From positions 483,206-547,205 of the forward strand of contig NZ_HE997626.1 of the NCBI RefSeq assembly GCF_000312385.1: a DNA stretch of 64,000 nt. The letters run 5' to 3'. The position numbers were made by a program, and so were the translations under genes. Shown here piece after piece: positions 1 to 64,000 of the stretch. This DNA is from Tsukamurella sp. 1534. Its GTDB lineage: Bacteria; Actinomycetota; Actinomycetes; Mycobacteriales; Mycobacteriaceae. The notes under the pieces are model-generated. The model was not told where the DNA came from, did not search any database, and was given only the letters and a program-made list of their open reading frames with translations. Numbering within the stretch: position 1 is the stretch's first letter; each line of letters begins with the position of its first letter.

Positions 1-837
1 GAACCGGCCCTTCCCCTCGACGGAGAGCGGCGCGGGCGTGGTGCGGAGGAACACCCACAGCACCACCGCCAGGTACGCCAGCCACGCGAACACCTGCAGC
101 ACCGTCATCCTGGGCGCCAGGTTGGTGATGCCGCCGATGAGCGCCACCCACCACGAGTCCGGGCTGATCGACCCGGTGAGGTCGAACGCGATCCAGGTGC
201 GGCCCGGCAGCACGCCGGCGTTCTGCAGGTCGCCGAGGCCGTACGCGAGCACGCCCGCCGCGACCACGATGAGCAGCACGGCGGTGTACGTGAAGAACTT
301 CCCGAGGTCCAGGCGGACCGCCTGCCGGTACAGCAGCGCACACAGCCCGAACGCCACGAGCAGGCCCAGCGCGGCGCCGACGGCGGGCGCCACGGCGTCG
401 CCGGAGGCGCGGGCCGCGGTCCACAGGAACAGCGTGGTCTCCAGGCCCTCCCGTGCGACCGCGAAGAACGCGGTGAGCACCAGGGCGCCCGCGCCGAGCG
501 CCATCGCCGCCTCCACGTTCCCGCGCAGGCTCTTCGACAGCGACGCGGCGGTGCGCCGCATCCAGAAGATCATCACCGTCACCAGCGCGACCGCGAGGAC
601 GCTCAGCGTGCCCGCGACCACCTCCCGCGCCGTGGCCGACAGCTCCGACGCGGTGAAGGTCAGCACCGCGCCGAAGCTCAGGGACAGCGACGCCGCCCCG
701 AGAGCGCCCAACCACACCGGCATCCGCGAGCCGCCGGCCTTCTTCACGGCGGCCAGCAGGACGCTCACGATCAGTCCCGCTTCCAGGCCCTCGCGCAGGC
801 CGATCAGGAAGTTCGGGACGGCATCACCCCAGATCAT
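1..837 (-). CDS. efeU: EfeU/FTR1-family ferrous iron permease (3' end beyond window)
   Basis: High-affinity iron permease of the cytoplasmic membrane, the channel part of the EfeUOB system. The visible 279 codons run off the left edge. Two copies of the iron-handling R-E-G-L-E motif are visible, one near residues 13-18 (LREGLEAGL) and one near 125 (VAREGLETTLF), set in about seven hydrophobic segments, as in FTR1 proteins. The ATG start at 837 is preceded by TACCTT (minus strand, 850-845) seven nucleotides upstream, which suggests a leaderless mRNA. An IdeR/DtxR-like box overlaps that hexamer, so iron repression is likely. efeO/efeB would be expected beyond the edge. Family assignment is firm. 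Confidence 0.9.
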   Translation of the reverse strand, partial: MIWGDAVPNFLIGLREGLEAGLIVSVLLAAVKKAGGSRMPVWLGALGAASLSLSFGAVLTFTASELSATAREVVAGTLSVLAVALVTVMIFWMRRTAASLSKSLRGNVEAAMALGAGALVLTAFFAVAREGLETTLFLWTAARASGDAVAPAVGAALGLLVAFGLCALLYRQAVRLDLGKFFTYTAVLLIVVAAGVLAYGLGDLQNAGVLPGRTWIAFDLTGSISPDSWWVALIGGITNLAPRMTVLQVFAWLAYLAVVLWVFLRTTPAPLSVEGKGRF

Positions 838-842
838 GTGTA

Positions 843-861
843 GAAGGTAAGGCACGCCTAT
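843..861 (-). promoter_or_regulatory. IdeR/DtxR-like iron box over the efeU -10
   Basis: The 19 bases match 14 positions of the actinobacterial iron-box consensus TWAGGTWAGSCTWACCTWA as I recall it; the AGGT-AGGC half and the CCTA end are intact. The box covers the likely -10 (TACCTT) of efeU, so holo-repressor would block RNA polymerase. Seen: the sequence match and its position. Inferred: binding. Confidence 0.6.
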
Positions 862-903
862 TCACCGCGCGCAGCCAAACCTCCGTACCCGGGTGTTTTG
901 GCG

Positions 904-1779
904 CTATTTCAGCAGTTTCGACATCCGACGGTCGGCCAGCACCTTGCCGCCGGTCTGGCACGTGGCGCAGTACTGGAACGAGCGGTCGTGGAAGGACACC
1001 TCACGCACCGTGTCCCCGCACACCGGGCAGGGGCTGCCGGTGCGGCCGTGCACCTTCATCCCCGACCGCTTCTCCGCCTTGAGCGTGGCCACGTGCTGTC
1101 CCACGGACCGCTCCACCGCGTCCTGCAGTTCCGCCCGCATCGCCGCGTACAGCGTGTCCACCTGGTCCGCGTCCAGCGACTTCGCGGTGGCGAACGGCGA
1201 GAGCTTCGCCGCGTGCAGGATCTCGTCCGAGTAGGCGTTGCCCACACCGGCCAGCGTGCGCTGATCGCGCAGTACCGTCTTCAGCTGCGCCCGCGAACCC
1301 GCCAGGATCGCGGCGAACTCGTCCCGCGTGACCGCCAGCGCATCCGGCCCCAGGGTGGACACCATCTCGATCTCGTCCGGGTCCCCCACGATCCACACCG
1401 CGAGCCGCTTCTGCGTGCCCGCCTCCGTGAGGTCGAAGCCCTCCCCCTCCGGCCCCACGTGCACGCGCAGCGCGATCGGCGATTTCCCTCCCGGCTTGAG
1501 CGGGGTCGGCGAGAGCTTGTCCGACCAGCGCAGCCACCCGGCGCGCGACAGGTGCGTGACGAGGGCGATGCGCGCACCGTCGGGCTTGCGGGTCCAGAGG
1601 ACGAAGTACTTGCCGATCCGCTCCGTGCCCGTGACGGTGGCGCCCACCAGATCGTGCGGGCCCGGCGCGTACGTCTTGAGGACGGACAACGCGGCGACGT
1701 CCACGCGGCGGACCTGCGTGCCCACGGCCTTCTCGGCCACGTAGTCCGCGATCGCGGTGATCTCGGGAAGCTCCGGCAT
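904..1779 (-). CDS. Fpg/Nei-family DNA glycosylase
   Basis: Base-excision repair glycosylase/AP lyase, 291 aa. It starts MPELPE, giving the catalytic proline 2 and glutamate 3 of the MutM/Nei fold. It has the conserved lysine in GKYF near residue 57, and a C-terminal zinc finger made by CPVC and CATC about 16 residues apart, with the finger arginine present (HDRSFQYC). After the finger it carries an extra tail (TGGKVLADRR...) not found in classical Fpg. Substrate (8-oxoguanine or oxidised pyrimidines) cannot be read from the sequence. It is divergent from cysQ with only 22 bp between start codons and shares a bidirectional -10. Confidence 0.9.
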   Translation of the reverse strand: MPELPEITAIADYVAEKAVGTQVRRVDVAALSVLKTYAPGPHDLVGATVTGTERIGKYFVLWTRKPDGARIALVTHLSRAGWLRWSDKLSPTPLKPGGKSPIALRVHVGPEGEGFDLTEAGTQKRLAVWIVGDPDEIEMVSTLGPDALAVTRDEFAAILAGSRAQLKTVLRDQRTLAGVGNAYSDEILHAAKLSPFATAKSLDADQVDTLYAAMRAELQDAVERSVGQHVATLKAEKRSGMKVHGRTGSPCPVCGDTVREVSFHDRSFQYCATCQTGGKVLADRRMSKLLK

Positions 1780-1785
1780 GGACCC

Positions 1786-1795
1786 ACTCTAGGGT
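1786..1795. promoter_or_regulatory. Bidirectional leaderless -10 core between the glycosylase gene and cysQ
   Basis: ACTCTAGGGT reads as TAGGGT on the plus strand (1790-1795) and TAGAGT on the minus strand (1791-1786). Each hexamer is followed by exactly six bases and then an ATG (1802 plus, 1779 minus). Both transcripts would start at or next to the start codon. The flanks CCCAC/GTGGG extend the symmetry to 1783-1798. Confidence 0.65.
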
Positions 1796-1801
1796 GGGCG
1801 T

Positions 1802-2554
1802 ATGACCTTTTCCGGCCGTTACGACGGTGGCGCTCTGTCCGACATCGAACTCGCGGCCGAGATCGCCGACGGCGCGGGCCGCATCCTGCAGTCCATCCGG
1901 CACGGATCGCTGCTGGAGGACGGCCTGCTCGGCGATACCGGGGACCGCCTCGCGCAGGCGTGGATCGCGCGGGTGCTGCACCGGCACCGCCCGCACGACG
2001 CGGTGCTCTCCGAGGAGGCGCCCGACTCCTCGGAACGCCTCACCTCGGACCGGGTGTGGGTGATCGATCCGCTCGACGGCACCCGCGACTACGCCGCACA
2101 CCGCCCCGACTACGCGGTGCACGTGGCCCTCACCGACGGGAAGCAGCCCGTGCACAGCGCGGTCTCGCTGCCCGCGATGGGCACGGTGTACCGGTCGGAC
2201 ACGGTCGCCGCGCCGACGGGGCCGCTCACCGGCAACCTCGCCCTCTCCCGCAGCCGCGCCACCCCCGGCATGTTCCGCGTCGCGGATCAGCTGGGGCTGC
2301 AACCGGTCTCGCTCGGGTCGGCGGGGGTGAAGACGATGGCCGTGGTCACCGGCCGGGTCGACGTGTACCTGCACGCCGGCGGGCAGTACGAGTGGGACTC
2401 GTGCGCGCCCGTCGGCGTCGCGCGGGCCGCGGGGCTGCACTGCAGCCGACTCGACGGCTCCGAGCTCACCTACAACAACCCCGACCCCTATCTCCCCGAC
2501 CTGGTGATCTGCCGGCCCGAGCTGGCCGACCGGGTGCTGTCCGCGCTGAACTGA
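1802..2554 (+). CDS. cysQ: CysQ, 3'-phosphoadenosine 5'-phosphate phosphatase (IMPase superfamily)
   Basis: Removes the 3'-phosphate of PAP/PAPS, recycling a by-product of sulfate assimilation and sulfotransfer; cytosolic, Mg2+-dependent. 250 aa, close to mycobacterial CysQ. Metal-binding motifs of the inositol monophosphatase superfamily are visible: LSEE at 69-72, DPLDGT at 89-94 and a C-terminal EWDSCAP. The GDTGDR segment near residue 44 replaces the usual K-x-D-x-x-D loop and resembles actinobacterial CysQ. Activity on inositol phosphates or fructose bisphosphate is possible in this family. Start chosen by the leaderless -10 at 1790. Confidence 0.82.
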   Translation: MTFSGRYDGGALSDIELAAEIADGAGRILQSIRHGSLLEDGLLGDTGDRLAQAWIARVLHRHRPHDAVLSEEAPDSSERLTSDRVWVIDPLDGTRDYAAHRPDYAVHVALTDGKQPVHSAVSLPAMGTVYRSDTVAAPTGPLTGNLALSRSRATPGMFRVADQLGLQPVSLGSAGVKTMAVVTGRVDVYLHAGGQYEWDSCAPVGVARAAGLHCSRLDGSELTYNNPDPYLPDLVICRPELADRVLSALN

Positions 2555-2560
2555 CCGACG

Positions 2561-3319
2561 TCACGGCCTGCGGAGCAGGTAGACGTCCATGATCCAGCCG
2601 TGCCGCTCGCGGGCCTCGGCGCGGGTGCGGGCGATGCGCTCGCCCACCTCGCCGACCGGACCCTCGATGAGGATCTCGTCGGGGGTGCCCAGGTAGGCGC
2701 CCCAGTAGATGTGATCGGTGGGCTCGGCCGTCTCGCGGAACGTGCAGTCCGCGTCGAGCATCACCACGGTGTTGCGGCCGTCGTCCTCGGCCAGGCGCCG
2801 GCCCGTGGTGATGTGGATCGGCTCGCCCACCCGGTTGAGCAGGATCGAGTGGGCCGCGGTGAGGGCCTGCACGCTGGTGATACCGGGGATCACACGCGGC
2901 GACAGATCCATCGTCGCCGCGACCCGTTCGATCACCCGCAGGGTCGAGTCGTAGAGCGACGGGTCGCCCCACACCAGAAATCCCGCCGAGCCCCCGTCGG
3001 GCACGTGCTCGGCGATCGCCTCCGCGAGCGCCCGCGCCCGCGCGTCGTGCCACGCGTCCACATTGCGCCGGTAGTCACCGTCGGGCCGCTCGGCGCCGCG
3101 CTCCGCGGACCGGTCCCGCGGCGGGTCGGGCACGAGCACGATCTCGGTGCCGGGCGCGAACCGGTCGACGATCTCCTGGCGGATCCCCGTGAGCGAGGAC
3201 GCGGACGCCTTGTCCAGCACGAAGATCGCGTCGGACGCGCGCATCGCGTCCACGGCGGCCACGGTGACGTGCCCCGGGTCCCCCACGCCGATCCCGATGA
3301 GCAGCGCGGTGCGGCTCAA
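2561..3319 (-). CDS. cobF: CobF, precorrin-6A synthase (deacetylating)
   Basis: SAM-dependent C1 methyltransferase of aerobic cobalamin synthesis that methylates precorrin-5 and releases acetate. 252 aa. It has the tetrapyrrole-methylase N-terminus LLIGIGVGDPGH, the GFLVWGDPSLYDST loop, PGITSVQALTAAH and a C-terminal WIMDVYLLRRP. The chosen start is TTG at 3319, which overlaps the stop of the upstream TetR gene as TTGA, so the two are probably translationally coupled. No other cob gene lies nearby; a lone cobF is common in this order. Confidence 0.88.
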   Translation of the reverse strand: MSRTALLIGIGVGDPGHVTVAAVDAMRASDAIFVLDKASASSLTGIRQEIVDRFAPGTEIVLVPDPPRDRSAERGAERPDGDYRRNVDAWHDARARALAEAIAEHVPDGGSAGFLVWGDPSLYDSTLRVIERVAATMDLSPRVIPGITSVQALTAAHSILLNRVGEPIHITTGRRLAEDDGRNTVVMLDADCTFRETAEPTDHIYWGAYLGTPDEILIEGPVGEVGERIARTRAEARERHGWIMDVYLLRRP

Positions 3320-3951
3320 GCGATCGGCTCGCTGTACATGTTGAGCGTCGCGGCCAGCAGGTCGATCCGGTTCTGTTTGAGCGTCTCGTTGTCCGGGTCG
3401 ATCACGCAGTAACTGGCCGTGCCCTCGTGCACCGCGAGCAGCGCGTACCCCAACGCCTCCGGCTTGGTCACGCGACGGCCGGCCGCCTCCAGCACGTGCA
3501 TGACGGTGGGGATCATGTTGGCCAGCAACATCTGCTGGGCGTCGCGCACCGTCTGGTTGAGCTCGGGCGTGCGGGTGCACAGTGCCACGAAGTCGCCGTT
3601 CACCCGCTGCCAGCGCTCGTTGACCGGGATGGCGCGGACGGCCATCTCGATGAGCTGGCCGTAGTCGGCGCCCTTGACCACGTGCGTGTCCACGACCTTG
3701 GCCATCACGTCCATGATCCACCGGACGTGGTACCGCCAGACCTCGATGAACAGCTCTTCGAGGCTGGTGAAATTCGAGTAGAACGCGCCCCGCGTGAAGC
3801 CCGCGGCCTCGCACACCATCTTGACGGTGGTCGAGCCGTAGCCGTTCTGCGCGAACACGAAGTACGCCGCGCGGATCAGGCGGCGCCGTGTCTTGGCGCG
3901 GCCCTTCGCGTCCTCCCCGGTGTCCTGCCCCGGATGCGCCACGGCCGTCAC
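3316..3951 (-). CDS. TetR-family transcriptional regulator upstream of cobF
   Basis: DNA-binding repressor of about 211 aa from the GTG at 3951. The helix-turn-helix is near the N-terminus (TTVKMVCEAAGFTRGAFYSNF), followed by an all-helical ligand-binding domain. The same frame stays open upstream to 4095, but the low-complexity extension and the -10 at 4004-3999 argue against a start there. A 14-codon leaderless reading frame ends in a GTGA overlap with this start. The TTGA junction with cobF makes them one unit. Ligand unknown. Confidence 0.8.
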   Translation of the reverse strand: MTAVAHPGQDTGEDAKGRAKTRRRLIRAAYFVFAQNGYGSTTVKMVCEAAGFTRGAFYSNFTSLEELFIEVWRYHVRWIMDVMAKVVDTHVVKGADYGQLIEMAVRAIPVNERWQRVNGDFVALCTRTPELNQTVRDAQQMLLANMIPTVMHVLEAAGRRVTKPEALGYALLAVHEGTASYCVIDPDNETLKQNRIDLLAATLNMYSEPIA

Positions 3952-3992
3952 CCGACCACCGCTTTGGGACAATTCCCCCGTTGCTGTGTCAT
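3948..3992 (-). CDS. Possible 14-codon leaderless leader peptide before the TetR gene
   Basis: ATG at 3992 follows TACACT (minus strand, 4004-3999) by six bases, the same spacing as other leaderless genes here. The frame encodes MTQQRGNCPKAVVG and its TGA overlaps the GTG of the regulator. It contains one cysteine codon. It may simply deliver ribosomes to the regulator start, or may respond to translation speed. Not verified as expressed. Confidence 0.35.
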   Translation of the reverse strand: MTQQRGNCPKAVVG

Positions 3993-4094
3993 CCACCCAG
4001 TGTACCGGTGAGTAGCCTCCGCTTTGGCGCGACTTCAGCGACTGCCAACCACTCCTCCCTAGCGTTGCGGTCACATCGCCGTAGGAGGCCCGCA

Positions 4095-5084
4095 ATGCCC
4101 GATTCCCCGCAGGATCACCCGCCCGTACCGCCCGCTCCGCACCGCGCGCCGCTCCGCCTCGGGGCCCTCGTGCTCACGGCCGGGGGCGGCGTCGCGGTGG
4201 CCGTCGCCGCGTTCCTGCCCTGGTTCACCGTGACCGCGGACCTGCCGAGGCTGCCCGGCCTGCCGTCGTCGCTCACCGCGACGGTGACCGGCACCGGCGC
4301 GGTCTCCATGGATGCGATCGGCGGCGCCGACGCGTCGTCGAGCGTCCCCGTCGGTGCGGCCTGGGCGGGCTGGACCGTGATCGCCCTCGCCGTCGCGGCG
4401 GTCGCGCTCGCCGGCACGGCGGCCTTCGCGGGCGCGGCGACCGCGCGGATCTGCGGGGCCGTCGCCGCCGCCTGCGGTCTCGGCGCCGCGGGCGTCGGGG
4501 TGTACGCCCTGCTCGTCCCCGTCGGGCGGGAGACGGTGTCCGCACAGGGCGTAACGCTCGACGTGCAGACCACCGCCGCCTACGGCCCGTACGTCGTGAT
4601 CGTCGGGGCCGCAGCGGTTCTCGCGGGAGCCCTCGTGATCACCCTCGCCCGACGGTCCGCCCCGGTCGCCGTCGTGTCCGCGCCGCAGGCGCCGTACGCG
4701 CATGCCCCGCAGCCGGTCCCGCACGCGCCGCTGCCGCAGCAGGTGTGGGCCCGCCCGGCTGCTCCCGCCGAACCTGTTCGCGCACCGTCGAACCCGACCG
4801 CGGCACCGTCGTACGCCGAACCGGAGCACCCAGACGCACCGCACCACGACACCGCGATCTCCCCGGTCTCCCGGCGCCGCCCGCAGCCCGAGTGGGACCG
4901 CGACTGGCCCACGCTGGTGCCGGCGCCGCCTGCACCGCCCGCGCCGCCGACGCCGTCCCAGCAGGAGACGGTCGTGGTGAAGCGGCCGCCGCGGCCCGTG
5001 CGCGTGTCCCCGAATCCCGAGACGCGCCGGATCCCCCGGTCCGACGGGGCGCCGCACTTCGACGGCCCCACCCAGCCGCTCTAG
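4095..5084 (+). CDS. Membrane protein with proline-rich C-terminal tail, unknown function
   Basis: 329 aa from ATG 4095, preceded by a clear Shine-Dalgarno AGGAGG at 4083-4088. There are four hydrophobic segments at roughly residues 22-42, 92-112, 116-140 and 162-185, with a first extracytoplasmic loop after PWFTV. The rest is a long, disordered, Pro/Ala-rich cytoplasmic tail. The layout resembles small integral membrane proteins of Mycobacteriales, but no named domain is recognised. Its stop overlaps the stop of the convergent gene (CTAG at 5081-5084). Confidence 0.75.
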   Translation: MPDSPQDHPPVPPAPHRAPLRLGALVLTAGGGVAVAVAAFLPWFTVTADLPRLPGLPSSLTATVTGTGAVSMDAIGGADASSSVPVGAAWAGWTVIALAVAAVALAGTAAFAGAATARICGAVAAACGLGAAGVGVYALLVPVGRETVSAQGVTLDVQTTAAYGPYVVIVGAAAVLAGALVITLARRSAPVAVVSAPQAPYAHAPQPVPHAPLPQQVWARPAAPAEPVRAPSNPTAAPSYAEPEHPDAPHHDTAISPVSRRRPQPEWDRDWPTLVPAPPAPPAPPTPSQQETVVVKRPPRPVRVSPNPETRRIPRSDGAPHFDGPTQPL

Positions 5085-5680
5085 CCCTCCAGCTCCGCGA
5101 CGCGGGCCCTGAGCCGCTCGATCTCGGCGCGCAGCTCGGCCTCCCGCTCGTCCGCCGCCTTCTGGTGCGCCAGCGAGAGCTCCTTCAGGTAGCTGCGGTC
5201 GTACCGCGGGATGATGCTGCGCGAGCAGTTCCAGTCGTAGGCCTCGACGGTGATCTCGATGGCCCGAGCGTCGCCGCGCTCCAGCACGGCGCCGCGGCCG
5301 AACACCTTGAGCCGGATGCGCCGCGGGTAGTCCACGAAGAACATCGCCAGGCGGTCGTCGTCGGCGAGGTTGCCCAGCGTGACGAACTGATTGTTGCCCG
5401 GCACGTCCACGAACCGCAGCTTCCCGGACTCCGGATCGTGCCGCACGAAACCGGCCGGGCCGCTCCGGTACTGCAGATAGGGCCAGCCCGTGGGGGTGAC
5501 GGTGGCGAGGCAGAACTGGTCGGCGCGCGAGATCATGAGCAGCTCGCGGTCGGTGAGCTGCTGCGGACCGTCGTCGCCGCGCTCCATCTGCCGCCCGTAC
5601 GCCACGTAGCTGCCGTTGCGCCGCTGCCGCTCCAGCGCGTCGTCGCCGAAGACGAGGTGGTGATAGTGGTTGTTCGGCAC
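5081..5680 (-). CDS. Pyridoxamine 5'-phosphate oxidase-like flavin-binding protein with C-terminal coiled coil
   Basis: 199 aa from GTG 5680. The split-barrel FMN-binding fold is suggested by [21 protein letters not shown], the [16 protein letters not shown] segment and [21 protein letters not shown]. The last 35 residues form a charged heptad helix ([22 protein letters not shown]), probably for oligomerisation. Members of this family act as F420- or flavin-dependent reductases or haem-binding proteins, so the reaction is open. The start is supported by TACGGT (minus strand, 5692-5687) six bases upstream of the GTG. Confidence 0.78.
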
Positions 5681-5721
5681 GGTTTCACCGTAGCGCCCAG
5701 CGCCGCATACCCTTGTCACTC

Positions 5722-6162
5722 GTGGCGGACGAGATCGTGATCTACACCGACGGGGCGTGCCTGGGGAATCCCGGGCCCGGGGGCTGGGGAGCCGTGCTGC
5801 GGTTCGGCGACCACCAGAAGGAGCTCTACGGCGCGGAGAAGGACACCACCAACAACCGCATGGAGCTGATGGGCGCCATCTCCGCGCTCGAGGCCATCAC
5901 CAAGCCGTACCCCGTGATCCTCTACACGGACAGCTCGTACGTGAAGAACGGCATCACCAAGTGGGTGGCCGGCTGGAAGCGCAACGGCTGGAAGACCGCG
6001 AGCAAGCAGCCCGTGAAGAACGCCGAGCTGTGGCAGCGACTCGTGGAGGTCGCCGACCGGTACGAGATCGACTGGCGCTGGGTCAAGGGCCACGCCGGCA
6101 ACGAGGGCAACGAGCTCGCCGACCAGCTGGCGTCCCGCGGCGCGCAGGAGGCGCGGGGCTAG
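5722..6162 (+). CDS. rnhA: Ribonuclease HI
   Basis: Cleaves the RNA strand of RNA/DNA hybrids, removing R-loops and Okazaki primers. 146 aa, full length. The catalytic carboxylates D10 (IYTDGAC), E48 (NRMELM), D70 (YTDSSY) and D134 (NELADQ) are present, with H124 in WVKGHAGN. The GTG start at 5722 lies eight bases after TACCCT (5708-5713). A TTG at 5713 in the same frame would add three residues. Divergent from the flavin-binding protein gene. Confidence 0.95.
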
Positions 6163-6584
6163 CCCCGTCCCGTCCGCCGCGGTGTCCGGGCCGACGAAAC
6201 CGCGCCCCGCTTCGCCCGCCCGGGAAACGGGGTGTTCGGGAGCAGGCGGCGCCGCGGCGGCTTCGCGACGGCGATCCGCGGCGGCGCGGACGCCGTACGC
6301 GACCGCACCGGCGGCACGGCCTGCGGATCGGCGAACCGCCGCGTCCACTTCTCCCCCGTCCACCAGCGCATGCGCGCCTCGTCCTCGGGGTCCCGGTACC
6401 AGCCCGCCGGTGCGACCGGCGGCGGCAGCTCCGCCTTCCGCGGGAGCCGCTGCGCCGCGCGGCGCAGCGTGGACGGCGCGCGCATCGGCTTCGGCGCGGG
6501 CTTCCGGGCCTTGGCGCCGTTGCCGACGCTCACCCGGACCGGCCCCACCTCCGTGGTCGCCCGCATCCTCATCCGCTCGGCCAT
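6159..6584 (-). CDS. DUF2510-containing small basic protein
   Basis: 141 aa from ATG 6584. The middle holds a DUF2510 motif (PAGWYRDP...[10 protein letters not shown], about residues 60-85), a short tryptophan-rich module found in many actinobacterial membrane-associated proteins. The flanks are rich in Arg, Pro and Ala, with no transmembrane segment, which is unusual because DUF2510 normally precedes one. Its end overlaps the rnhA stop. Function unknown. Confidence 0.6.
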
Positions 6585-6678
6585 GCGCCGATTATGCGCA
6601 TCGCGCACGCCCCGGCACGGCGCTTTGATCGACTCGGGCTGAGCCCAACCCTCGACCAGCGCCGCCCGCGGCAGCAGG

Positions 6679-8055
6679 GTGTCCGAAGTGACTTCCGCGA
6701 CCGAGACCCCGTCGAACCTCCGAGACCGCAGACGGGTGGTGGCCGCGTCGATGATCGGCACCACCGTCGAGTGGTACGACTTCTACCTCTACGGCACCGC
6801 CTCGGCTCTCGTCCTCGGCCCCTTGTTCTTCCCCCACGCCAGCGCCGCCGGCGGGACCCTGGCCGCGTTCGCCACGTACGCGGTCGGTTTCGCGGCCCGG
6901 CCGCTCGGTGGGGCACTCGCGGGACACTTCGGGGACCGGATCGGCCGCAGCACGGTGCTCGTCGCCTCGCTGCTGCTCATGGGGCTCGCGACCGTGGGGA
7001 TCGGGCTGCTGCCCACATACGCGTCGATCGGACTCGCCGCGCCGCTGCTGCTCACCGCGTTCCGGCTGCTGCAGGGGGTCTCCGCCGGGATCGAGTGGGG
7101 CGGAGCGGTTCTGCTCACCGTGGAACACGCGCCCGCCCGGCGCCGCGGCCTGTACGGCGCCTTCCCGCAGACCGGCTCCGCGCTCGGCATGATCCTGGCG
7201 TCCTCGGCCTTCGCCGTCACCCGCGCCGCGTTCGGCGGCGACGCCTTCCTCGCCTGGGGCTGGCGGATCCCGTTCCTGCTCAGCGGGGTCCTCGTGATCG
7301 TCGGGCTGGTCGTGCGGCTCACCGTGGCCGATTCTCCCGAGTTCGTAACGCTCCGCGAGTCCGGCGGGGTCCGCCGGGCTCCCGTGCTCGACGTGCTCCG
7401 CCGGTACCCCCGCGAGGTGGCGCTCACCACCGCGATGCGGATCGGCCAGAACGGCCTGTACACGCTGTACACGGTGTTCCTGCTGACCTACATCACCCGC
7501 CGGATCGGCTCCGACGGGGCCTCGGTCGTGCTGGTCGCGACGCTCACCGTGTCCGTCCTCGGCCTGGCCTCGACCCCGCTGTGGGGCGCCCTCTCCGACC
7601 GCGTCGGCCGGCGTCCCGTGTACCTGTTCGGCGCGGTGTTCACCGTCGCGTTCGCCGCGCCCGCGTTCCTACTCATCGACACCGGGTCCGGCGCCGCGAT
7701 CGTCGGGGCCTTCGTCATCGCGATCACGCTGGGTCACGACAGCCAGTACGGCCCGCAGGCCGCGTACTTCGCGGAACTCTTCCCGCTGGAGGTGCGCTAC
7801 AGCGGGGCCTCCCTCGGGTATGCGATCGGCGCCGTCCTCGGCGGGGGCCTCACCCCGCTCATCGCGGCCGCCGCGCTCGACGCCGCGGGCGGACGACCGT
7901 GGTGGGTGGCCGGCTACCTCGCCCTCATCTCCGCGATCACCGCCGCCGCCGCGTTCGCCGCGCCCGAGACCGCGCCCGCCCGCGGCGGCACGGCCCCGTC
8001 GGGCGACACCGCGACACCGTCGGGCGACACCGACCGTCAGGAGGTCCCCGCGTGA
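6679..8055 (+). CDS. MFS transporter, metabolite:H+ symporter (MHS) subfamily
   Basis: Twelve-helix proton-coupled importer, 458 aa. MHS hallmarks are the N-terminal GTTVEWYDFYLYG in helix 1, GHFGDRIGRSTVL (motif A), GIEWGGAVLL in helix 4 and SDRVGRRPVY in the central repeat. Relatives import citrate, shikimate, proline/betaine or aromatic acids. The C-terminus carries a short tandem repeat (PSGDTATPSGDT). It overlaps the next gene by GTGA, so transporter and monooxygenase are co-translated, suggesting uptake of the substrate of that enzyme. Confidence 0.85.
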   Translation: MSEVTSATETPSNLRDRRRVVAASMIGTTVEWYDFYLYGTASALVLGPLFFPHASAAGGTLAAFATYAVGFAARPLGGALAGHFGDRIGRSTVLVASLLLMGLATVGIGLLPTYASIGLAAPLLLTAFRLLQGVSAGIEWGGAVLLTVEHAPARRRGLYGAFPQTGSALGMILASSAFAVTRAAFGGDAFLAWGWRIPFLLSGVLVIVGLVVRLTVADSPEFVTLRESGGVRRAPVLDVLRRYPREVALTTAMRIGQNGLYTLYTVFLLTYITRRIGSDGASVVLVATLTVSVLGLASTPLWGALSDRVGRRPVYLFGAVFTVAFAAPAFLLIDTGSGAAIVGAFVIAITLGHDSQYGPQAAYFAELFPLEVRYSGASLGYAIGAVLGGGLTPLIAAAALDAAGGRPWWVAGYLALISAITAAAAFAAPETAPARGGTAPSGDTATPSGDTDRQEVPA

Positions 8056-9434
8056 CCCGGATGATCCTCAGCGCCTTCGCGATGTCCTGCGTCGGCCATC
8101 AGTCCGCCGGCGTGTGGAACCGCGACGACGACGCGAGCACCCGGTACACGGACCTCGACCACTGGACCGGCCTCGCCCGCCTGCTCGACGACGGCGGCTT
8201 CGACGCCCTGTTCCTGGCCGACGTGCTGGGCACCTACGACGTGTACGGCGGCAGCCGCGACGAGGCGGTGCGGTCCGCGATCCAGGTGCCCGTCAACGAC
8301 CCGATCCTCGCGGTCTCCGCGATGGCCGCGGCCACAACACATCTCGGGTTCGGCGTCACCGTGTCCACCACCTACGAACAGCCGTACGCCCTGGCCCGCC
8401 GGATGACGACGCTCGACCACCTCACCCGCGGCCGGATCGGGTGGAACGTGGTCACCGGCTACCTCGACTCCGCGGCGAAGAACCTGGGCTTCACCACCCA
8501 GATACCGCACGACACCCGGTACGACATCGCCGACGAGTACCTCGACGTCTGCTACAAGCTGTGGGAGCACTCCTGGGCCGAGGACGCCGTGATCCGCGCG
8601 GGCGGCGTCTACGCGGACCCCGCGAAGGTGCGCGACATCGGCCACCTCGGCGAGCACTACACCGTGCCCGGCGCCTTCCTCTGCGAACCGTCGCCGCAGC
8701 GGACGCCCGTCGTGTTCCAGGCCGGGGCCTCGCCCCGCGGGCGGCGGTTCGCCGCGCGGCACGCCGAAGCCGTGTTCGTCATCGGTCCGACCCCCGAGGC
8801 GGTGCGCGGCACCGTCGACGCCCTCCGTGCCGAGGTCGCCGCCGCCGGCCGGGATCCCCACTCCGTCAAGGTGATCGCGGGCCTCACCGCGATCGTCCGG
8901 CCCGACGCCTCCGAGGCGCGCGCCCTGCTCGACGACTACCGCGCGTCCGCGAGCACCACCGGCGCGCTCGCGCTGTTCGGCGGCTGGACCGGCGTCGACC
9001 TCTCCGGGCTCCCCGGCGACGCCCCGCTCACCCACGTGACGACCGACGCCAACCGGTCGGCGCTGGACCTGTTCACCCGCGACGCCGACCGCACCTGGAC
9101 CGTCGACGAACTCGCCCGGTTCGTCAGCATCGGTGGGCGCGGGCCGGTGCTCGCGGGCGACCCGATCACCGTCGCCGACGAGTTGCAGCGCTGGCAGGAG
9201 ACGGCCGGGGTGGACGGCTTCAACTTCATGTACGTCACCATGCCGGGCACGTTCGAGGACCTCACCGAGCACCTCGTGCCCGAGCTCCGGCGCCGCGGGC
9301 TGGTCCCGGACCGGCCCGCCGAACCCGGGACGCTGCGCGAGCGGCTCGGCACGGGCGACGGTGCGCGGCTGCCCGCCGGGCACCGCGCCTGGGACCTGAC
9401 GATCCCCGCGACCGAACCCGTCAGCCCCGGCTGA
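8052..9434 (+). CDS. LLM-class FMN-dependent monooxygenase (NtaA/SnaA/DszA type)
   Basis: Bacterial-luciferase-like oxidase of 460 aa that needs FMNH2 from a separate reductase. Family features include the LFLADVLGTYDVYGG segment, ATTHLGFGVTVSTTYEQPYALAR, RGRIGWNVVTGYLDSAAKN and VFQAGASPRGRRFAARHAEAVF. This branch oxidises nitrilotriacetate, pristinamycin or dibenzothiophene sulfone. The GTG start overlaps the transporter stop (GTGA at 8052-8055). The last 14 bases overlap the convergent phosphoesterase gene. No flavin reductase gene is adjacent. Confidence 0.85.
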   Translation: MTRMILSAFAMSCVGHQSAGVWNRDDDASTRYTDLDHWTGLARLLDDGGFDALFLADVLGTYDVYGGSRDEAVRSAIQVPVNDPILAVSAMAAATTHLGFGVTVSTTYEQPYALARRMTTLDHLTRGRIGWNVVTGYLDSAAKNLGFTTQIPHDTRYDIADEYLDVCYKLWEHSWAEDAVIRAGGVYADPAKVRDIGHLGEHYTVPGAFLCEPSPQRTPVVFQAGASPRGRRFAARHAEAVFVIGPTPEAVRGTVDALRAEVAAAGRDPHSVKVIAGLTAIVRPDASEARALLDDYRASASTTGALALFGGWTGVDLSGLPGDAPLTHVTTDANRSALDLFTRDADRTWTVDELARFVSIGGRGPVLAGDPITVADELQRWQETAGVDGFNFMYVTMPGTFEDLTEHLVPELRRRGLVPDRPAEPGTLRERLGTGDGARLPAGHRAWDLTIPATEPVSPG

Positions 9435-10569
9435 GCTCCAGGACCGCGATCTCCGGCGGCGCGGCCACCCGCACCGGCGGGCCCCAGGCACCGGCGCCGC
9501 GGCTGGTGTAGATCGGCAGCCCGTCGACGGACTCCAAGCCCGCGAGCACGGGCTGCTGCATCCGCACGAAGAACCGGAACGGCCAGATCTGGCCGCCGTG
9601 CGTGTGCCCGGACACCTGCAGGTCCGCGCCGCGCGCGGCGAACTCCCGCGCCTGCAGCGGCTCGTGCGCCACCGCCAGCACGAAATCCTCGGCCGCGACC
9701 CCGGCCAGCGCGGCGACGTAATCCGGCGCCAGCGGCGCCTTCCCACGGCGATCGTTCACACCGACGACGGTGACCGCCGCCCCGCCGCGCTCGAGCCGGG
9801 CGGACTCGTTGAGCAGCGGCCGCACCCCCACCTCGCGCCAGCGCCGCACCCAGTTCGCGGCGTCGTCGGCGTAGTACTCGTGATTGCCGGTCACCGCCAG
9901 CACGCCCAGCGGCGCGCGCAGATCCTTCAGCGGCGCCAGGTCCTCCCCGATCCGCTCCACGGTGCCGTCGATGAGATCGCCGCCCAGCAGCACCACGTCG
10001 GGGTTCTGCGCGTTCGTCTCGTCCACCACGCGCTGCACGAACGACCGCGTCCGCACCGGGCCCGCATGGATGTCCGTGATGAGCGCGACCCGCAGCGTGC
10101 CGAAGCCCTCCGGCATCGACGCCAGACGCACCGGGGTGTGGGTGACCCGCGGCGACGCCGCCTCGACCAACCCGTAGCCGGTGGCCGCCACCCCGCCCAC
10201 GATCCCCGTGAGGGCGATGCCCCGGAGGAGGCGCCGCGCACCGTCGGCCGTGGACGGGCGGATCAGGCGCACGATCCGGGCCGCGAGCCACACCACCAGC
10301 AGGACGATCGACGTGAGCAGCAGGTAGAAGACCACCGCCAGCCAGGTGAGACCGGCGGCGCTGATCCACCGCACCCCGTCGGGCGCGAGCGCGCCCCCGC
10401 CCGCCAGCAGCCCGACCGCCGAGCACAGCGTGAGGACCGCGGCCACCAGGACCGCGACGGTGCCCGCGCGGCGCGCGGCCCGCGTCTCCCAGCGCGCCAC
10501 CACCCGTCGCTGCACCACGGCCAGCGCGGCGAGGAGCACGATCAAGACCACTGTGATGCCACTGGGCAC
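9421..10569 (-). CDS. Membrane-anchored metallophosphoesterase
   Basis: 382 aa. Four hydrophobic segments fill roughly residues 1-140. The calcineurin-like domain follows: LITDIHAG (D-x-H), LLGGDLIDG (GDxxD), VTGNHEYY (GNHE), AVAHEP and SGHTHGGQIWPF (GHxH). This is the YkoQ/YaeI-like architecture of peripheral or lipid-directed phosphodiesterases. Start GTG 10569 is preceded by a purine run (GGGGGATGAG). Substrate unknown. Confidence 0.85.
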   Translation of the reverse strand: MPSGITVVLIVLLAALAVVQRRVVARWETRAARRAGTVAVLVAAVLTLCSAVGLLAGGGALAPDGVRWISAAGLTWLAVVFYLLLTSIVLLVVWLAARIVRLIRPSTADGARRLLRGIALTGIVGGVAATGYGLVEAASPRVTHTPVRLASMPEGFGTLRVALITDIHAGPVRTRSFVQRVVDETNAQNPDVVLLGGDLIDGTVERIGEDLAPLKDLRAPLGVLAVTGNHEYYADDAANWVRRWREVGVRPLLNESARLERGGAAVTVVGVNDRRGKAPLAPDYVAALAGVAAEDFVLAVAHEPLQAREFAARGADLQVSGHTHGGQIWPFRFFVRMQQPVLAGLESVDGLPIYTSRGAGAWGPPVRVAAPPEIAVLELSRG

Positions 10570-10663
10570 GCGCTCATCCCCCGTTTGTCCGCCGCCGCTG
10601 CTACCGCAACTCCGGCGTCCGAATGTACCGGTTCGCGGAGGCGCCGCTAAACTGTGCCCGCAC

Positions 10664-10737
10664 GCCCTCGTAGCTCAGTTGGATAGAGCGGATCTCTCCT
10701 AAAGATCAGGTCGCACGTTCGATTCGTGTCGGGGGCA
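10664..10737 (+). tRNA. tRNA-Arg (anticodon CCT)
   Basis: 74 nt cloverleaf: acceptor GCCCTCG pairs with CGGGGGC (10730-10736), D-arm GCTC/GAGC, anticodon stem GATCT/AGATC with loop CTCCTAA, and T-arm with TTCGATT. The anticodon CCT reads AGG. The discriminator is A and CCA is not encoded. It stands alone. Confidence 0.95.
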
Positions 10738-10783
10738 CTCCCGAGGGGCCGGGGCACGCCCGGCCCGACTTCCGCCCGCGGGG

Positions 10784-12367
10784 CTACTTGGCGCGCTTGG
10801 CGACGGCGGTGACGAAGTCGGTGAGCATCTGCTCCTCCGTCTCGGCCGACTGCGCGGTGCCGCCCGTGGCGTCCGCGATCCGCTTCAGCGCCGGCAGATC
10901 CGCGTCCTTGCTGATGCCGACGGTGTGGATGTTCACCGGGCGGGCGGGATCCACCAACTGGTTGAGCCGAGTCACCAGCCCGTCCAGGTCCAGGCCGCCG
11001 TTCTTCTCGTTCCCGCCGTCCGTGAGCAGGATCAGCGAGTTGGAGTACGCGGGATCGAAACCCTGCACCGCCCGCTGGTACGCGGCGAGCGTCGTGTCGT
11101 AGAGGCCGGTGCCGCCGGCCACCTTCGCGGGCAGCCCGTTCACCCCGTCGAGCAGGGCCTGCCGCTGGGACGTGTCGCCGCGCGGGGTGTCGAGGCGGGC
11201 CGTGGCCACCACCTCGGTCCAGTCGGGGCCGCCGCCGCGGCCCATCGAGAACGTCCACAGGCCCACCGAATTGGCGTCGGGGATCTGGGTGACCACCTTG
11301 GCGAAACCGTTGGCCAGCATCTGGATCCGGGTCACGTTCCCGGCCTTCTCCGCCATGGAGCCGGACGTGTCCACCACGACGAGGGCGCGCAGCGGGACCG
11401 CGAGAGTGGTGAAGGCCTGCACCGCGCGGGCCAGCTGAGCGCGATCGGGATCGGGCAGCCGCGCGACGGTGCCGACGCCGCCCTCGGGCTCCGGGGTGAG
11501 GTCGACGCCGCGGAGGCCGGCTCCGGCCAGGGCGTCGCGGCCCTCCGGGGACGTGAACGCCGACGCGAGGCGCTCGGAGCCGGTCCGCGCGGCGTCCGCG
11601 CGATCGGCCGGCGCGGTCACGGCGAGCACCAGCTCGTCGCGCGGGGCGCCCGTCTTCGGCACCGTCGCGGCGATGGCGCCGCCGGCCTTCTGCGCGGCGA
11701 TGAACGCGTATTCGGGGACCACGACCACGCCGTCCTCGGCGGCGGCCGCGGACACGGGCTCCCCCGTGACCCGCTTCGCGGCCTGCGCGTACTGCGCCAC
11801 CGCGACGGTGAGGGCCTGCTGATCGGCGCCCGGCCGCTGCGATTCCGAGACCGCGGCGGCCACCGGGGCCTCGCTGTGCGCGGAATCCGCCGGAAGGGCG
11901 CGGATGGTGGCGGAGGTGAGCGCCTCGAGCCAGGTGCCCGGCTGCGGGATCTTCGCGCCCGCGAGCACGAGCGGCGAGGAGGCGACGGGCGCGTTCGGCA
12001 GTTCGCGGCCCAGCTGCGCGCCGACGATGTCGACGCGGTTGCGCGTGGGGGCGAGCCAGAGATCGGGCGTGTCCCCGCCGCCGGCGAGGGTGCCCGCCAC
12101 CTTCGCGTCCGCGACCTCGCGGACGGTGAAGGTGGTGCACCGGTCGGACGCCCGCCCCGCCTCCGCACGAGCGGCGGAGGCGAGGGCGGGGTCCGCCATC
12201 ACGGTGAAGGTGTCGCGGTGGTCGCACGGGGAGACCTTCCCGCCGACGATGGCGAGGAGGCCCGCGATCAGCACGCCGACGAGGGCGAGCCCCAGGGCCG
12301 CGCGGGCCGCGATGCGGCCACGCGGCTTCGACGCCGGTTCTTCGCCCGGCGTGTGATGACGACCCAT
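10784..12367 (-). CDS. Membrane-anchored von Willebrand A protein with substrate-binding-like domain
   Basis: 527 aa. One transmembrane anchor at about residues 19-43 places the rest outside the membrane. Residues 50-290 look like a bacterial extracellular solute-binding fold. A VWA domain follows, with an intact MIDAS motif DTSGS at 333-337, the downstream threonine in GGTGLYDTT, and LLTDGGNEKN. Such proteins occur across Actinobacteria and probably bind a metal-dependent protein or cell-wall ligand. No neighbouring MoxR ATPase is present, so it is not a classical chelatase pair. Confidence 0.8.
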   Translation of the reverse strand: MGRHHTPGEEPASKPRGRIAARAALGLALVGVLIAGLLAIVGGKVSPCDHRDTFTVMADPALASAARAEAGRASDRCTTFTVREVADAKVAGTLAGGGDTPDLWLAPTRNRVDIVGAQLGRELPNAPVASSPLVLAGAKIPQPGTWLEALTSATIRALPADSAHSEAPVAAAVSESQRPGADQQALTVAVAQYAQAAKRVTGEPVSAAAAEDGVVVVPEYAFIAAQKAGGAIAATVPKTGAPRDELVLAVTAPADRADAARTGSERLASAFTSPEGRDALAGAGLRGVDLTPEPEGGVGTVARLPDPDRAQLARAVQAFTTLAVPLRALVVVDTSGSMAEKAGNVTRIQMLANGFAKVVTQIPDANSVGLWTFSMGRGGGPDWTEVVATARLDTPRGDTSQRQALLDGVNGLPAKVAGGTGLYDTTLAAYQRAVQGFDPAYSNSLILLTDGGNEKNGGLDLDGLVTRLNQLVDPARPVNIHTVGISKDADLPALKRIADATGGTAQSAETEEQMLTDFVTAVAKRAK

Positions 12368-12434
12368 GAGACCGTGCCGCTACTTTCCGATGAAACCGTT
12401 GTGGGTGACGTCTCGAAGGAGCGGGGTCAGCGGG

Positions 12435-12671
12435 TTACTGCTGCGGAGGCCCCTGCGGATCGACGTTCTGCTGCCCGCCGCCCTGCTGGTTCTGCTGCCC
12501 GCCGGCCTGCTGACCGCCGGAGAACTTCTTCGCCGCATCCTGCGCCTTGTCGACGTGCGAAGAGTACTTCCCACCGGTCTTCTTGTCGACGAAATCGCCC
12601 GCTTTGTCGATGACCGCCGGGTTCTTGCCCAGTGCGGCCTTGGCCTTTTCCACGAGATTCTTGAAATCCAT
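12435..12671 (-). CDS. Rv0909/MT0933-like antitoxin-family small protein
   Basis: 78 aa. The first 50 residues (KAKAALGKNPAVIDKAGDFVDKK and GGKYSSHVDKAQDAAKKF) match the MT0933-type antitoxin family. The tail is a Gln/Gly-rich, disordered repeat. No toxin gene is next to it, so the antitoxin role is by family name only. ATG 12671 follows TAGCCT (minus strand, 12684-12679) by seven bases, a leaderless signature. Confidence 0.75.
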   Translation of the reverse strand: MDFKNLVEKAKAALGKNPAVIDKAGDFVDKKTGGKYSSHVDKAQDAAKKFSGGQQAGGQQNQQGGGQQNVDPQGPPQQ

Positions 12672-12681
12672 GCTGCTCAGG

Positions 12682-13800
12682 CTAGCCGAGACCGGCCCAC
12701 CAGTCGTCGGCCCGACCGGTTCCTCCTCGTTCGTCCCGACTGTCCACCCGGCCGCCCGGCATGGGGATCACGGTGGTGACGCCGGCCTCCTCGGCCGCCG
12801 CGAGCAACCGTTCGACGGGCTCGGACCAGTCGTGGAACGCCAGATTGAACGTGGCCCAGTGCACCGGAACCAGCGGGGCGCCCGGCTTGGCGATCATCCG
12901 GTGGATCTCCACGGCCTCCTCCGGGTTGGTGTGCACATCGGGCCACAGCGGGTCGTAGGCGCCGATCGGCAGCAGCGTCAGGTCGAACGGGCCGAAGTGA
13001 TCGCCGACCAGCTTGAACCGCTCCGTGAAGCCCGTGTCGCCGCCGAAGAACACCGCGTGGCTCGGCCCGACGAGCGACCAGGACGCCCACTGGGTGGAGT
13101 TGCGGGTGAGGCCGCGGCCCGAGAAGTGCCGCGCCTCGGTGCACACGACCTTGAGCTCGCTCGGACCGTCGGGCCCCGTGCTCCGCAGGACGTGCGCCTG
13201 GTCCCAGTCGAGCTCCACGATCCGATCCTCGGGGACGCCCCAGGCGCGCAGGTGCCCGCCGACCCCGATCGGCACGCAGAACGGCACGTCGCGGTCGCGG
13301 GTCAGCTCGTCGATGGTCGGCAGGTCGAGGTGGTCGTAGTGGTCGTGGCTGATGATCACCGCGTCGATCGGCGGCAGCGAACTCAGCGCGACCGGCACCG
13401 GGTGCAGCCGGGTGGGGCCGATCGTGGGCGAGGGGGACACCCGCTCGCCCCACACCGGATCCGCGAGCACCCGGAACCCGTCCACCTCGATGAGTACCGA
13501 CGAATGCCCGTACCAGGTGACCGCGAGGTCCGAGGACTGTTCCGGGCTCGGGTGCGCCACCAGCGGGATCGGGCGCGACGGGCGGCCCTGGCCGTGCCGG
13601 GCGCGGCCCACCACGCCGCGGACGATCTTGCCCGCGTCGAACCGCTCGTGCGGGCTGTCCGGGTCCGTGTTCGTGTAGACGGTGTCGACCCGCGCGCCCA
13701 TGGAGCGCCGCAGGCCCCGCGCCGCGCGGAGTACCGAGGAACCGGCCAGGGCGCTCGCCGCCCCCGCCGCGAAGACGGCGCCGGTGCGCAGGCCCGGCAC
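12682..13800 (-). CDS. MBL-fold metallohydrolase (Rv0906-like, NAPE-PLD type)
   Basis: 372 aa with an N-terminal hydrophobic signal or anchor. The zinc-binding signature SHDHYDHLD is followed by later ligands in EARHFSGRG, FFGGDTGF and VPVHWATFN, matching the UlaG/NAPE-phospholipase D branch that cleaves phosphodiesters of lipids. The GTG start at 13800 is two bases after the echA6 stop, so the two are co-transcribed, as I recall for Rv0905-Rv0906. True substrate unknown. Confidence 0.85.
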   Translation of the reverse strand: MPGLRTGAVFAAGAASALAGSSVLRAARGLRRSMGARVDTVYTNTDPDSPHERFDAGKIVRGVVGRARHGQGRPSRPIPLVAHPSPEQSSDLAVTWYGHSSVLIEVDGFRVLADPVWGERVSPSPTIGPTRLHPVPVALSSLPPIDAVIISHDHYDHLDLPTIDELTRDRDVPFCVPIGVGGHLRAWGVPEDRIVELDWDQAHVLRSTGPDGPSELKVVCTEARHFSGRGLTRNSTQWASWSLVGPSHAVFFGGDTGFTERFKLVGDHFGPFDLTLLPIGAYDPLWPDVHTNPEEAVEIHRMIAKPGAPLVPVHWATFNLAFHDWSEPVERLLAAAEEAGVTTVIPMPGGRVDSRDERGGTGRADDWWAGLG

Positions 13801-13802
13801 CG

Positions 13803-14537
13803 TCAGCGCCCCGTGAAGTTCGGGTCGCGCTTCTCCATGCGCGCCATGATGGCCTCCTTGATGTCCTCGGAGTCCCACACGGCGTGCAGCCGGCCGGCCT
13901 CCTCGTCGGTGAGGGGCTCGCGCGCCACGTCGTTCTTGAACAGGGCCTTGTAGTTCTGCAGCGACAGCGGGGCCAGCTTGGTGATGCCGCGGGCGAACTC
14001 CAGCGCCGCCTCCCGGTCGCCGATGAGATTCGCGAAGCCCAGCTCCGCCAGCTTCTCCGCCTCGATCTTCTGGGCCGCCATGAGCACGCCGCGGGCGTGG
14101 CCGCCGCCCACCAGGTCCTCCAGCCGGCGCAGCGTCCACTTGTCGATGGTGACGCCGAGCTTCGCCGCGGGGATCGCGATCGACGCGCTGGGATCGAGCA
14201 CCCGCAGGTCCGAGACCATCGCCATCTGCACGCCCGCGCCGTACGCCGGGCCGTTGAGCGCGGCCACGACGATCTGCTTCATCGACTCCACGCGCTGGTA
14301 GAAGCGGATCACGCGCTCCATGAAGTTCTTGTCCAGCACGGCGCCGGACCGGAGATCGGCGCCCGCGGAGAACACGGTGCCCTGGCCGGTGAGCACGATG
14401 ACGAACACCCCGTCGGCCTCCGCGCGGTCGAACGCCGCCTCCAGCCCGTCCATGAGTTCGGGGTTCAGGGCGTTCCGAGCCTCGGGGCGTTGGAACTCGA
14501 TGACGGCGAGCTTGTCCTCCAGCGTGTAACCGATCAT
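13803..14537 (-). CDS. echA6: EchA6-like crotonase-fold protein lacking catalytic glutamates
   Basis: 244 aa and alignable end to end with M. tuberculosis EchA6, which binds long-chain acyl-CoA for mycolate synthesis without hydratase activity. The oxyanion-hole segments remain (SAGADL, GPAYGAG). The two hydratase glutamates are replaced: glutamine in GAGVQMA where GGGCELA is usual, and alanine in IPAAKLG where PEILLG is usual. The ATG at 14537 starts MIG as in EchA6 and follows TAGATT by seven bases; a TTG nine bases upstream is less likely. The MBL hydrolase gene follows directly. Confidence 0.85.
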   Translation of the reverse strand: MIGYTLEDKLAVIEFQRPEARNALNPELMDGLEAAFDRAEADGVFVIVLTGQGTVFSAGADLRSGAVLDKNFMERVIRFYQRVESMKQIVVAALNGPAYGAGVQMAMVSDLRVLDPSASIAIPAAKLGVTIDKWTLRRLEDLVGGGHARGVLMAAQKIEAEKLAELGFANLIGDREAALEFARGITKLAPLSLQNYKALFKNDVAREPLTDEEAGRLHAVWDSEDIKEAIMARMEKRDPNFTGR

Positions 14538-14544
14538 GCCCGGC

Positions 14545-14554
14545 AATCTACGCT
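14545..14554. promoter_or_regulatory. Bidirectional leaderless -10 core between echA6 and the flavoprotein gene
   Basis: AATCTACGCT gives TAGATT on the minus strand (14550-14545, seven bases before ATG 14537) and TACGCT on the plus strand (14549-14554, six bases before GTG 14561). The central TA is shared. Confidence 0.6.
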
Positions 14555-14560
14555 ACTGAT

Positions 14561-15652
14561 GTGACGCGCGTCGTAGTGGTCGGTGCCGGCCAAGCCGGTC
14601 TCTCCGCGGCATACTTCCTGCCCCGCTTCGGGATCGATGATTTCGTGGTCCTCGACCACAACCGGGGTCCGGGCGGCGCCTGGCGGCAACGCTGGCCCTC
14701 GCTGACCCTCCGGGCCGCGAACCACGTGCACGACCTGCCCGGGTGGGGCCTGCGCGAGGCGCTCGGCTGGGAGTGCGACGACATCCCCGCCGCAACCGGC
14801 GTCGCCGACTACTTCGGGGAGTACGAGAAGAAGTTCGCGCTGCCCGTGCAGCGCCCCGCCCACGTCGGGTCGGTCTCCCGCACGGGCGATCCCGGCCGGC
14901 CGTACCTCGTGGCGGGCCGCGCCGAGGACGGCCCGTTCGAGTACCGGCCCGGCGCGATCATCAACTGCACCGGCACCTGGGACAGCCCCTTCTGGCCGAC
15001 GGTGCGCGGCGCACCGTCGTTCCGGGGGACGCAACTGCACGCGCACGACTACCGCACCGCCGAACCCTTCGCGGGGAAGACGGTGGCGGTGGTCGGCGCC
15101 GGGATCACGGCGGTGCAACTGCTACTGGAGATCTCGCGCGTCGCGGACACACTGTGGTTCACCCGCGGCGAGGTGCGGTGGGACGAGACGCCGTTCGACC
15201 CCGACAAGGGCCGGCGCGCGGTGGCCCGCGTCGACGAGCGGGTGCGGGCGGGTCTGCCGCCCGGGTCCGTGGTGTCCGTGACGGGGCTGCCCGTCAACGA
15301 CGCCATCCGCCGCGGCATCGCGGACGGGGTCCTGGTGCGGCGCCCCATGTTCGCCGCGCTCACGCCCGACGGTCCGCTGCTGGCCGACGGGACGGGGGTG
15401 CACGCGGACGTGATCCTGTGGTGCACCGGATTCCGCTACTCGATGGACCACCTGGCGCCGCTGAACCTGCGCGCCCCGGGCGGCGGGATCGTGATGACCG
15501 GGCGGCTCGCGACGGAGGTCGCCGGGGAGCCGCGGCTGCACCTGCTGGGCTACGGGCCTTCGGCGTCCACGATCGGCGCGAACCGCGCGGGCCGCGAGGC
15601 GGCCCGCGCGGTGGCGGAACTGGTTGGCGGCGGCAGTCCGCCACGTGGGTGA
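14561..15652 (+). CDS. FAD/NAD(P)-dependent monooxygenase-like flavoprotein
   Basis: 363 aa. An N-terminal FAD-binding motif GAGQAGLSAAYFL and a second dinucleotide motif GAGITAVQLLLEI (about 180) give the two-domain layout of flavin-containing or Baeyer-Villiger-like monooxygenases and YpdA-type reductases. GGAWRQRWPSL is typical of the former. WCTGFRYSMDHLAPL and LGYGPSASTIGANRAGREAAR close the FAD site. The 3' end carries the first copy of a 42-bp direct repeat, and the last residues (GGGSPPRG) appear to have been replaced by an insertion. Confidence 0.82.
   Translation: MTRVVVVGAGQAGLSAAYFLPRFGIDDFVVLDHNRGPGGAWRQRWPSLTLRAANHVHDLPGWGLREALGWECDDIPAATGVADYFGEYEKKFALPVQRPAHVGSVSRTGDPGRPYLVAGRAEDGPFEYRPGAIINCTGTWDSPFWPTVRGAPSFRGTQLHAHDYRTAEPFAGKTVAVVGAGITAVQLLLEISRVADTLWFTRGEVRWDETPFDPDKGRRAVARVDERVRAGLPPGSVVSVTGLPVNDAIRRGIADGVLVRRPMFAALTPDGPLLADGTGVHADVILWCTGFRYSMDHLAPLNLRAPGGGIVMTGRLATEVAGEPRLHLLGYGPSASTIGANRAGREAARAVAELVGGGSPPRG
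15583..15624 (+). repeat. 42-bp direct repeat, copy 1 (inside the flavoprotein 3' end)
   Basis: Identical over 42 bases to 17316-17357. It begins with a near-perfect dyad, CCGCGCGGGCCGC and its complement separated by GAG, and ends GTGGCGGAACTGGT. The two copies bracket the TetR/hydrolase insert. Confidence 0.9.
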
Positions 15653-15784
15653 GCCCCGACCGCTTGAGAACATGAGGTCTGCCGTGTTCAAGCCGCTCTC
15701 CGAATCTGTCCGATACGGACGCTCGACGGTCCCGCTCCGGCCGTCCGCGAGCCGCAGCCCAGCACAGCCGGCCCTGCCGGCGGT

Positions 15785-16402
15785 CTATGAAGACGCTTCC
15801 AGGATCGCCGCGATAGAGAAGTCGGCGATCCGCATGAGATCTCGCCGACCGACTCCGTCATTGGATTGAACGGAGAGTCCATGCCAGAGGGCCTGGATCG
15901 ACGCCGCGAGAACCACAGCGGACACATGGGCCGCAATCTGCCCTTCGGTGCGGGCCCGCTCGATCCGTCTCCGCAGCAACGCCTCATTCGACCTATGAAG
16001 CTCGCGGAGGTAAACACGCGTGTCGATCACATCCGGGACATCCGACATCGCGGCGCTGCTCACGAGGCAACCGGGATGACGCTCGAGCGGTTGAGTGAAC
16101 TCTTCGATCGACTGGTGGAGCACGTCGCGAAGAACCACTGCGATGTCTCGCTCGACGCACGCCGACTCGTATATCGCGCGATATCGCTCGGCGAACGTGC
16201 GAACGGCAACCTCGAACAATCCCGCCTTGCTGCCGAATGCCGCATAGATGCTCGACACCGACAACCCCAGGGCGGCGCTCAGCTCACGCGTCGACGTGCC
16301 GGAGTAGCCGCGCCGCCAGAACAGTCGCGCTGCCTCGATAACGGCGTCGTCCCGATCGAACTCCGGTGGGCGACCGACCGATCCACTATTCACACCTTGC
16401 AT
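15785..16402 (-). CDS. TetR-family regulator of the inserted module
   Basis: 205 aa. The HTH is TSTRELSAALGLSVSSIYAAF (about 34-54), followed by GSKAGLFEVAV; the C-terminal half contains HPGCLVSSAA, typical of the AcrR/YxaF-like branch. Codon choice is visibly less GC-biased than in the neighbours (many ATA, TCA and GTA triplets). Divergent from the hydrolase with 28 bp between starts, so it most likely represses both. Lies inside the 42-bp repeats. Confidence 0.82.
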   Translation of the reverse strand: MQGVNSGSVGRPPEFDRDDAVIEAARLFWRRGYSGTSTRELSAALGLSVSSIYAAFGSKAGLFEVAVRTFAERYRAIYESACVERDIAVVLRDVLHQSIEEFTQPLERHPGCLVSSAAMSDVPDVIDTRVYLRELHRSNEALLRRRIERARTEGQIAAHVSAVVLAASIQALWHGLSVQSNDGVGRRDLMRIADFSIAAILEASS

Positions 16403-16428
16403 TATAGATCAAACGCTCCATAATAGAT
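16400..16428. promoter_or_regulatory. Operator/promoter between TetR gene and hydrolase
   Basis: Direct repeats CATTATAGAT (16400-16409) and CATAATAGAT (16419-16428) have a 19-bp period; their cores ATTAT and ATAAT are also complementary. CATAAT (16419-16424) lies six bases before ATG 16431 and looks like a leaderless -10. The repeats overlap both start regions, as expected for an autoregulated TetR operator. Confidence 0.5.
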
Positions 16429-16430
16429 TT

Positions 16431-17240
16431 ATGAAACGATCGATTCAGAAGTTCGTACGAGTTGATGACACCGACGGGGTATCGGTCGATATCTACGGCG
16501 ATCCGGACGCACCCTCCATCGTCGTCGTTCCGGGAGTCATGAGCGACGCACAGAGTTGGCGGAACGTCGCGGAATCGCTGACGGCGTGGCCGTCCGTCGC
16601 TGTCGTCAATCGTCGCGGACGATATCCATCCACCCCGCTCAGTGACGATTACGGCCTGCACACGGAGATGGCGGATCTGCACCGTGTGCTCGACGCAATC
16701 GGCGATCCCGCCACACTGTTCGGCTGGAGTTACGGCGGGCTGATCGCGTTGCTCGTCGCACGCGAGCGGTCGATGGAGCACCTTGTCGCCTACGAGCCCG
16801 TCGCACCTGGATTCGGTAGCCACGCCCTTCCAGCGCTCCGCCGCGCCGCGGCCGATGCGGATTGGGGGCGCGTCGTCGAAATCATCAATCGCGACGTTTC
16901 GGGGTTCTCTCACGGATACGTCGAAGGACTACGCGCCGACCATGCAACATGGACCGAATTGATGCGTCTCAGCAAGCCACTCCATGCCGAACTCGAAGCA
17001 CTGTCCCGGATCACCATCGACGGTCTCATCGGCGCCCAGGCGAACACGATCGACTTGATCATCGGCGCGAACAACGTCGGCGTTCCTCCGTACGGCAGCA
17101 CATTCGAGAAGATCGCGGCGCACCTCCGCGGGAGTTCCGTGCACCACCTGGCCGATCAAGGCCACCTCGCCCACATCGAAGCACCCACCGCGCTGGCCCG
17201 TCTCATCGATGAGCTCGCCCCACCCCGCGTGTGTCCATAG
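16431..17240 (+). CDS. Alpha/beta-fold hydrolase of the inserted module
   Basis: 269 aa. The nucleophile elbow GWSYGG (about 99-104), an oxyanion-strand segment VVVPGVMSDAQSW and a C-terminal catalytic histidine in ADQGHLAHIEAP are all present; the acid is probably in the region before LIIGANN. No signal peptide. The GC content of the coding DNA is visibly lower than average here. It is the likely target of the adjacent TetR and may hydrolyse an ester or lactone that induces it. Substrate unknown. Confidence 0.8.
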   Translation: MKRSIQKFVRVDDTDGVSVDIYGDPDAPSIVVVPGVMSDAQSWRNVAESLTAWPSVAVVNRRGRYPSTPLSDDYGLHTEMADLHRVLDAIGDPATLFGWSYGGLIALLVARERSMEHLVAYEPVAPGFGSHALPALRRAAADADWGRVVEIINRDVSGFSHGYVEGLRADHATWTELMRLSKPLHAELEALSRITIDGLIGAQANTIDLIIGANNVGVPPYGSTFEKIAAHLRGSSVHHLADQGHLAHIEAPTALARLIDELAPPRVCP

Positions 17241-17315
17241 CGATCAGAATCGGAGTAGCCCGGCAAACGAGGAACTTCACTGCGGCCGATCAACCGACGG
17301 ATCCACGTGACGGCG

Positions 17316-17357
17316 CCGCGCGGGCCGCGAGGCGGCCCGCGCGGTGGCGGAACTGGT
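17316..17357 (+). repeat. 42-bp direct repeat, copy 2
   Basis: Exact second copy of 15583-15624. It sits outside any plus-strand gene now and ends at the stop of the convergent aldo/keto reductase gene. Confidence 0.9.
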
Positions 17358-17370
17358 CAGCGGAGGTTGA
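17317..17370 (+). pseudogene. Vestigial 3' end of the flavoprotein gene
   Basis: In the frame used by copy 1 of the repeat, copy 2 encodes the same residues (RAGREAARAVAELV) and then continues SGG followed by TGA at 17368-17370, a natural-looking ending. This is best read as the original gene end, separated from its gene by the 1.7-kb insert. Inference from repeat identity and frame. Confidence 0.6.
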
Positions 17371-18175
17371 AGGTCTCCGGGTCCGGGCCGAGCCGGGAGC
17401 CGGTGATCGCGGCGATGCGGGCGACCTCGTCGGCGGTGAGCTCGAAACCGAAGGCCTGGAAGTTCTCGGCGATCCGGGCCGGGGTCACCGACTTGGGGAT
17501 GACCACGTTGCCCAGCTGGATGTGCCAGCGGAGGATCGCCTGCGCGGGCGTGACGCCGTGCGCGGCGGCGATCTCCGTGATCACCGGGTCGGACAGCGAC
17601 TCGCCCTGGCCCAGCGGCGACCACGCCTCGGTGGCGATGCCGTGCTCGGCGTGGAAGGCGCGCAGCTCGTCCTGCGGGAAGCCGGGGTGCAGCTCGATCT
17701 GGTTGACCGCCGGGGTCTCCCCCGTCTCGTCGATGAGGCGGCGCAGGTCCCCGACGGTGAAGTTGCTGACGCCGATCGCCTTCGCGCGGCCCTCGTCGCG
17801 GATGCGCTGGAAGGCCTTGAAGGTGTCCACGTAGCGGTCGTGCTCGGGGACCGGCCAGTGGATCAGGTAGAGGTCCACGTAGTCGGTGCCCAGACGCTGC
17901 AGCGAACCGTCGAAGGCGGCGAGCGTCTCGTCGAAGCCCTGGTCGGAGTTCCACAGCTTGGTGGTGAGGAACACCTCGTCGCGGGCGACGCCGCTCGCGG
18001 CCAGCGCACGGCCGGTGCCCGCCTCGTTCTCGTACACCTTGGCGGTGTCGATGCTGCGATAGCCGACGCGCAGCGCCTCCGCGACGGCCGCCTCGGCGCC
18101 GTCGTCGGGTACCTGCCAGACGCCGAAGCCCAGCTGCGGGATGGTGGTTCCGGAATTCAGTTTCACATTCGGCAC
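17357..18175 (-). CDS. Aldo/keto reductase (2,5-diketo-D-gluconate reductase type)
   Basis: NADPH-dependent carbonyl reductase, 272 aa. The catalytic tetrad is visible: D and Y in IDTAKVYENE, K in TTKLWN and H in LIHWPVP. The GVSNF motif, AWSPLGQG and the cofactor segment VIPKSVTPARIAENF are typical of the AKR5 group. GTG 18175 is chosen because GGAGG stands six bases upstream; GTG 18181 is the alternative. It converges on the displaced flavoprotein 3' end. Confidence 0.9.
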   Translation of the reverse strand: MPNVKLNSGTTIPQLGFGVWQVPDDGAEAAVAEALRVGYRSIDTAKVYENEAGTGRALAASGVARDEVFLTTKLWNSDQGFDETLAAFDGSLQRLGTDYVDLYLIHWPVPEHDRYVDTFKAFQRIRDEGRAKAIGVSNFTVGDLRRLIDETGETPAVNQIELHPGFPQDELRAFHAEHGIATEAWSPLGQGESLSDPVITEIAAAHGVTPAQAILRWHIQLGNVVIPKSVTPARIAENFQAFGFELTADEVARIAAITGSRLGPDPETFNLR

Positions 18176-18265
18176 AGTCACCCTCCGCGCAACGCGACAC
18201 CCGCCGCGCTTGTTCCCCCGGCGTTGTCCGCCTGCCCGTTTCCCACCGTCGCTAACCTGGGAGCC

Positions 18266-19789
18266 ATGGCGATCACGGCGCAGGACCTCATCGACGCGAT
18301 CCTCGACCGCGGCACCTTCACCACGTGGGACGGCCCCCTGGTGGACGTGCGCCCCGACGCCGAGTACGCCGCCCAGCTCGACCGCGCGCGGCAGCGCTCC
18401 CGCCACGACGAGGCCGTGATCACCGGCGAGGGCCGCATCCGCGGCCAGCGGGTGGCCCTCATCGCGTGCGACTTCGCGTTCCTCGGCGGCTCCATCGGGG
18501 CGGCCGCCGCCGAGCGGATCGTCTCCGCGGTGGAGCGCGCGACGGCGCTGAGACTGCCGCTGCTCGCGACGCCCACGTCGGGCGGGACGCGGATGCAGGA
18601 GGGCACCGTCGCGTTCCTGCAGATGGTGAAGATCTCCGCGGCCGTGACGCTGCACAAGCAGTCCGGGCTGCCGTACCTCGTGTACCTGCGCGATCCCACG
18701 ATGGGCGGGGTGTTCGCCTCGTGGGGGTCGCTGGGCCACGTGACCGTCGCCGAGCCGGGCGCGCGGATCGGCTTCCTCGGGCCGCGCGTCTACGAGGCGC
18801 TGCGCGGCGAGCCCTTCCCCGAGGGCGTGCAGACCGCCGAGAACCTGTTCGCGAACGGCCTCATCGACGGGGTGGTGCCGCTGCGCTTCGTCCGCCTGCT
18901 GGCGCACCGCACGCTGCGCGTCCTCGCCGGGGACGCCGACGCCGACCCGCTGGCCCCCGACCTCGGGCTCCCCGAGGCCCTCACCCCCGCTCCCGACGGC
19001 GGATCCGCGTGGGACTCCGTGCGGATCAGCCGCGCGGCCGGCAGGCCCGGGGTGCGCGCGTTCCTGCGGCACGCGGCCACCGACCGGGTCCCGCTCTCCG
19101 GCACCGGCGAGGGCGAATCCGACCACTCGCTGCTGCTGTCGCTCGCCCGCGTGCAGGGCTACCCGTGCGTGGTGGTGGGGCAGGACAACGCGACGCACCG
19201 CGCCGAGCCCGACGGGGCCGCGACGCCCCCGCTGTTGGGGCCCGCGGCGCTGCGCTCGGCCCGTCGCGGCATGCGGTTGGCCGCGGAACTGGGGCTGCCG
19301 CTGGTGCTGGTGATCGACACCTGGGGCGCCGCGCTCTCCGCGGCGGCCGAGGAGGGCGGGCTGGCCGGAGAGGTGGCGCGCTGCCTGTCCGAGCTGGTCA
19401 CGCTGCGCGTACCGACGGTGTCGGTGCTGCTCGGGCAGGGCACGGGCGGCGGCGCGCTGGCGATGCTGCCCGCGGACCGGGTGCTGTGCGCGCAGCACGC
19501 GTGGCTGGCCCCGCTGCCGCCCGAGGGCGCGAGTGCGGTGATGTTCCACGACACGGAGCACGCGGCGGAGATGGCGGAGCGGCAGCGGATCGCCGCCGCG
19601 GACCTGCTCGCCGACGGCGTGGTGGACCGGGTGATCCCGGAGCGCCCCGACGCGGCGGACGAGCCGACGGAGTTCTCCCGCCGGGTGGGTCTTGCGGTCA
19701 GTGAATCCCTGGCGGAACTCTCGCTCATCCCCGACTCGATCCGGATCAGCCGCCGGTTGGACCGGTACCGCTTCCTCGGCACCCGCTAG
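18266..19789 (+). CDS. accD3: AccD3-like acyl-CoA carboxylase carboxyltransferase
   Basis: 507 aa with both crotonase-fold halves of a carboxyltransferase. The N-terminal half has GGSIGAAAAERI and ATPTSGGTRMQEG; the C-terminal half has VLVIDTWGAALSAAAEEGG and LLGQGTGGGALAMLPADRV. It would transfer carboxyl from a biotinylated AccA-type subunit to an acyl-CoA; the partner subunit is not in the window. It matches Rv0904c in placement beside echA6, though here the flavoprotein, insert and reductase genes intervene. ATG 18266 follows TAACCT (18253-18258) by seven bases, suggesting a leaderless message. Confidence 0.85.
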   Translation: MAITAQDLIDAILDRGTFTTWDGPLVDVRPDAEYAAQLDRARQRSRHDEAVITGEGRIRGQRVALIACDFAFLGGSIGAAAAERIVSAVERATALRLPLLATPTSGGTRMQEGTVAFLQMVKISAAVTLHKQSGLPYLVYLRDPTMGGVFASWGSLGHVTVAEPGARIGFLGPRVYEALRGEPFPEGVQTAENLFANGLIDGVVPLRFVRLLAHRTLRVLAGDADADPLAPDLGLPEALTPAPDGGSAWDSVRISRAAGRPGVRAFLRHAATDRVPLSGTGEGESDHSLLLSLARVQGYPCVVVGQDNATHRAEPDGAATPPLLGPAALRSARRGMRLAAELGLPLVLVIDTWGAALSAAAEEGGLAGEVARCLSELVTLRVPTVSVLLGQGTGGGALAMLPADRVLCAQHAWLAPLPPEGASAVMFHDTEHAAEMAERQRIAAADLLADGVVDRVIPERPDAADEPTEFSRRVGLAVSESLAELSLIPDSIRISRRLDRYRFLGTR

Positions 19790-19806
19790 GCGGCTCGGTC
19801 CGTCCG

Positions 19807-20331
19807 TCAGGGCTCGACCGAGACGCTCCAGCGGACGTTCGCGTCGTCGACGGCGTTCACGGTCGCGATCACGTGCCCGATCCTGCCGCCGGAGGTGACC
19901 ACGCACGCCCGGGTGGCCCCGACGGTGGCGGGCAGCGGACCGTCGCAGGCGACGGTGGCTCCCGGTCGCTGCTTCACGACCGCCTCGAGGGCGCGGGCCT
20001 CGAGGTCGGCCTCGGTCACCCGGCGGCCGGTCACCGGCTCGCCCGCGACGGTGGAGTCCCAGCTGACGTTGGTGCCGTGCACGCGCGTGACCACCAGGTT
20101 CACGGTGAACTTCTCGCCGCCGCGGGTGAGTGTGCAGGAGCGGGCGGCGCCCACCTCGGCGCGCAGGCCGCCGCCGCAGTCCAGGGCGTCCGACGGGGCG
20201 GCCGCCATCCGGGCGAGCGTCCCCGATTCCACCTGGTCGCGGCTCACCTCGGGCGGCGCGACGAGGTTCCAGGCCAGGGCGACCGCGACGTCGGCGCCGC
20301 CCAGAGCCACCGCCAATCCACGTATGGCCAT
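19807..20331 (-). CDS. Exported or anchored protein with two DUF4333-like repeats
   Basis: 174 aa. A short hydrophobic N-terminus is followed by two related blocks of about 65 residues (near 30-95 and 105-174), each with a cysteine pair (LDCGGGL...SCTLT and VACDGPL...RACVVT) and a closing V-W-S-like strand. The pattern resembles DUF4333 domains found at the cell surface of Mycobacteriales. Function unknown. It converges on accD3. Confidence 0.65.
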   Translation of the reverse strand: MAIRGLAVALGGADVAVALAWNLVAPPEVSRDQVESGTLARMAAAPSDALDCGGGLRAEVGAARSCTLTRGGEKFTVNLVVTRVHGTNVSWDSTVAGEPVTGRRVTEADLEARALEAVVKQRPGATVACDGPLPATVGATRACVVTSGGRIGHVIATVNAVDDANVRWSVSVEP

Positions 20332-20418
20332 CTTCCCGCCGTTTCCGCGAATGATCTCCGCGTTGTGACATCACTGAGTTGTGATAATTAAACCATGGCG
20401 GGTTTGATGTTTCAAAGG

Positions 20419-21669
20419 CTACGCAGCGCCTGTCGCCGTGAGATAGATCAGGGCGACGTTCAGGGCCACGATCAGCGCGGCGGCCGCCGCCGAGGCCCAG
20501 CGCAGCGGCGCACCGTCGGCGAACTCCCCCATGAGCGTCCGGTCCGAGGTGTACCGGCGCAGCGGCAGCAGCGCGAACGGGATGCCGAAGCTGAGCACCA
20601 CCTGCGAGATCACGAGCGCCTCGGTGGGCGGGACGCCGAGGGCGAGGACGCCGATCGCCGGGATCATCGTGATCACGCGGCGGGCGAGCACCGGGATCCG
20701 CCGGCGCAACAGCCCGGCCATGATCGTCGAGCCCGCGTAGCTGCCCACCGACGTGGAGGCGAGCCCCGAGGCCAGCAGCCCGATCGCGAACAGGCCCGCG
20801 ATCACCGGGCCCAGCGCGTCGGCGACGGCCGCGTGCGCGCCCTCGATCGAATCGGTGCCCTCCCGGCCGAACAGCGCGCTCGCCGCGAGCACCAGCAGCG
20901 CGATGTTCACCGCGCCCGCGATGACGAGGGCCAGCGACACGTCGACCCGGGTCACCCTCAGCAGCCGGCGCGCGCGGTCCGCCCGCCCCTCGGCCGGAGG
21001 CGCGCCGTGCCGGTCCACGACCAGGGCCGAGTGCAGATAGATGGCGTGCGGCATGACCGTGGCGCCCAGCATGGACGCGGCGAGCAGCACCGTCTCCGTG
21101 CCCTGCAGGCGCGGGACGAGTCCGCTGAGGAAGGCGGCACCGTCGGGCGGCGCGACCACGAGCCCGGCGAGGAAGCCGACCACGATGATCGCGAGCAGCC
21201 CCACGACGACCAGCTCGAAGCGGTACTGGCGGCGGCCGTCGGCGAGGGTGAGCAGCACCGTGGACACGACCCCGACGATGAGCCCGCCCCAGATCAGCGG
21301 CAGCCCGAACAGGAGGTTGAGCGCCAGCGCGCCGCCGATGATCTCGGCGATGTCGGTGGCGGCGGCCACCACCTCGGCCTGCCCCCAGAAGGCGAGGCGC
21401 GCGCGCCGGGGCAGCCGGTCGCCCAGTACCTGCGGCAGCGAGCGGCCGGTGACCACGCCCAACTTCGCGGACTGGTACTGGATCATCACCGCCATCACGT
21501 TGGCGAGCACCAGCACCCAGACCAGCAGGTAGCCGTAGGTGGCGCCCGCGGTGATGTTGGCCGCGACGTTCCCCGGGTCCACGTACGCGATCGCCGCGAC
21601 GAACGCGGGCCCCAGCAGCATCAACGCGCGCGCGTTCGGCGCCTTCTGCTCAGTCGTCTGCGTCAGCAC
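20419..21669 (-). CDS. mntH: NRAMP-family Mn2+/Fe2+:H+ symporter MntH
   Basis: 416 aa and eleven or so membrane helices. The metal-site motif DPGNVAAN in helix 1 and the helix-6 motif GATVMPHAIYLHSA are intact. The GTG at 21669 is chosen because TAACCT (minus strand, 21681-21676) ends six bases before it; an in-frame GTG at 21675 would lie inside that spacer. A perfect 7-bp inverted repeat lies just upstream of the -10 and may bind a metal regulator. Confidence 0.93.
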   Translation of the reverse strand: MLTQTTEQKAPNARALMLLGPAFVAAIAYVDPGNVAANITAGATYGYLLVWVLVLANVMAVMIQYQSAKLGVVTGRSLPQVLGDRLPRRARLAFWGQAEVVAAATDIAEIIGGALALNLLFGLPLIWGGLIVGVVSTVLLTLADGRRQYRFELVVVGLLAIIVVGFLAGLVVAPPDGAAFLSGLVPRLQGTETVLLAASMLGATVMPHAIYLHSALVVDRHGAPPAEGRADRARRLLRVTRVDVSLALVIAGAVNIALLVLAASALFGREGTDSIEGAHAAVADALGPVIAGLFAIGLLASGLASTSVGSYAGSTIMAGLLRRRIPVLARRVITMIPAIGVLALGVPPTEALVISQVVLSFGIPFALLPLRRYTSDRTLMGEFADGAPLRWASAAAAALIVALNVALIYLTATGAA

Positions 21670-21693
21670 GAGCACAGGTTATCCGGATCTGAA

Positions 21694-21711
21694 GTTTCGG
21701 GCAACCGAAAC
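21694..21711. promoter_or_regulatory. Inverted repeat upstream of mntH, candidate metal operator
   Basis: GTTTCGG, four bases (GCAA), CCGAAAC: a perfect 7+7 dyad centred about 33 bp upstream of the predicted mntH start point, where it would cover the -35 region. Regulator not identifiable from sequence. Confidence 0.5.
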
Positions 21712-21740
21712 CCTGTGCCGGCGCGCGGCCCGTGCATGCG

Positions 21741-21779
21741 CGAGGGCCCCGCACCGTCGGAAACGGTGCGGGGCCCTCG
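21741..21779 (-). terminator. Strong hairpin between mntH and the FKBP gene
   Basis: Seventeen perfect base pairs (21741-21757 with 21763-21779) and a five-base loop, directly after the FKBP stop and without a U-tract, the usual actinobacterial form. Stops the gltA-FKBP transcript before mntH. Confidence 0.8.
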
Positions 21780-21790
21780 GCGAAGACTGT

Positions 21791-22150
21791 TTAGCTGACG
21801 CCCAGCAGATCGATGACGAACACCAGGGTCTTGCCGGACAGGCGGTGCCCGCCGCCGGCGGGGCCGTAGGCCAGGGCCGGCGGGCAGATCAGCTGGCGGC
21901 GGCCGCCGACCTTCATGCCCGGGATGCCCTCCTGCCAGCCGGCGATGAGGCTGCGCAGCGGGAAGTTGATCGACTCGCCGCGGCTCCACGACGAATCGAA
22001 CTCCTCGCCCGACTCGAACTCGACGCCCACGTAGTGCACGTCCACGACGCTGCCCGGCTGCGCCTCGGCACCGTCGCCCACGACGATGTCCTTGACGACG
22101 AGCTCGGTGGGCGCGGGGCCCTCGGGGAATTCGATCTCCGGCTTGGTCAA
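21791..22150 (-). CDS. FKBP-type peptidyl-prolyl cis-trans isomerase
   Basis: 119 aa, cytosolic, the single-domain FKBP12-like size. FKBP landmarks are VDVHYVGVEFESGEEFDSSW, FPLRSLIAGWQEGIPGMKVGGRRQ, PPALAYG and TLVFVIDLLGV. The start chosen is TTG 22150, with GGGAG five bases upstream, giving the usual MTKPEIEFPEG opening. The frame stays open to ATG 22201, which overlaps the gltA stop as TGATG; that longer form would add 17 atypical residues. Confidence 0.88.
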   Translation of the reverse strand: MTKPEIEFPEGPAPTELVVKDIVVGDGAEAQPGSVVDVHYVGVEFESGEEFDSSWSRGESINFPLRSLIAGWQEGIPGMKVGGRRQLICPPALAYGPAGGGHRLSGKTLVFVIDLLGVS

Positions 22151-22200
22151 TTCAGCTCCCTTGATCAGGCGGTGCAGGTTGTCCCGACGAATCGGAGGCA

Positions 22201-23499
<1,299 letters not shown>

Positions 23500-23609
23500 T
23501 GTTCGTATCCCCTCGCTGTAGTCGGCTGATAAAAAGCTACCTGGCTAAAACCTAGCGGTATCGCGGTTCGGAGCGACCGGGAGGGTGTCCCAGCGGCCCG
23601 AACTGCCCG

Positions 23610-24515
23610 TCATGCGATACCCCACGCGCAGGACCACACGGCGCCCGGCACGATACGCGCGACGTCGATCCCGGTGTGCAGCGCGTTGCCCGGGCCGGAC
23701 ATCGGCTCCACCGCGACGGCCCGCCCCGGGGCGCCGCCGGGGCCGCGCCCCGGGTACCCCTTCCCGTTGTCCGGGTCGGCGATGAACACCTGGGCCCACG
23801 ACAGTTCCGGGCCGGCCCACAGTGTGGCCTCCCCGCCGGGTGCGCGCAGTGTGTAGCGGCCGCCCGCGCCGGTGAACGGGGTGTCGATCCGCACGCCGCG
23901 CAGCGACTTCGGTGCGCGGTAGTCGTACGCGGTCCCGTCGACGGTGCGCGTCGGCCCGTCGGGAAGGAGGCGTGCGTTCAGCGGCTGCCACCGCTCCGCG
24001 CCCAGTTCGAGGGTGCACTCGTCGACCGGGGCGTCGCCCACGCGGAGGTACGTGTGGAAGCCCACGACGAAGGGCAGGTCCTCGGCGCCGCGGTTCTCCG
24101 CCTCGAACCGGCAGGTGAGCCCGTTCTCGTCCACGACGTAGCGGATCCGCAGGTGCAGATCGAAGGGCCAGCCGGTGGCGCGCGGAACGTCGAGCACCAG
24201 GGTCACCGCGTCGTCCGCCACCTCCACGTCGTCCCAGTCCAGGGAGCGCACGAGGCCGTGGTTCGCGGTGCCGGTGTCCTCGTGGGTGACCTCGAGGCGG
24301 TGCACCCGCCCGTCCCAGGTGTAGATGCCGTCCTCGGTGCGGCCGGGCCACGGCGCGAGCACGACGCCGGCGGAGAGCGGCGGCTTCGCGCCGAGTTCCC
24401 AGGTCTCGGTGAGTTCCACGTCGCCGCGGCGCAGCCCCCGCAGGCCCGCGCCGGTTCGGGCGATCTCGGCGGTGTAGCCGCCACCGGCGATGGTGAACCC
24501 CGGTTGCACCGTCAT
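23610..24515 (-). CDS. Aldose 1-epimerase family protein
   Basis: 301 aa. Galactose mutarotase-like beta-sandwich: NHGLVRSLDW contains the first catalytic histidine, GFHTYLRVG the second, and SGPGNALHTG and AVAVEPMS carry the C-terminal acidic residue. Converts sugar anomers, or hexose-6-phosphates in some members. ATG 24515 is supported by TACTAT (minus strand, 24528-24523) seven bases upstream. Confidence 0.85.
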   Translation of the reverse strand: MTVQPGFTIAGGGYTAEIARTGAGLRGLRRGDVELTETWELGAKPPLSAGVVLAPWPGRTEDGIYTWDGRVHRLEVTHEDTGTANHGLVRSLDWDDVEVADDAVTLVLDVPRATGWPFDLHLRIRYVVDENGLTCRFEAENRGAEDLPFVVGFHTYLRVGDAPVDECTLELGAERWQPLNARLLPDGPTRTVDGTAYDYRAPKSLRGVRIDTPFTGAGGRYTLRAPGGEATLWAGPELSWAQVFIADPDNGKGYPGRGPGGAPGRAVAVEPMSGPGNALHTGIDVARIVPGAVWSCAWGIA

Positions 24516-24603
24516 GGGCGCAATAGTACGGGCGCGCCACGCGTCCCGTGCACGGACGACGGTGCCCGCACCCGCCGCAACGGTCTGCAACCCCCGGGCG
24601 CGC

Positions 24604-25287
24604 TCACGCCCCGGCGCCGGGCGCGGAGCGGGCGGCGGCGCCGGCGATCACGGTGGCGACGGCCGCGGTCAACGCGGGCACGAGGTCGACGTGCAGCGGC
24701 GCGAGCGTGGGATCCGCCGCGTAGGCCGCCGCGCAGGCGGCGCTCTGTTCGGCCTGGACGAACAGGGCGCCGGCGAGGGTCACGCCGAGCGCGCACGCCG
24801 CGGGCGCGGCCGGGCCGAGTTCGGGGATCGCCGCGGCGAGCGCCTCCGCGAGCTCGTCCAGGAGATCGCGGGCCGCGCGTTTGAATCGGAGCACGGCCTC
24901 GCCGGAGACGTTGCGCTCGAGGACCCCCGCCTGGACGGCGATGAGGCCGAGGAGATGCGGGTGCGCGGCGGCCGTGCGCGCGAACGCCGCCGCGTAGGCG
25001 TCGGTGCGGTCGGCGAACGACGTGGCCGGGTCGACCGCGGCGTCGACGGCGCGGCCCAGCTCGCCGACCCAGCCGCGCGAGCTGCGGGCGAGCAGTTCGA
25101 GCAGGATCTCCTCGCGGGATTCGAAGTAGCGCAGCACGTTCGACTTCGCCAGCCCCACTCTGCGACTGAGCTCGTTGAGCGTCAGATCGGCGACGGGCAT
25201 CTCGGCGAGCATGGTGTCGGCGGTGGCCAGGATGGCCTCGCGCCGCTCCGCCCGCTGTTCGGGACTGCGCGCACGCTGGAAACTCAT
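24604..25287 (-). CDS. TetR-family regulator of the SDR gene
   Basis: 227 aa. HTH in LTLNELSRRVGLAKSNVLRYF, followed by ESREEILLEL; the C-terminal half belongs to the TetR_C branch with GVLERNVS. Divergent from the dehydrogenase gene, with three copies of an AGACCG-type palindrome between them, so auto- and cross-repression are likely. Confidence 0.88.
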   Translation of the reverse strand: MSFQRARSPEQRAERREAILATADTMLAEMPVADLTLNELSRRVGLAKSNVLRYFESREEILLELLARSSRGWVGELGRAVDAAVDPATSFADRTDAYAAAFARTAAAHPHLLGLIAVQAGVLERNVSGEAVLRFKRAARDLLDELAEALAAAIPELGPAAPAACALGVTLAGALFVQAEQSAACAAAYAADPTLAPLHVDLVPALTAAVATVIAGAAARSAPGAGA

Positions 25288-25301
25288 GCGGAGGATTTTA
25301 C

Positions 25302-25366
25302 AGACCGATGGTCTATTGACACCAGACCGGCGGTCTTTTAGTCTCGAATCAACAGACCGGCGGTCT
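25302..25366. promoter_or_regulatory. Three TetR operator palindromes between regulator and SDR gene
   Basis: AGACCGATGGTCT at 25302-25314, and AGACCGGCGGTCT at 25324-25336 and 25354-25366. The last two are identical, perfect 13-bp dyads; the first has a one-base-pair change in each arm region. Start-to-start spacing is 22 and 30 bp. Confidence 0.8.
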
Positions 25367-25398
25367 ATTAACGCCGGATGAACCGAAGGAGACACCGC

Positions 25399-26322
25399 AT
25401 GGGCACCACCTGGACCGAACACGACGTCCCGTCGCAGGAGGGCCGCGTCGCGGTCGTCACCGGCGCCAACACCGGCCTCGGCTTCGAGACGGCGCGCGTC
25501 CTCGCACAGCACGGCGCCGAGGTGGTGCTCGCCGTCCGCGACACCGCCAAGGGCGACGACGCGGCCCGTCGCATCACGGCCGCCGCCCCGGGCGCCACCG
25601 TGCGGGTGCAGCGCCTCGACCTGGGCTCACTCGCGTCGGTGCGCGACGCGGCCTCGGAGCTGCGGGCGAGCACCCCGCGGGTGGACCTGCTGATCAACAA
25701 CGCCGGCGTCATGTACCCGCCCACACGGCAGACCACCGCCGACGGCTTCGAGCTGCAGTTCGGCACGAATCACCTGGGCCACTTCGCGTTCACCGCGCAG
25801 GTCATCGACCTGCTGCTGGACGTGCCCGGGTCCCGCGTCGTGACCGTCGCGAGCCTGGCGCACCGGATCCGCGCGGCGATCCACTTCGACGACCTGCAGT
25901 GGGAGCGTTCCTACGAGCGGGTCGCGGCGTACGGCCAGTCGAAGCTGGCGAACCTGATGTTCGCCTACGAGCTGCAGCGCCGGTTGCAGGCGCGGGCCGC
26001 CGAGAACGGCACCGTCGCCGTCGCGGCGCACCCGGGCATCGCGGACACCGAGCTGGCGCGGCACCTGCCGAAGGCGCTGCAGGTGGCGCAGGTGGTGACC
26101 CCGCTGTTCTCGCACGACGCGGTGCACGGCGCGCTCCCCCAGCTGCGCGCCGCCACCGACCCCGCCGCCCTCGGCGGGCAGTACTACGGCCCCGACGCGA
26201 TCGGCGAGCGGCGCGGGGCTCCGAAGGTGGTGGCCTCGAGCGAGCAGTCCTACGACCTCGGCCTGCAGCAGCGGCTGTGGTCGGTGTCCGAGGAGCTCAC
26301 CGGCGTCTCCTTTCCCGTGTGA
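25399..26322 (+). CDS. Short-chain dehydrogenase/reductase (retinol dehydrogenase-like)
   Basis: NAD(P)-dependent oxidoreductase of 307 aa. Cofactor motif TGANTGLG (about 22-29), NNAG in LLINNAGVMYPP, and the catalytic serine (VASLA) and Y-x-x-x-K (YGQSK). ATG 25399 is chosen because GAAGGAG lies seven bases upstream; an ATG at 25378 is the alternative. Expression is probably released when a ligand binds the TetR protein encoded next door. Confidence 0.9.
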   Translation: MGTTWTEHDVPSQEGRVAVVTGANTGLGFETARVLAQHGAEVVLAVRDTAKGDDAARRITAAAPGATVRVQRLDLGSLASVRDAASELRASTPRVDLLINNAGVMYPPTRQTTADGFELQFGTNHLGHFAFTAQVIDLLLDVPGSRVVTVASLAHRIRAAIHFDDLQWERSYERVAAYGQSKLANLMFAYELQRRLQARAAENGTVAVAAHPGIADTELARHLPKALQVAQVVTPLFSHDAVHGALPQLRAATDPAALGGQYYGPDAIGERRGAPKVVASSEQSYDLGLQQRLWSVSEELTGVSFPV

Positions 26323-26334
26323 CCCTCTCCCCGC

Positions 26335-26407
26335 TCGCGAAAATGCACTACACAGCGCGGACGCGGCCATAATGGCCGCGTCGACCTTCTCCAGCGAATT
26401 TTCGCGA
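26335..26407. terminator. Nested hairpins between convergent genes
   Basis: Outer arms TCGCGAAAAT (26335-26344) and ATTTTCGCGA (26398-26407) enclose an inner 11-bp perfect hairpin (26360-26370 with 26372-26382). The symmetry can serve both the SDR gene and the convergent MFS gene. Confidence 0.6.
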
Positions 26408-26420
26408 CGCGGGCGGGGCC

Positions 26421-27647
26421 TCAGCGGGTGACGCGGTAGCGCACGAAGGCGGGCACTGCGAGCGCGGCGAGCACCACGAACACGATCACCAGCACGCCGC
26501 CACCCGCGGCGGCCACGGCGGCTCCCGCGGTCGCGGCCGCGGCGCCGTGCGCCGCGTCGCCGATGCGGGGCCCGCCGGCCACGACCACGGTGAACACGCC
26601 CTGCAGCCGGCCGCGCACGTCGTCGGTGGCGGCCTCCTGCAGCATCGTGGTGCGGAAGGCGGCGGAGAACATGTCGGCCGCGCCGCCCAGCGCGAGCAGC
26701 ACCAGCGCCGCCCACAGCCAGCTGAAGTGGGCGGCCACGCCGAAGCCGCCGATCGCGGCACCCCACAGAACGATCATCACCACCACGGCGAGCCCCTGCC
26801 GCGACACCCGCGACGTCCAGCCGGAGAGCACGCCGCCGAGCACGGCGCCCACGGACATGGCGGCGAACAGCGCGCCGAACACCCAGCCGCCCTCGACGGG
26901 GTCGCCGAAGTTCTCGTGGGCGATCTGCGGGAACAGCGCGCGGGGCATGCCGAAGACCATCGCGATGATGTCCACCACGAAGCTCATGAGCAGCACCTTG
27001 TGGCCGGCGAGGTAGGCGAACCCGTCGAGCACGGAACGCAGCCCCAGGTTCTGGCCGCGGTCCTCGGGCCGGATCGACGGGAGCTTCCACACCGCCCACA
27101 GCGTGAGCAGCAGCGAACACGCGTCGAGCGTGTACAGCCAGTGCACGCCGATCACCGGGATGAGCGGCGCGCCCAGCATGGGGCCGGCGATGGCGCCGAA
27201 CTGCATCACCGTCATGTTGAGCGAATTCGCCGCGGGCAGTTGTTCGGGCGGCACCAGCCGGGCGTAGATCGCCGACCGGGTCGGCTGGTTCACTCCGAAG
27301 AACGCCTGTTGCAGGGCGAACGCGAATAGGATCAGCCACACGTTGTTCGGCAGCACGGCCAGCAGCAGCGCCGTCCCGGCGAGCCCCAGGGTGGTGCCGA
27401 TGATCACCAGCCGGCGATCCAGTGCGTCCGCGATGGCGCCGCCCCACAGCCCGAACACGACGAGCGGGACCAGGCCGAACACACCGGTCAGGCCCACATA
27501 GGCCGACGATCCGGTGATCGCGTAGATCTGCGCGGGCACGGCGACGGCGGTCAGCTGGGCGCCGATGACCGTGACGATGCCCGTCCACCACAAACGCCGG
27601 TAGTCGGGGTTCTGCAGCGGCCGCGTGTCGGCCAGAAGTCTCGGCAC
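26421..27647 (-). CDS. MFS exporter (EntS/MFS_3-like)
   Basis: 408 aa, twelve predicted helices. MFS_3 signs are RRLWWTGIVTVIGAQLTAVAVP, GGAIADALDRRLVII and NQPTRSAIYARLVPPEQLPAANSL. Relatives export siderophores or drugs. The GTG start at 27647 lies seven bases after TAGGAT (minus strand, 27660-27655). Substrate unknown; no siderophore genes adjacent. Confidence 0.82.
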   Translation of the reverse strand: MPRLLADTRPLQNPDYRRLWWTGIVTVIGAQLTAVAVPAQIYAITGSSAYVGLTGVFGLVPLVVFGLWGGAIADALDRRLVIIGTTLGLAGTALLLAVLPNNVWLILFAFALQQAFFGVNQPTRSAIYARLVPPEQLPAANSLNMTVMQFGAIAGPMLGAPLIPVIGVHWLYTLDACSLLLTLWAVWKLPSIRPEDRGQNLGLRSVLDGFAYLAGHKVLLMSFVVDIIAMVFGMPRALFPQIAHENFGDPVEGGWVFGALFAAMSVGAVLGGVLSGWTSRVSRQGLAVVVMIVLWGAAIGGFGVAAHFSWLWAALVLLALGGAADMFSAAFRTTMLQEAATDDVRGRLQGVFTVVVAGGPRIGDAAHGAAAATAGAAVAAAGGGVLVIVFVVLAALAVPAFVRYRVTR

Positions 27648-27726
27648 CCGAAAGATCCTACGACTTCCTCAGGACCGCGCGCGAGCCGATTCCCCGGCGC
27701 GGGCGGCACCCGCTAGCGTGTGCCCG

Positions 27727-29139
27727 GTGAGGCTCGAGCGCGCCCGGATCGACGGGGACCGGCTGGTCGACGTGGACGTCGACGACGGCGTCGTCACCCG
27801 CCTCTCCCCCGCCCGCTCGACGGTGCCCGCCGGCGACGTCGTCGACCTCGACGGCCGCCGCCTGATCCCCGGCCTGTGGGACGAGCACGTGCACGTGCGC
27901 ACCTGGGCGGTGTCCACCCGCCGGATCGACGTGCGGCCCGCGACCAGCCCCGAGGAGGTCGCGGCGATCGTCCGCGCCGGGCTGCCGCACGCCGATCCGG
28001 GGCTGCCCGTGGTGGCGGTGGGGATGCGCGACGGGCTGTGGGGCAGCGCACCGTCACGCCTGCTGCTCGACGAGATCGCCGACGACGTGCCCGTCATGGT
28101 GATCAGCTCGGACCTGCACAGCTCCTGGTCGAACGCGGCGCTCGGCCGGCTGCTGTCGATCGACCTGGACCACACCGGGATGCTGCGGGAGGCGGCGAGT
28201 TTCGCCGCGGCCACCCGCGTGGAGGGGCTCATCGCGGACCGGGCGGACGGCTGGGTCGGCGAGGCGCTCGCGGACGTCGGGCGACGGGGCGTGGTCGGCG
28301 TGGTGGACCTCGATTTCGACGATGCCGTGGGCGCGTGGGGCCGCCGGGCGGCGCCGCCGGTGCGGGTCGACGCGGGCGTGTACCCGCGCGACCTCGACGC
28401 CGCCGAGGCCCGCGGCGCGGCCACCGGCGTCCCGGTCAACGGGCTCGTCCGGGTGGGCCCGCTCAAGGTGATCACCGACGGTTCGCTGGGCACCCGCACC
28501 GCGTACTGCCACGCGCCGTACCCCGGCACCATGGACCGCGGCACGCTGGAGGTGCCGCCGGAGGAGCTGGCCGAGCTGCTCCGGCGCGGCGCCGCGCTGG
28601 GGCTCGCGCCGGCGATCCACGCGATCGGCGACGCGGCGAACGCGCTGGCCCTGGATGCGTTCGCGTGCACCGGGATCCGCGGCCGGATCGAGCACGCGCA
28701 GCTGCTCACGGAGCAGGACCTGGCGCGGATGGCGGCGCTGGGGATCGGCGCGTCGATCCAGCCGGAGCACATGCTCGACGACCGCGGGCTGGTCGCGCGG
28801 TTCTGGGGCGACCGCGCCGCCGACGCGTTCCGGGTGGGCTCGCTGCTGGCGGCCGGCGTCGACGTGGTCTTCGGTTCGGACGCGCCGGTGACGCCCCTCG
28901 ACCCGTGGCTGGCGATCTCCGCGGCCGTGACCCGCACCCGCGACGGGGCCCCGCCGTGGCAGCCGTGGGAGGCCGTCGACGTGGAGACCGCGCTGCGGCT
29001 GTCGGCGCGGAGCCGGATCGCGGTCGGCGAGCCCGCGGACCTGGCCGCCCTCGGCGAGGATCCGGAACCGCACCGGCTGCGCACGATGCCCGTCGACCTC
29101 ACGATGGTGGCCGGCCGCATCACCCACTCCACCCTCTGA
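27727..29139 (+). CDS. Amidohydrolase family 3 (YtcJ-like) metal-dependent hydrolase
   Basis: 470 aa TIM-barrel amidohydrolase. The first metal ligands are in DEHVHVRTW; later histidines are in PAIHAIGDAA, RIEHAQLL and SIQPEHML, and the catalytic aspartate is in VVFGSDAPVTPLDP. GSLGTRTAY is typical of the YtcJ group that hydrolyses N-substituted amides or formamides. GTG 27727 follows TAGCGT (27714-27719) by seven bases. Substrate not inferable. Confidence 0.82.
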   Translation: MRLERARIDGDRLVDVDVDDGVVTRLSPARSTVPAGDVVDLDGRRLIPGLWDEHVHVRTWAVSTRRIDVRPATSPEEVAAIVRAGLPHADPGLPVVAVGMRDGLWGSAPSRLLLDEIADDVPVMVISSDLHSSWSNAALGRLLSIDLDHTGMLREAASFAAATRVEGLIADRADGWVGEALADVGRRGVVGVVDLDFDDAVGAWGRRAAPPVRVDAGVYPRDLDAAEARGAATGVPVNGLVRVGPLKVITDGSLGTRTAYCHAPYPGTMDRGTLEVPPEELAELLRRGAALGLAPAIHAIGDAANALALDAFACTGIRGRIEHAQLLTEQDLARMAALGIGASIQPEHMLDDRGLVARFWGDRAADAFRVGSLLAAGVDVVFGSDAPVTPLDPWLAISAAVTRTRDGAPPWQPWEAVDVETALRLSARSRIAVGEPADLAALGEDPEPHRLRTMPVDLTMVAGRITHSTL

Positions 29140-29187
29140 ACCCGCTCCACCCTCTGAGCCCGCTCCGCCCCGCCGCGCACCCCGCCT

Positions 29188-29256
29188 CCTGACTTAACAG
29201 CGTTAGTTGCAGACGTTTCCGCAGGACGCGATCTGGGCTAACGCTGTTAAGTCAGG
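29188..29256. repeat. 19-bp perfect inverted repeat with operator-like arms
   Basis: Arms CCTGACTTAACAGCGTTAG (29188-29206) and its exact complement (29238-29256) are separated by 31 bp between two convergent genes. Each arm itself contains the dyad TAACAGCGTTA. May be a terminator or a pair of regulator sites; the AT-rich arms are unusual for this genome. Confidence 0.7.
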
Positions 29257-29304
29257 CAGGGCGCCGCCGGGGGCGGCGGGGCGGCGGGGCGGCGGGGGCG
29301 TAGG

Positions 29305-29940
29305 TCACGGCTGGAGGCGGACGGGGCGGAAGTCGGGGGCGGTGAGGCGGACGCGGTTGTGCACGCGGTTCTCCCGGCCCTGCCAGAACTCCACCACCTC
29401 GGGGGCGATGCGGTAGCCGCCCCACTCGGGCGGGACGGGCACGTCGGCGCCCTCGAACCTGGCCTCCACCTCGGCGAACCGCTCGGCCATCGCGGCGCGG
29501 CCGGCGACGGGCCGCGACTGATCCGAGGCCCAGGCCCCGAGCTGCGATCCGCGGGGACGCTCGGCCCAGTACGCGGCGGTCTCCTCCGCGGTCACCCTGG
29601 TCACGGCGCCGCGCACGTGCACCTGGCGGTGGATCGCGATCCACGGGAAGGTCACGGCGGCAACCGGATTCGCATCCACGGCGCGCGCCTTGTCGGAGCC
29701 GTAGTTGGTGTAGAAGACCACGCCGCGCTCGTCGAGCCCCTTGCACAGCACGGTGCGTGTTGCGGGCATCCCGGCCTCGTCGACGGTGGCGAGCACCATG
29801 GCGTTGGGCTCGGGCGCCCCGGTGGCCACGGCCTCGGCGAACCAGGCCCGAAACACGGGGACCCAGCCGCCGGCCAGATCCTCCGGCTGCAGGTCGAAGG
29901 CGTCACCGTCGTACTTCTCGCGCATCGCAGACAGGTCCAC
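29305..29940 (-). CDS. pdxH: Pyridoxamine/pyridoxine 5'-phosphate oxidase
   Basis: FMN enzyme that makes pyridoxal 5'-phosphate. 211 aa, full length. FMN- and substrate-binding motifs include [44 protein letters not shown] and the C-terminal [17 protein letters not shown] 29940 follows TAGCCT (minus strand, 29952-29947) by six bases. Its product serves SerC, encoded 1.2 kb away. Confidence 0.93.
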
Positions 29941-30019
29941 GGAAGCAGGCTACCCCCGCGCACCGCCCGCGTTCCCGCGGCCGATCCGCCGCCGGCCGCC
30001 GGACACTAGGCTGCACACC

Positions 30020-32250
<2,231 letters not shown>

Positions 32251-32275
32251 CGATTCGATAACCTACCCTGAATTC

Positions 32276-33058
32276 ATGCAGGAACTGCGGGTAGTGGGAC
32301 TGGACGACGACGGGACGTCGGTGGTCTGCGAGGGCCCCGCGGGACGTTTCCGCCTGCCGATCGACGACACCTTGAAGGCCGCGGTGAGCGGCGAACTGGG
32401 TCGCGCCGGGGAGGGCACGCAGACCGAGCTCGAGCTCGGCTCCGACCTGTCCCCGCGGGACATCCAGGCCCGGATCCGGGCGGGGGCCACGGTCGACGAG
32501 ATCGTGGACCTGACGGGTGCGCCCGCGCACCGGATCAAGCGGTTCGCCGGCCCGGTGCTGCTGGAGCGGTCGCGGGCGGCGGAGATGTCGCAGCTGGCGC
32601 ACCCGGTGCGCGGCGACGGCCCGATGCAGGCGAATCTCGCCGACGTGGTGCGCTCGGCGCTGGCCGAGCGCGGCCATTCCGACACCACCGAGTGGGACGC
32701 GTTCAAGGGCGCGGACAACCGCTGGGTGGTGCGGATCGGCTGGAGCGTGGGCAAGTCCAGTAACCAGGCGCACTTCCGGTTCGCGCCGGGCGCGCACGGC
32801 GGCACGGCGATGCCGGTCGACGACATCGCGCGCGAGCTGCTCGATCCCGATGCGCGGCGCGCGCTGCGCAGCATCGAGCGGACCGTCGACGAGGAGCCGA
32901 TCCTCGAGGAGCCGCTCCGGGCGGTCGGCGACGATTCGGCCCGCGGTCCGCAGTCCGCTCCGGAGGCCCCGCACGCGGCCCAACACGGGCGCAAGCATCC
33001 CGAGATGCCGTCCTGGGAGGACGTGCTGCTCGGGGTCCGCAGCGGGAAGAACGGGTAG
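32276..33058 (+). CDS. sepH: SepH cell-division regulator (DUF3071)
   Basis: 260 aa. The N-terminal DUF3071 region (MQELRVVGLDDDGTSVVC, LSPRDIQARIRAGATVDEIVDLTG with an HTH-like segment, and HPVRGDG...LADVV) matches actinobacterial SepH, which stimulates FtsZ assembly at the septum. The C-terminal third is acidic and disordered, ending with a conserved-looking PSWEDVLLGVR. TACCCT (32264-32269) is six bases before the ATG. Position after serC matches the mycobacterial order. Confidence 0.9.
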   Translation: MQELRVVGLDDDGTSVVCEGPAGRFRLPIDDTLKAAVSGELGRAGEGTQTELELGSDLSPRDIQARIRAGATVDEIVDLTGAPAHRIKRFAGPVLLERSRAAEMSQLAHPVRGDGPMQANLADVVRSALAERGHSDTTEWDAFKGADNRWVVRIGWSVGKSSNQAHFRFAPGAHGGTAMPVDDIARELLDPDARRALRSIERTVDEEPILEEPLRAVGDDSARGPQSAPEAPHAAQHGRKHPEMPSWEDVLLGVRSGKNG

Positions 33059-33061
33059 GCC

Positions 33062-33826
33062 GTGGGCGCTACCGCGGCGACGATCTGGTTCACCGATGTC
33101 GCCGAGCCGAAGGGCATTCTGGCCATCGTCGGCCGCCCCGACGAGGAGGCGTCCCGCGTCATCGCCGAGCGGGTGCTCGGCGGCCCCGTCGCCGGCCGGC
33201 CCGAGTCCCTCGCCCGCGCGGCGGATCCGCAGCCGGGCCACGTGTACGTCGCGTCGTACGGCGGCCTCACGGTGGTCACGCACGACGGTCTGCGGGTCTC
33301 GCGTCCCAGCGAACTCGACGATGCCTGGTGGGACCTGGTGCCCGCGAAGCGGGCGTTCCTGCTCATCGCGGACGCGGAGCGGGCGATCGGCGGCTTCGCC
33401 CACCGGCAGGACGGCACGGTGCGCCGGTCGTTCTCCGGGCATCCCCTGGACATCCTGGAGAACGACGGCCTGCCGGAGTTGTTCGAGGGCCCGTTCTGGG
33501 CGGGCGAGCACCCGCTGACGTACGCCGAGGGCGTGGAACCCGATCCCCGCGCGCTCCCGTTCCATCCCATGGAGTTCGCGGAGCAGGCGAACCGGGAGCT
33601 GCTGGGCTTCCGGTTCACCCATCCCCTGGCGCCCACGGACCTCGATCCCGCGCGGATCCAGGTGATCGACTTCGTGCCGGCCGGCACCCCGCCCGAGCCT
33701 CCCCGCCCCGACATGGCGCCGCCGCAGGCCGCGGACTGGCAGGGCCAGGGGCAGCAGCAGTTCCCCGGCCAGGAACAGCGGCCCGAGGACGACCGGGGCA
33801 AGGTCCGCAGCTTCTTCGGCTTCTGA
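33062..33826 (+). CDS. DUF6928-like protein downstream of sepH
   Basis: 254 aa from GTG 33062, three bases after the sepH stop, so co-transcribed. It opens MGATAATIWFTDVAEPKG, followed by a mixed alpha/beta region with SYGGLTVVTHDGLRVS and a disordered Gln/Pro-rich tail. It resembles the DUF6928 family of Mycobacteriales, but I hold that loosely. No catalytic motif is visible. Function unknown. Confidence 0.6.
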   Translation: MGATAATIWFTDVAEPKGILAIVGRPDEEASRVIAERVLGGPVAGRPESLARAADPQPGHVYVASYGGLTVVTHDGLRVSRPSELDDAWWDLVPAKRAFLLIADAERAIGGFAHRQDGTVRRSFSGHPLDILENDGLPELFEGPFWAGEHPLTYAEGVEPDPRALPFHPMEFAEQANRELLGFRFTHPLAPTDLDPARIQVIDFVPAGTPPEPPRPDMAPPQAADWQGQGQQQFPGQEQRPEDDRGKVRSFFGF

Positions 33827-33827
33827 T

Positions 33828-33863
33828 CGCCGACGGTCCGCGGCCGCGCCCTGCCCGTCGGCG
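33828..33863 (+). terminator. Hairpin after the sepH operon
   Basis: CGCCGACGG (33828-33836) pairs with CCGTCGGCG (33855-33863) across an 18-base loop, starting right after the stop codon. Confidence 0.5.
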
Positions 33864-33925
33864 GGTGGCGATCCGGAACCGAACGCTCTTCTCATGCGTC
33901 TAATGGGAAAGAGCGGAGGACGGAC

Positions 33926-34303
33926 ATGGGCACACCTCGCATCGATGCGCTCCGCGACGAGGCGAACAAGCGGATCGCGGACAAGCCGTCGATGGTCCAC
34001 GACGGCGACCCCACCGAGGAGTTGGCCCAGGCCTACGAGCGGCATGCAGAGCGACTGCGGGCAGTCCTCAAGTCCCTCGCGGACGTGGGATTCAACAACT
34101 ACTTGGGCGAGGTGGTCGAAGGCCGCGCCGCGACTCACAACATCAAAGTCGCAGTCCACACGCATACGAACTCGATCAGCGCGAATCTCAAGCGGCACAT
34201 CGATGCTGCCGAGCAGCGGGCGGATCGGCTTCGCAGGGACGGTCGAGCGCTCAAGACCACCGAATCCGCCAACGAGTCGAGCATCTCGGGGGCCGGCGGG
34301 TGA
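33926..34303 (+). CDS. Small helical protein, partner of the DUF3558 lipoprotein
   Basis: 125 aa, almost wholly helical and charged, with no signal peptide. It carries a coiled region (ELAQAYERHAERLRAVLK) and another (NLKRHIDAAEQRADRL), and a Gly/Ser tail. Size and helix-turn-helix-like hairpin layout recall ESX/WXG100-type secreted proteins, but the W-x-G turn is absent (VGFNNYLG occupies the turn). GGAGG precedes the ATG. The next gene overlaps by GTGA. Confidence 0.55.
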   Translation: MGTPRIDALRDEANKRIADKPSMVHDGDPTEELAQAYERHAERLRAVLKSLADVGFNNYLGEVVEGRAATHNIKVAVHTHTNSISANLKRHIDAAEQRADRLRRDGRALKTTESANESSISGAGG

Positions 34304-34890
34304 ACCGACGCGCACTCGGCGCGACGATGCTCGCAATCCCCCTTGTCAGCGCATGCGCCACCACTGTTTCCGGAGTGGCGGTCCCCGGTGCCCAGCTTTC
34401 CGCGCCGGCATCACTTCCGTTCACCCCGACGATCAGCGAACGTACGAACGACCGGAACAACGGATCGTCTTTCGAGCCGTGCACGGCATACAGCGCGGCT
34501 GAGCTCCAAGTACTCGGAATAGCTTCCGAATCGGCGACCGACGCGGCGATCTCCGACTCACCCAATTATCGCGGCTGCCATTGGAACAGCACCCTCGGTC
34601 ACGACTCGACGTACAGCCAGACGGTAGGCAACGGCACGACCCTTGAGGGGTACAAGCAGAAGAACTCAGACCGAACGTGGCAGGTGGACCGAGTCATCAA
34701 CGGACGAATGGTGGCACTCACCGTCGACCCACCCTCCCGGGGTTGCGCCGCCGTCTTCATGTCCCAACACGGCACCGTCGTCACTCTGGCGATGCTGGCG
34801 GGTGACCGCGAACCTGAGCCTGACTTCGCGACCGAGTGCGATGCGGCGCTGAGGTTCACGGAACTGGCGACGCGGAAGGCGCCTCGCTGA
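34300..34890 (+). CDS. DUF3558-like lipoprotein
   Basis: 196 aa. Lipoprotein signal with lipobox VSAC (cysteine at residue 19). The mature part has paired cysteines (FEPCTAYSAAELQ, YRGCHW, SRGCAAV, ATECDAALR), as in DUF3558 proteins of Actinobacteria. GTG 34300 overlaps the stop of the helical protein gene, implying a functional pair at the cell surface. The DNA of the pair is less GC-biased than the surroundings. Confidence 0.75.
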   Translation: MNRRALGATMLAIPLVSACATTVSGVAVPGAQLSAPASLPFTPTISERTNDRNNGSSFEPCTAYSAAELQVLGIASESATDAAISDSPNYRGCHWNSTLGHDSTYSQTVGNGTTLEGYKQKNSDRTWQVDRVINGRMVALTVDPPSRGCAAVFMSQHGTVVTLAMLAGDREPEPDFATECDAALRFTELATRKAPR

Positions 34891-34929
34891 CCCCCACCCA
34901 TGCGCGCCGCGCATGGCCTGCAGAATTTC

Positions 34930-36153
34930 CTAACCCGCCCGGATCGCCTCGGCGGCGGACCGTCGAAGGGCATAAACACCGCACAGGGCACAGGTGACCG
35001 CGGAGACCACGCCGCCCACGAGGAGCGGCGCGGCGGGAGTCGTGGCATCGGCGATGGCACCCAACAGCGGCGCACCGAGCGGCGTCCCGCCGAGGAACGC
35101 GAGCATGTAGATGCCCATCACCCGCCCGCGGAACTCGGGGTCCACGGACAGCTGCATGATGCTCATCGCCGACGTGGTGAACGCCATCTGCAGGAACCCG
35201 ACCACCACGAGAAGCGCCGCGACGGCCCAGAACCACGGCGCGAACCCGGCCACCACCTGCGCCACCCCGAACGCGGTGCCGCCCACCAGGCAGGTCCGCA
35301 GCGACGCCATCCCCGTCCGGCGCGCGGCGATGAGCGCGCCGGACAGGGTGCCCACCGCCAGCAGCGTGGACAGCAGCCCGTACGCCTCGGCGCCCAGCCC
35401 GAACCCCTGGCGCGCGAGCAGCGACAGCGCCAGCGGGAAGTTGATCCCGAAGGTGGACACGAAGAACACCGCGACGATCACCAGCAGCAGCTCGTGCCTG
35501 CGGCGCACGTAACGGAAACCCTCGCGCAGCTGCCCCTTCGCGCGTTCCACCGGCCGCGACGGATGCAGCTCGCCCACCCGCATCGCGATCAACGCGGCCA
35601 CGATCGCGCCCGTGAAGACGGCGTTGACCGCGAACACCCACCCGGTGCCCACGCCCGCGATGAGCAGGCCGGCGATCGCGGGCCCCACGATGCGGGCCGC
35701 GTTGAACACCATGGAGTTCAGGCCGATCGCGTTGGGCAGCAGCTCCGGCCCCACCATCTCGATGGTGAACGCCTGCCGGAACGGCCCGGCGAGCGCGGCG
35801 GTGCAGCCGAACACGAACGCGATGATGAACACGTGCCACAGCGCGACGGTCCCGGTCAGCGTGAGCACGGCGAGCGCGGCCGCGCACAGGGCCGCCGCCG
35901 TCTGGGTGAACATGAGCGCGCGCCGCTTGTCGTAGCGGTCCGCGAGGAGCCCCGCCCACGCGGAGAGGAACAGCGTGGGCCCGAACTGCAGGGCCATCAC
36001 CACGCCGAGCACCCAACCGCGCCCGTGCGCGAGGTCGAGGACGAGCCAGTCCTCCGCAACCCGCTGCATCCAGGTGCCCACCAGGCTCACCGACTGCCCG
36101 CCGGCCCAGAGCCGATAGTTCCGAGTCCGGAGGGACGCGAACACACTCGGCAT
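34930..36153 (-). CDS. MFS exporter (EntS/MFS_3-like)
   Basis: 407 aa with twelve hydrophobic segments. LWAGGQSVSLVGTWMQRVAEDWLVL, LLADRYDKRRALMFTQ and ALAGPFRQAFTIEMVGPELLPNAIGLNS are typical of MFS_3 exporters. ATG 36153 follows TACTAT (minus strand, 36166-36161) by seven bases. Separate in sequence from the MFS_3 gene at 26.4 kb. Substrate unknown. Confidence 0.83.
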   Translation of the reverse strand: MPSVFASLRTRNYRLWAGGQSVSLVGTWMQRVAEDWLVLDLAHGRGWVLGVVMALQFGPTLFLSAWAGLLADRYDKRRALMFTQTAAALCAAALAVLTLTGTVALWHVFIIAFVFGCTAALAGPFRQAFTIEMVGPELLPNAIGLNSMVFNAARIVGPAIAGLLIAGVGTGWVFAVNAVFTGAIVAALIAMRVGELHPSRPVERAKGQLREGFRYVRRRHELLLVIVAVFFVSTFGINFPLALSLLARQGFGLGAEAYGLLSTLLAVGTLSGALIAARRTGMASLRTCLVGGTAFGVAQVVAGFAPWFWAVAALLVVVGFLQMAFTTSAMSIMQLSVDPEFRGRVMGIYMLAFLGGTPLGAPLLGAIADATTPAAPLLVGGVVSAVTCALCGVYALRRSAAEAIRAG

Positions 36154-36194
36154 GGATCCGATAGTAGTCCTAAGTTTCGGCGGCCCGGCCGGCC

Positions 36195-36470
36195 CTAGCC
36201 GAAGGCGCCACTCGCCGTCACCGCGATCACGGACAGCCAGGTGACGACGAGGCCGCCGGTCACGCCGGCGCAGAACCACCGCCCGACGGGGGCCCGACGG
36301 TACGCCACCAGCACCGGCGCGGCGCCGGCGGTGCCGAGCGCGAGCAGGCCGAACCCCAGGAGGACGTTCACCAGCATCACGGCGAGGAACAGCACCGTCA
36401 GGACGATCCCGGTGAGCCCGGCGACGAGCACCGCGACCGCGGTGCCGGCGTAGACGGGCGTGTACCTCAC
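36195..36470 (-). CDS. Small three-helix membrane protein (Rv0882/DUF2537-like)
   Basis: 91 aa from GTG 36470. Three hydrophobic segments at about 8-28, 32-52 and 66-86, separated by YRRAPVGRW. Located four bases after the RNA methylase stop on the same strand, the arrangement I recall for Rv0881-Rv0882. Family number is a guess from size and context. Function unknown. Confidence 0.65.
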   Translation of the reverse strand: MRYTPVYAGTAVAVLVAGLTGIVLTVLFLAVMLVNVLLGFGLLALGTAGAAPVLVAYRRAPVGRWFCAGVTGGLVVTWLSVIAVTASGAFG

Positions 36471-36474
36471 ACCT

Positions 36475-37281
36475 CTACGATCGCACGCGTTCGTAGAGGG
36501 CGACGGCCGCGGCAGTGGCGACGTTGAGGGAGTCGGTCCCCCGCGACATGGGGATCGCGGCCCGCGCGTCCGCCGCGACCAGCGTCTCCGCGGTGAGACC
36601 CGGCCCCTCCGCGCCGACCAGGTACGCGACTCGGTCCGGCCGGTCCGCGAGCACCTCGGCGACGGACCCGTCGCCCGACGGGGTGAGCGCCACCGTCCGG
36701 AATCCGTACCGCGCCAACGCCGCAAGCCCCTCCCCCGGCCAGCCCTCGGCGGGCAGGTGCGCGAACGGAACCAGCAGCACGTGGCCCATGGACACGCGGA
36801 CCGCCCTGCGGTACAGCGGATCCGAGCAACGCGGGCCGAACAGCACGGCGTCGGCGCCGAGGCCCGCGCAGTTGCGGAAGATCGCGCCGAGGTTCTCGTG
36901 GTCGTTGACGCCCTCGAGCACGACGACGGTGCGCGCCGACTCCAACAGCTCCCCCACGTCGATCGGCGCCGGCCTGCGGGCCGCCGCGAGCACGCCACGG
37001 TTGAGGTGGAAGCCCACCACCCGCGCCATCAGGTCGGCGGTGACCCGGTAGCGGGGCACGCCGGGTGCGGTGTCGCCGAGGCGCTGCAGCTTCGACTCCA
37101 CGCCCATGATCGCGTGCGGCACGAACCGGGACGCGAGCATCCGTTCGACCACGGGAACGCCCTCGGCGAGCACCACTCCCCGCGCCGTGTCCGGCCGCTT
37201 GTCCGCGCTGGACAGGTCGCGGAAGTCGCTGAGCCGCGGGTCATCCGGGTCGGAGATCGGATAAATCGGTTGCGCCTGCAC
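36475..37281 (-). CDS. TrmH/SpoU-family RNA 2'-O-methyltransferase
   Basis: 268 aa. An N-terminal substrate-binding domain (RGVVLAEGVPVVERML) is followed by the SPOUT knot: EGVNDHENLGAIFRNCAGLGAD (motif 1), LVGAEGPGL (motif 2) and IPMSRGTDSLNVATAAAVALYE (motif 3, with N-x-A-x-A). It methylates rRNA or tRNA using SAM. GTG 37281 follows TAGGCT by six bases and also has a purine run. Divergent from the eis-like gene. Confidence 0.9.
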   Translation of the reverse strand: MQAQPIYPISDPDDPRLSDFRDLSSADKRPDTARGVVLAEGVPVVERMLASRFVPHAIMGVESKLQRLGDTAPGVPRYRVTADLMARVVGFHLNRGVLAAARRPAPIDVGELLESARTVVVLEGVNDHENLGAIFRNCAGLGADAVLFGPRCSDPLYRRAVRVSMGHVLLVPFAHLPAEGWPGEGLAALARYGFRTVALTPSGDGSVAEVLADRPDRVAYLVGAEGPGLTAETLVAADARAAIPMSRGTDSLNVATAAAVALYERVRS

Positions 37282-37287
37282 ACCTCC

Positions 37288-37297
37288 AGCCTAGTAT
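37288..37297. promoter_or_regulatory. Bidirectional -10 core between the methylase and eis-like genes
   Basis: AGCCTAGTAT gives TAGGCT on the minus strand (37293-37288, six bases before GTG 37281) and TAGTAT on the plus strand (37292-37297, eight bases before GTG 37306). The central TA is shared. Confidence 0.55.
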
Positions 37298-37305
37298 CGC
37301 CTCCC

Positions 37306-38457
37306 GTGATCGAGATCCGCACCGCCACCGAGGCCGACTGGCCCGAGATGTTCGCCCACGACGTCCGCGCGTTCGGCTCCCCGTTCGAGGACGAAGCGCG
37401 GCCGCTGATCCGCCGCACGATCGACCTGGACCGGTTCGTGGTGGCGCGGGACACCGCCGACGGGACGCTCGCGGGCGTGGCCGGCTCGTTCGATCTGACG
37501 CTGACGGTGCCCGGCGGGCGCCGCCTGCGCGCGCCGGGCGTCACCTGGGTGTCGGTGGCCCCGAGCCACCGGCGGATCGGTGTGCTGCGGATGATGATGG
37601 CGGAGTTGCACTCCCGGTACGTCGCCGACGGTGCGGCGGTGGCGATCCTCACCGCCAGCGAGGGCACCATCTACGAGCGGTTCGGGTACGGGCCCGCGAC
37701 CTACGCCGACGAGGTGACGATCGCGCGGCGCACCGCGCGCCTGCGCTCGCCCCTGCCCGGCCCGATCCGGACCCGCGCCGTCGACGGCGCGGCGGCGCGG
37801 GAGCCCGTGCAGGCGCTGTACCGCCGCTGGCACGCGGCCACCCCCGGTTCGGTTTCCGCGGAGCAGTTCTGGGAGCTGTTCCACGCGGATCCGGAGTGGG
37901 CCCGCTGGGGCGGTTCGGCGCGCCGGTACCTGCTGCACCCCGACGGCTTCGCGACCTACCGGGTCGACGAGAAGGACCGCGCCGCACTGGACGACCTGAA
38001 GGCGCTCACCGCGGAGGCGGAAGCGGACCTGTGGCAGGCGGTGCTGGGGCTCGACGTCTTCGACGAGGTCACGGCCGACCTGCCCGGCGACCACCCGCTG
38101 CGCGAGATGCTGGTCGATCCGAGGTCCGTGCGTGTCACGGCCCGCCGGGACCGGCTGTGGCTGCGGTTCCTCGACGTGCCGGCGGCACTCGCGGCGCGGA
38201 CCTACAGCGCCGACGGGGATCTCGTCCTCGGCGTCGACGGTGAGGCGTACCGGCTCACGGTGTCCGGGGGCGCGGCCGAATGCGCCCGCACCGGTGCGGC
38301 GCCGTCGGTGCGACTGTCGGGCGCGACGCTCGCCGGGTTGTACCTCGGCGCGGTGGACCCGGCCACGATGGCGCGGGCCGGCCGGATCGACGGTGACGCC
38401 TCCGCGCTCGCGCCGTTCCGCACCGATAGGCGACCGGAACTCGGAACCACGTTTTGA
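37306..38457 (+). CDS. eis: Eis-family N-acetyltransferase
   Basis: 383 aa, the tripartite Eis architecture: N-terminal GNAT domain with the acetyl-CoA motif VAPSHRRIGVLRMMM (84-98), a second GNAT-like domain, and an SCP2-like C-terminus. The catalytic tyrosine is Y123 in YERFGYG. The protein ends in phenylalanine, whose carboxylate is the general base in M. tuberculosis Eis. Eis acetylates lysines or aminoglycosides at several positions; whether this one confers resistance is unknown. Confidence 0.85.
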   Translation: MIEIRTATEADWPEMFAHDVRAFGSPFEDEARPLIRRTIDLDRFVVARDTADGTLAGVAGSFDLTLTVPGGRRLRAPGVTWVSVAPSHRRIGVLRMMMAELHSRYVADGAAVAILTASEGTIYERFGYGPATYADEVTIARRTARLRSPLPGPIRTRAVDGAAAREPVQALYRRWHAATPGSVSAEQFWELFHADPEWARWGGSARRYLLHPDGFATYRVDEKDRAALDDLKALTAEAEADLWQAVLGLDVFDEVTADLPGDHPLREMLVDPRSVRVTARRDRLWLRFLDVPAALAARTYSADGDLVLGVDGEAYRLTVSGGAAECARTGAAPSVRLSGATLAGLYLGAVDPATMARAGRIDGDASALAPFRTDRRPELGTTF

Positions 38458-38480
38458 ACCACGGAAAGGCGAAATGGAAA

Positions 38481-38512
38481 AGCCGCGCCGGAAAAGGAAT
38501 TCCGGCGCGGCT
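38481..38512. terminator. Bidirectional hairpin terminator
   Basis: Thirteen perfect base pairs (38481-38493 with 38500-38512), six-base loop, followed by ATTTCC on the plus strand and a purine run (GGAAA before the arm) that reads as a T-run on the minus strand. Lies between convergent eis-like and marR-like genes. Confidence 0.8.
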
Positions 38513-38547
38513 GATTTCCTGCGCAAATGTTTGCGCGCTGGGCGGAG

Positions 38548-38991
38548 TTATCCGACCGGCGGCTCCTCGTTCGCGATGAGCTTGTTGAGAATGACGACGG
38601 CGCCACTGAGAGTGCCGCGCTGCTCGGGGGTCAGCTCGTCGAGCTTGCCGCGCAGCCAGGCCTCACGGGCCGCGGCCTCGCCGGTGATCACCTGCTCGCC
38701 CTCCTCCGAGAGGCTGACGATCACCTGTCGCCCGTCGGTGGGGTGCGGCGCCCTGCGGACCAGGCCGAGGTCGGCCAGGGAGGCGATGACGCGCGTCATC
38801 GACGGCGGCTGCACCCTCTCCCGGGTGGCGAGCTGGCCCGGCGTGAGCGGCCCGTCGTTGGCGAGCGCGTTGAGCGCGGACAGCTGGGTCAAGGAGACGA
38901 GCGAGTCGCGTCGCCGGCCCCGGAGATGGCGGGCGAACCGCACAGCGGCGAGCGAGAGGTCTCCCGCGAGCCGTTCGTCATTGTCAGTCAC
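38548..38991 (-). CDS. MarR-family regulator (Rv0880-like)
   Basis: 147 aa winged-helix repressor. SLTQLSALNALANDGPLTPGQLATRE leads to the recognition helix PPSMTRVIASLADLGLV and the wing RRAPHPTDGRQVIVSLSEEG. GTG 38991 follows TAGTCT (minus strand, 39003-38998) by six bases. Divergent from the DUF2530 gene, as I recall for Rv0880/Rv0879c. M. tuberculosis Rv0880 is linked to low-pH and redox responses; that role is not shown here. Confidence 0.88.
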   Translation of the reverse strand: MTDNDERLAGDLSLAAVRFARHLRGRRRDSLVSLTQLSALNALANDGPLTPGQLATRERVQPPSMTRVIASLADLGLVRRAPHPTDGRQVIVSLSEEGEQVITGEAAAREAWLRGKLDELTPEQRGTLSGAVVILNKLIANEEPPVG

Positions 38992-39046
38992 GGCGTTAGA
39001 CTACATCCGTCAGATTGATTTCCGCGCATGAACCCCAGGAGAACCC

Positions 39047-39316
39047 ATGGACGTTCATTCCGAATCCGGGGATGAGCCCTTGCAGGCGCCCGCTCTTCCG
39101 CGTTCGGTCACGGAGGCGCGGCCGGTCGTGATCGTCGGAACTGTTCTTTTCGCCCTTTTCCTCGTCGTCACCCTGGTGGCTCGGGAAGCGTTCGGCGAGG
39201 CGTGGATCATCTGCGCGTGCGGCGTGGGCGTCGGGCTGTTCGGCGCGGCCGTGCTCACGGCCCAGCGGAGGGCGGCGCTGCGGGGCGATCGCGGGGCCCA
39301 GCGCGGACTGGTGTGA
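39047..39316 (+). CDS. DUF2530 small membrane protein (Rv0879c-like)
   Basis: 89 aa with two hydrophobic segments (VVIVGTVLFALFLVVTLVA and IICACGVGVGLFGAAVL) and a basic C-terminus. AGGAG lies eight bases before ATG 39047, so unlike its neighbours it has an ordinary leader. Its last 62 bases overlap the convergent PAP2 gene. Function unknown. Confidence 0.75.
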   Translation: MDVHSESGDEPLQAPALPRSVTEARPVVIVGTVLFALFLVVTLVAREAFGEAWIICACGVGVGLFGAAVLTAQRRAALRGDRGAQRGLV

Positions 39317-39854
39317 CCGCGCGCCGCGAAATCCACAGTCCCACCGCCACGACCAGGGCACCGACGGCCCATCCCGCCAGCACATCGGTCATCCAGTGGG
39401 CGGCCAGGTAGACCCTGCTCATGCCGATCGCGGCGGTCCCCGCCAGGGCGGCGGCGAGCGGCCACCGCCTGCCGGTGAGCGCGCACACGGTGACGGCGAA
39501 GACGCCGAGGACCACCATGGAGTTGAGCGCGTGTCCGGAGGGGAAACTGAGCGAGTCGATCTCCACCAGGCGCGGCGGGATCGGCGGACGCACCCGCCCG
39601 AACAGCACCTTCAGCAGGCCCATCAGCCCCCACGCCACGAGCGCCGTCACACCACAGTAGGCAGCCCATCGCCGGTGCCCGCGGACGAGCAGCCAGATCA
39701 CGCCCGCCACGCCGATCGCGATCAGGCTCAGCGTGTTCCCCACGAAGGTCACCGCCCGCATCACCGCCGTCAGCGCGTCGGAGCGGATCGCCAGCATCGC
39801 GTCCAGCACCGCGCCGTCGAGCGCGTTCGGCCACGTCCCGTCGGGCATCACCAT
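39255..39854 (-). CDS. PAP2-family membrane lipid phosphatase
   Basis: 199 aa, about five transmembrane helices. The three phosphatase motifs are present: KVLFGRVRP, FPSGHALNS and SRVYLAAHWMTD. Relatives dephosphorylate phosphatidic acid, undecaprenyl diphosphate or decaprenyl-phosphate intermediates of arabinogalactan. ATG 39854 overlaps the stop of the upstream ATPase gene and has GGAGGA five to six bases before it. Confidence 0.85.
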   Translation of the reverse strand: MVMPDGTWPNALDGAVLDAMLAIRSDALTAVMRAVTFVGNTLSLIAIGVAGVIWLLVRGHRRWAAYCGVTALVAWGLMGLLKVLFGRVRPPIPPRLVEIDSLSFPSGHALNSMVVLGVFAVTVCALTGRRWPLAAALAGTAAIGMSRVYLAAHWMTDVLAGWAVGALVVAVGLWISRRAVTPVRAGPRDRPAAPPSAGP

Positions 39855-42388
39855 CGCGACTCCTCCACGTGCAGCACGGCCCCGGTCCACCAGTACGGGA
39901 CGCGCCGCTCCCGGCCGGCGAACCGCACCACGAGTTCGGGGTGCACCTCCACCTGCGGCGCGTCGGGCAGTTCGCCCACGGCCTGCGCCAGTACGACGCC
40001 GGGGTGCGCGCCCCGGGCGAAGCGCTCGCCCGCGGTGACGATCTCGGCTGTCCACTCCTCGCTCGCGAGCGGCAGGTCCAGCGTCGCGGCCAGGTCGCCG
40101 GCCGGGCCGATCCCCCCGAACACCCCCGCGCCGCCGAGGAACCGCAGGTGCGGGCGGTCGATGACGGCGGCGTCGTCGGCGTCGGTGAGGGCACCGTCGA
40201 CGGTGCGCACGCGCGCGGGGAGCCGGTCCAGGCGGCGGCCCGCGATCGCCCGGTGCGCGGCGAGCACCACCCCGGGCGACGGTGCGCGGTCCGGGTCGGC
40301 GAGCGCGTCCGCCAGCAGTTGGGCGTCGGAATCGGTACGGACACCGGTGAACAGCGCCGCGCCCAGCCGGCCCGCATCGGGGTGCTCGCACGGGTCGATC
40401 AGTCCGGCGAAGGTCTCGTCGTCCGGCGGCCGCGTCCCGCCGACCGCGGTGCGGGTGCGCAGCCACCACGCCGTGTAGCCGTCGGGGTCGTCCAGCACCT
40501 CGGGCAGGTCGGCCAGGAGGGCGAGCGCGGGATCCCAGTGCTCAACGAGGTCCAGATCGCGGACGGCGATCAGCTCGTCCGGCTCGGTGGTCCGTTGATC
40601 CCACCACTGTTCGGCGCCGTCGAGGGTCGGGTCGGGCCCCGTCGGGTAGTCCTCCCGCAGCACGGAGAAGGTCCAGCCGACTCCGATCGCGCGCAGCGCG
40701 GACACGGGGTACCGCTCCTGGAATCCCGGGTCGACGGTGCCGTACGGGTGGTCGTCGCCGAGAGCGGCCCGCAGGGGCGCGCCGCCGGCCAGCAGTTCAT
40801 CGGCGGGGTACAGCGCACCGTCGTCGCCCGGTACCGGCAGGGCGCCGAGCCACGCGGGCCCGGCGACGCCGCCCTCGCCCAGGCAGCCGAGCACGGCCTC
40901 GGTGAGCGCCACGTCCCCGTCGTCCGGTCCGGCGCCCCAGTCGATGTCGTCCACCTCGGCGCGGAGGGCCGGGTCGGAGACGAGCTCCGCGGGGGTCACC
41001 CGCCGCGCGCCGGCGCGCTCGAGCAGCGGGTGCTCGGCCGCGGGGTGCACGATCCGGGCCCAGGTCACGCCGGCGAGGTCGCCCGCGCCGCCGGCCACGA
41101 CGGTGGCGCCCCGGGCGCCGGTCACCACCCGGCCGTCGGCGAGCGGGACGGGCAGGGCGCCGAGGTCGTCGGCGGGCAGCCTTGCCGCGTCGAGCGCCGC
41201 GTACAGCGCTGCGTACCAATCGGGTTCGCGGTCACGGGGAGCCGCGTCCGCGAGATCCGCGGCGGTCAGCCCGCGCGCGCCGAGCGCCACCAGGCGCGCC
41301 GCGTCGGGCGCCGATGACAAAGCCGGCGGCACGAGTGGCAGTGCGGCGGAGAGCAGTTCGTACAGGTCGTCGGTGAGGCCGGGGAGCACCGCCGTCCGGC
41401 CGGGCGGCAGCGGACCGTCGGGCGACGGGACCCACGGGTGCCCGCGCAGCTCGTCCTCGACGGCGTCCCGGAGGGCGGCGTCCACCGGACCCGCGGGCGG
41501 GCGGCGCGGCGGCAGCAGGCCCATCGGGTCGGGTTGCGCGGCGACGAACTCCGCGTACCCCTCGGCCGCGCGGGCGATCTCGGCGTCCGGGTGCAGGCGG
41601 CGACGGTCCGCCGTGGTGGGCAGGTCGGCGATCACCCGCACCGGCAGGGTGAGCGGCTCGTCGGTGCGGGTGGGCGAATGCAGATGGGCGGCGCCGGCGC
41701 CGCGCACCCAGCGGGCGTGCGGGCCGCGGCCCGTGGGCAGCGCGGGCGGCAGGACCGGCGCACCGTCGATCACGATGCGCCCCAGCGCGGGCAGGTCCAG
41801 CAGCAGGTCCTCGGCCTCGTCGGCGAACTCGCCGACGAGCGCCGGATCGGCGCCCAGCAGCACGATCTCGGTCGTGTAACCGGCGGCGGGAGGCTCGTCG
41901 ACGGGGTACGGGAGCCGCAGGGCGGCCACCTCGTCGCGCCCGGCGTCCTCCCGCGAGCGGGCGGCGGAGAACTCGATCCCGCCCGCGGCGGAACGGATCC
42001 GCACGTGGTCGGTCACGGTGAGCACCGCGGCGAAGCCGACCCCGAACTTGCCGACCGTGCCCGCGGCACCGTCGGCCGACTTGGGCGAGACGCGCAGCGC
42101 GGAGAGGGAGGCGACGCCGGATTCCGTCAGCGGCGCACCGGTGTTGGCCACGTGCACGCCGGCGGCGTCGGACCAGACCGCGAGCTCCCCGGCGACGCCC
42201 TGGGCCGCGGCGGCGTCGGCGGCGTTCTGCGCCAGCTCGATCGCCACGCGATCGCGGTAGCCGACGGTGACCAGGTCCCGCTCGGCGGCCAGGTCCTCGG
42301 CGGCCCGGGTGGCCGAATCGCGCCAGGAGGCCAGCACGGCGTCGCGCACCGCGGCCGTGCCGAAGGGATCCCCCGGCGCCGCCGGCAC
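39848..42388 (-). CDS. Sacsin-like GHKL ATPase-domain protein
   Basis: 846 aa. Only the first 200 residues resemble a known fold: an Hsp90/GHKL nucleotide pocket with the N-box IELAQNAADAAAAQG (about 50-64), VANTGAPLTE and the G-motif VGKFGVGFAAVL (about 112-123), as in sacsin N-terminal domains. The long acidic remainder is unassigned. GTG 42388 starts one base after the DUF3027 stop and the PAP2 gene overlaps its end, so the three form one translationally linked unit. Function unknown; a chaperone-like ATPase is the inference. Confidence 0.75.
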   Translation of the reverse strand: MPAAPGDPFGTAAVRDAVLASWRDSATRAAEDLAAERDLVTVGYRDRVAIELAQNAADAAAAQGVAGELAVWSDAAGVHVANTGAPLTESGVASLSALRVSPKSADGAAGTVGKFGVGFAAVLTVTDHVRIRSAAGGIEFSAARSREDAGRDEVAALRLPYPVDEPPAAGYTTEIVLLGADPALVGEFADEAEDLLLDLPALGRIVIDGAPVLPPALPTGRGPHARWVRGAGAAHLHSPTRTDEPLTLPVRVIADLPTTADRRRLHPDAEIARAAEGYAEFVAAQPDPMGLLPPRRPPAGPVDAALRDAVEDELRGHPWVPSPDGPLPPGRTAVLPGLTDDLYELLSAALPLVPPALSSAPDAARLVALGARGLTAADLADAAPRDREPDWYAALYAALDAARLPADDLGALPVPLADGRVVTGARGATVVAGGAGDLAGVTWARIVHPAAEHPLLERAGARRVTPAELVSDPALRAEVDDIDWGAGPDDGDVALTEAVLGCLGEGGVAGPAWLGALPVPGDDGALYPADELLAGGAPLRAALGDDHPYGTVDPGFQERYPVSALRAIGVGWTFSVLREDYPTGPDPTLDGAEQWWDQRTTEPDELIAVRDLDLVEHWDPALALLADLPEVLDDPDGYTAWWLRTRTAVGGTRPPDDETFAGLIDPCEHPDAGRLGAALFTGVRTDSDAQLLADALADPDRAPSPGVVLAAHRAIAGRRLDRLPARVRTVDGALTDADDAAVIDRPHLRFLGGAGVFGGIGPAGDLAATLDLPLASEEWTAEIVTAGERFARGAHPGVVLAQAVGELPDAPQVEVHPELVVRFAGRERRVPYWWTGAVLHVEESRW

Positions 42389-42389
42389 G

Positions 42390-43118
42390 TCAGGCCTGCT
42401 CGGCAGGGACCTTCTCCACCGCGCCGTCGTCGTAGGGCTCGTAGGCGGGGCTGCCCTGGCCCGACGGTGCCTGCGCGCTCGAGTGCGCGCCGCACCCGTA
42501 GTGCGCGTGCACGACGTGGCCGTCGGCGGAGAACTCGTTGCTGCAGACGCCGAACGCGGCCCGCAGGCTGCCCGCGAGGGGCAGGTAGAACGCGCAGTCG
42601 CCGCAGTGGAAGCGGGTGGCGCGGGCCATCTCCGAATCCGGGCCGAACGGGCCCTCCCGCCAGCGCTCGGCCGCGTCGATCCGGCCCACGCGGGACATCA
42701 CGCGCTCGAGGTTCACGCCGATCTCGCCCGCCACGGCGTCGGCCTCGGGGTCGCCCGAGAGGCGGTATCCGGGCTCGATCCGCGGATCCGACTCGCGCGG
42801 GGGCAACACATCGCCCGGCGACAGGTCGCCGGCGCGGACCCGCTGGTCCCACGGGACCCAGTCGGGTGCCGTGAGGGAACCGGGCCCCGGAAGCAGGGCG
42901 GTCTCGGACACGGTCAGCTCGCCGCCCGGGCTGGCGGCGATCACGGCGCACCACTGCCAGCCGCGGTAGGCGGGCAGGTTCGCCTCGAAATAGTGGGCGA
43001 CCGCGTACTCGTCCTCGGCGACGCCTGCCACATGGGCCCCCACGGGGGCGCCCTCCTCGGCTTCCAGTACGGCGCGCGCGAGATCCACCGCGGCGCCTGA
43101 CTGCAATGCGGAACTCAC
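42390..43118 (-). CDS. DUF3027 protein with zinc-ribbon-like motif
   Basis: 242 aa. N-terminal region VAHYFEANLPAYRGWQWCAVIAA matches DUF3027 proteins such as Rv0877. A possible metal site is formed by CGDC (about 172-175), GVCSNEF and HAHYGCGAHS. Start GTG 43118 follows CACACT by six bases on the minus strand. First gene of the DUF3027-ATPase-PAP2 unit. Function unknown. Confidence 0.8.
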   Translation of the reverse strand: MSSALQSGAAVDLARAVLEAEEGAPVGAHVAGVAEDEYAVAHYFEANLPAYRGWQWCAVIAASPGGELTVSETALLPGPGSLTAPDWVPWDQRVRAGDLSPGDVLPPRESDPRIEPGYRLSGDPEADAVAGEIGVNLERVMSRVGRIDAAERWREGPFGPDSEMARATRFHCGDCAFYLPLAGSLRAAFGVCSNEFSADGHVVHAHYGCGAHSSAQAPSGQGSPAYEPYDDGAVEKVPAEQA

Positions 43119-43210
43119 GCTTCAAGTGTGCCGTATGTACGCACCAGCGCGGACGCCGCCCCCGCAAGCCGCTCCGCCGCCACTCGCGCGGATACGGAAC
43201 AATGGGACCC

Positions 43211-44926
43211 GTGAGCGGTCATCCGGGGCAGCGGCAGTATCCCCCCGACGAGCCCCGGCGACGGCCGGGGCCGGTTTCGCGTGCCCACGCCGGCGCACCG
43301 TCGGACCGGGGCGACGCGACCCGCGCCGACCGGCGCGAGCAGGGACGCCCCCGGCCCCCGCGCCCGCAGTACAACGCCAACCACCACCTGCCGCCGCTCG
43401 AGGACACGCCGACCCCGGCCGACCGCCGCGCCGCGGAGGAGGAGCGGCGGCGGATGCCGCGCAAGATCACCGTCACCCGGGTGGCGGCCATGCGCGGGCG
43501 GGAACTGACCGAGGCCGGGATCGCCCGCTGGCACCGCGCCACGAAGGCCGACGGTGCCGACAAGTCCGGCCTGACCGCGCTCACCTACCCGGTGATCCTC
43601 AACAACGCGGTCGACGCCGCGATGATGGTGGCGCTGGCGAACACCCTGTTCTTCGCGGCCGCGCAGGCGGAGTCCAAATCGAAGGTCGCGCTGTACCTGC
43701 TGGTGAACATCGCGCCGTTCGCGATCATCGCGCCGTTCATGGGACCGCTGCTGGACCGCATCCAGCACGGCCGGCGGGTCGCGCTCGCCGCGTCGTTCGG
43801 GATCCGCGTGGGCCTCGCGGTCCTGCTCATCACGAACTGCACGTACGACCCCGTCGCGAACACGGTGAACTTCGATCCGTGGGTGCTCTACCCCTGCGCG
43901 CTCGCGATGATGGTGATGAGTAAATCCTTCTCGGTGCTCAAATCCGCGGTCACGCCGCGCGTGCTGCCGCCGCAGATCGACCTGGCCCGCGTGAACTCGC
44001 GGCTCACCCTGTTCGGCCTGGTGGTGGGCTCGGGCGTGGGCGGCGCGATCGCGTCGGGCGCCGAGTTCGGGCTGAGCCGGATGCTGCACATCCCCGGCGG
44101 CATGTACGTGCTCATGGTGTTCGCCGTGGCGGGTGCCGTCATGTGCATGCGCATCCCCAAGTGGGTGGAGAGCACCGCCGGGGAGGTGCCCACCACGATG
44201 TCGTACACCGGCGCGATGACGCGGGACGGCGGTTTCGACGGTGCCGACGGCGGCGGCCGCGCGTCGCTGGGCTCCGCGTTCAAGAACCTGCGGGTGCCGC
44301 TCGGGCGCAACGTCGTGACCGGGATCTGGGGCAACACCACGATCCGCGTGCTCACCGGTTTCCTCACCCTGTACATCGCGTTCTACTCCAAGGCGGAGCA
44401 GGCGGCGGGGGTGGACGCGTTCACGGCGCTCGCCATGGTCGGCGCGGTCGGCGCCTCCGCCGGCGTGGGCAACTTCATCGGCAACGGCATCGGAGCCCGG
44501 ATGAAGCTGCCCAGGCCCGCCCGCGTCGTGGTGCAGGCCACGATCGCGGCGAGCATCGGCGCGATCGTCGCGGCGGCCCTGTCGAACCTCGTGGTGGTGG
44601 CGATCATCACCTTCATCGCGTCGGGCGCCTCCGCCGTCGGCAAGGTCTCGCTCGACGCGTCCATCCAGGACGACCTGCCCGACGAGTCCCGCGCCTCGGC
44701 GTTCGGACGGTCCGAGACCGCGCTGCAGCTCGGCTGGGTCGGCGGCGCCGCGCTCGGCGTGATGCTGCCGCCCACGTTGTGGATCGGGTTCGCGACCGTC
44801 GCGGCGATCATGGCCGTCGGCACCGTGCAGACCGTGCTCACCTACCGCGGCGGTTCACTCATCCCGGGCTTCGGCGGCAAGCGCCCGGAACACTTCCCAC
44901 CCACGATGAACGGGGTCGTCAGTTGA
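43211..44926 (+). CDS. MFS transporter (Rv0876c-like)
   Basis: 571 aa. A disordered Pro/Arg-rich N-terminal tail of about 100 residues precedes twelve hydrophobic segments; GPLLDRIQHGRRVALA is a motif A variant and KSFSVLKSAVTPRVLPPQIDLARVNS is characteristic of this actinobacterial group. GTG 43211 follows AACAAT (43198-43203) by seven bases; ATG 43202 is an alternative start. Overlaps the DUF2771 gene by TTGA. Substrate unknown. Confidence 0.78.
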   Translation: MSGHPGQRQYPPDEPRRRPGPVSRAHAGAPSDRGDATRADRREQGRPRPPRPQYNANHHLPPLEDTPTPADRRAAEEERRRMPRKITVTRVAAMRGRELTEAGIARWHRATKADGADKSGLTALTYPVILNNAVDAAMMVALANTLFFAAAQAESKSKVALYLLVNIAPFAIIAPFMGPLLDRIQHGRRVALAASFGIRVGLAVLLITNCTYDPVANTVNFDPWVLYPCALAMMVMSKSFSVLKSAVTPRVLPPQIDLARVNSRLTLFGLVVGSGVGGAIASGAEFGLSRMLHIPGGMYVLMVFAVAGAVMCMRIPKWVESTAGEVPTTMSYTGAMTRDGGFDGADGGGRASLGSAFKNLRVPLGRNVVTGIWGNTTIRVLTGFLTLYIAFYSKAEQAAGVDAFTALAMVGAVGASAGVGNFIGNGIGARMKLPRPARVVVQATIAASIGAIVAAALSNLVVVAIITFIASGASAVGKVSLDASIQDDLPDESRASAFGRSETALQLGWVGGAALGVMLPPTLWIGFATVAAIMAVGTVQTVLTYRGGSLIPGFGGKRPEHFPPTMNGVVS

Positions 44927-45453
44927 TCAAGCCCAGCCGGAACATCCTGATCGGCGGCGCCGTGTTCGTGGTCGCCGTCGCGGTGCTGTTCGCCTTCACG
45001 TTCTCCGCCGCGCTGAAGAAGCGCGACGAGCCGCAGGCACGCCCCACCCTGCAGGCCGCCTCCGGCACCCAGCTGGTGAACGTCGCGCCGTTCCACTTCT
45101 GCGACGACATCGCCACCCAGCGCTGCGACGCCCCGACGCGGCCGGCCAAGATCGCGGTCGAGCCCGGCAAGGCCATCGTGATCTCGCTGCCGGAGTACAT
45201 CACCTCGAAACCCTGGGACATCCTCATCCAGCGCTACGACACGAAGCTGGGCCGGGCGACGATTCAGACCGAGACCCACGTGCAGCCGAAGGAGGCCACG
45301 CTGGTGCTCAAGTCCACCGAGGAACTGCTGCTCGCGGCGGTGGAGATCCGCGTCCCGTCGCCGATCCAGGACCAGTTCGGCAACCTCATCGCGCAGTCCG
45401 TGTGGGGCATCGACACCCTCGCCAGCGACTACGCCCTGGTCCAGAGGCCCTAG
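44923..45453 (+). CDS. DUF2771 exported/anchored protein (Rv0875c-like)
   Basis: 176 aa, start TTG 44923 overlapping the transporter stop. One N-terminal membrane anchor (ILIGGAVFVVAVAVLFAFTF) and an extracytoplasmic beta-rich domain with a cysteine pair (FHFCDDIATQRCDAPTRPA). Matches the DUF2771 family next to the same transporter in mycobacteria. Probably an accessory subunit of the transporter; inference from overlap. Confidence 0.78.
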   Translation: MIKPSRNILIGGAVFVVAVAVLFAFTFSAALKKRDEPQARPTLQAASGTQLVNVAPFHFCDDIATQRCDAPTRPAKIAVEPGKAIVISLPEYITSKPWDILIQRYDTKLGRATIQTETHVQPKEATLVLKSTEELLLAAVEIRVPSPIQDQFGNLIAQSVWGIDTLASDYALVQRP

Positions 45454-45456
45454 CAC

Positions 45457-46893
45457 TCAGGAGCGGCGCGGCATCCTGTCCGCCGCGGACAGAATCCGAG
45501 GGGACTTTTTCCGCGGCCCTGGCAGGAGCGCCGCAGCCGCGACACCGACCGCCGCCACCGCCGCCATCAGCCAGAAGGCGGGGTGCAGGGCGTCCGCCGG
45601 CGACCGGTGGCCGAGGCCGGCCTGCACGACGAGCGCCGCAGCAGCGACACCGATCGCCCCACCGAGTTGTTGGGAGCCGCGGGTGAACATCGACGCGTGG
45701 GGCAGCTGTTCGCGCGCCAGGTCGACGTAGGCCGCGGACAGGATCGGCACCAGGACCGCGCCCATCCCGAGCCCGCGCACGAAGAGCACGATCGCGAGCG
45801 GGATCGCCCCGGTCTCCGGGGTGGCGAAGGCGAAGGGCACCGTCGCCGCGGCCATGAGGGCGAACGCGCACGCGGCGACCGCGCGCGGGCCGAACTGGTC
45901 GACGAGCCTCCCGACGAAGAACCGCGGCACGAAGGCCCCGACCGCCTGGGGCGTGAGCAGCAGGGCGGCGGCGAGCGCGTCCTCGCCGCGGGCCGTCTGC
46001 CAGTACAGCGGCAGGACGAACATCGCGCCCATCAACGCGCCTCCGGCGACCAGGCTCGCCAGTGTGGCCGCGGCGACCGCGCGGCCGCGGAGCAGCCCCA
46101 CCCGGACCAGGGCATCGTCGCCCGCCCGCGCCGCGTGCAGGCCGAACGCCGTGATCAGGGCGGCGCCGATCAGGAGCGCGCACACGACGATGCCGACCGA
46201 CACCGTGCCACGGCCCAGTTCGGTGAGACCGTAGAACACCGTCACGATCCCCGGCGCCAGCAGGATCAGCCCCTTCGCGTCGAGCCGCGGGCGTGTCACG
46301 GCGGACCTCGGGGCGTCGTCGGGCAGCACCCGGACGGCGGCGACGAACGCCGCGGTACAGACCGGGATGTTGACGGCGAACATGGCACGCCAGTCGCTCC
46401 AATGCAGCAGAGCGCCGCCGAGCACCGGGCCGACGAGAGGGCCGAGCGCGATCGGCACGCTCAACGCCGCCGTCACCCGCGCGACCGAGGCGGATCCGGC
46501 GGCGCGCACCGCGATGGTCTGCATGTTCGTCATCAGGACGCCCGCTGCGGCGCCCTGGACGGCGCGGAACACGATGAGACTCAGCGGGTTCCAGCTCACG
46601 GCGCACAGCGCCGATCCGATCGCGAAGAGCACCAGCGCGCCGAGCCACAGGCGCCGGCCGCCCAGCACGGCGTCGAGCCATCCGCACAGCGGGATCGACA
46701 CGACCAGCGCGAGGAGGTACGCCGTGCTGACCCATTGGACGGCGCCTACGTCGGTGCGAAGGTCGAGCACCAGGGTGTGGACGGCGATGGCCAGCATTGT
46801 GGTGTCGAGGATCGGGGCGAACGCGCCCAGGACGAGGGTAGCGATGAGTGGCCGCAGCGACGTCCGCTCCGACTCCTCATTAGATACAGTCAT
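45457..46893 (-). CDS. DHA2-type MFS drug exporter (EmrB/QacA-like)
   Basis: 478 aa from ATG 46893, about fourteen helices. FAPILDTTMLAIAVHTL, GWLDAVLGGRRLWLGALVLFAIGSALCAV and SVPIALGPLVGPVLGGALL (motif C, antiporter signature) are typical. The start codon sits inside a perfect palindromic operator and after CATATT (leaderless -10). Divergent from a TetR gene, the standard regulated efflux pair. Confidence 0.88.
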   Translation of the reverse strand: MTVSNEESERTSLRPLIATLVLGAFAPILDTTMLAIAVHTLVLDLRTDVGAVQWVSTAYLLALVVSIPLCGWLDAVLGGRRLWLGALVLFAIGSALCAVSWNPLSLIVFRAVQGAAAGVLMTNMQTIAVRAAGSASVARVTAALSVPIALGPLVGPVLGGALLHWSDWRAMFAVNIPVCTAAFVAAVRVLPDDAPRSAVTRPRLDAKGLILLAPGIVTVFYGLTELGRGTVSVGIVVCALLIGAALITAFGLHAARAGDDALVRVGLLRGRAVAAATLASLVAGGALMGAMFVLPLYWQTARGEDALAAALLLTPQAVGAFVPRFFVGRLVDQFGPRAVAACAFALMAAATVPFAFATPETGAIPLAIVLFVRGLGMGAVLVPILSAAYVDLAREQLPHASMFTRGSQQLGGAIGVAAAALVVQAGLGHRSPADALHPAFWLMAAVAAVGVAAAALLPGPRKKSPRILSAADRMPRRS

Positions 46894-46901
46894 GTATCTA
46901 A
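46880..46901. promoter_or_regulatory. TetR operator overlapping the exporter start codon
   Basis: TTAGATAC (46880-46887) and GTATCTAA (46894-46901), a perfect 8+8 dyad with six bases between; the middle bases include the ATG complement at 46891-46893. An additional half-site AGATAC is at 46920-46925, beside the -10 TAAGAT of the TetR gene. Confidence 0.75.
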
Positions 46902-46928
46902 TATGCGCCGCGCTGATAAGATACGCAA

Positions 46929-47528
46929 GTGGACTCAACGACGGAGGCGCCGCGCACCCGGCGACGGGGCGCGGCATTGCAGGCGGCCATCCTCGAGGCG
47001 GCGTGGGAGCAGCTCGTCGATCGCGGGTACGGCGAATTCACCCTGGAGGCGGTGGCGGCCCGCGCCGGGACCTCGCGCTCGGTGCTCTACCGGCGCTGGT
47101 CGAGCAGGGTCGAGCTGCTCCGCGCCGCCGTCGAGCACCAGGGGACGATTCCCGTCTCCGACCCACCGGACACCGGGTCCCTCCGCGGAGACGCGATCGC
47201 GCTACTCCGGGCGATGTCGGAGCACCGCGTCGAGCTCATGGTGCTGTTCCAGACCCGGCTCGGCGGCTTCTTCGACGAGTCGGGCGACTCCCCCGCCGAC
47301 CTACGGAGACTGATGGTCGGCCGACGGGCCGGATCGATGCACGACGCCGTCGCCCGCGGTGTCGAGCGCGGCGAGGTCGAACCCGGCCGCGTCACGGACA
47401 GGATCGTGAACCTCCCCGGCGACCTGGTCCGTCACCAGATGGCCATGACGCTGCAGCCGGTGCCCGTCGCGGACATCGAGGAGATCGTCGACGAGTGCTT
47501 CTTACCGCTCCTCGCGCCCCGCGCCTGA
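46929..47528 (+). CDS. TetR-family regulator of the DHA2 exporter
   Basis: 199 aa. HTH in FTLEAVAARAGTSRSVLYRRW (about 37-57). GTG 46929 follows TAAGAT (46917-46922) by six bases. With the palindrome next door this is a self-contained efflux control unit; inducer unknown. Confidence 0.88.
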   Translation: MDSTTEAPRTRRRGAALQAAILEAAWEQLVDRGYGEFTLEAVAARAGTSRSVLYRRWSSRVELLRAAVEHQGTIPVSDPPDTGSLRGDAIALLRAMSEHRVELMVLFQTRLGGFFDESGDSPADLRRLMVGRRAGSMHDAVARGVERGEVEPGRVTDRIVNLPGDLVRHQMAMTLQPVPVADIEEIVDECFLPLLAPRA

Positions 47529-47556
47529 CCACGTCAGACAGCCCGGCGCTCCGCGA

Positions 47557-47976
47557 CTACGCGTCGAGTTCGCGCGCGATCTCGCGGAGGACCTTGGAGA
47601 TCTGCTCGGAGGCCTTGCGGTCCGGGTAGCGGCCCTTGCGCAGCTCCTGCTGCACGCCGCCGTCGAGCAGCTGGATCATGTCCTCGATCATCCCGTGCAG
47701 CTCGTCGGCCGGGCGACGGTTCGCGGCCGGGCGACGGGCGCCGCGCTGGGCCGCGCCGCGGGAGACACTGGGCGCCGGCTCGAGCACGGTGAGGGTGAGC
47801 GCCTGCGGGCCGCGACGGCCCGCAGCCATGCTGAACTCGACCCGCTGACCGGGCTTGAGAGCCTCGGCACCGTCGGGCAGCGCGGAGGAACGGACGTACA
47901 CGTCTTCGCCGCCCTCCTGGGAGAGGAAGCCGAAGCCCTTGTCCGCGTCGTACCACTTGACCTTGCCGGTAGGCAC
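47557..47976 (-). CDS. CspB-type cold-shock domain protein with C-terminal extension
   Basis: 139 aa, close to mycobacterial Rv0871. The OB-fold carries RNP1 ([10 protein letters not shown]) and RNP2 (DVYVRSSAL). After about residue 70 there is a basic linker and a helical domain ([24 protein letters not shown]), absent from short Csp proteins. GTG 47976 matches the usual [10 protein letters not shown] opening. The likely -10 is TAGACT at 48049-48044, which gives a leader of roughly 60 nt, in contrast to the leaderless genes around it. Confidence 0.88.
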
Positions 47977-48042
47977 CCTTGTCACCCGCTCTGCGTATAG
48001 AACAACAAAACGCGCCCCGCGAACGGCGAGACGCACTGGCAT

Positions 48043-48049
48043 TAGTCTA
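48043..48049. promoter_or_regulatory. Overlapping divergent -10 elements, cold-shock gene and small membrane protein gene
   Basis: TAGTCTA holds TAGTCT (plus, 48043-48048, six bases before GTG 48055) and TAGACT (minus, 48049-48044). The minus-strand transcript would carry a leader of about 60 nt with a T-rich stretch (TTTTGTTGTT) before the cold-shock gene. Confidence 0.5.
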
Positions 48050-48054
48050 GACCC

Positions 48055-48264
48055 GTGGGCAAGTTCGTTTCCGTCGCCGTCTCGCTCTCGATCGCGCTGT
48101 TCGCGATCGGGCTGATCGCGGTGGCCGCACTCTTCCTCACTCCGCTCCTGGCGCACGGCACCACCGCTCCCACCTGGGTGTACGCGCTGACCCCGCTGGC
48201 TCCCGCCGGCTTCCTCGCGGGGGTGATCGCCGTGGTGCTCGGCGGTCACGCCCGGGATCGCTGA
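48055..48264 (+). CDS. Small two-helix membrane protein (Rv0870c-like position)
   Basis: 69 aa. Two hydrophobic helices ([21 protein letters not shown] and the [14 protein letters not shown] segment). GTG 48055 is set by the leaderless -10. Ends eight bases before moaA on the same strand, so probably the first gene of a moaA-moaD transcript. Function unknown. Confidence 0.7.
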
Positions 48265-48272
48265 GGCACGCC

Positions 48273-49262
48273 GTGAAGCCGCTGGTCGACAGGTACGGGC
48301 GGGTCGCGCGCGACCTGCGCGTCTCGCTCACGGACCGCTGCAACCTGCGTTGCACCTACTGCATGCCCGCCGAGGGCCTGACGTGGCTGCAGAACGATCA
48401 CGTGCTCTCCACGCCCGAGGTGAACCGGCTGCTCACCATCGCGGTGCGCGACCTCGGGATCACGGAGATCCGATTCACCGGCGGGGAGCCGCTGCTGCGC
48501 GCGGACCTGCCGGCGATCGTCGCGCACGCCGCGGCCCTGGAGCCGCGCCCCGAGCTCTCCCTCACCACCAACGGCCTGTCGCTCGCACGGCACGCGCCGC
48601 GGCTCGCCGAGGCGGGCCTGGACCGCGTCAACGTCTCGCTGGACACCGTCGACCGGGACGCCTACGCCGAGGTCACCCGCCGGGACCGCCTCGACGACGC
48701 GCTCAACGGCCTGCGCGCCGCCTCCGCCGCGGGCCTGACCCCCGTCAAGGTCAACGCCGTGCTCGGCCCCGGCCGCATCGGCGACGCGGCGCCCCTGCTG
48801 CGGCTGTGCCTCGACGCGGGCTACGAGTTGCGGATCATCGAGCAGATGCCGCTCGATGCGGGGCACACCTGGGATCGAGGCTCCATGATCACCGCGGGCG
48901 ACGTGCTGGCCGAGCTGGGCCGGAGCTTCACCCTGACGCCCGACGGTGCGCCCCGCGGCAGCGCGCCCGCCGAGCGCTACTTCGTGGACGGGGGGCCGGC
49001 CACCGTCGGCATCATCGCCTCGGTGACGCGGCCGTTCTGCGGTGATTGCGACCGGGTGCGCCTCACCGCCGACGGGCAGATCCGCACCTGCCTGTTCGCC
49101 ACGGACGAGACGGACCTGAAGTCACTGCTGCGCGGCGACGCCTCCGACGAGGAGGTCGCCGACGCGTGGTGCGCCGCGATGCTGGGCAAGCAGGCCGGCC
49201 ACGGCATCGACGACCCCACCTTCCTGCAGCCGCCGCGGCCGATGAGCGCGATCGGTGGCTGA
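48273..49262 (+). CDS. moaA: GTP 3',8-cyclase MoaA
   Basis: Radical SAM enzyme that starts molybdopterin synthesis from GTP. 329 aa. N-terminal cluster motif C23-x3-C27-x2-C30 (CNLRCTYC) and C-terminal cluster ligands in [28 protein letters not shown] and the SAM-binding TTNGLSL are present, and it ends with the GG tail (SAIGG) typical of active MoaA. Overlaps moaD by eight bases. Paired functionally with MoaC at 52.5 kb. Confidence 0.95.
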
Positions 49263-49503
49263 GCTCACGGTCCGGTACTTCGCGGCGGCGCGGGCGGCCG
49301 CGGGGGTCCCGCAGGAGGCGGTCACCGTGCCCGACGGTGCGTCGGTCGCCGACGTCGTCGCCCTCCTCCCCGGCCTGCACCCTCCGCTCGCGGCGGTGCT
49401 GCCGCGGTGCAGTTACCTCCTGGACGAGGTCGCGGTGCGCGACCAGAGCGCTCCGGCGGCGGGCGCGACGCTCGACGTGCTGCCCCCGTTCGCGGGCGGC
49501 TGA
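49255..49503 (+). CDS. moaD: MoaD, molybdopterin synthase small subunit
   Basis: 82 aa ubiquitin-like sulfur carrier ending in the required Gly-Gly (PPFAGG). Start GTG 49255 overlaps moaA. Works with MoaE, encoded 2 kb away on the other strand. The ThiS/MoaD fold is supported by VRYFAAARAAAG and LDVLPPFAGG. Confidence 0.9.
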   Translation: MAELTVRYFAAARAAAGVPQEAVTVPDGASVADVVALLPGLHPPLAAVLPRCSYLLDEVAVRDQSAPAAGATLDVLPPFAGG

Positions 49504-49579
49504 GCGGAACCGCGCGGACCGGTTGAACCGATACCTGAGGTTGAAGCCTCAAGCCCGAGATGCCCACACCCCGCTGTGC

Positions 49580-49595
49580 AGTGATATCGATCACA
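49580..49595. promoter_or_regulatory. CRP (cAMP receptor)-type site upstream of rpfA
   Basis: AGTGATATCGATCACA matches TGTGA-N6-TCACA at 9 of 10 key positions. It is centred about 70 bp upstream of the predicted start point near 49658. CRP control of rpfA is known in M. tuberculosis (Rv3676). Confidence 0.7.
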
Positions 49596-49622
49596 TCACG
49601 GCGAGTCACGGCGAGGTAACGG

Positions 49623-49651
49623 TTGGGCAACGGGCCGGGTTCTGCTAGCGT
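49623..49651 (+). promoter_or_regulatory. rpfA promoter
   Basis: TTGGGC (49623-49628) and TAGCGT (49646-49651) with 17 bp between them. Predicted start near 49658, giving a leader of about 230 nt that holds the riboswitch. Confidence 0.65.
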
Positions 49652-49745
49652 CGCGTGAGGCCGCAGCAAGCAGCCACCCGATCCGGACACAGCGCAGAGC
49701 TTCGTCCAGTGCCCGGAACGGGGATCCAGCTCCACAGATCTACAC

Positions 49746-49860
49746 CTGGACGAAGGCGGAGGAACCACTCGCGACCGCGGTCGCCCGGGCACACGCCCTA
49801 GGGGTCAAGCCGAACCCGGCCGAGCAGCCTCTCGCTCGAACCCGACAGCTAACTTCGCAC
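49746..49860 (+). ncRNA. c-di-AMP (ydaO/yuaA) riboswitch in the rpfA leader
   Basis: The 384-nt gap between moaD and rpfA contains the conserved segments of this RNA: GAAGGCGGAGGAACCA (from about 49752), AGGGGTCAAGCCGAACC (about 49800) and TCGAACCCGACAGCTAACTT (from 49836). CGAAG (49751-49755) can pair with CTTCG (49853-49857) as the closing P1 helix. c-di-AMP binding normally turns expression off. A competing upstream hairpin (49700-49709 with 49746-49755) is visible. Confidence 0.85.
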
Positions 49861-49887
49861 GCGCGTAGAGAGGAAAGACTTCACACG

Positions 49888-50544
49888 ATGACCGGTCGTC
49901 ACCGCAAGCAGTCCACCACCGCACGTACTGCCGTCAAGGTCGCCGCCACCGGCGCGATGCTGGGCGGCGCGGGCCTCGCGCTCTCCGCCCCCGCCGCGAA
50001 CGCGGCCACCGACTCCCAGTGGGACCAGGTCGCCTCGTGTGAGTCCGGCGGCAACTGGGGCATCAACACCGGCAACGGCTACCACGGCGGCCTGCAGTTC
50101 AGCCCGTCCACCTGGACCTCCTACGGCGGCGGCCAGTACGCCCCGACCGCGAACCAGGCCTCGAAGGCCCAGCAGATCGCGATCGCGGAGAAGGTCCTCG
50201 CCGGCCAGGGCAAGGGCGCTTGGCCGTCCTGCGGCACCGGCCTCGGCGCCGCCACCCAGCGCACCGCCCCGGCCACCGAGGCCGCGAGCAAGCCGGTCGC
50301 GCAGAAGCCCGCCCAGAAGCCGGTCCAGAAGCCCGCCGCGCAGAAGCCGGTGCAGAAGCCCGCCACCCCGGCGGCCAAGAAGCCCGTCCAGAAGCCGGCG
50401 CCGAAGAAGCCCGCCGTGCAGCCGGGCCAGTCGGCCAACTCGCAGTACATCCAGCAGGTCATCTCGCAGGCCCAGAACGGCGGCCAGCAGATCGATCCGG
50501 CCGTGCTGTCGATGCTGCAGCAGGCCGCTGCGAAGGGCTACTGA
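49888..50544 (+). CDS. rpfA: Resuscitation-promoting factor RpfA-like transglycosylase
   Basis: Secreted muralytic enzyme that helps cells leave dormancy. 218 aa. Sec signal peptide to about residue 39 (ending AANAA). The Rpf domain spans about 40-115, with the catalytic glutamate E52 in CESGGNWGIN and the paired cysteine in WPSCGTG. Then come a low-complexity linker of KP-rich repeats and a short C-terminal helix (SQYIQQVISQAQNGG). LysM is absent. AGAGAGGAAAG precedes the ATG. Control by CRP and c-di-AMP is likely from the leader. Confidence 0.95.
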   Translation: MTGRHRKQSTTARTAVKVAATGAMLGGAGLALSAPAANAATDSQWDQVASCESGGNWGINTGNGYHGGLQFSPSTWTSYGGGQYAPTANQASKAQQIAIAEKVLAGQGKGAWPSCGTGLGAATQRTAPATEAASKPVAQKPAQKPVQKPAAQKPVQKPATPAAKKPVQKPAPKKPAVQPGQSANSQYIQQVISQAQNGGQQIDPAVLSMLQQAAAKGY

Positions 50545-50567
50545 GCCCCACCGCACACGCGCACCGG

Positions 50568-50599
50568 AACGGGCCGACGGCACTCGCCGTCGGCCCGTT
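50568..50599 (+). terminator. rpfA terminator
   Basis: Fourteen base pairs (50568-50581 with 50586-50599), four-base loop ACTC, followed by TTCG. Confidence 0.85.
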
Positions 50600-50625
50600 T
50601 CGCGTCTCCGCGGCCGTGACCATCC

Positions 50626-50641
50626 TGTGATGTACACCACA
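50626..50641. promoter_or_regulatory. CRP-type site upstream of the secreted-protein gene
   Basis: TGTGATGTACACCACA matches TGTGA-N6-TCACA with one mismatch. Centred about 68 bp upstream of the predicted start near 50702, nearly the spacing seen at rpfA. Confidence 0.6.
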
Positions 50642-50667
50642 TATCCGTGTCTCGACAGGGTCGCGAG

Positions 50668-50695
50668 TTTGCAATTCCACACTCTCTGCTAGCGT
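50668..50695 (+). promoter_or_regulatory. Promoter of the secreted-protein gene
   Basis: TTTGCA (50668-50673) and TAGCGT (50690-50695) with 16 bp between. The CTGCTAGCGT segment is identical to that of the rpfA promoter. Confidence 0.55.
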
Positions 50696-50743
50696 TCCCT
50701 CGTCCGCATCCGCGGCTCAGGATTTCAGCAGGGAGACCCACCG

Positions 50744-51433
50744 ATGTTCGCTCACCGCACGCCGTCCTCGCGCACCACCGGCAGGATCGCCGGACTCGGG
50801 GCGCTCCTCGCCGCCGCGAGTCTCGCGCTGAGCTCGCCCGCGTTCGCCGATCCCGGCTGCGGCTGCGTTCCCCCGGTCCCCGCGCCTGTCGCAGTCCCCG
50901 CCGGAGTCCTCCCGGCCGCTCCGGCCCCCGCGAAGCCCGCACCGCGCAAGCCGGCGCCCGCGAAGGCCGTGCCCGCCGCCCCGGCGCCCGCCGGCGCCGG
51001 CGTCAAGAAGCTCGCACCGGGCGTGAACCCTCCGTCCACGCCGAACCGTCAGGACCTCGAGAACGGCGCCGCGGGCGCCGGCGGCGCGACGGTGCCCGTC
51101 ATCGCGGGCACGGCCATCCCCGGTCTCGGAATCGGTGGCACGGGCATCGGGACCGGCCTGGCCGGGAACGGCCAGGGCGGCACGGCGATCGACGGCATCG
51201 GCGTCCCCGGCCCCGGCCTGGCGGCGGTGGGCACCGGTCAGGGCGCGCACCGGCCCGTGCAGAACCCGACCGCGAACGTCCCGTCGCGCCCGGCGAACCC
51301 CGGCCGCACCATCCCCGACGGTGCGCTCGGCATCCCCGTGGTGCCGGGTGTCCTGGGCGTCCCCCTGTGGGCGCCCCAGCCGTGTGACCCCGCCCGGGTC
51401 ACGACGTGCCCCGATTCGGCCTCCACGAAGTAG
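50744..51433 (+). CDS. Secreted Pro/Ala/Gly-rich protein, unknown
   Basis: 229 aa. Signal peptide (about residues 1-35, ending SSPAFA), then a cysteine pair CGC, a Pro/Ala/Lys-rich linker (residues 45-85) and a glycine-rich stretch (IPGLGIGGTGIGTGLAGNG), with a last cysteine pair near the C-terminus (QPCDPARVTTC). No catalytic motif. GGGAG precedes the ATG. The shared promoter layout with rpfA suggests joint expression in the cell envelope. Confidence 0.75.
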   Translation: MFAHRTPSSRTTGRIAGLGALLAAASLALSSPAFADPGCGCVPPVPAPVAVPAGVLPAAPAPAKPAPRKPAPAKAVPAAPAPAGAGVKKLAPGVNPPSTPNRQDLENGAAGAGGATVPVIAGTAIPGLGIGGTGIGTGLAGNGQGGTAIDGIGVPGPGLAAVGTGQGAHRPVQNPTANVPSRPANPGRTIPDGALGIPVVPGVLGVPLWAPQPCDPARVTTCPDSASTK

Positions 51434-51516
51434 GTCACTCCCCCGGTCCGCGCGGGCGCCACAGCGTCCCGCGGGACGGGGTTCGAACGCCGGAATCCAC
51501 CCCGGCCTCGGGCGAC

Positions 51517-51543
51517 GGGTCGGCAGCTACGCGCTGCCGACCC
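51517..51543. terminator. Hairpin between the secreted-protein gene and moaE
   Basis: GGGTCGGCAGC (51517-51527) pairs with GCTGCCGACCC (51533-51543), five-base loop. It overlaps the moaE stop codon and lies between convergent genes. Confidence 0.65.
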
Positions 51544-51955
51544 ATTCGTCGGTTCCGTCGGAGAACAGCTGGTGCTTCCACACCGGCAGGGCCTCCTTGA
51601 CGGCGTCGACGAGCCGGGAGCAAGTGGCGAAGGCCGCGGCACGGTGATCCGCGGAGACGGCCACGACGAGCGCGGCGTCCCCGATGGCCAGCGGGCCCAC
51701 GCGGTGCGAGACGGCCACGGCGCGGACACCCTCGGCGGCGCGGGTCTCGGCCTCCACGACCTCGGCGAGGACGCGGGCGGCGGTGGGGTGCGCGGAGTAC
51801 TCGAGCCGGGTCACGGAGCGGCCGCCGTCGTGATCGCGGACGGCGCCGATGAAGCCGACCACGGCGCCCGCCTCGGCGCGGGCGACGGCCGCCTCGTGGG
51901 ACGGCAGGTCGATCGGTTCCTCGGTCACGCGCGCGAGCGCGACCTCACCAGGCAT
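51527..51955 (-). CDS. moaE: MoaE, molybdopterin synthase catalytic subunit
   Basis: 142 aa. Typical MoaE segments: [54 protein letters not shown] and the active-site lysine region [16 protein letters not shown]. Joins sulfur from MoaD to cyclic pyranopterin. ATG 51955 overlaps mog by 11 bases. Last gene of a four-gene minus-strand unit. Confidence 0.93.
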
Positions 51956-52460
51956 GGTCCCCGCCGATGATCTGGTCGAGCGCGTGCGAGAGCACCCCGT
52001 CGAGCACGCCGAGGCCGTCGCGGACGCCGCCCATGGAGCCGGGGAGGTTGACCACGAGGGTCGCCCCGGAGACGCCGGCCAGGCCGCGGCTGAGGATCGC
52101 GGTGGGCGCGCCGGGCAGGCCGGCGGCACGGATGGCGTCGGCGAGGCCGGGGACCTCGAAGGTGAGCACGCCCCGGGTCTCCTCGGGGGTGCGGTCGGTC
52201 GGCGTGAGGCCGGTGCCGCCGGTGGTGAGGATGACGGCGTCGCCGCGGCGGGTGGCGGAGCGGATCGCGGAGCCCACCTCCTCGCCGTCGGGCACCACGA
52301 CGGGGCCGTACACGTCGAAGCCGCGCTCGCCGAGCCAGGAGGCGATGTGCGGGCCGGTGGTGTCCTCGCGCTCCCCCGCGGCGGCGCGGGTGGAGGCGAC
52401 GATGACGGTGGCGGCCGGTGCCTGCGGCTCGGTCACCGGCACGGTGATGGGGTCAGTCAA
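51945..52460 (-). CDS. mog: Mog/MoaB-family molybdopterin adenylyltransferase
   Basis: 171 aa. MPT-binding motifs [17 protein letters not shown] and [16 protein letters not shown] are intact. Adenylates molybdopterin before metal insertion. Start TTG 52460 overlaps the moaC end by eight bases. Confidence 0.9.
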
Positions 52461-52953
52461 CGGTTCCTCCGTCGGTTCGCTCGTCGTCTCCGCGGGTCCA
52501 CCGGCCGGTCTTGCCGCCCTCCTTGGTCACCACGCGCACGTCGGTGAGCTGCGCGGCCGGGTCGAGGGCCTTGACCATGTCGTGCAGGGTGAGCCCCGCG
52601 ACGGCGACGGCGGTGAGCGCCTCCATCTCGACGCCCGTGCGTCCGGTGCAGCGCACGGTCGCGGTGATCGCGATCTCGGCGCCGTGGGGTTCGAGCTCGA
52701 CCTGGACGCCGGAGACGGGCAGCGGGTGGCACAGCGGGATCAGGTCGGGGGTGCGTTTGACGCCCATGATGCCCGCGATGCGGGCGGTGGCGAGGACGTC
52801 GCCCTTGGGCACCGCACCGTCGGCGATGGCGGCGACGACCGCCTCGGTGGTGCGGAACACCCCGGCCGCGACCGCCGTGCGGGCGGTGACGGCCTTATCG
52901 GACACGTCGACCATGCGGGCGGCGCCCGCGTCGTCGACGTGCGTCAATCCCAC
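52453..52953 (-). CDS. moaC: MoaC, cyclic pyranopterin monophosphate synthase
   Basis: 166 aa. The MoaC signature includes [41 protein letters not shown] and the catalytic lysine in HDMVKALD. Acts right after MoaA. GTG 52953 starts one base after the stop of the small upstream gene. Confidence 0.95.
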
Positions 52954-52954
52954 G

Positions 52955-53149
52955 TCAGCGATTGATCCGCGTGGTCGGGTGGACGTACGGGATGTGGTCC
53001 TGCGGGAACGTCAGCTCACCGAAGGGCGACAGCGCGCCGACGACGGGGGCGGCGAACTCGGAGACGGCGTGATCGGCGTGGCCGTCCGAGGCGCCGGGCC
53101 AGCCGTTGTCGACGTACGCGGACTTCTTCGCAATGGAGGTCTCAGACAC
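52955..53149 (-). CDS. Small conserved hypothetical protein (Rv0863-like)
   Basis: 64 aa, first gene of the moaC-mog-moaE unit. The segment [22 protein letters not shown] is unusually rich in Asp, His and Gly and looks conserved, perhaps a metal-binding patch. GTG 53149 follows CAGAAT by six bases. Gene order matches Rv0863-moaC2-mog-moaE2 as I recall it. Function unknown. Confidence 0.7.
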
Positions 53150-53188
53150 GAGATTATTCTGACATGCCGCGCCACCTACTCTGTATCG

Positions 53189-55381
53189 GTGAGCAGTAAT
53201 GCGGGATCGGTCACCCCGGCGGCCCTCCTCACGGAGTGGTTGCGCGGCCGGGACGACGCGCGGATCGCGGCGCTCCTGGACGCGCGGCGCGACGTCGCCG
53301 CGCCGGTGCCCGCGGGTTTCGGGGTCCTGGCGACCCGCCTGCTGAGCCCGTCTTCACTGGGCCGCGTCGCCGAGCAATTGAACCTGCTGGACCTGGCCGT
53401 CCTCGAGGTCGTTCTGGGCTCGGGCGGCGCGACCCCGGACGCCGTCGCCCGGGCGTTGCGCGGCCGGGCGCTGAAGAAGCAGGTGGTGGCGTCCGTCGAG
53501 AAGCTGCGCACGCGGGCCCTGGTGTGGGGCGAGGAGGATCTGCGCACGTCGCCCGCGGTCCGCGACGCGATGCCGTGGCGCACGCCGCAGCTCACGTCGC
53601 CGCGGGACGTCCTGGAGATCGACGGTGCGCTCGCGGGCGCCGGGGAGGACGAGCGGGCGCTGCTGGACCGCCTGGCCGAGGGGTCGCCGCTGGGCCGCAC
53701 GGCCGCGGCCGGGCCGGGCACGTCGGCGGAGCACCCGGTGCAGCGGCTGCTGGCGGCGGGGCTGCTGGCGCGGGTCGACCACCAGACGGTGGAGATGCCG
53801 TGGGAGGTGCGCGCCCGGCTGCGCGGGGAGCCGCCGATCGGCGCGTCCCTCAAGCCTCCCGCGCTCGACGGTCCGCCCGTGCCCGGCGCGGACGGTGCCG
53901 GGGCGGTGGCGGCGCTGGAGTTGCTGCGGCACGCCGACGACGTGCTGTCGGTGCTCGGCCGGGTGCCGGCGGCGAGGGTGAAGGCAGGTGGCATCGGCAT
54001 CCGCGAGCTGCGGCGGGTGGCGAAGGCGGCGGAGCTCGACGAGGACCGCGCGGCGCTGGTGATCGAGCTGCTGGCCGCGGCGGGCCTGGTCGGCGAGGGC
54101 GAGTTGGAGGACAGCGACGATTCGGTGTTCGCGCCCACGGTGTCGGTGGACGAGTGGCAGCGGCAGCAGCCCGCCGACCGGTGGGCGCTGCTGGCCCGCA
54201 CGTGGCTGGAGCTGCGCAGGCAGCCGGCGCTGATCGGGTCCCGCGGCGAGGAGGGCATCGTGGGACCGCTGCACCGGGCGGCGCGGAGCACCGTCGCCCC
54301 GCAGGACCGGCGGGCGGTACTGGCGGCCCTCGCGGCGGCCCCGGCGGGTGCGGCGCCGGACCCGGCGAGCCTGCACGCCGCGATCCGGTTCGCGCATCCG
54401 GCCTGGTACCGGCGCCTGACGCTGGACGCGATCGCCGGCATCGTCGCGCAGGCGCAGGTGGTGGGCCTGGTGGCGGGAGGGGCGCTGACGTCCGCGGGCC
54501 GCGCGGCGGCCGCGGGCGGCGAGACGGCCGCGGCGATGGCCGCCGCGCTCCCGGCCCCGGTCGAGGAGTTCCTGTTGCAGGCGGATCTGACGCTCACCAT
54601 CCCGGGGCCGACGACGCACGATTTCGCCGCCGCGGTGGAGCTGGTGGCCGACCTGGAGTCCGCGGGCGGCGCGGCCGTGTACCGGGTGACGGACGCGTCG
54701 GTGCGGCGCGCGTTGGACGCCGGGCGCACATCGGCGGAGGTTCACGCGTTCTTCGCGGCGCACGCGGTGACGCCCGTACCGCAGGGCCTGACGTACCTGG
54801 TGGACGATGTGGCGCGGCGGCACGGGGCGCTGCGCGCGGGGGTGGCGTCGTCCTTCCTGCGCTCGGACGATCCGTCGCTCATCGCGGCGGTGCTGGCCTC
54901 CCCCGCGGCGGATCTGCTTGCGCTGCGGGCGATCGCGCCCACGGTGGCGATCTGCCAGGCGCCGCTGGCGGAACTGGTCGCGGGCCTGTCCGCGGCGGGT
55001 TTCGCTGCGGCGGCGGAGGATTCGCGCGGCGTGGTGGTGGACCTGCGGCCGTCGTCGATACGGCTGCCGGTGCCGCGGCCGCGGCCACCGGCGGCGCAGC
55101 CCACGCCGGAGCAGCTCGCGGACGCCGTGGTGCAGATCCGGAGGCAGGACTCCCCGTCCGACGGTGCGCGCACGTCGGGTCCGGAGCTGATGACGCTCCT
55201 GCAGAGCGCCGCCGGCGACGGGCGGACGGTGCGGCTGGGCTATGTGGACGCGAACGGGGTGTACACGCGGCACGTGGTGGTGCCGGAGTCGGTGCGCCAC
55301 GGCCAGCTCACCGCGGTCGACGGTGACGCGCCCCGCCGGTTCGCGCTGCACCGGGTGACGAACGCCGAATTCGCCGACTAG
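53189..55381 (+). CDS. Helicase-associated protein (Rv0862c-like), winged-helix and Helicase_C_3-type regions
   Basis: 730 aa. Early winged-helix-like repeats (LGRVAEQLNLLDLAVLEVVLGSG) are followed by a C-terminal region resembling the Helicase_C_3 family, with QADLTLTIPGPTTHDF and a WYL-like end (VRLGYVDANGVYTRHVVVPESV). No Walker A is visible, so it is not itself an ATPase. In mycobacteria it adjoins the XPB helicase gene; here they are 3.6 kb apart. GTG 53189 follows TACTCT (53177-53182) by six bases. Likely a DNA repair accessory factor. Confidence 0.8.
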   Translation: MSSNAGSVTPAALLTEWLRGRDDARIAALLDARRDVAAPVPAGFGVLATRLLSPSSLGRVAEQLNLLDLAVLEVVLGSGGATPDAVARALRGRALKKQVVASVEKLRTRALVWGEEDLRTSPAVRDAMPWRTPQLTSPRDVLEIDGALAGAGEDERALLDRLAEGSPLGRTAAAGPGTSAEHPVQRLLAAGLLARVDHQTVEMPWEVRARLRGEPPIGASLKPPALDGPPVPGADGAGAVAALELLRHADDVLSVLGRVPAARVKAGGIGIRELRRVAKAAELDEDRAALVIELLAAAGLVGEGELEDSDDSVFAPTVSVDEWQRQQPADRWALLARTWLELRRQPALIGSRGEEGIVGPLHRAARSTVAPQDRRAVLAALAAAPAGAAPDPASLHAAIRFAHPAWYRRLTLDAIAGIVAQAQVVGLVAGGALTSAGRAAAAGGETAAAMAAALPAPVEEFLLQADLTLTIPGPTTHDFAAAVELVADLESAGGAAVYRVTDASVRRALDAGRTSAEVHAFFAAHAVTPVPQGLTYLVDDVARRHGALRAGVASSFLRSDDPSLIAAVLASPAADLLALRAIAPTVAICQAPLAELVAGLSAAGFAAAAEDSRGVVVDLRPSSIRLPVPRPRPPAAQPTPEQLADAVVQIRRQDSPSDGARTSGPELMTLLQSAAGDGRTVRLGYVDANGVYTRHVVVPESVRHGQLTAVDGDAPRRFALHRVTNAEFAD

Positions 55382-56620
55382 TCAGACGAGTTCGCCGCGC
55401 TTGCGGGTGAGGTAGGCGCGCTCGGCGGAGTTGCCGGCGGCGTCGATCGCGGCGGCGTACTCGTCCTTGGCCTCGACGGTCCGCCCCAGCCGGCGCAGCA
55501 GGTACGCCCGGGCGGCATGCCACGGGTGGTAGCCCTGCAGCGGCAGCGGGTCCACGAGGGCCAGCGCCACCTCGGGACCGTCGAGTTCGGCGATCGCGAT
55601 GGCGCGGTTGAGTTTCGGTATCGGCGACGGGTCGATCGCGACGAGCCTGTCGTAGAGGGCGACGACCTGCGCGTAGTCGGTGGTGTCGGCGCTGGGGGCG
55701 TCGGTGTGCACGGCGTTGATCGCGGCCAGGATCTGGTACCGCCCGGGCCGGTTGATCGCGAGGCATTCGCGGACGAGGCGGTGCCCCTCCGCGATGGCGT
55801 CGTGGTCCCAGCCGGCGCGGTCCTGTTCGTCGAGCGGCACCAGCTGTCCGCCGCGGACCCGCGCCTCGCGGCGGGCGTCGGTGAGCAGCATGAGGGCCTG
55901 CAGGCCGGTGATCTCGGGGTCGCCGGGGAGCAGGCCGCGCAGCACGCCGGTGAGGCGGAGCGCCTCGCCGGTGAGTTCGGCGCGGACGGGTTCGCCGTCG
56001 CCGGTGGCGAGGTAGCCCTCGTTGAACACGAGGAACAGGACGGTGAGGACGGCGTCCAGCCGGGCGGGGAGGTCGGCCGCCTCGGGCACCCGGTACGGGA
56101 TGCGGGCGGCGGCGATCTTCTTCTTGGCGCGGGTGATCCGCTGCCCCATGGTGGTCTCGGGCACGAGGAAGGCCTGGGCGATCTCGGCCACGGTGAGGCC
56201 GCCGAGGAGCCGGAGGGTGAGCGCGACGCGGGCTTCGATCGCGAGCGCGGGGTGGCAGCACGTGAAGATCAGCCGCAACCGGTCGTCCTCGACGGGGCCG
56301 GTGGGCTCGTGCTCGGTGTCGTCGTGCATCACCAGTGCCGCCCTGTGCTTGTCGTCGCGCTGCTTCTCGCGGCGGATGCGGTCGATCGCCCGGTTGCCGG
56401 CCGTGGTGGTGAGCCAGGCGCCCGGGTTCGGCGGGATGCCGGAGTCGCCCCACTTCTCCAGTGCGGCGACGATCGCCTCGCCCGCCGCGTCCTCGGCGAG
56501 GCCGATGTCGCCGAAGCGGCGGACGAGCGAGGCGATGAGCCGGCCGTACTCCGCGCGGAAGACCCGTTCGATCTCCGCGCGGGGCACGGGCCCTACGGGT
56601 ACGGCGTTCGGTCCGGTCAC
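55382..56620 (-). CDS. ECF sigma factor, ECF42-like, with C-terminal TPR-like domain
   Basis: 412 aa. Sigma region 2 is in EYGRLIASLVRRFGDIGLAEDAAGEAIVAAL with WLTTTAGNRAIDRIRRE; region 4 is in LLGGLTVAEIAQAFLVPETTMGQRITRAKKKI. A long extension (about 190-412) with helical repeats (PIPKLNRAIAIAELDGPEVAL) marks the ECF42 group. It overlaps a DGPF/YCII gene by GTGA, the standard partner. There is no anti-sigma gene; the extension is thought to control activity. Two matching promoter-like elements precede the operon and the divergent gene. Confidence 0.9.
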   Translation of the reverse strand: MTGPNAVPVGPVPRAEIERVFRAEYGRLIASLVRRFGDIGLAEDAAGEAIVAALEKWGDSGIPPNPGAWLTTTAGNRAIDRIRREKQRDDKHRAALVMHDDTEHEPTGPVEDDRLRLIFTCCHPALAIEARVALTLRLLGGLTVAEIAQAFLVPETTMGQRITRAKKKIAAARIPYRVPEAADLPARLDAVLTVLFLVFNEGYLATGDGEPVRAELTGEALRLTGVLRGLLPGDPEITGLQALMLLTDARREARVRGGQLVPLDEQDRAGWDHDAIAEGHRLVRECLAINRPGRYQILAAINAVHTDAPSADTTDYAQVVALYDRLVAIDPSPIPKLNRAIAIAELDGPEVALALVDPLPLQGYHPWHAARAYLLRRLGRTVEAKDEYAAAIDAAGNSAERAYLTRKRGELV

Positions 56621-56979
56621 GCCACGCCGTCGAAGGCGCGGACCTCGACCGTGCCGCGGCAGGCCTTGGAGGCGTCCGCGGCGAGGCGCAGCGCCACGTC
56701 GAGGTCGGGGGCGTCGATCACCCAGAAGCCGCCGATGAGCTCCTTGGACTCGAGGTAGGGGCCGTCGGTGATCACGGGGGCGTCGCCGCGCCCGTCGACG
56801 ACGGTGGCGGCCATCCCCTCGGTGAGACCGCCGGCGAACACCCAGTAGCCCTCGGCCTTGAGCCGGTCGTTGAAGGCGTCGGTGGCGGCGAAGGCCTCCT
56901 CCATCGCCTCCTTGGTGCCGTAGTCGCCGTACTCGCCGCGCTCGGCGGGCCCGTGTACGGAGAGCAGGTACTCGGTCAT
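56617..56979 (-). CDS. YCII/DGPF-domain protein, ECF42 partner
   Basis: 120 aa dimeric ferredoxin-like fold. DGPYLESKELIGGFWVIDAPD is the DGPF motif. Acts with or as a target of the ECF42 sigma; biochemical role unknown. The promoter element at 57031-57055 reads toward it. Confidence 0.88.
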   Translation of the reverse strand: MTEYLLSVHGPAERGEYGDYGTKEAMEEAFAATDAFNDRLKAEGYWVFAGGLTEGMAATVVDGRGDAPVITDGPYLESKELIGGFWVIDAPDLDVALRLAADASKACRGTVEVRAFDGVA

Positions 56980-57030
56980 GGTGTTTCCTCTCGTCGCGGG
57001 CGGCCCCGGTGGTCGCCCTCACCCTGTCCA

Positions 57031-57055
57031 CGAACGCGGCGGCACGGATACGACA
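57031..57055 (-). promoter_or_regulatory. Candidate ECF42-dependent promoter for the YCII-sigma operon
   Basis: On the minus strand: GGTGTCGT (-35, core TGTCGT at 57055-57050), 13 bases, CGTTCG (57036-57031), continuing TGGACAGGGTGAG. It is mirrored by the plus-strand copy at 57109-57133. ECF42 promoters, as I recall, have TGTCGA and CGA/TC-type elements. Confidence 0.6.
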
Positions 57056-57108
57056 CCCGTCGCGGATGTTCCTCGCGAAATATTCTCCGCGCCTTTCTCG
57101 GAGGGCGG

Positions 57109-57133
57109 TGTCGAAATCGGGGCGGGCCGTTCG
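57109..57133 (+). promoter_or_regulatory. Candidate ECF42-dependent promoter for the DUF6069 gene
   Basis: TGTCGA (57109-57114), 13 bases, CGTTCG (57128-57133), continuing with the same 13 bases as the minus-strand copy. The element starts 82 bp before ATG 57191. Confidence 0.6.
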
Positions 57134-57190
57134 TGGACAGGGTGAGAACGGTTCCGCCCGGCACCGTCGAACCCGGAAGAGGAGCACGCC

Positions 57191-57616
57191 ATGTCCACCA
57201 CCGCCACCGCCACCCCGACCACCGTCGCCGCCGTCCGCCTGCCCGTGTGGAGGCACGGACTGGGCGCCGCGGTCGGGGCGTCCGTCGTCACCACCGCGAT
57301 CGCCGCGGTCGCCTCCGCCGCGGGTGTCACCTTCGCGGGGCCCGACGGTGCCGCCATCCCCCTGCTCGGGTTCGCGCAGCTCACGATGGTCTTCTCGCTG
57401 ATCGCCGTGGCGATCGCCGCGGTGTTCGCGCGCCGTGCCCGTCGCCCGCGGTCGACGTTCGTCCGCACCTGCGTGGCGCTGCTCGTGCTGTCCTGCGTGC
57501 CCGATGTGACCTTCGGTTTCGACGCCGCGTCGGCCGCGGTCCTGATCCTGACGCACGTGGCCGCGGCCGCGATCGTGGTGCCGGTGCTCGCCCGGCGCCT
57601 GGTCGTCACGCGCTGA
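57191..57616 (+). CDS. DUF6069-like four-helix membrane protein
   Basis: 141 aa, four hydrophobic segments at about 25-50, 60-80, 90-108 and 115-135. The spacing and VTFAGPDGAAIPLLGFAQLTM segment resemble DUF6069 proteins of Actinobacteria. GAGGAG precedes the ATG. Likely controlled by the adjacent ECF42 sigma because its promoter copies the one in front of the sigma operon. Function unknown. Confidence 0.7.
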   Translation: MSTTATATPTTVAAVRLPVWRHGLGAAVGASVVTTAIAAVASAAGVTFAGPDGAAIPLLGFAQLTMVFSLIAVAIAAVFARRARRPRSTFVRTCVALLVLSCVPDVTFGFDAASAAVLILTHVAAAAIVVPVLARRLVVTR

Positions 57617-57631
57617 ACAATTATTTGACTG

Positions 57632-57641
57632 ACTGATCAGT
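57632..57641. promoter_or_regulatory. Operator-like palindrome in the TetR promoter
   Basis: ACTGATCAGT, perfect dyad, eight bases upstream of the -10 TAGCCT (57649-57654), which is itself six bases before ATG 57661. Probably an autoregulatory site of the TetR protein. Confidence 0.5.
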
Positions 57642-57660
57642 TATTGATTAGCCTGTGCGT

Positions 57661-58242
57661 ATGGCCCGCACCGTCGATCCCGCACTCACCGCCCGCCGCC
57701 GCGCCACGATCCTGGACGCGGCGGCGCCGGTGTTCGCCGAGTCGGGGTTCGAGCGGGCGCGCGCCGCGGACATCGCGGCGCGCGCCGGCGTCAGCTCCGG
57801 CACCGTCTTCTACTACTTCACCGATAAGGCGACGCTGTTCCGGGCACTGTTCGCCGCGGACATCGAACGCAACGAGGAGCTGCGCGACCGCGCCCTCGCT
57901 GAGCCCGACCCGGTGTCCGGGATCCGGCTGCTGGTGGACGCGCTCGCGGGCACCTCGACCGATCCCGCCGCGGTCGGCCTCGTCGCGGAGCTGATCCGCC
58001 GGGTCCCCGCAGATCCCGCGCTCGCGGAGACGGTCGCCGCGGCCGACGGGATCGCCCGCGAGGCGCTCGCCGAGCTCATCGGGCGGGCCCAGGCGCAAGG
58101 CGCCGTGGACCCCTCCCTCGACCCCGCGCAGGCGACCGCGTTCCTGATCGCCCTCACCGACGGCGCGCACCTCGCCGATCGCGACGTCCGGCCGGACGTC
58201 CGCCGCGCCGCCCTCGCCTACCTGCGAACGGAGGAATCATGA
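57661..58242 (+). CDS. TetR-family regulator upstream of a YqeB-like gene
   Basis: 193 aa. HTH ARAADIAARAGVSSGTVFYYF (about 35-55), then TDKATLFRAL. ATG 57661 is chosen from the leaderless -10; a GTG two codons upstream lies inside the spacer. Overlaps the next gene by ATGA, so both are made from one message. Confidence 0.85.
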   Translation: MARTVDPALTARRRATILDAAAPVFAESGFERARAADIAARAGVSSGTVFYYFTDKATLFRALFAADIERNEELRDRALAEPDPVSGIRLLVDALAGTSTDPAAVGLVAELIRRVPADPALAETVAAADGIAREALAELIGRAQAQGAVDPSLDPAQATAFLIALTDGAHLADRDVRPDVRRAALAYLRTEES

Positions 58243-58946
58243 GCACCACGGAATCCACCCGCACGGCCCGCACCGTCGGGTTGCCCGCCTGGCTGCAGGC
58301 GCTGGTCGTGGCCGCACTCACCGCCGCCGGCGCGGGCCTCGGCCTGGTCGTGCGAGGCGTGGTCGGCTGGTTGGAGCGCACCGTCGACGGTTCGCCGGGC
58401 CCGCTCCGCATCGCCGCACAGCTCCCGGTGGGCGTCGCGGTCGGCGTGCTCGCGGTGGTGGGGCTGGTGGGCGGGATCGTGCTGGTCGCGGCCTGGCAGG
58501 ACGAGGTCGCGCACGTGACGGTCGACGGGGAGCACGTGGAGCTCAAGGCCGGCGGGCACCGTCGGTGGATCGCCGCCGCCGAGGTCGGCGAGGTGTTCCT
58601 CGGCCGGGGCGGCGAGCTCACCGTGCTGGACCGGCAGGGGCGGCTCCTCGCGGCCGCGGGCACCGACGGCGTGCCGCGCGCCCGCCTGGTGGAGGCGTTC
58701 ACCGCGGCGGGGTATCCGTGGCGCGGGGCGGAGGACCCCCACGAGGCGGAATTCGTCCGGTACGTGGAGGGCCGCGGGGACGTGGGCGACGAGGCCGCGC
58801 GCCTGCTCCGGGAGCGGGCCGTCGCCCGCGCGGAGAAGCGAGGCCCCACCGCCCGCGACCTGCGGCTGCGGCTCGGCGAGGCCGGCGTGGTGGTCCGCGA
58901 CCGCGGCGACGAGCAGGAGTTCCGCCCGGCGCGGCACAATGGATAG
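58239..58946 (+). CDS. YqeB-like membrane protein with PH-type domain
   Basis: 235 aa. Two N-terminal hydrophobic helices (QALVVAALTAAGAGLGLVV and VAVGVLAVVGLVGGIVLVAA) are followed by a pleckstrin-like beta domain (VTVDGEHVELKAGGHRRWIAAAEVGEVFLG) and a charged helical tail. Probable role in membrane sensing; target of the TetR encoded upstream. Ends at the XPB start. Confidence 0.7.
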   Translation: MSTTESTRTARTVGLPAWLQALVVAALTAAGAGLGLVVRGVVGWLERTVDGSPGPLRIAAQLPVGVAVGVLAVVGLVGGIVLVAAWQDEVAHVTVDGEHVELKAGGHRRWIAAAEVGEVFLGRGGELTVLDRQGRLLAAAGTDGVPRARLVEAFTAAGYPWRGAEDPHEAEFVRYVEGRGDVGDEAARLLRERAVARAEKRGPTARDLRLRLGEAGVVVRDRGDEQEFRPARHNG

Positions 58947-60617
58947 ATGACCGACGGACCCCTCATCGTCCAGTCCGACAAGACCCTCCTGTTGGAGGTG
59001 GACCACGAGCTCGCCGACGCCGCGCGGGCCGCGATCGCGCCGTTCGCGGAGCTGGAGCGTGCGCCCGAGCACGTGCACACGTACCGGGTGACGCCGCTGG
59101 CGCTGTGGAACGCGCGCGCCGCGGGGCACGACGCGGAGCAGGTGGTGGACGCCCTCGTCACCTATTCGCGCTATCCGGTGCCGCAGCCCCTGCTGGTGGA
59201 TGTGGTGGACACCATGAGCCGCTACGGGCGGCTGCAGCTGGTGAAGCACCCGGCGCACGGGCTCACCCTGGTGTCGCTGGATCGGGCTGTGCTGGAGGAG
59301 ATCCTGCGGCACAAGAAGATCGCGCCGATGGTGGGCGCCCGGATCGACGACGACACCGTGGTGGTGCACCCGTCGGAGCGCGGGCACCTCAAGCAGCTGC
59401 TGCTCAAAGTGGGCTGGCCGGCCGAGGACCTCGCGGGCTACGTGGACGGCGAATCGCACCCGATCTCCCTGGACACCGACTCGAACCCGTGGGAGCTGCG
59501 CGACTACCAGAAGACCGCCGCGGACTCGTTCTGGCTGGGCGGTTCCGGCGTGGTGGTCCTCCCCTGCGGCGCGGGCAAGACGATGGTGGGCGCGGCGGCG
59601 ATGGCGCGGGCGCAGGCGACCACGCTGATCCTGGTGACGAACACGGTCGCGGGGCGGCAGTGGAAGCGGGAGCTGCTGGCCCGCACGTCGCTCACCGAGG
59701 AGGAGATCGGCGAGTACTCGGGCGAGAAGAAGGAGATCCGCCCGGTCACGATCGCGACATACCAGGTGCTCACGCGGAAGTCGAAGGGCGAGTACAAGAA
59801 TCTCGACCTGTTCGATTCGCGGGACTGGGGCCTGATGATCTACGACGAGGTGCACCTGCTGCCCGCGCCGGTGTTCCGGATGACGGCGGACCTGCAGTCC
59901 CGCAGGCGACTCGGCCTCACCGCCACGCTGGTGCGCGAGGACGGACGCGAGGGCGACGTGTTCTCGCTCATCGGCCCGAAGCGGTACGACGCGCCGTGGA
60001 AGGACATCGAGGCCCAGGGCTGGATCGCCCCCGCGGACTGCGTGGAGGTGCGGGTCACGCTCACCGAGAACCAGCGGATGCAGTACGCCACCGCGGATTC
60101 CGACGAGCGGTACCAGATGTGCTCCACCGCGCCCACCAAGGTGGCGGTGGTGAAGTCGATCCTGGAGCGGCACAAGGGCGCTCCGACTCTGGTGATCGGC
60201 GCCTACCTGGATCAACTGGAGGAGCTGGGGGCCGCGCTGGACGCGCCGGTGATCACCGGCTCGGTGAAGACCAAGGAGAGGGAGGCGCTGTTCGACGCGT
60301 TCCGGTCCGGCGAGATCTCCACGCTGGTGGTGAGCAAGGTGGCGAACTTCTCCATCGACCTGCCGGAGGCGTCTGTGGCCGTGCAGGTCTCGGGGACGTT
60401 CGGGTCGCGCCAGGAGGAGGCGCAGCGCCTCGGCAGGTTGCTGCGGCCCAAACACGACGGTGGCACGGCGCACTTCTACTCCGTCGTCTCGCGGGACACG
60501 CTGGACGCGGACTACGCGGCCCACCGGCAGCGGTTCCTCGCGGAGCAGGGCTACGCGTACCGCATCGTCGACGCCGACGACATCCTCGGCCCCTCGCTCG
60601 ATTCCACGACGGACTGA
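58947..60617 (+). CDS. XPB/Ssl2-family DNA repair helicase
   Basis: 3'-5' superfamily 2 helicase, 556 aa (Rv0861c-like). Walker A GAGKT at 208-212, DEVH box at 300-303, motif III LTATLVREDG, and motif VI in QEEAQRLGRLLRPK. The damage-recognition-like N-terminus precedes PWELRDYQKTAADSF. ATG 58947 touches the YqeB stop and follows CACAAT by six bases. Expected to work in DNA repair, with the 53.2-kb gene product as partner. Confidence 0.92.
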   Translation: MTDGPLIVQSDKTLLLEVDHELADAARAAIAPFAELERAPEHVHTYRVTPLALWNARAAGHDAEQVVDALVTYSRYPVPQPLLVDVVDTMSRYGRLQLVKHPAHGLTLVSLDRAVLEEILRHKKIAPMVGARIDDDTVVVHPSERGHLKQLLLKVGWPAEDLAGYVDGESHPISLDTDSNPWELRDYQKTAADSFWLGGSGVVVLPCGAGKTMVGAAAMARAQATTLILVTNTVAGRQWKRELLARTSLTEEEIGEYSGEKKEIRPVTIATYQVLTRKSKGEYKNLDLFDSRDWGLMIYDEVHLLPAPVFRMTADLQSRRRLGLTATLVREDGREGDVFSLIGPKRYDAPWKDIEAQGWIAPADCVEVRVTLTENQRMQYATADSDERYQMCSTAPTKVAVVKSILERHKGAPTLVIGAYLDQLEELGAALDAPVITGSVKTKEREALFDAFRSGEISTLVVSKVANFSIDLPEASVAVQVSGTFGSRQEEAQRLGRLLRPKHDGGTAHFYSVVSRDTLDADYAAHRQRFLAEQGYAYRIVDADDILGPSLDSTTD

Positions 60618-60716
60618 CGCACCCGCCACCGGGCCGCGCCGAAATCGACAGTAAGCAGCCAACATTCACCACGTGTTGTGCAGCACACCGCCAGCCAGCG
60701 GAGTATCATCGAATGT

Positions 60717-62456
60717 ATGAGTCAGGCAGACGATGCGTTCGAACACGGGAGGGCGGTCCGCCGGCCGCTGCCGCCCGAGTTCGCGGGCGTCGCCGGGCTG
60801 GACGCGGGAGCACTGCTGGCGGATCTGCGGGCAGTGATCTCCGAGGTCAACCGCCTCGAAGCCCGCAAACACGCGGTGTTGTCGCAGCTGTTCGTGGTGC
60901 GTGACGATGCCCGGCGGTGCCGCGTCGAGTCCGATCGGCAGTTCGTCGGGGACTGGGACGAGCTCGTCGCCGAGACCGGTGCGGTACTCCAGGTCGGACG
61001 GGGCGCCGCCTCCGCGGCCGTGCATCGCGGGTTGGATCTGCGGGAGCGGTTGCCCCACGTGTTCGCCGTCTGCGCCACCGGCAAGGTCACCTCCCCGCAG
61101 CTGTGCGCCGTGCTCCGGTTCTCGTCGGCGATCATCGATGAGCGTGTGCTGTGTGAGTTCGACGTCCGCATCGCTGCCTGGCTATCGGGAATGTTGTCCG
61201 ATCCGGACACCGCCGTCACCGCCGCCGCGGTCGAGGAGGCGGCGAAGAAGATCCTCGCCCAGATCGACATCGACGCCGTACCGCAGGTGCCCGAGAAGAA
61301 GCCCCGATTCGGGATCGACATGCACGCCCGCGCGGACGGCACCGTCGACGTGGAAGCGGTGATCCCGAAGGCGGACGGGATCCGCTTCGCGAGTCTGCTC
61401 GCCTCGATGCTGAAGACCACCTGCCGCAAAGACCCCCGCACCCTCGGTGAGCGGCAGGTCGCCGCCCATGCGGCCCTGATCGAGGGCTACGAAACCCTCG
61501 GCTGCCAGTGCTCGAACGATGCCTGCAAGTACAAGGAACGCAAACCCCGCGTTGCCGCGATCGCCCCGGAGGTGAAGGCGCTGGCGCTGATCGTCCTCAA
61601 CGAATCCGACCTCCGCGCATCGGAACCCGCCGGACCCGAGCCCGCCGCCGCTGATGCCGACGAGGCCACTCTCTTCGACGAATCGCCAGCCGAAGACTCC
61701 CCGGGGCCCACCCCGGGCGCGGCGTACGTGATGTGTGACGAGCTCGGGATCTCCGGCCCCGTCACCGCGGACCAGGCCAACGAGCTGATCGCCGAGTGCG
61801 ACACCACCATCCGCGCACTCGGCAAACGCGATCCGGAGACCGGCGACGTCCACGTCGCCGGGGCATCCGGGTACACGCCGACGCAGTATCAGCTGCTCGT
61901 CATGCGCCTGATCTACCCGACGTGCGTGTTCCCTGGGTGCAGTGTGCCGTCCACCCGCTGCCAGGCCGACCACGTCGCCGAATACGACCACAAACACCCC
62001 GAACGAGGCGGACCAACCGCGGTCGCCGGAAAAGACGGCCCCGGAAACCTGGTACCCCTCTGCGGATTCCACCACCGGATCAAGACCGAAACCGGGTGGC
62101 TATCCGACCTGCTCGACGACGGCACCGTCGAATGGCATCACCCCGCCGGCGGCCTCTGGCTCACCCCGCCCGGCGCGGCCCAGGAACTCCTGCCAGGCCT
62201 CGGGCAACTCACCTGGGACACCCCTGCCCGCACCACCGACAATCAACCCGAACCGCGGGATTTCGACACGCACGCCGAACACCGCGCCCAGCAACGCCGC
62301 GACGAACGCACCCGCAATCGCCGCATCCGCCTCGAGAAGGCGAAGAAACGCGCCGAAGAGCGACTGCGGAAAGAACTGGAACGCCAACGCAAGCAGGCCG
62401 AGGAACAGGGCATCGAATTCGTGCCCAACACCGAACCCGAACCCCCGCCCTTCTGA
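60717..62456 (+). CDS. HNH endonuclease, DUF222/13E12 repeat family
   Basis: 579 aa. N-terminal DUF222 domain (about 30-330) with LEARKHAVLSQLF and a Cys-rich insert (LGCQCSNDACKYKE), then the HNH nuclease: CVFPGCSVPSTRCQADHV and NLVPLCGFHHRIKTETGW, with four cysteines for zinc. A charged helical C-terminal tail follows. The family is multicopy in Mycobacteriales genomes and its copies recombine; no phage context here. ATG 60717 follows TATCAT (60704-60709) by seven bases. Confidence 0.9.
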   Translation: MSQADDAFEHGRAVRRPLPPEFAGVAGLDAGALLADLRAVISEVNRLEARKHAVLSQLFVVRDDARRCRVESDRQFVGDWDELVAETGAVLQVGRGAASAAVHRGLDLRERLPHVFAVCATGKVTSPQLCAVLRFSSAIIDERVLCEFDVRIAAWLSGMLSDPDTAVTAAAVEEAAKKILAQIDIDAVPQVPEKKPRFGIDMHARADGTVDVEAVIPKADGIRFASLLASMLKTTCRKDPRTLGERQVAAHAALIEGYETLGCQCSNDACKYKERKPRVAAIAPEVKALALIVLNESDLRASEPAGPEPAAADADEATLFDESPAEDSPGPTPGAAYVMCDELGISGPVTADQANELIAECDTTIRALGKRDPETGDVHVAGASGYTPTQYQLLVMRLIYPTCVFPGCSVPSTRCQADHVAEYDHKHPERGGPTAVAGKDGPGNLVPLCGFHHRIKTETGWLSDLLDDGTVEWHHPAGGLWLTPPGAAQELLPGLGQLTWDTPARTTDNQPEPRDFDTHAEHRAQQRRDERTRNRRIRLEKAKKRAEERLRKELERQRKQAEEQGIEFVPNTEPEPPPF

Positions 62457-62467
62457 CCGGACGTGGC

Positions 62468-62764
62468 TCAGATGGTCCGGGGCAACTCCCCGCGACGTGG
62501 GGCGGTATCGGTGGGGCGGCAGGGGCACCAGCCGCCGCGGGTGACGGGAAGGCGGGCCCGATCGGCGATCACGGTGCCGTGCAGCGTGCCGTCGGCGCCC
62601 CAGTGCATGACGTCGTGGGTCCAGGGCTCGAGCATGATCTGGTGCCGCTCGATCAACTCGAGGTGGGTGCGGCGGAATTCGCCGAAGCGCGCGGCGATAT
62701 CCGCGAGACGGTCGATCAATCGCATGGGCTGCCACCCCTTTTCGTCAGTATCGGAGCTCTTCAC
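62468..62764 (-). CDS. Small hypothetical protein
   Basis: 98 aa from GTG 62764, or 85 aa from ATG 62725. It has one amphipathic helix (RLIDRLADIAARFGEFRRTHLELIERHQ) followed by a WTHDVMHWGADGTLHGTVI strand region. The GTG lies five bases after CAGTAT, the ATG after AGGGG. It converges on the HNH gene. No family recognised. Confidence 0.5.
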   Translation of the reverse strand: MKSSDTDEKGWQPMRLIDRLADIAARFGEFRRTHLELIERHQIMLEPWTHDVMHWGADGTLHGTVIADRARLPVTRGGWCPCRPTDTAPRRGELPRTI

Positions 62765-62839
62765 CCTCGATACTGGACGAGCCGACGCGGCGGGTCCAGC
62801 GAGTATTTCTACCGCTATTCGGTGGCGTTGCTTAAGCGT

Positions 62840-63382
62840 TCAGAACGCCGCGTCCTCGGTATCGGGATCGGGCCGCGTCCAGGCGAGGAGCATCGCGGGA
62901 GTCGACATGCCGACGAGCAGCGCGACGAGGGTGAACAGGCCGGACGCGTAGTGCCATGCGTTGTTCCCGTCGGGCTGGGAGATCACCGCGGTGAAGATGG
63001 CGTAGCAGGCCGCGATCAGCACGAGGGTCTGGGTGACGCTGAGCCCGATCGATCGTGCCTCGTTGCGCTGCTGCACCTCCCATTCGTCGAGCGTGTCGGC
63101 CGGCGCGTCGCCCTGCCTGCCCGACACGATCTGGATCGTCGTCCACAGCGGAAAGAACAGCGCGCACGCGGGAAGCCACAGCAGCGGCGCCCATCGAACG
63201 TCGACGTGACAGAGCACCCCGACGACGAACATGAAGGCGTAGACGGCGGCCAATGCCACGACGAGCTTCCGCCGCCGAGACCTGGTGCGCCACTTCGGCA
63301 GCATTCCCGCCGTCCGCTTCTCCTGTTCCAGGAACCTCCGGGTCCGGCGGTCCTGGTATCGGGTGATCATGTTCGTGGTCAT
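62840..63382 (-). CDS. Four-helix membrane protein paired with an HTH regulator
   Basis: 180 aa. Charged N-terminal 40 residues, then four hydrophobic segments in two pairs (about 40-82 and 115-165) separated by an acidic loop (DTLDEWEVQQRNEARSIG). Start ATG 63382 overlaps the regulator stop as ATGA. Resembles the DUF2178-like membrane partners of small Cro/CI regulators. Probably senses an envelope signal; inference. Confidence 0.7.
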   Translation of the reverse strand: MTTNMITRYQDRRTRRFLEQEKRTAGMLPKWRTRSRRRKLVVALAAVYAFMFVVGVLCHVDVRWAPLLWLPACALFFPLWTTIQIVSGRQGDAPADTLDEWEVQQRNEARSIGLSVTQTLVLIAACYAIFTAVISQPDGNNAWHYASGLFTLVALLVGMSTPAMLLAWTRPDPDTEDAAF

Positions 63383-63660
63383 CGTCGTCCGCCTCTCTCG
63401 TTGCGTCCATACAGTTCCGTCGACAGGGGCCCGAATTCGGTCCGGGAGAACACGGCCTCGACGGGGAGGTCGAAGACCGCGCAGATCCGGAAGGCGAGGT
63501 CCAGGCTCGGGTAGTGGTCCCCGCGTTCCAGCGCCCCCACTGTTTGAGGGTTCACGTCGATCTCCGCCGCCAGGGCGGCGCGACTCATCCGCCGCTCCGC
63601 TCGAAGGACGCCGATGCGATTGAAGATGGGTAGAGAATCTTCACGCCTGACCGGGCTCAT
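63379..63660 (-). CDS. Cro/CI-type HTH regulator
   Basis: 93 aa from ATG 63660. XRE helix-turn-helix SRAALAAEIDVNPQTVGALERG and YPSLDLAFRICAVFDLPVEAVF, the compact YozG-like type. AACAAT lies seven bases upstream of the ATG. Co-translated with the membrane protein gene. Confidence 0.85.
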   Translation of the reverse strand: MSPVRREDSLPIFNRIGVLRAERRMSRAALAAEIDVNPQTVGALERGDHYPSLDLAFRICAVFDLPVEAVFSRTEFGPLSTELYGRNERGGRR

Positions 63661-63735
63661 GCAATCTATTGTTGGGAAAACACAACAGTCTGTCAAGACG
63701 AATGGACAAACGCGCAGGTCACCGCGGTACCGTCC

Positions 63736-64000
63736 TCAGAGTGCGCGCAGCGCGGCCTTGGCCGCGTGCCACCCGACCATGCCGTGCACGCCGGGCCCCG
63801 GGGCGGCGGAGGCGGAACAGAGGTATACCCCGTCGGTGAGGCGGTACGGCGCGAACAGCGTGGGTCGCCGCACCAGCTGGGACGGGATCGCGGCGCCGGC
63901 GGCGATGTCGCCGCCCACGAGGTTCGCGTTCGTGGCCTCGATCCCGGCGGGCCCCACCGACCGGGACTCCACGACGCGCTCGCGCAATCCGGGGGCGTGC
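63736..64000 (-). CDS. FAD-dependent oxidoreductase, phytoene dehydrogenase-related (C-terminal part)
   Basis: Only the last 88 codons are in the window; the 5' end lies beyond 64000. NANLVGGDIAAGA...RPTLFAPYR and the closing SAAPGPGVHGMVGWHAAKAAL match the C-terminal FAD-binding portion of CrtI-like NAD(P)/FAD oxidoreductases. Carotenoid or lipid desaturation is possible, but function cannot be fixed from the fragment. Confidence 0.8.
   Translation of the reverse strand, partial: HAPGLRERVVESRSVGPAGIEATNANLVGGDIAAGAAIPSQLVRRPTLFAPYRLTDGVYLCSASAAPGPGVHGMVGWHAAKAALRAL

Follow-up and report, generated by a model that had tools for sequence, protein, structure and literature searches.

CIMEs are islands bracketed by attL and attR that carry no integrase, and palindromic-unit (REP) or MITE-like repeats are dispersed, palindromic and intergenic. 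Small variable segments form a further class, 10–18% of which are flanked by deletion-permitting repeats according to the excerpted text of one study, in which palindromic units are also mentioned (PMC2884548). In E. coli conjugation, an extract from a second report describes 56 of 60 clones giving a PCR product diagnostic of a partial duplication of the homologous end, with 14 sequenced duplications of 109–950 bp explained by a shortened circular molecule undergoing one crossover (PMC3240628). Template switching at quasi-palindromes has been described in E. coli (PMC7202029), and template switching more generally as a source of hairpins (PMC8794818), again as given in parts of these reports.

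Here we compare with these systems a locus in a 64-kb stretch of a Tsukamurella genome (the whole stretch analysed, referred to as the window), using a set of 16 Tsukamurella genomes made up of the window's own and 15 relatives. The locus lies between a flavoprotein gene (Pyr_redox_3 / FMO-like by Pfam; 14561..15652, + strand) and a convergent aldo/keto reductase (AKR) gene (PF00248; 17357..18181, − strand). With a probability of roughly 0.55, we interpret it as an acquired regulator-enzyme pair residing in a variable native intergenic repeat, together with a local 42-bp duplication of the flavoprotein gene end.

The TetR and hydrolase genes

Two genes occupy the interval, a TetR-family regulator gene (PF00440; 15785..16402, − strand) and an alpha/beta hydrolase gene (PF12697; 16431..17240, + strand), both probably acquired. 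The original prediction had described them as less GC-rich DNA lying between two copies of a 42-bp repeat; the composition holds, with a third-position GC of 0.73 for each gene against 0.93 for the flavoprotein and 0.96 for the AKR gene, but the left edge of this DNA is not at the repeat, as a native-type arm (15695–15721) intervenes. DNA of the pair was not found in any of the 15 other Tsukamurella genomes (21 first-look candidates scored per genome), the residual matches being three of 31–52 bp in two of them, so sites without the pair exist. A single distant TetR relative, at 40% identity, is present in the same genome. Absence from close relatives and deviating composition are both features of acquired small variable segments, and the pair probably came from another, unsampled bacterium.

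Strong homologues of the hydrolase (E up to 1e-55) are present in three of the 37 genomes searched in one related genus and, among 395 other genomes from the rest of the phylum, in one. These four proteins share 51–54% identity with the Tsukamurella hydrolase and have 265–266 aa (269 aa here), and in all four cases a TetR gene lies adjacent and divergent, at 52–56% identity; a TetR gene was beside none of four examined among the seven weaker homologues (43–48%). The divergent TetR/hydrolase unit is therefore sporadic in distribution, and flanking direct repeats were seen around none of the four related pairs examined. No homologue of the hydrolase was found in phage records, and no close relative of either cargo gene on plasmids, the hydrolase matching 16 plasmid records at less than 60% protein identity and TetR giving short matches in two. 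No NCBIfam model scores over its cut-off for the hydrolase, and the best weak match is 3-oxoadipate enol-lactonase. The short intergenic region between the two genes (16386–16445) is AT-rich and includes TTGCAT and CCATAAT blocks, which by eye seem conserved with the loci of three distant homologous pairs; it is possibly the TetR operator.

A genus-wide repeat with inverted arms

The native-type arm beside the flavoprotein gene belongs to a dispersed repeat. The arm is a 27-nt motif (RCTCTCSGATTSTGTCCGNNNCGGACA) with nine sites in the window's own genome (≤3 mismatches; control 0) and 124 sites in 12 of the 16 genomes (≤2 mismatches; control 0), the other four having none. Arms often form inverted pairs, either in a 57-bp minimal form (19 pairs counted) or around C-rich interiors, and most of the 14 arm-pair interiors compared share sequence; inverted terminal arms around related interiors at several loci are the arrangement of TIR-bounded MITEs or transposons. 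None of five arm loci scanned has an Rfam match, and the arm repeat goes unmentioned in the titles and abstract beginnings of open-licence papers that name Tsukamurella alongside palindromic, repeat and intergenic sequences.

Arm copies are also found elsewhere. A third copy in the window (45477–45503) lies between other genes, and at C1:385638 and C1:385768 in the same genome (L152 1939–2095; C1:385638–385794) there are two identical arms, 130 bp apart and with the same preceding 14 bp, apparently a local tandem duplication. As further cargo, genes lying between arm copies at other places were considered and dropped, the longer gaps mostly involving neighbouring 57-bp pairs, and three of four reading frames taken from such gaps have no Pfam family.

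In the window, a search allowing ≤3 mismatches with a 24-nt core, which omits three end positions at which the right arm (first noticed by eye) mismatches, gave three matches in 64 kb against 0.00 expected from 100 shuffles. These are at 15698–15721 (−), 17232–17255 (+) and 45477–45500, with the first two forming an inverted pair around the TetR and hydrolase genes. Over the full arm, the left copy (15695..15721, + strand) agrees at 22 of 24 specified positions, the top match on its strand, while the right one (17232..17258, − strand, inverted relative to the left arm and degenerate) agrees at 18 of 24 and is second best on its strand. Since full-arm scores of at least 18 arose in 2 of 12 window shuffles (one strand each), 17232–17258 is a probable rather than a certain right arm, and its weight comes from its predicted place and orientation.

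The arms bear on where the foreign DNA begins and ends. The segment 15684–15720 aligns with intergenic DNA of the relatives, with none of 300 shuffles as good in three of 14 relatives, 1–3 as good in four, and 75–263 in seven; neither 15625–15680 nor 15741–15784 is alignable with any of the 14. The stretch from the left arm to the TetR stop (15722..15784) has no match to relatives and a GC content of 81% across 15726–15784, and the left edge of the foreign DNA would fall within it. The right flank gave a weak signal in a first shuffle test (best 18/300). The hydrolase stop codon TAG (17238–17240) is inside the right arm, and the BLAST alignments with the four strong homologues end at residue 260–263 of 269. 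With edges between the arms, on the left within this stretch and on the right at the hydrolase stop, the foreign part would be about 1.45–1.5 kb, and because an arm lies inside the repeat on both sides of the cargo, the 42-bp repeat is set back from where the foreign genes begin and end. The GC contents of 15625–15725 (0.65) and 17241–17315 (0.61), which are below those of the surroundings, count against such narrow edges.

One alternative is that the arm pair is itself a mobile frame, or one open to exchange, in which recombination at the arms can put genes in place of the interior, with the 42-bp copy as a by-product. We regard this as quite improbable; if it were true, regulator-enzyme pairs would pass between members of the genus with no recombinase of their own.

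The flavoprotein–AKR junction in relatives

Orthologues of the flavoprotein gene are present in all 15 relatives at 75–84% DNA identity, and nine named loci encode the flavoprotein at 76–85% identity, eight from Tsukamurella and one on a contig labelled Acidobacteriaceae bacterium. The AKR gene comes next after the flavoprotein gene in 11 of the 15 relatives, 14 to 702 bp past the end of the flavoprotein match; among the remaining four, it is distant on the same contig in two (G009 and G012), and the contig ends there in G003. In the fourth (G008, taken to be strain 8F; L073 6041–8588) the two genes are approximately 2.5 kb apart, and with this gap and the two species in which the genes are far apart, the junction differs repeatedly within the genus.

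Arms were searched for at all 15 congeneric loci and on the separate AKR contig of G003. An arm pair is present at the flavoprotein–AKR locus in eight of the 11 relatives with adjacent genes (≤5 mismatches) and absent from three, and in G003 a pair is found on the AKR contig as well. The interiors at this locus in the eight relatives are 75–373 bp long, and the TetR and hydrolase genes are absent from the relatives' arm-pair loci. An empty site had been predicted in which the flavoprotein ends in AELVSGG-stop and abuts the AKR gene, and it was seen in none of the 11 congeneric relatives with adjacent genes. In one divergent species (L015) 11 bp separate the two stop codons.

The 42-bp direct repeat

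The exact 42-bp direct repeat described in the original prediction is real, with copies at 15583..15624 and 17316..17357 (both + strand) at a spacing of 1733; exact direct repeats of 20 bp or longer are otherwise limited in the window to a single one, a 20-bp overlapping run of low complexity. The flavoprotein 3' end is likewise present twice, as proposed, copy 1 being in frame within the gene, which currently ends in ELVGGGSPPRG-stop, and copy 2 continuing in frame in its sequence to SGG-stop. Copy 2 is an extra flavoprotein gene end set against the AKR stop, and its last base is the first base (+ strand) of the AKR stop codon. The reported dyad was also borne out, with perfect 13-bp arms around GAG (15583–15611 in copy 1), and on its left side the repeat begins exactly where this 29-nt dyad has its foot.

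In copy 1 the dyad is coding sequence (RAGREAARA), and the orthologous coding sequence is found in relatives; 13 of 13 positions pair here, against 5–9 of 13 across the same coding stretch in all 15 relatives. When synonymous codons are drawn by local usage, the probability of 13/13 pairing is 0.0024. Copy 1 is most likely the native gene end, and the native-type flank (15684–15720) adjoins the present gene end and not the distal one. A search for the sequence elsewhere with other cargo had been suggested; with ≤3 mismatches allowed, the 29-bp dyad core turns up at no third site in the genome, and viral contigs show no exact match to a 41-bp pattern taken from the repeat.

Homology of copy 2 to flavoprotein 3' ends does not extend leftwards past the 42 bp. 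On the right side, where the homology model ends with the repeat and flank shuffles alone apply, 130–378 of 1000 shuffles were as good. Upstream of both copies the flanks align borderline, with 13 of 1000 shuffles as good at 75 bp and 38 at 60 bp, but 228 at 40 bp and 440 at 30 bp; judged by this alignment, the two copies could be parts of a longer old duplication.

The island had been likened to the outcome of integration at a gene 3' end, with the 42-bp repeat restoring the coding end, and that account survives in part. The pair is foreign-looking and missing from all 15 congeners, and the window has no PF00589 (tyrosine integrase) match, in agreement with the statement that no integrase is nearby; integration and gene-end reconstitution at the repeat are not supported, with arms inside the repeats, no empty site in the 11 relatives and a dyad that is not conserved. 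Integration of an att type was set aside as unlikely because, within the repeats, the arms flank the cargo, and because the empty site was not seen. In a CIME-like variant, an integrase acting in trans would have inserted the DNA site-specifically at the 3' end of the gene. This variant could draw on the exact repeat at a gene end, the in-frame distal end, the dyad, the foreign cargo, and six PF00589 matches over the cut-off in the genome, all outside the window (PF00239, serine recombinase, has no match in the genome). We nonetheless consider it highly improbable, as the left arm and the probable right arm keep the repeat from being flush with the acquired DNA as attL and attR would be, no empty attB was found in those relatives, the dyad is not conserved, and the repeat core was not found elsewhere in the genome.

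Two recombinational alternatives deal with the repeat differently. A conspecific fragment containing the flavoprotein 3' end, the arms and the cargo may have been re-circularised and recombined by a single crossover with a recipient in which the two genes abutted, leaving the 42 bp on both sides. This accounts jointly for the repeat, the arms and the cargo, similar duplications are reported from E. coli conjugation in the part of that study cited above (PMC3240628), and L015 with its closely spaced stop codons is a relative approaching such a recipient. It also requires that the recipient had lost the whole intergenic region, whereas an overlap of the genes is seen in none of the 11 relatives, that the donor already had the cargo, and that the crossover fell within 42 bp, and on balance it is rather unlikely. 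In homology-facilitated illegitimate recombination, a homologous joint would lie in the flavoprotein gene and an illegitimate joint at the start of the 42 bp, making copy 2 the old end of the recipient gene. A like anatomy has been put forward for the 3' ends of effector genes displaced in arrays of Vibrio cholerae, going by an extract of that report (PMC5361080), but such events are usually accompanied by a deletion of similar size, as stated in the excerpted E. coli study (PMC3240628), and an abutting recipient gene pair is again needed, which is unseen in the 11 relatives with adjacent genes; we consider this origin very unlikely.

Origin of copy 2 and of the locus

The region next to the AKR gene shows how copy 2 is placed. 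From the right arm to the AKR stop there are 59–65 bp in seven of the eight arm-bearing relatives and 102 bp in one, and here there are a 57-bp spacer (17259..17315), alignable to none of the eight, and 41 bp of copy 2. This looks as though copy 2 had been added. A strong hairpin of the CCCCGGG type is present just past the AKR stop in seven of 11 relatives (by eye), a position taken here by the copy-2 hairpin, and the AKR 3' flank with copy 2 folds at −38.4 kcal/mol in 70 nt, compared with −23.4 to −45.3 in the 11 relatives, these energies being for GC-rich DNA and without a shuffle control. We infer that the copy-2 hairpin now acts as the AKR terminator.

In the preferred reading, an acquired pair in a native repeat with a local gene-end duplication, the TetR and hydrolase genes would have replaced the interior of the genus-native repeat that lies between the flavoprotein gene and the AKR gene convergent with it, with the inverted arms of the repeat remaining on either side. 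Forty-two base pairs of the flavoprotein gene end, starting from the hairpin foot, would have been copied beside the AKR stop, most likely through a template switch, or the repair of a gap, involving two gene ends that both bear hairpins. The copying step, and its order relative to the cargo, we infer from the arrangement of the locus. We judge the 42-bp repeat to be, more probably, a stray copy of the adjacent gene end than a trace left by an integrating element.

The locus illustrates that an exact repeat at a gene end can imitate an integration footprint, and that comparison with relatives shifts the likely edges of foreign DNA. It also brought to light an intergenic repeat, spread across Tsukamurella, that encloses variable DNA between its halves, and the hairpin of one gene end may have been re-used at the end of its neighbour. 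Homologous deletion between the 42-bp copies would drop the cargo and leave a flavoprotein ending in SGG-stop.

Comparison with known systems

The arm repeat resembles REP and MITE-like repeats in being dispersed, with palindromic arms in inverted pairs and mostly between genes, and differs from them in that its sequence is Tsukamurella-specific within the scope searched and without an Rfam match at the five loci scanned. With CIMEs the locus shares a direct repeat at a gene 3' end and a window lacking an integrase, but the repeat here is not flush with the cargo, and none of the 11 relatives has an empty attB. Like the small variable segments as excerpted from their description (PMC2884548), it is short, intergenic and has no mobility gene of its own, but its direct repeat is off the foreign edge and one copy is a gene end. 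The orphan 3' ends of Vibrio cholerae type VI effectors, in the available part of their description (PMC5361080), similarly place a 3' end downstream of inserted genes; at the Tsukamurella locus, by contrast, the flavoprotein gene is intact, no gene is displaced, and only 42 bp are duplicated.
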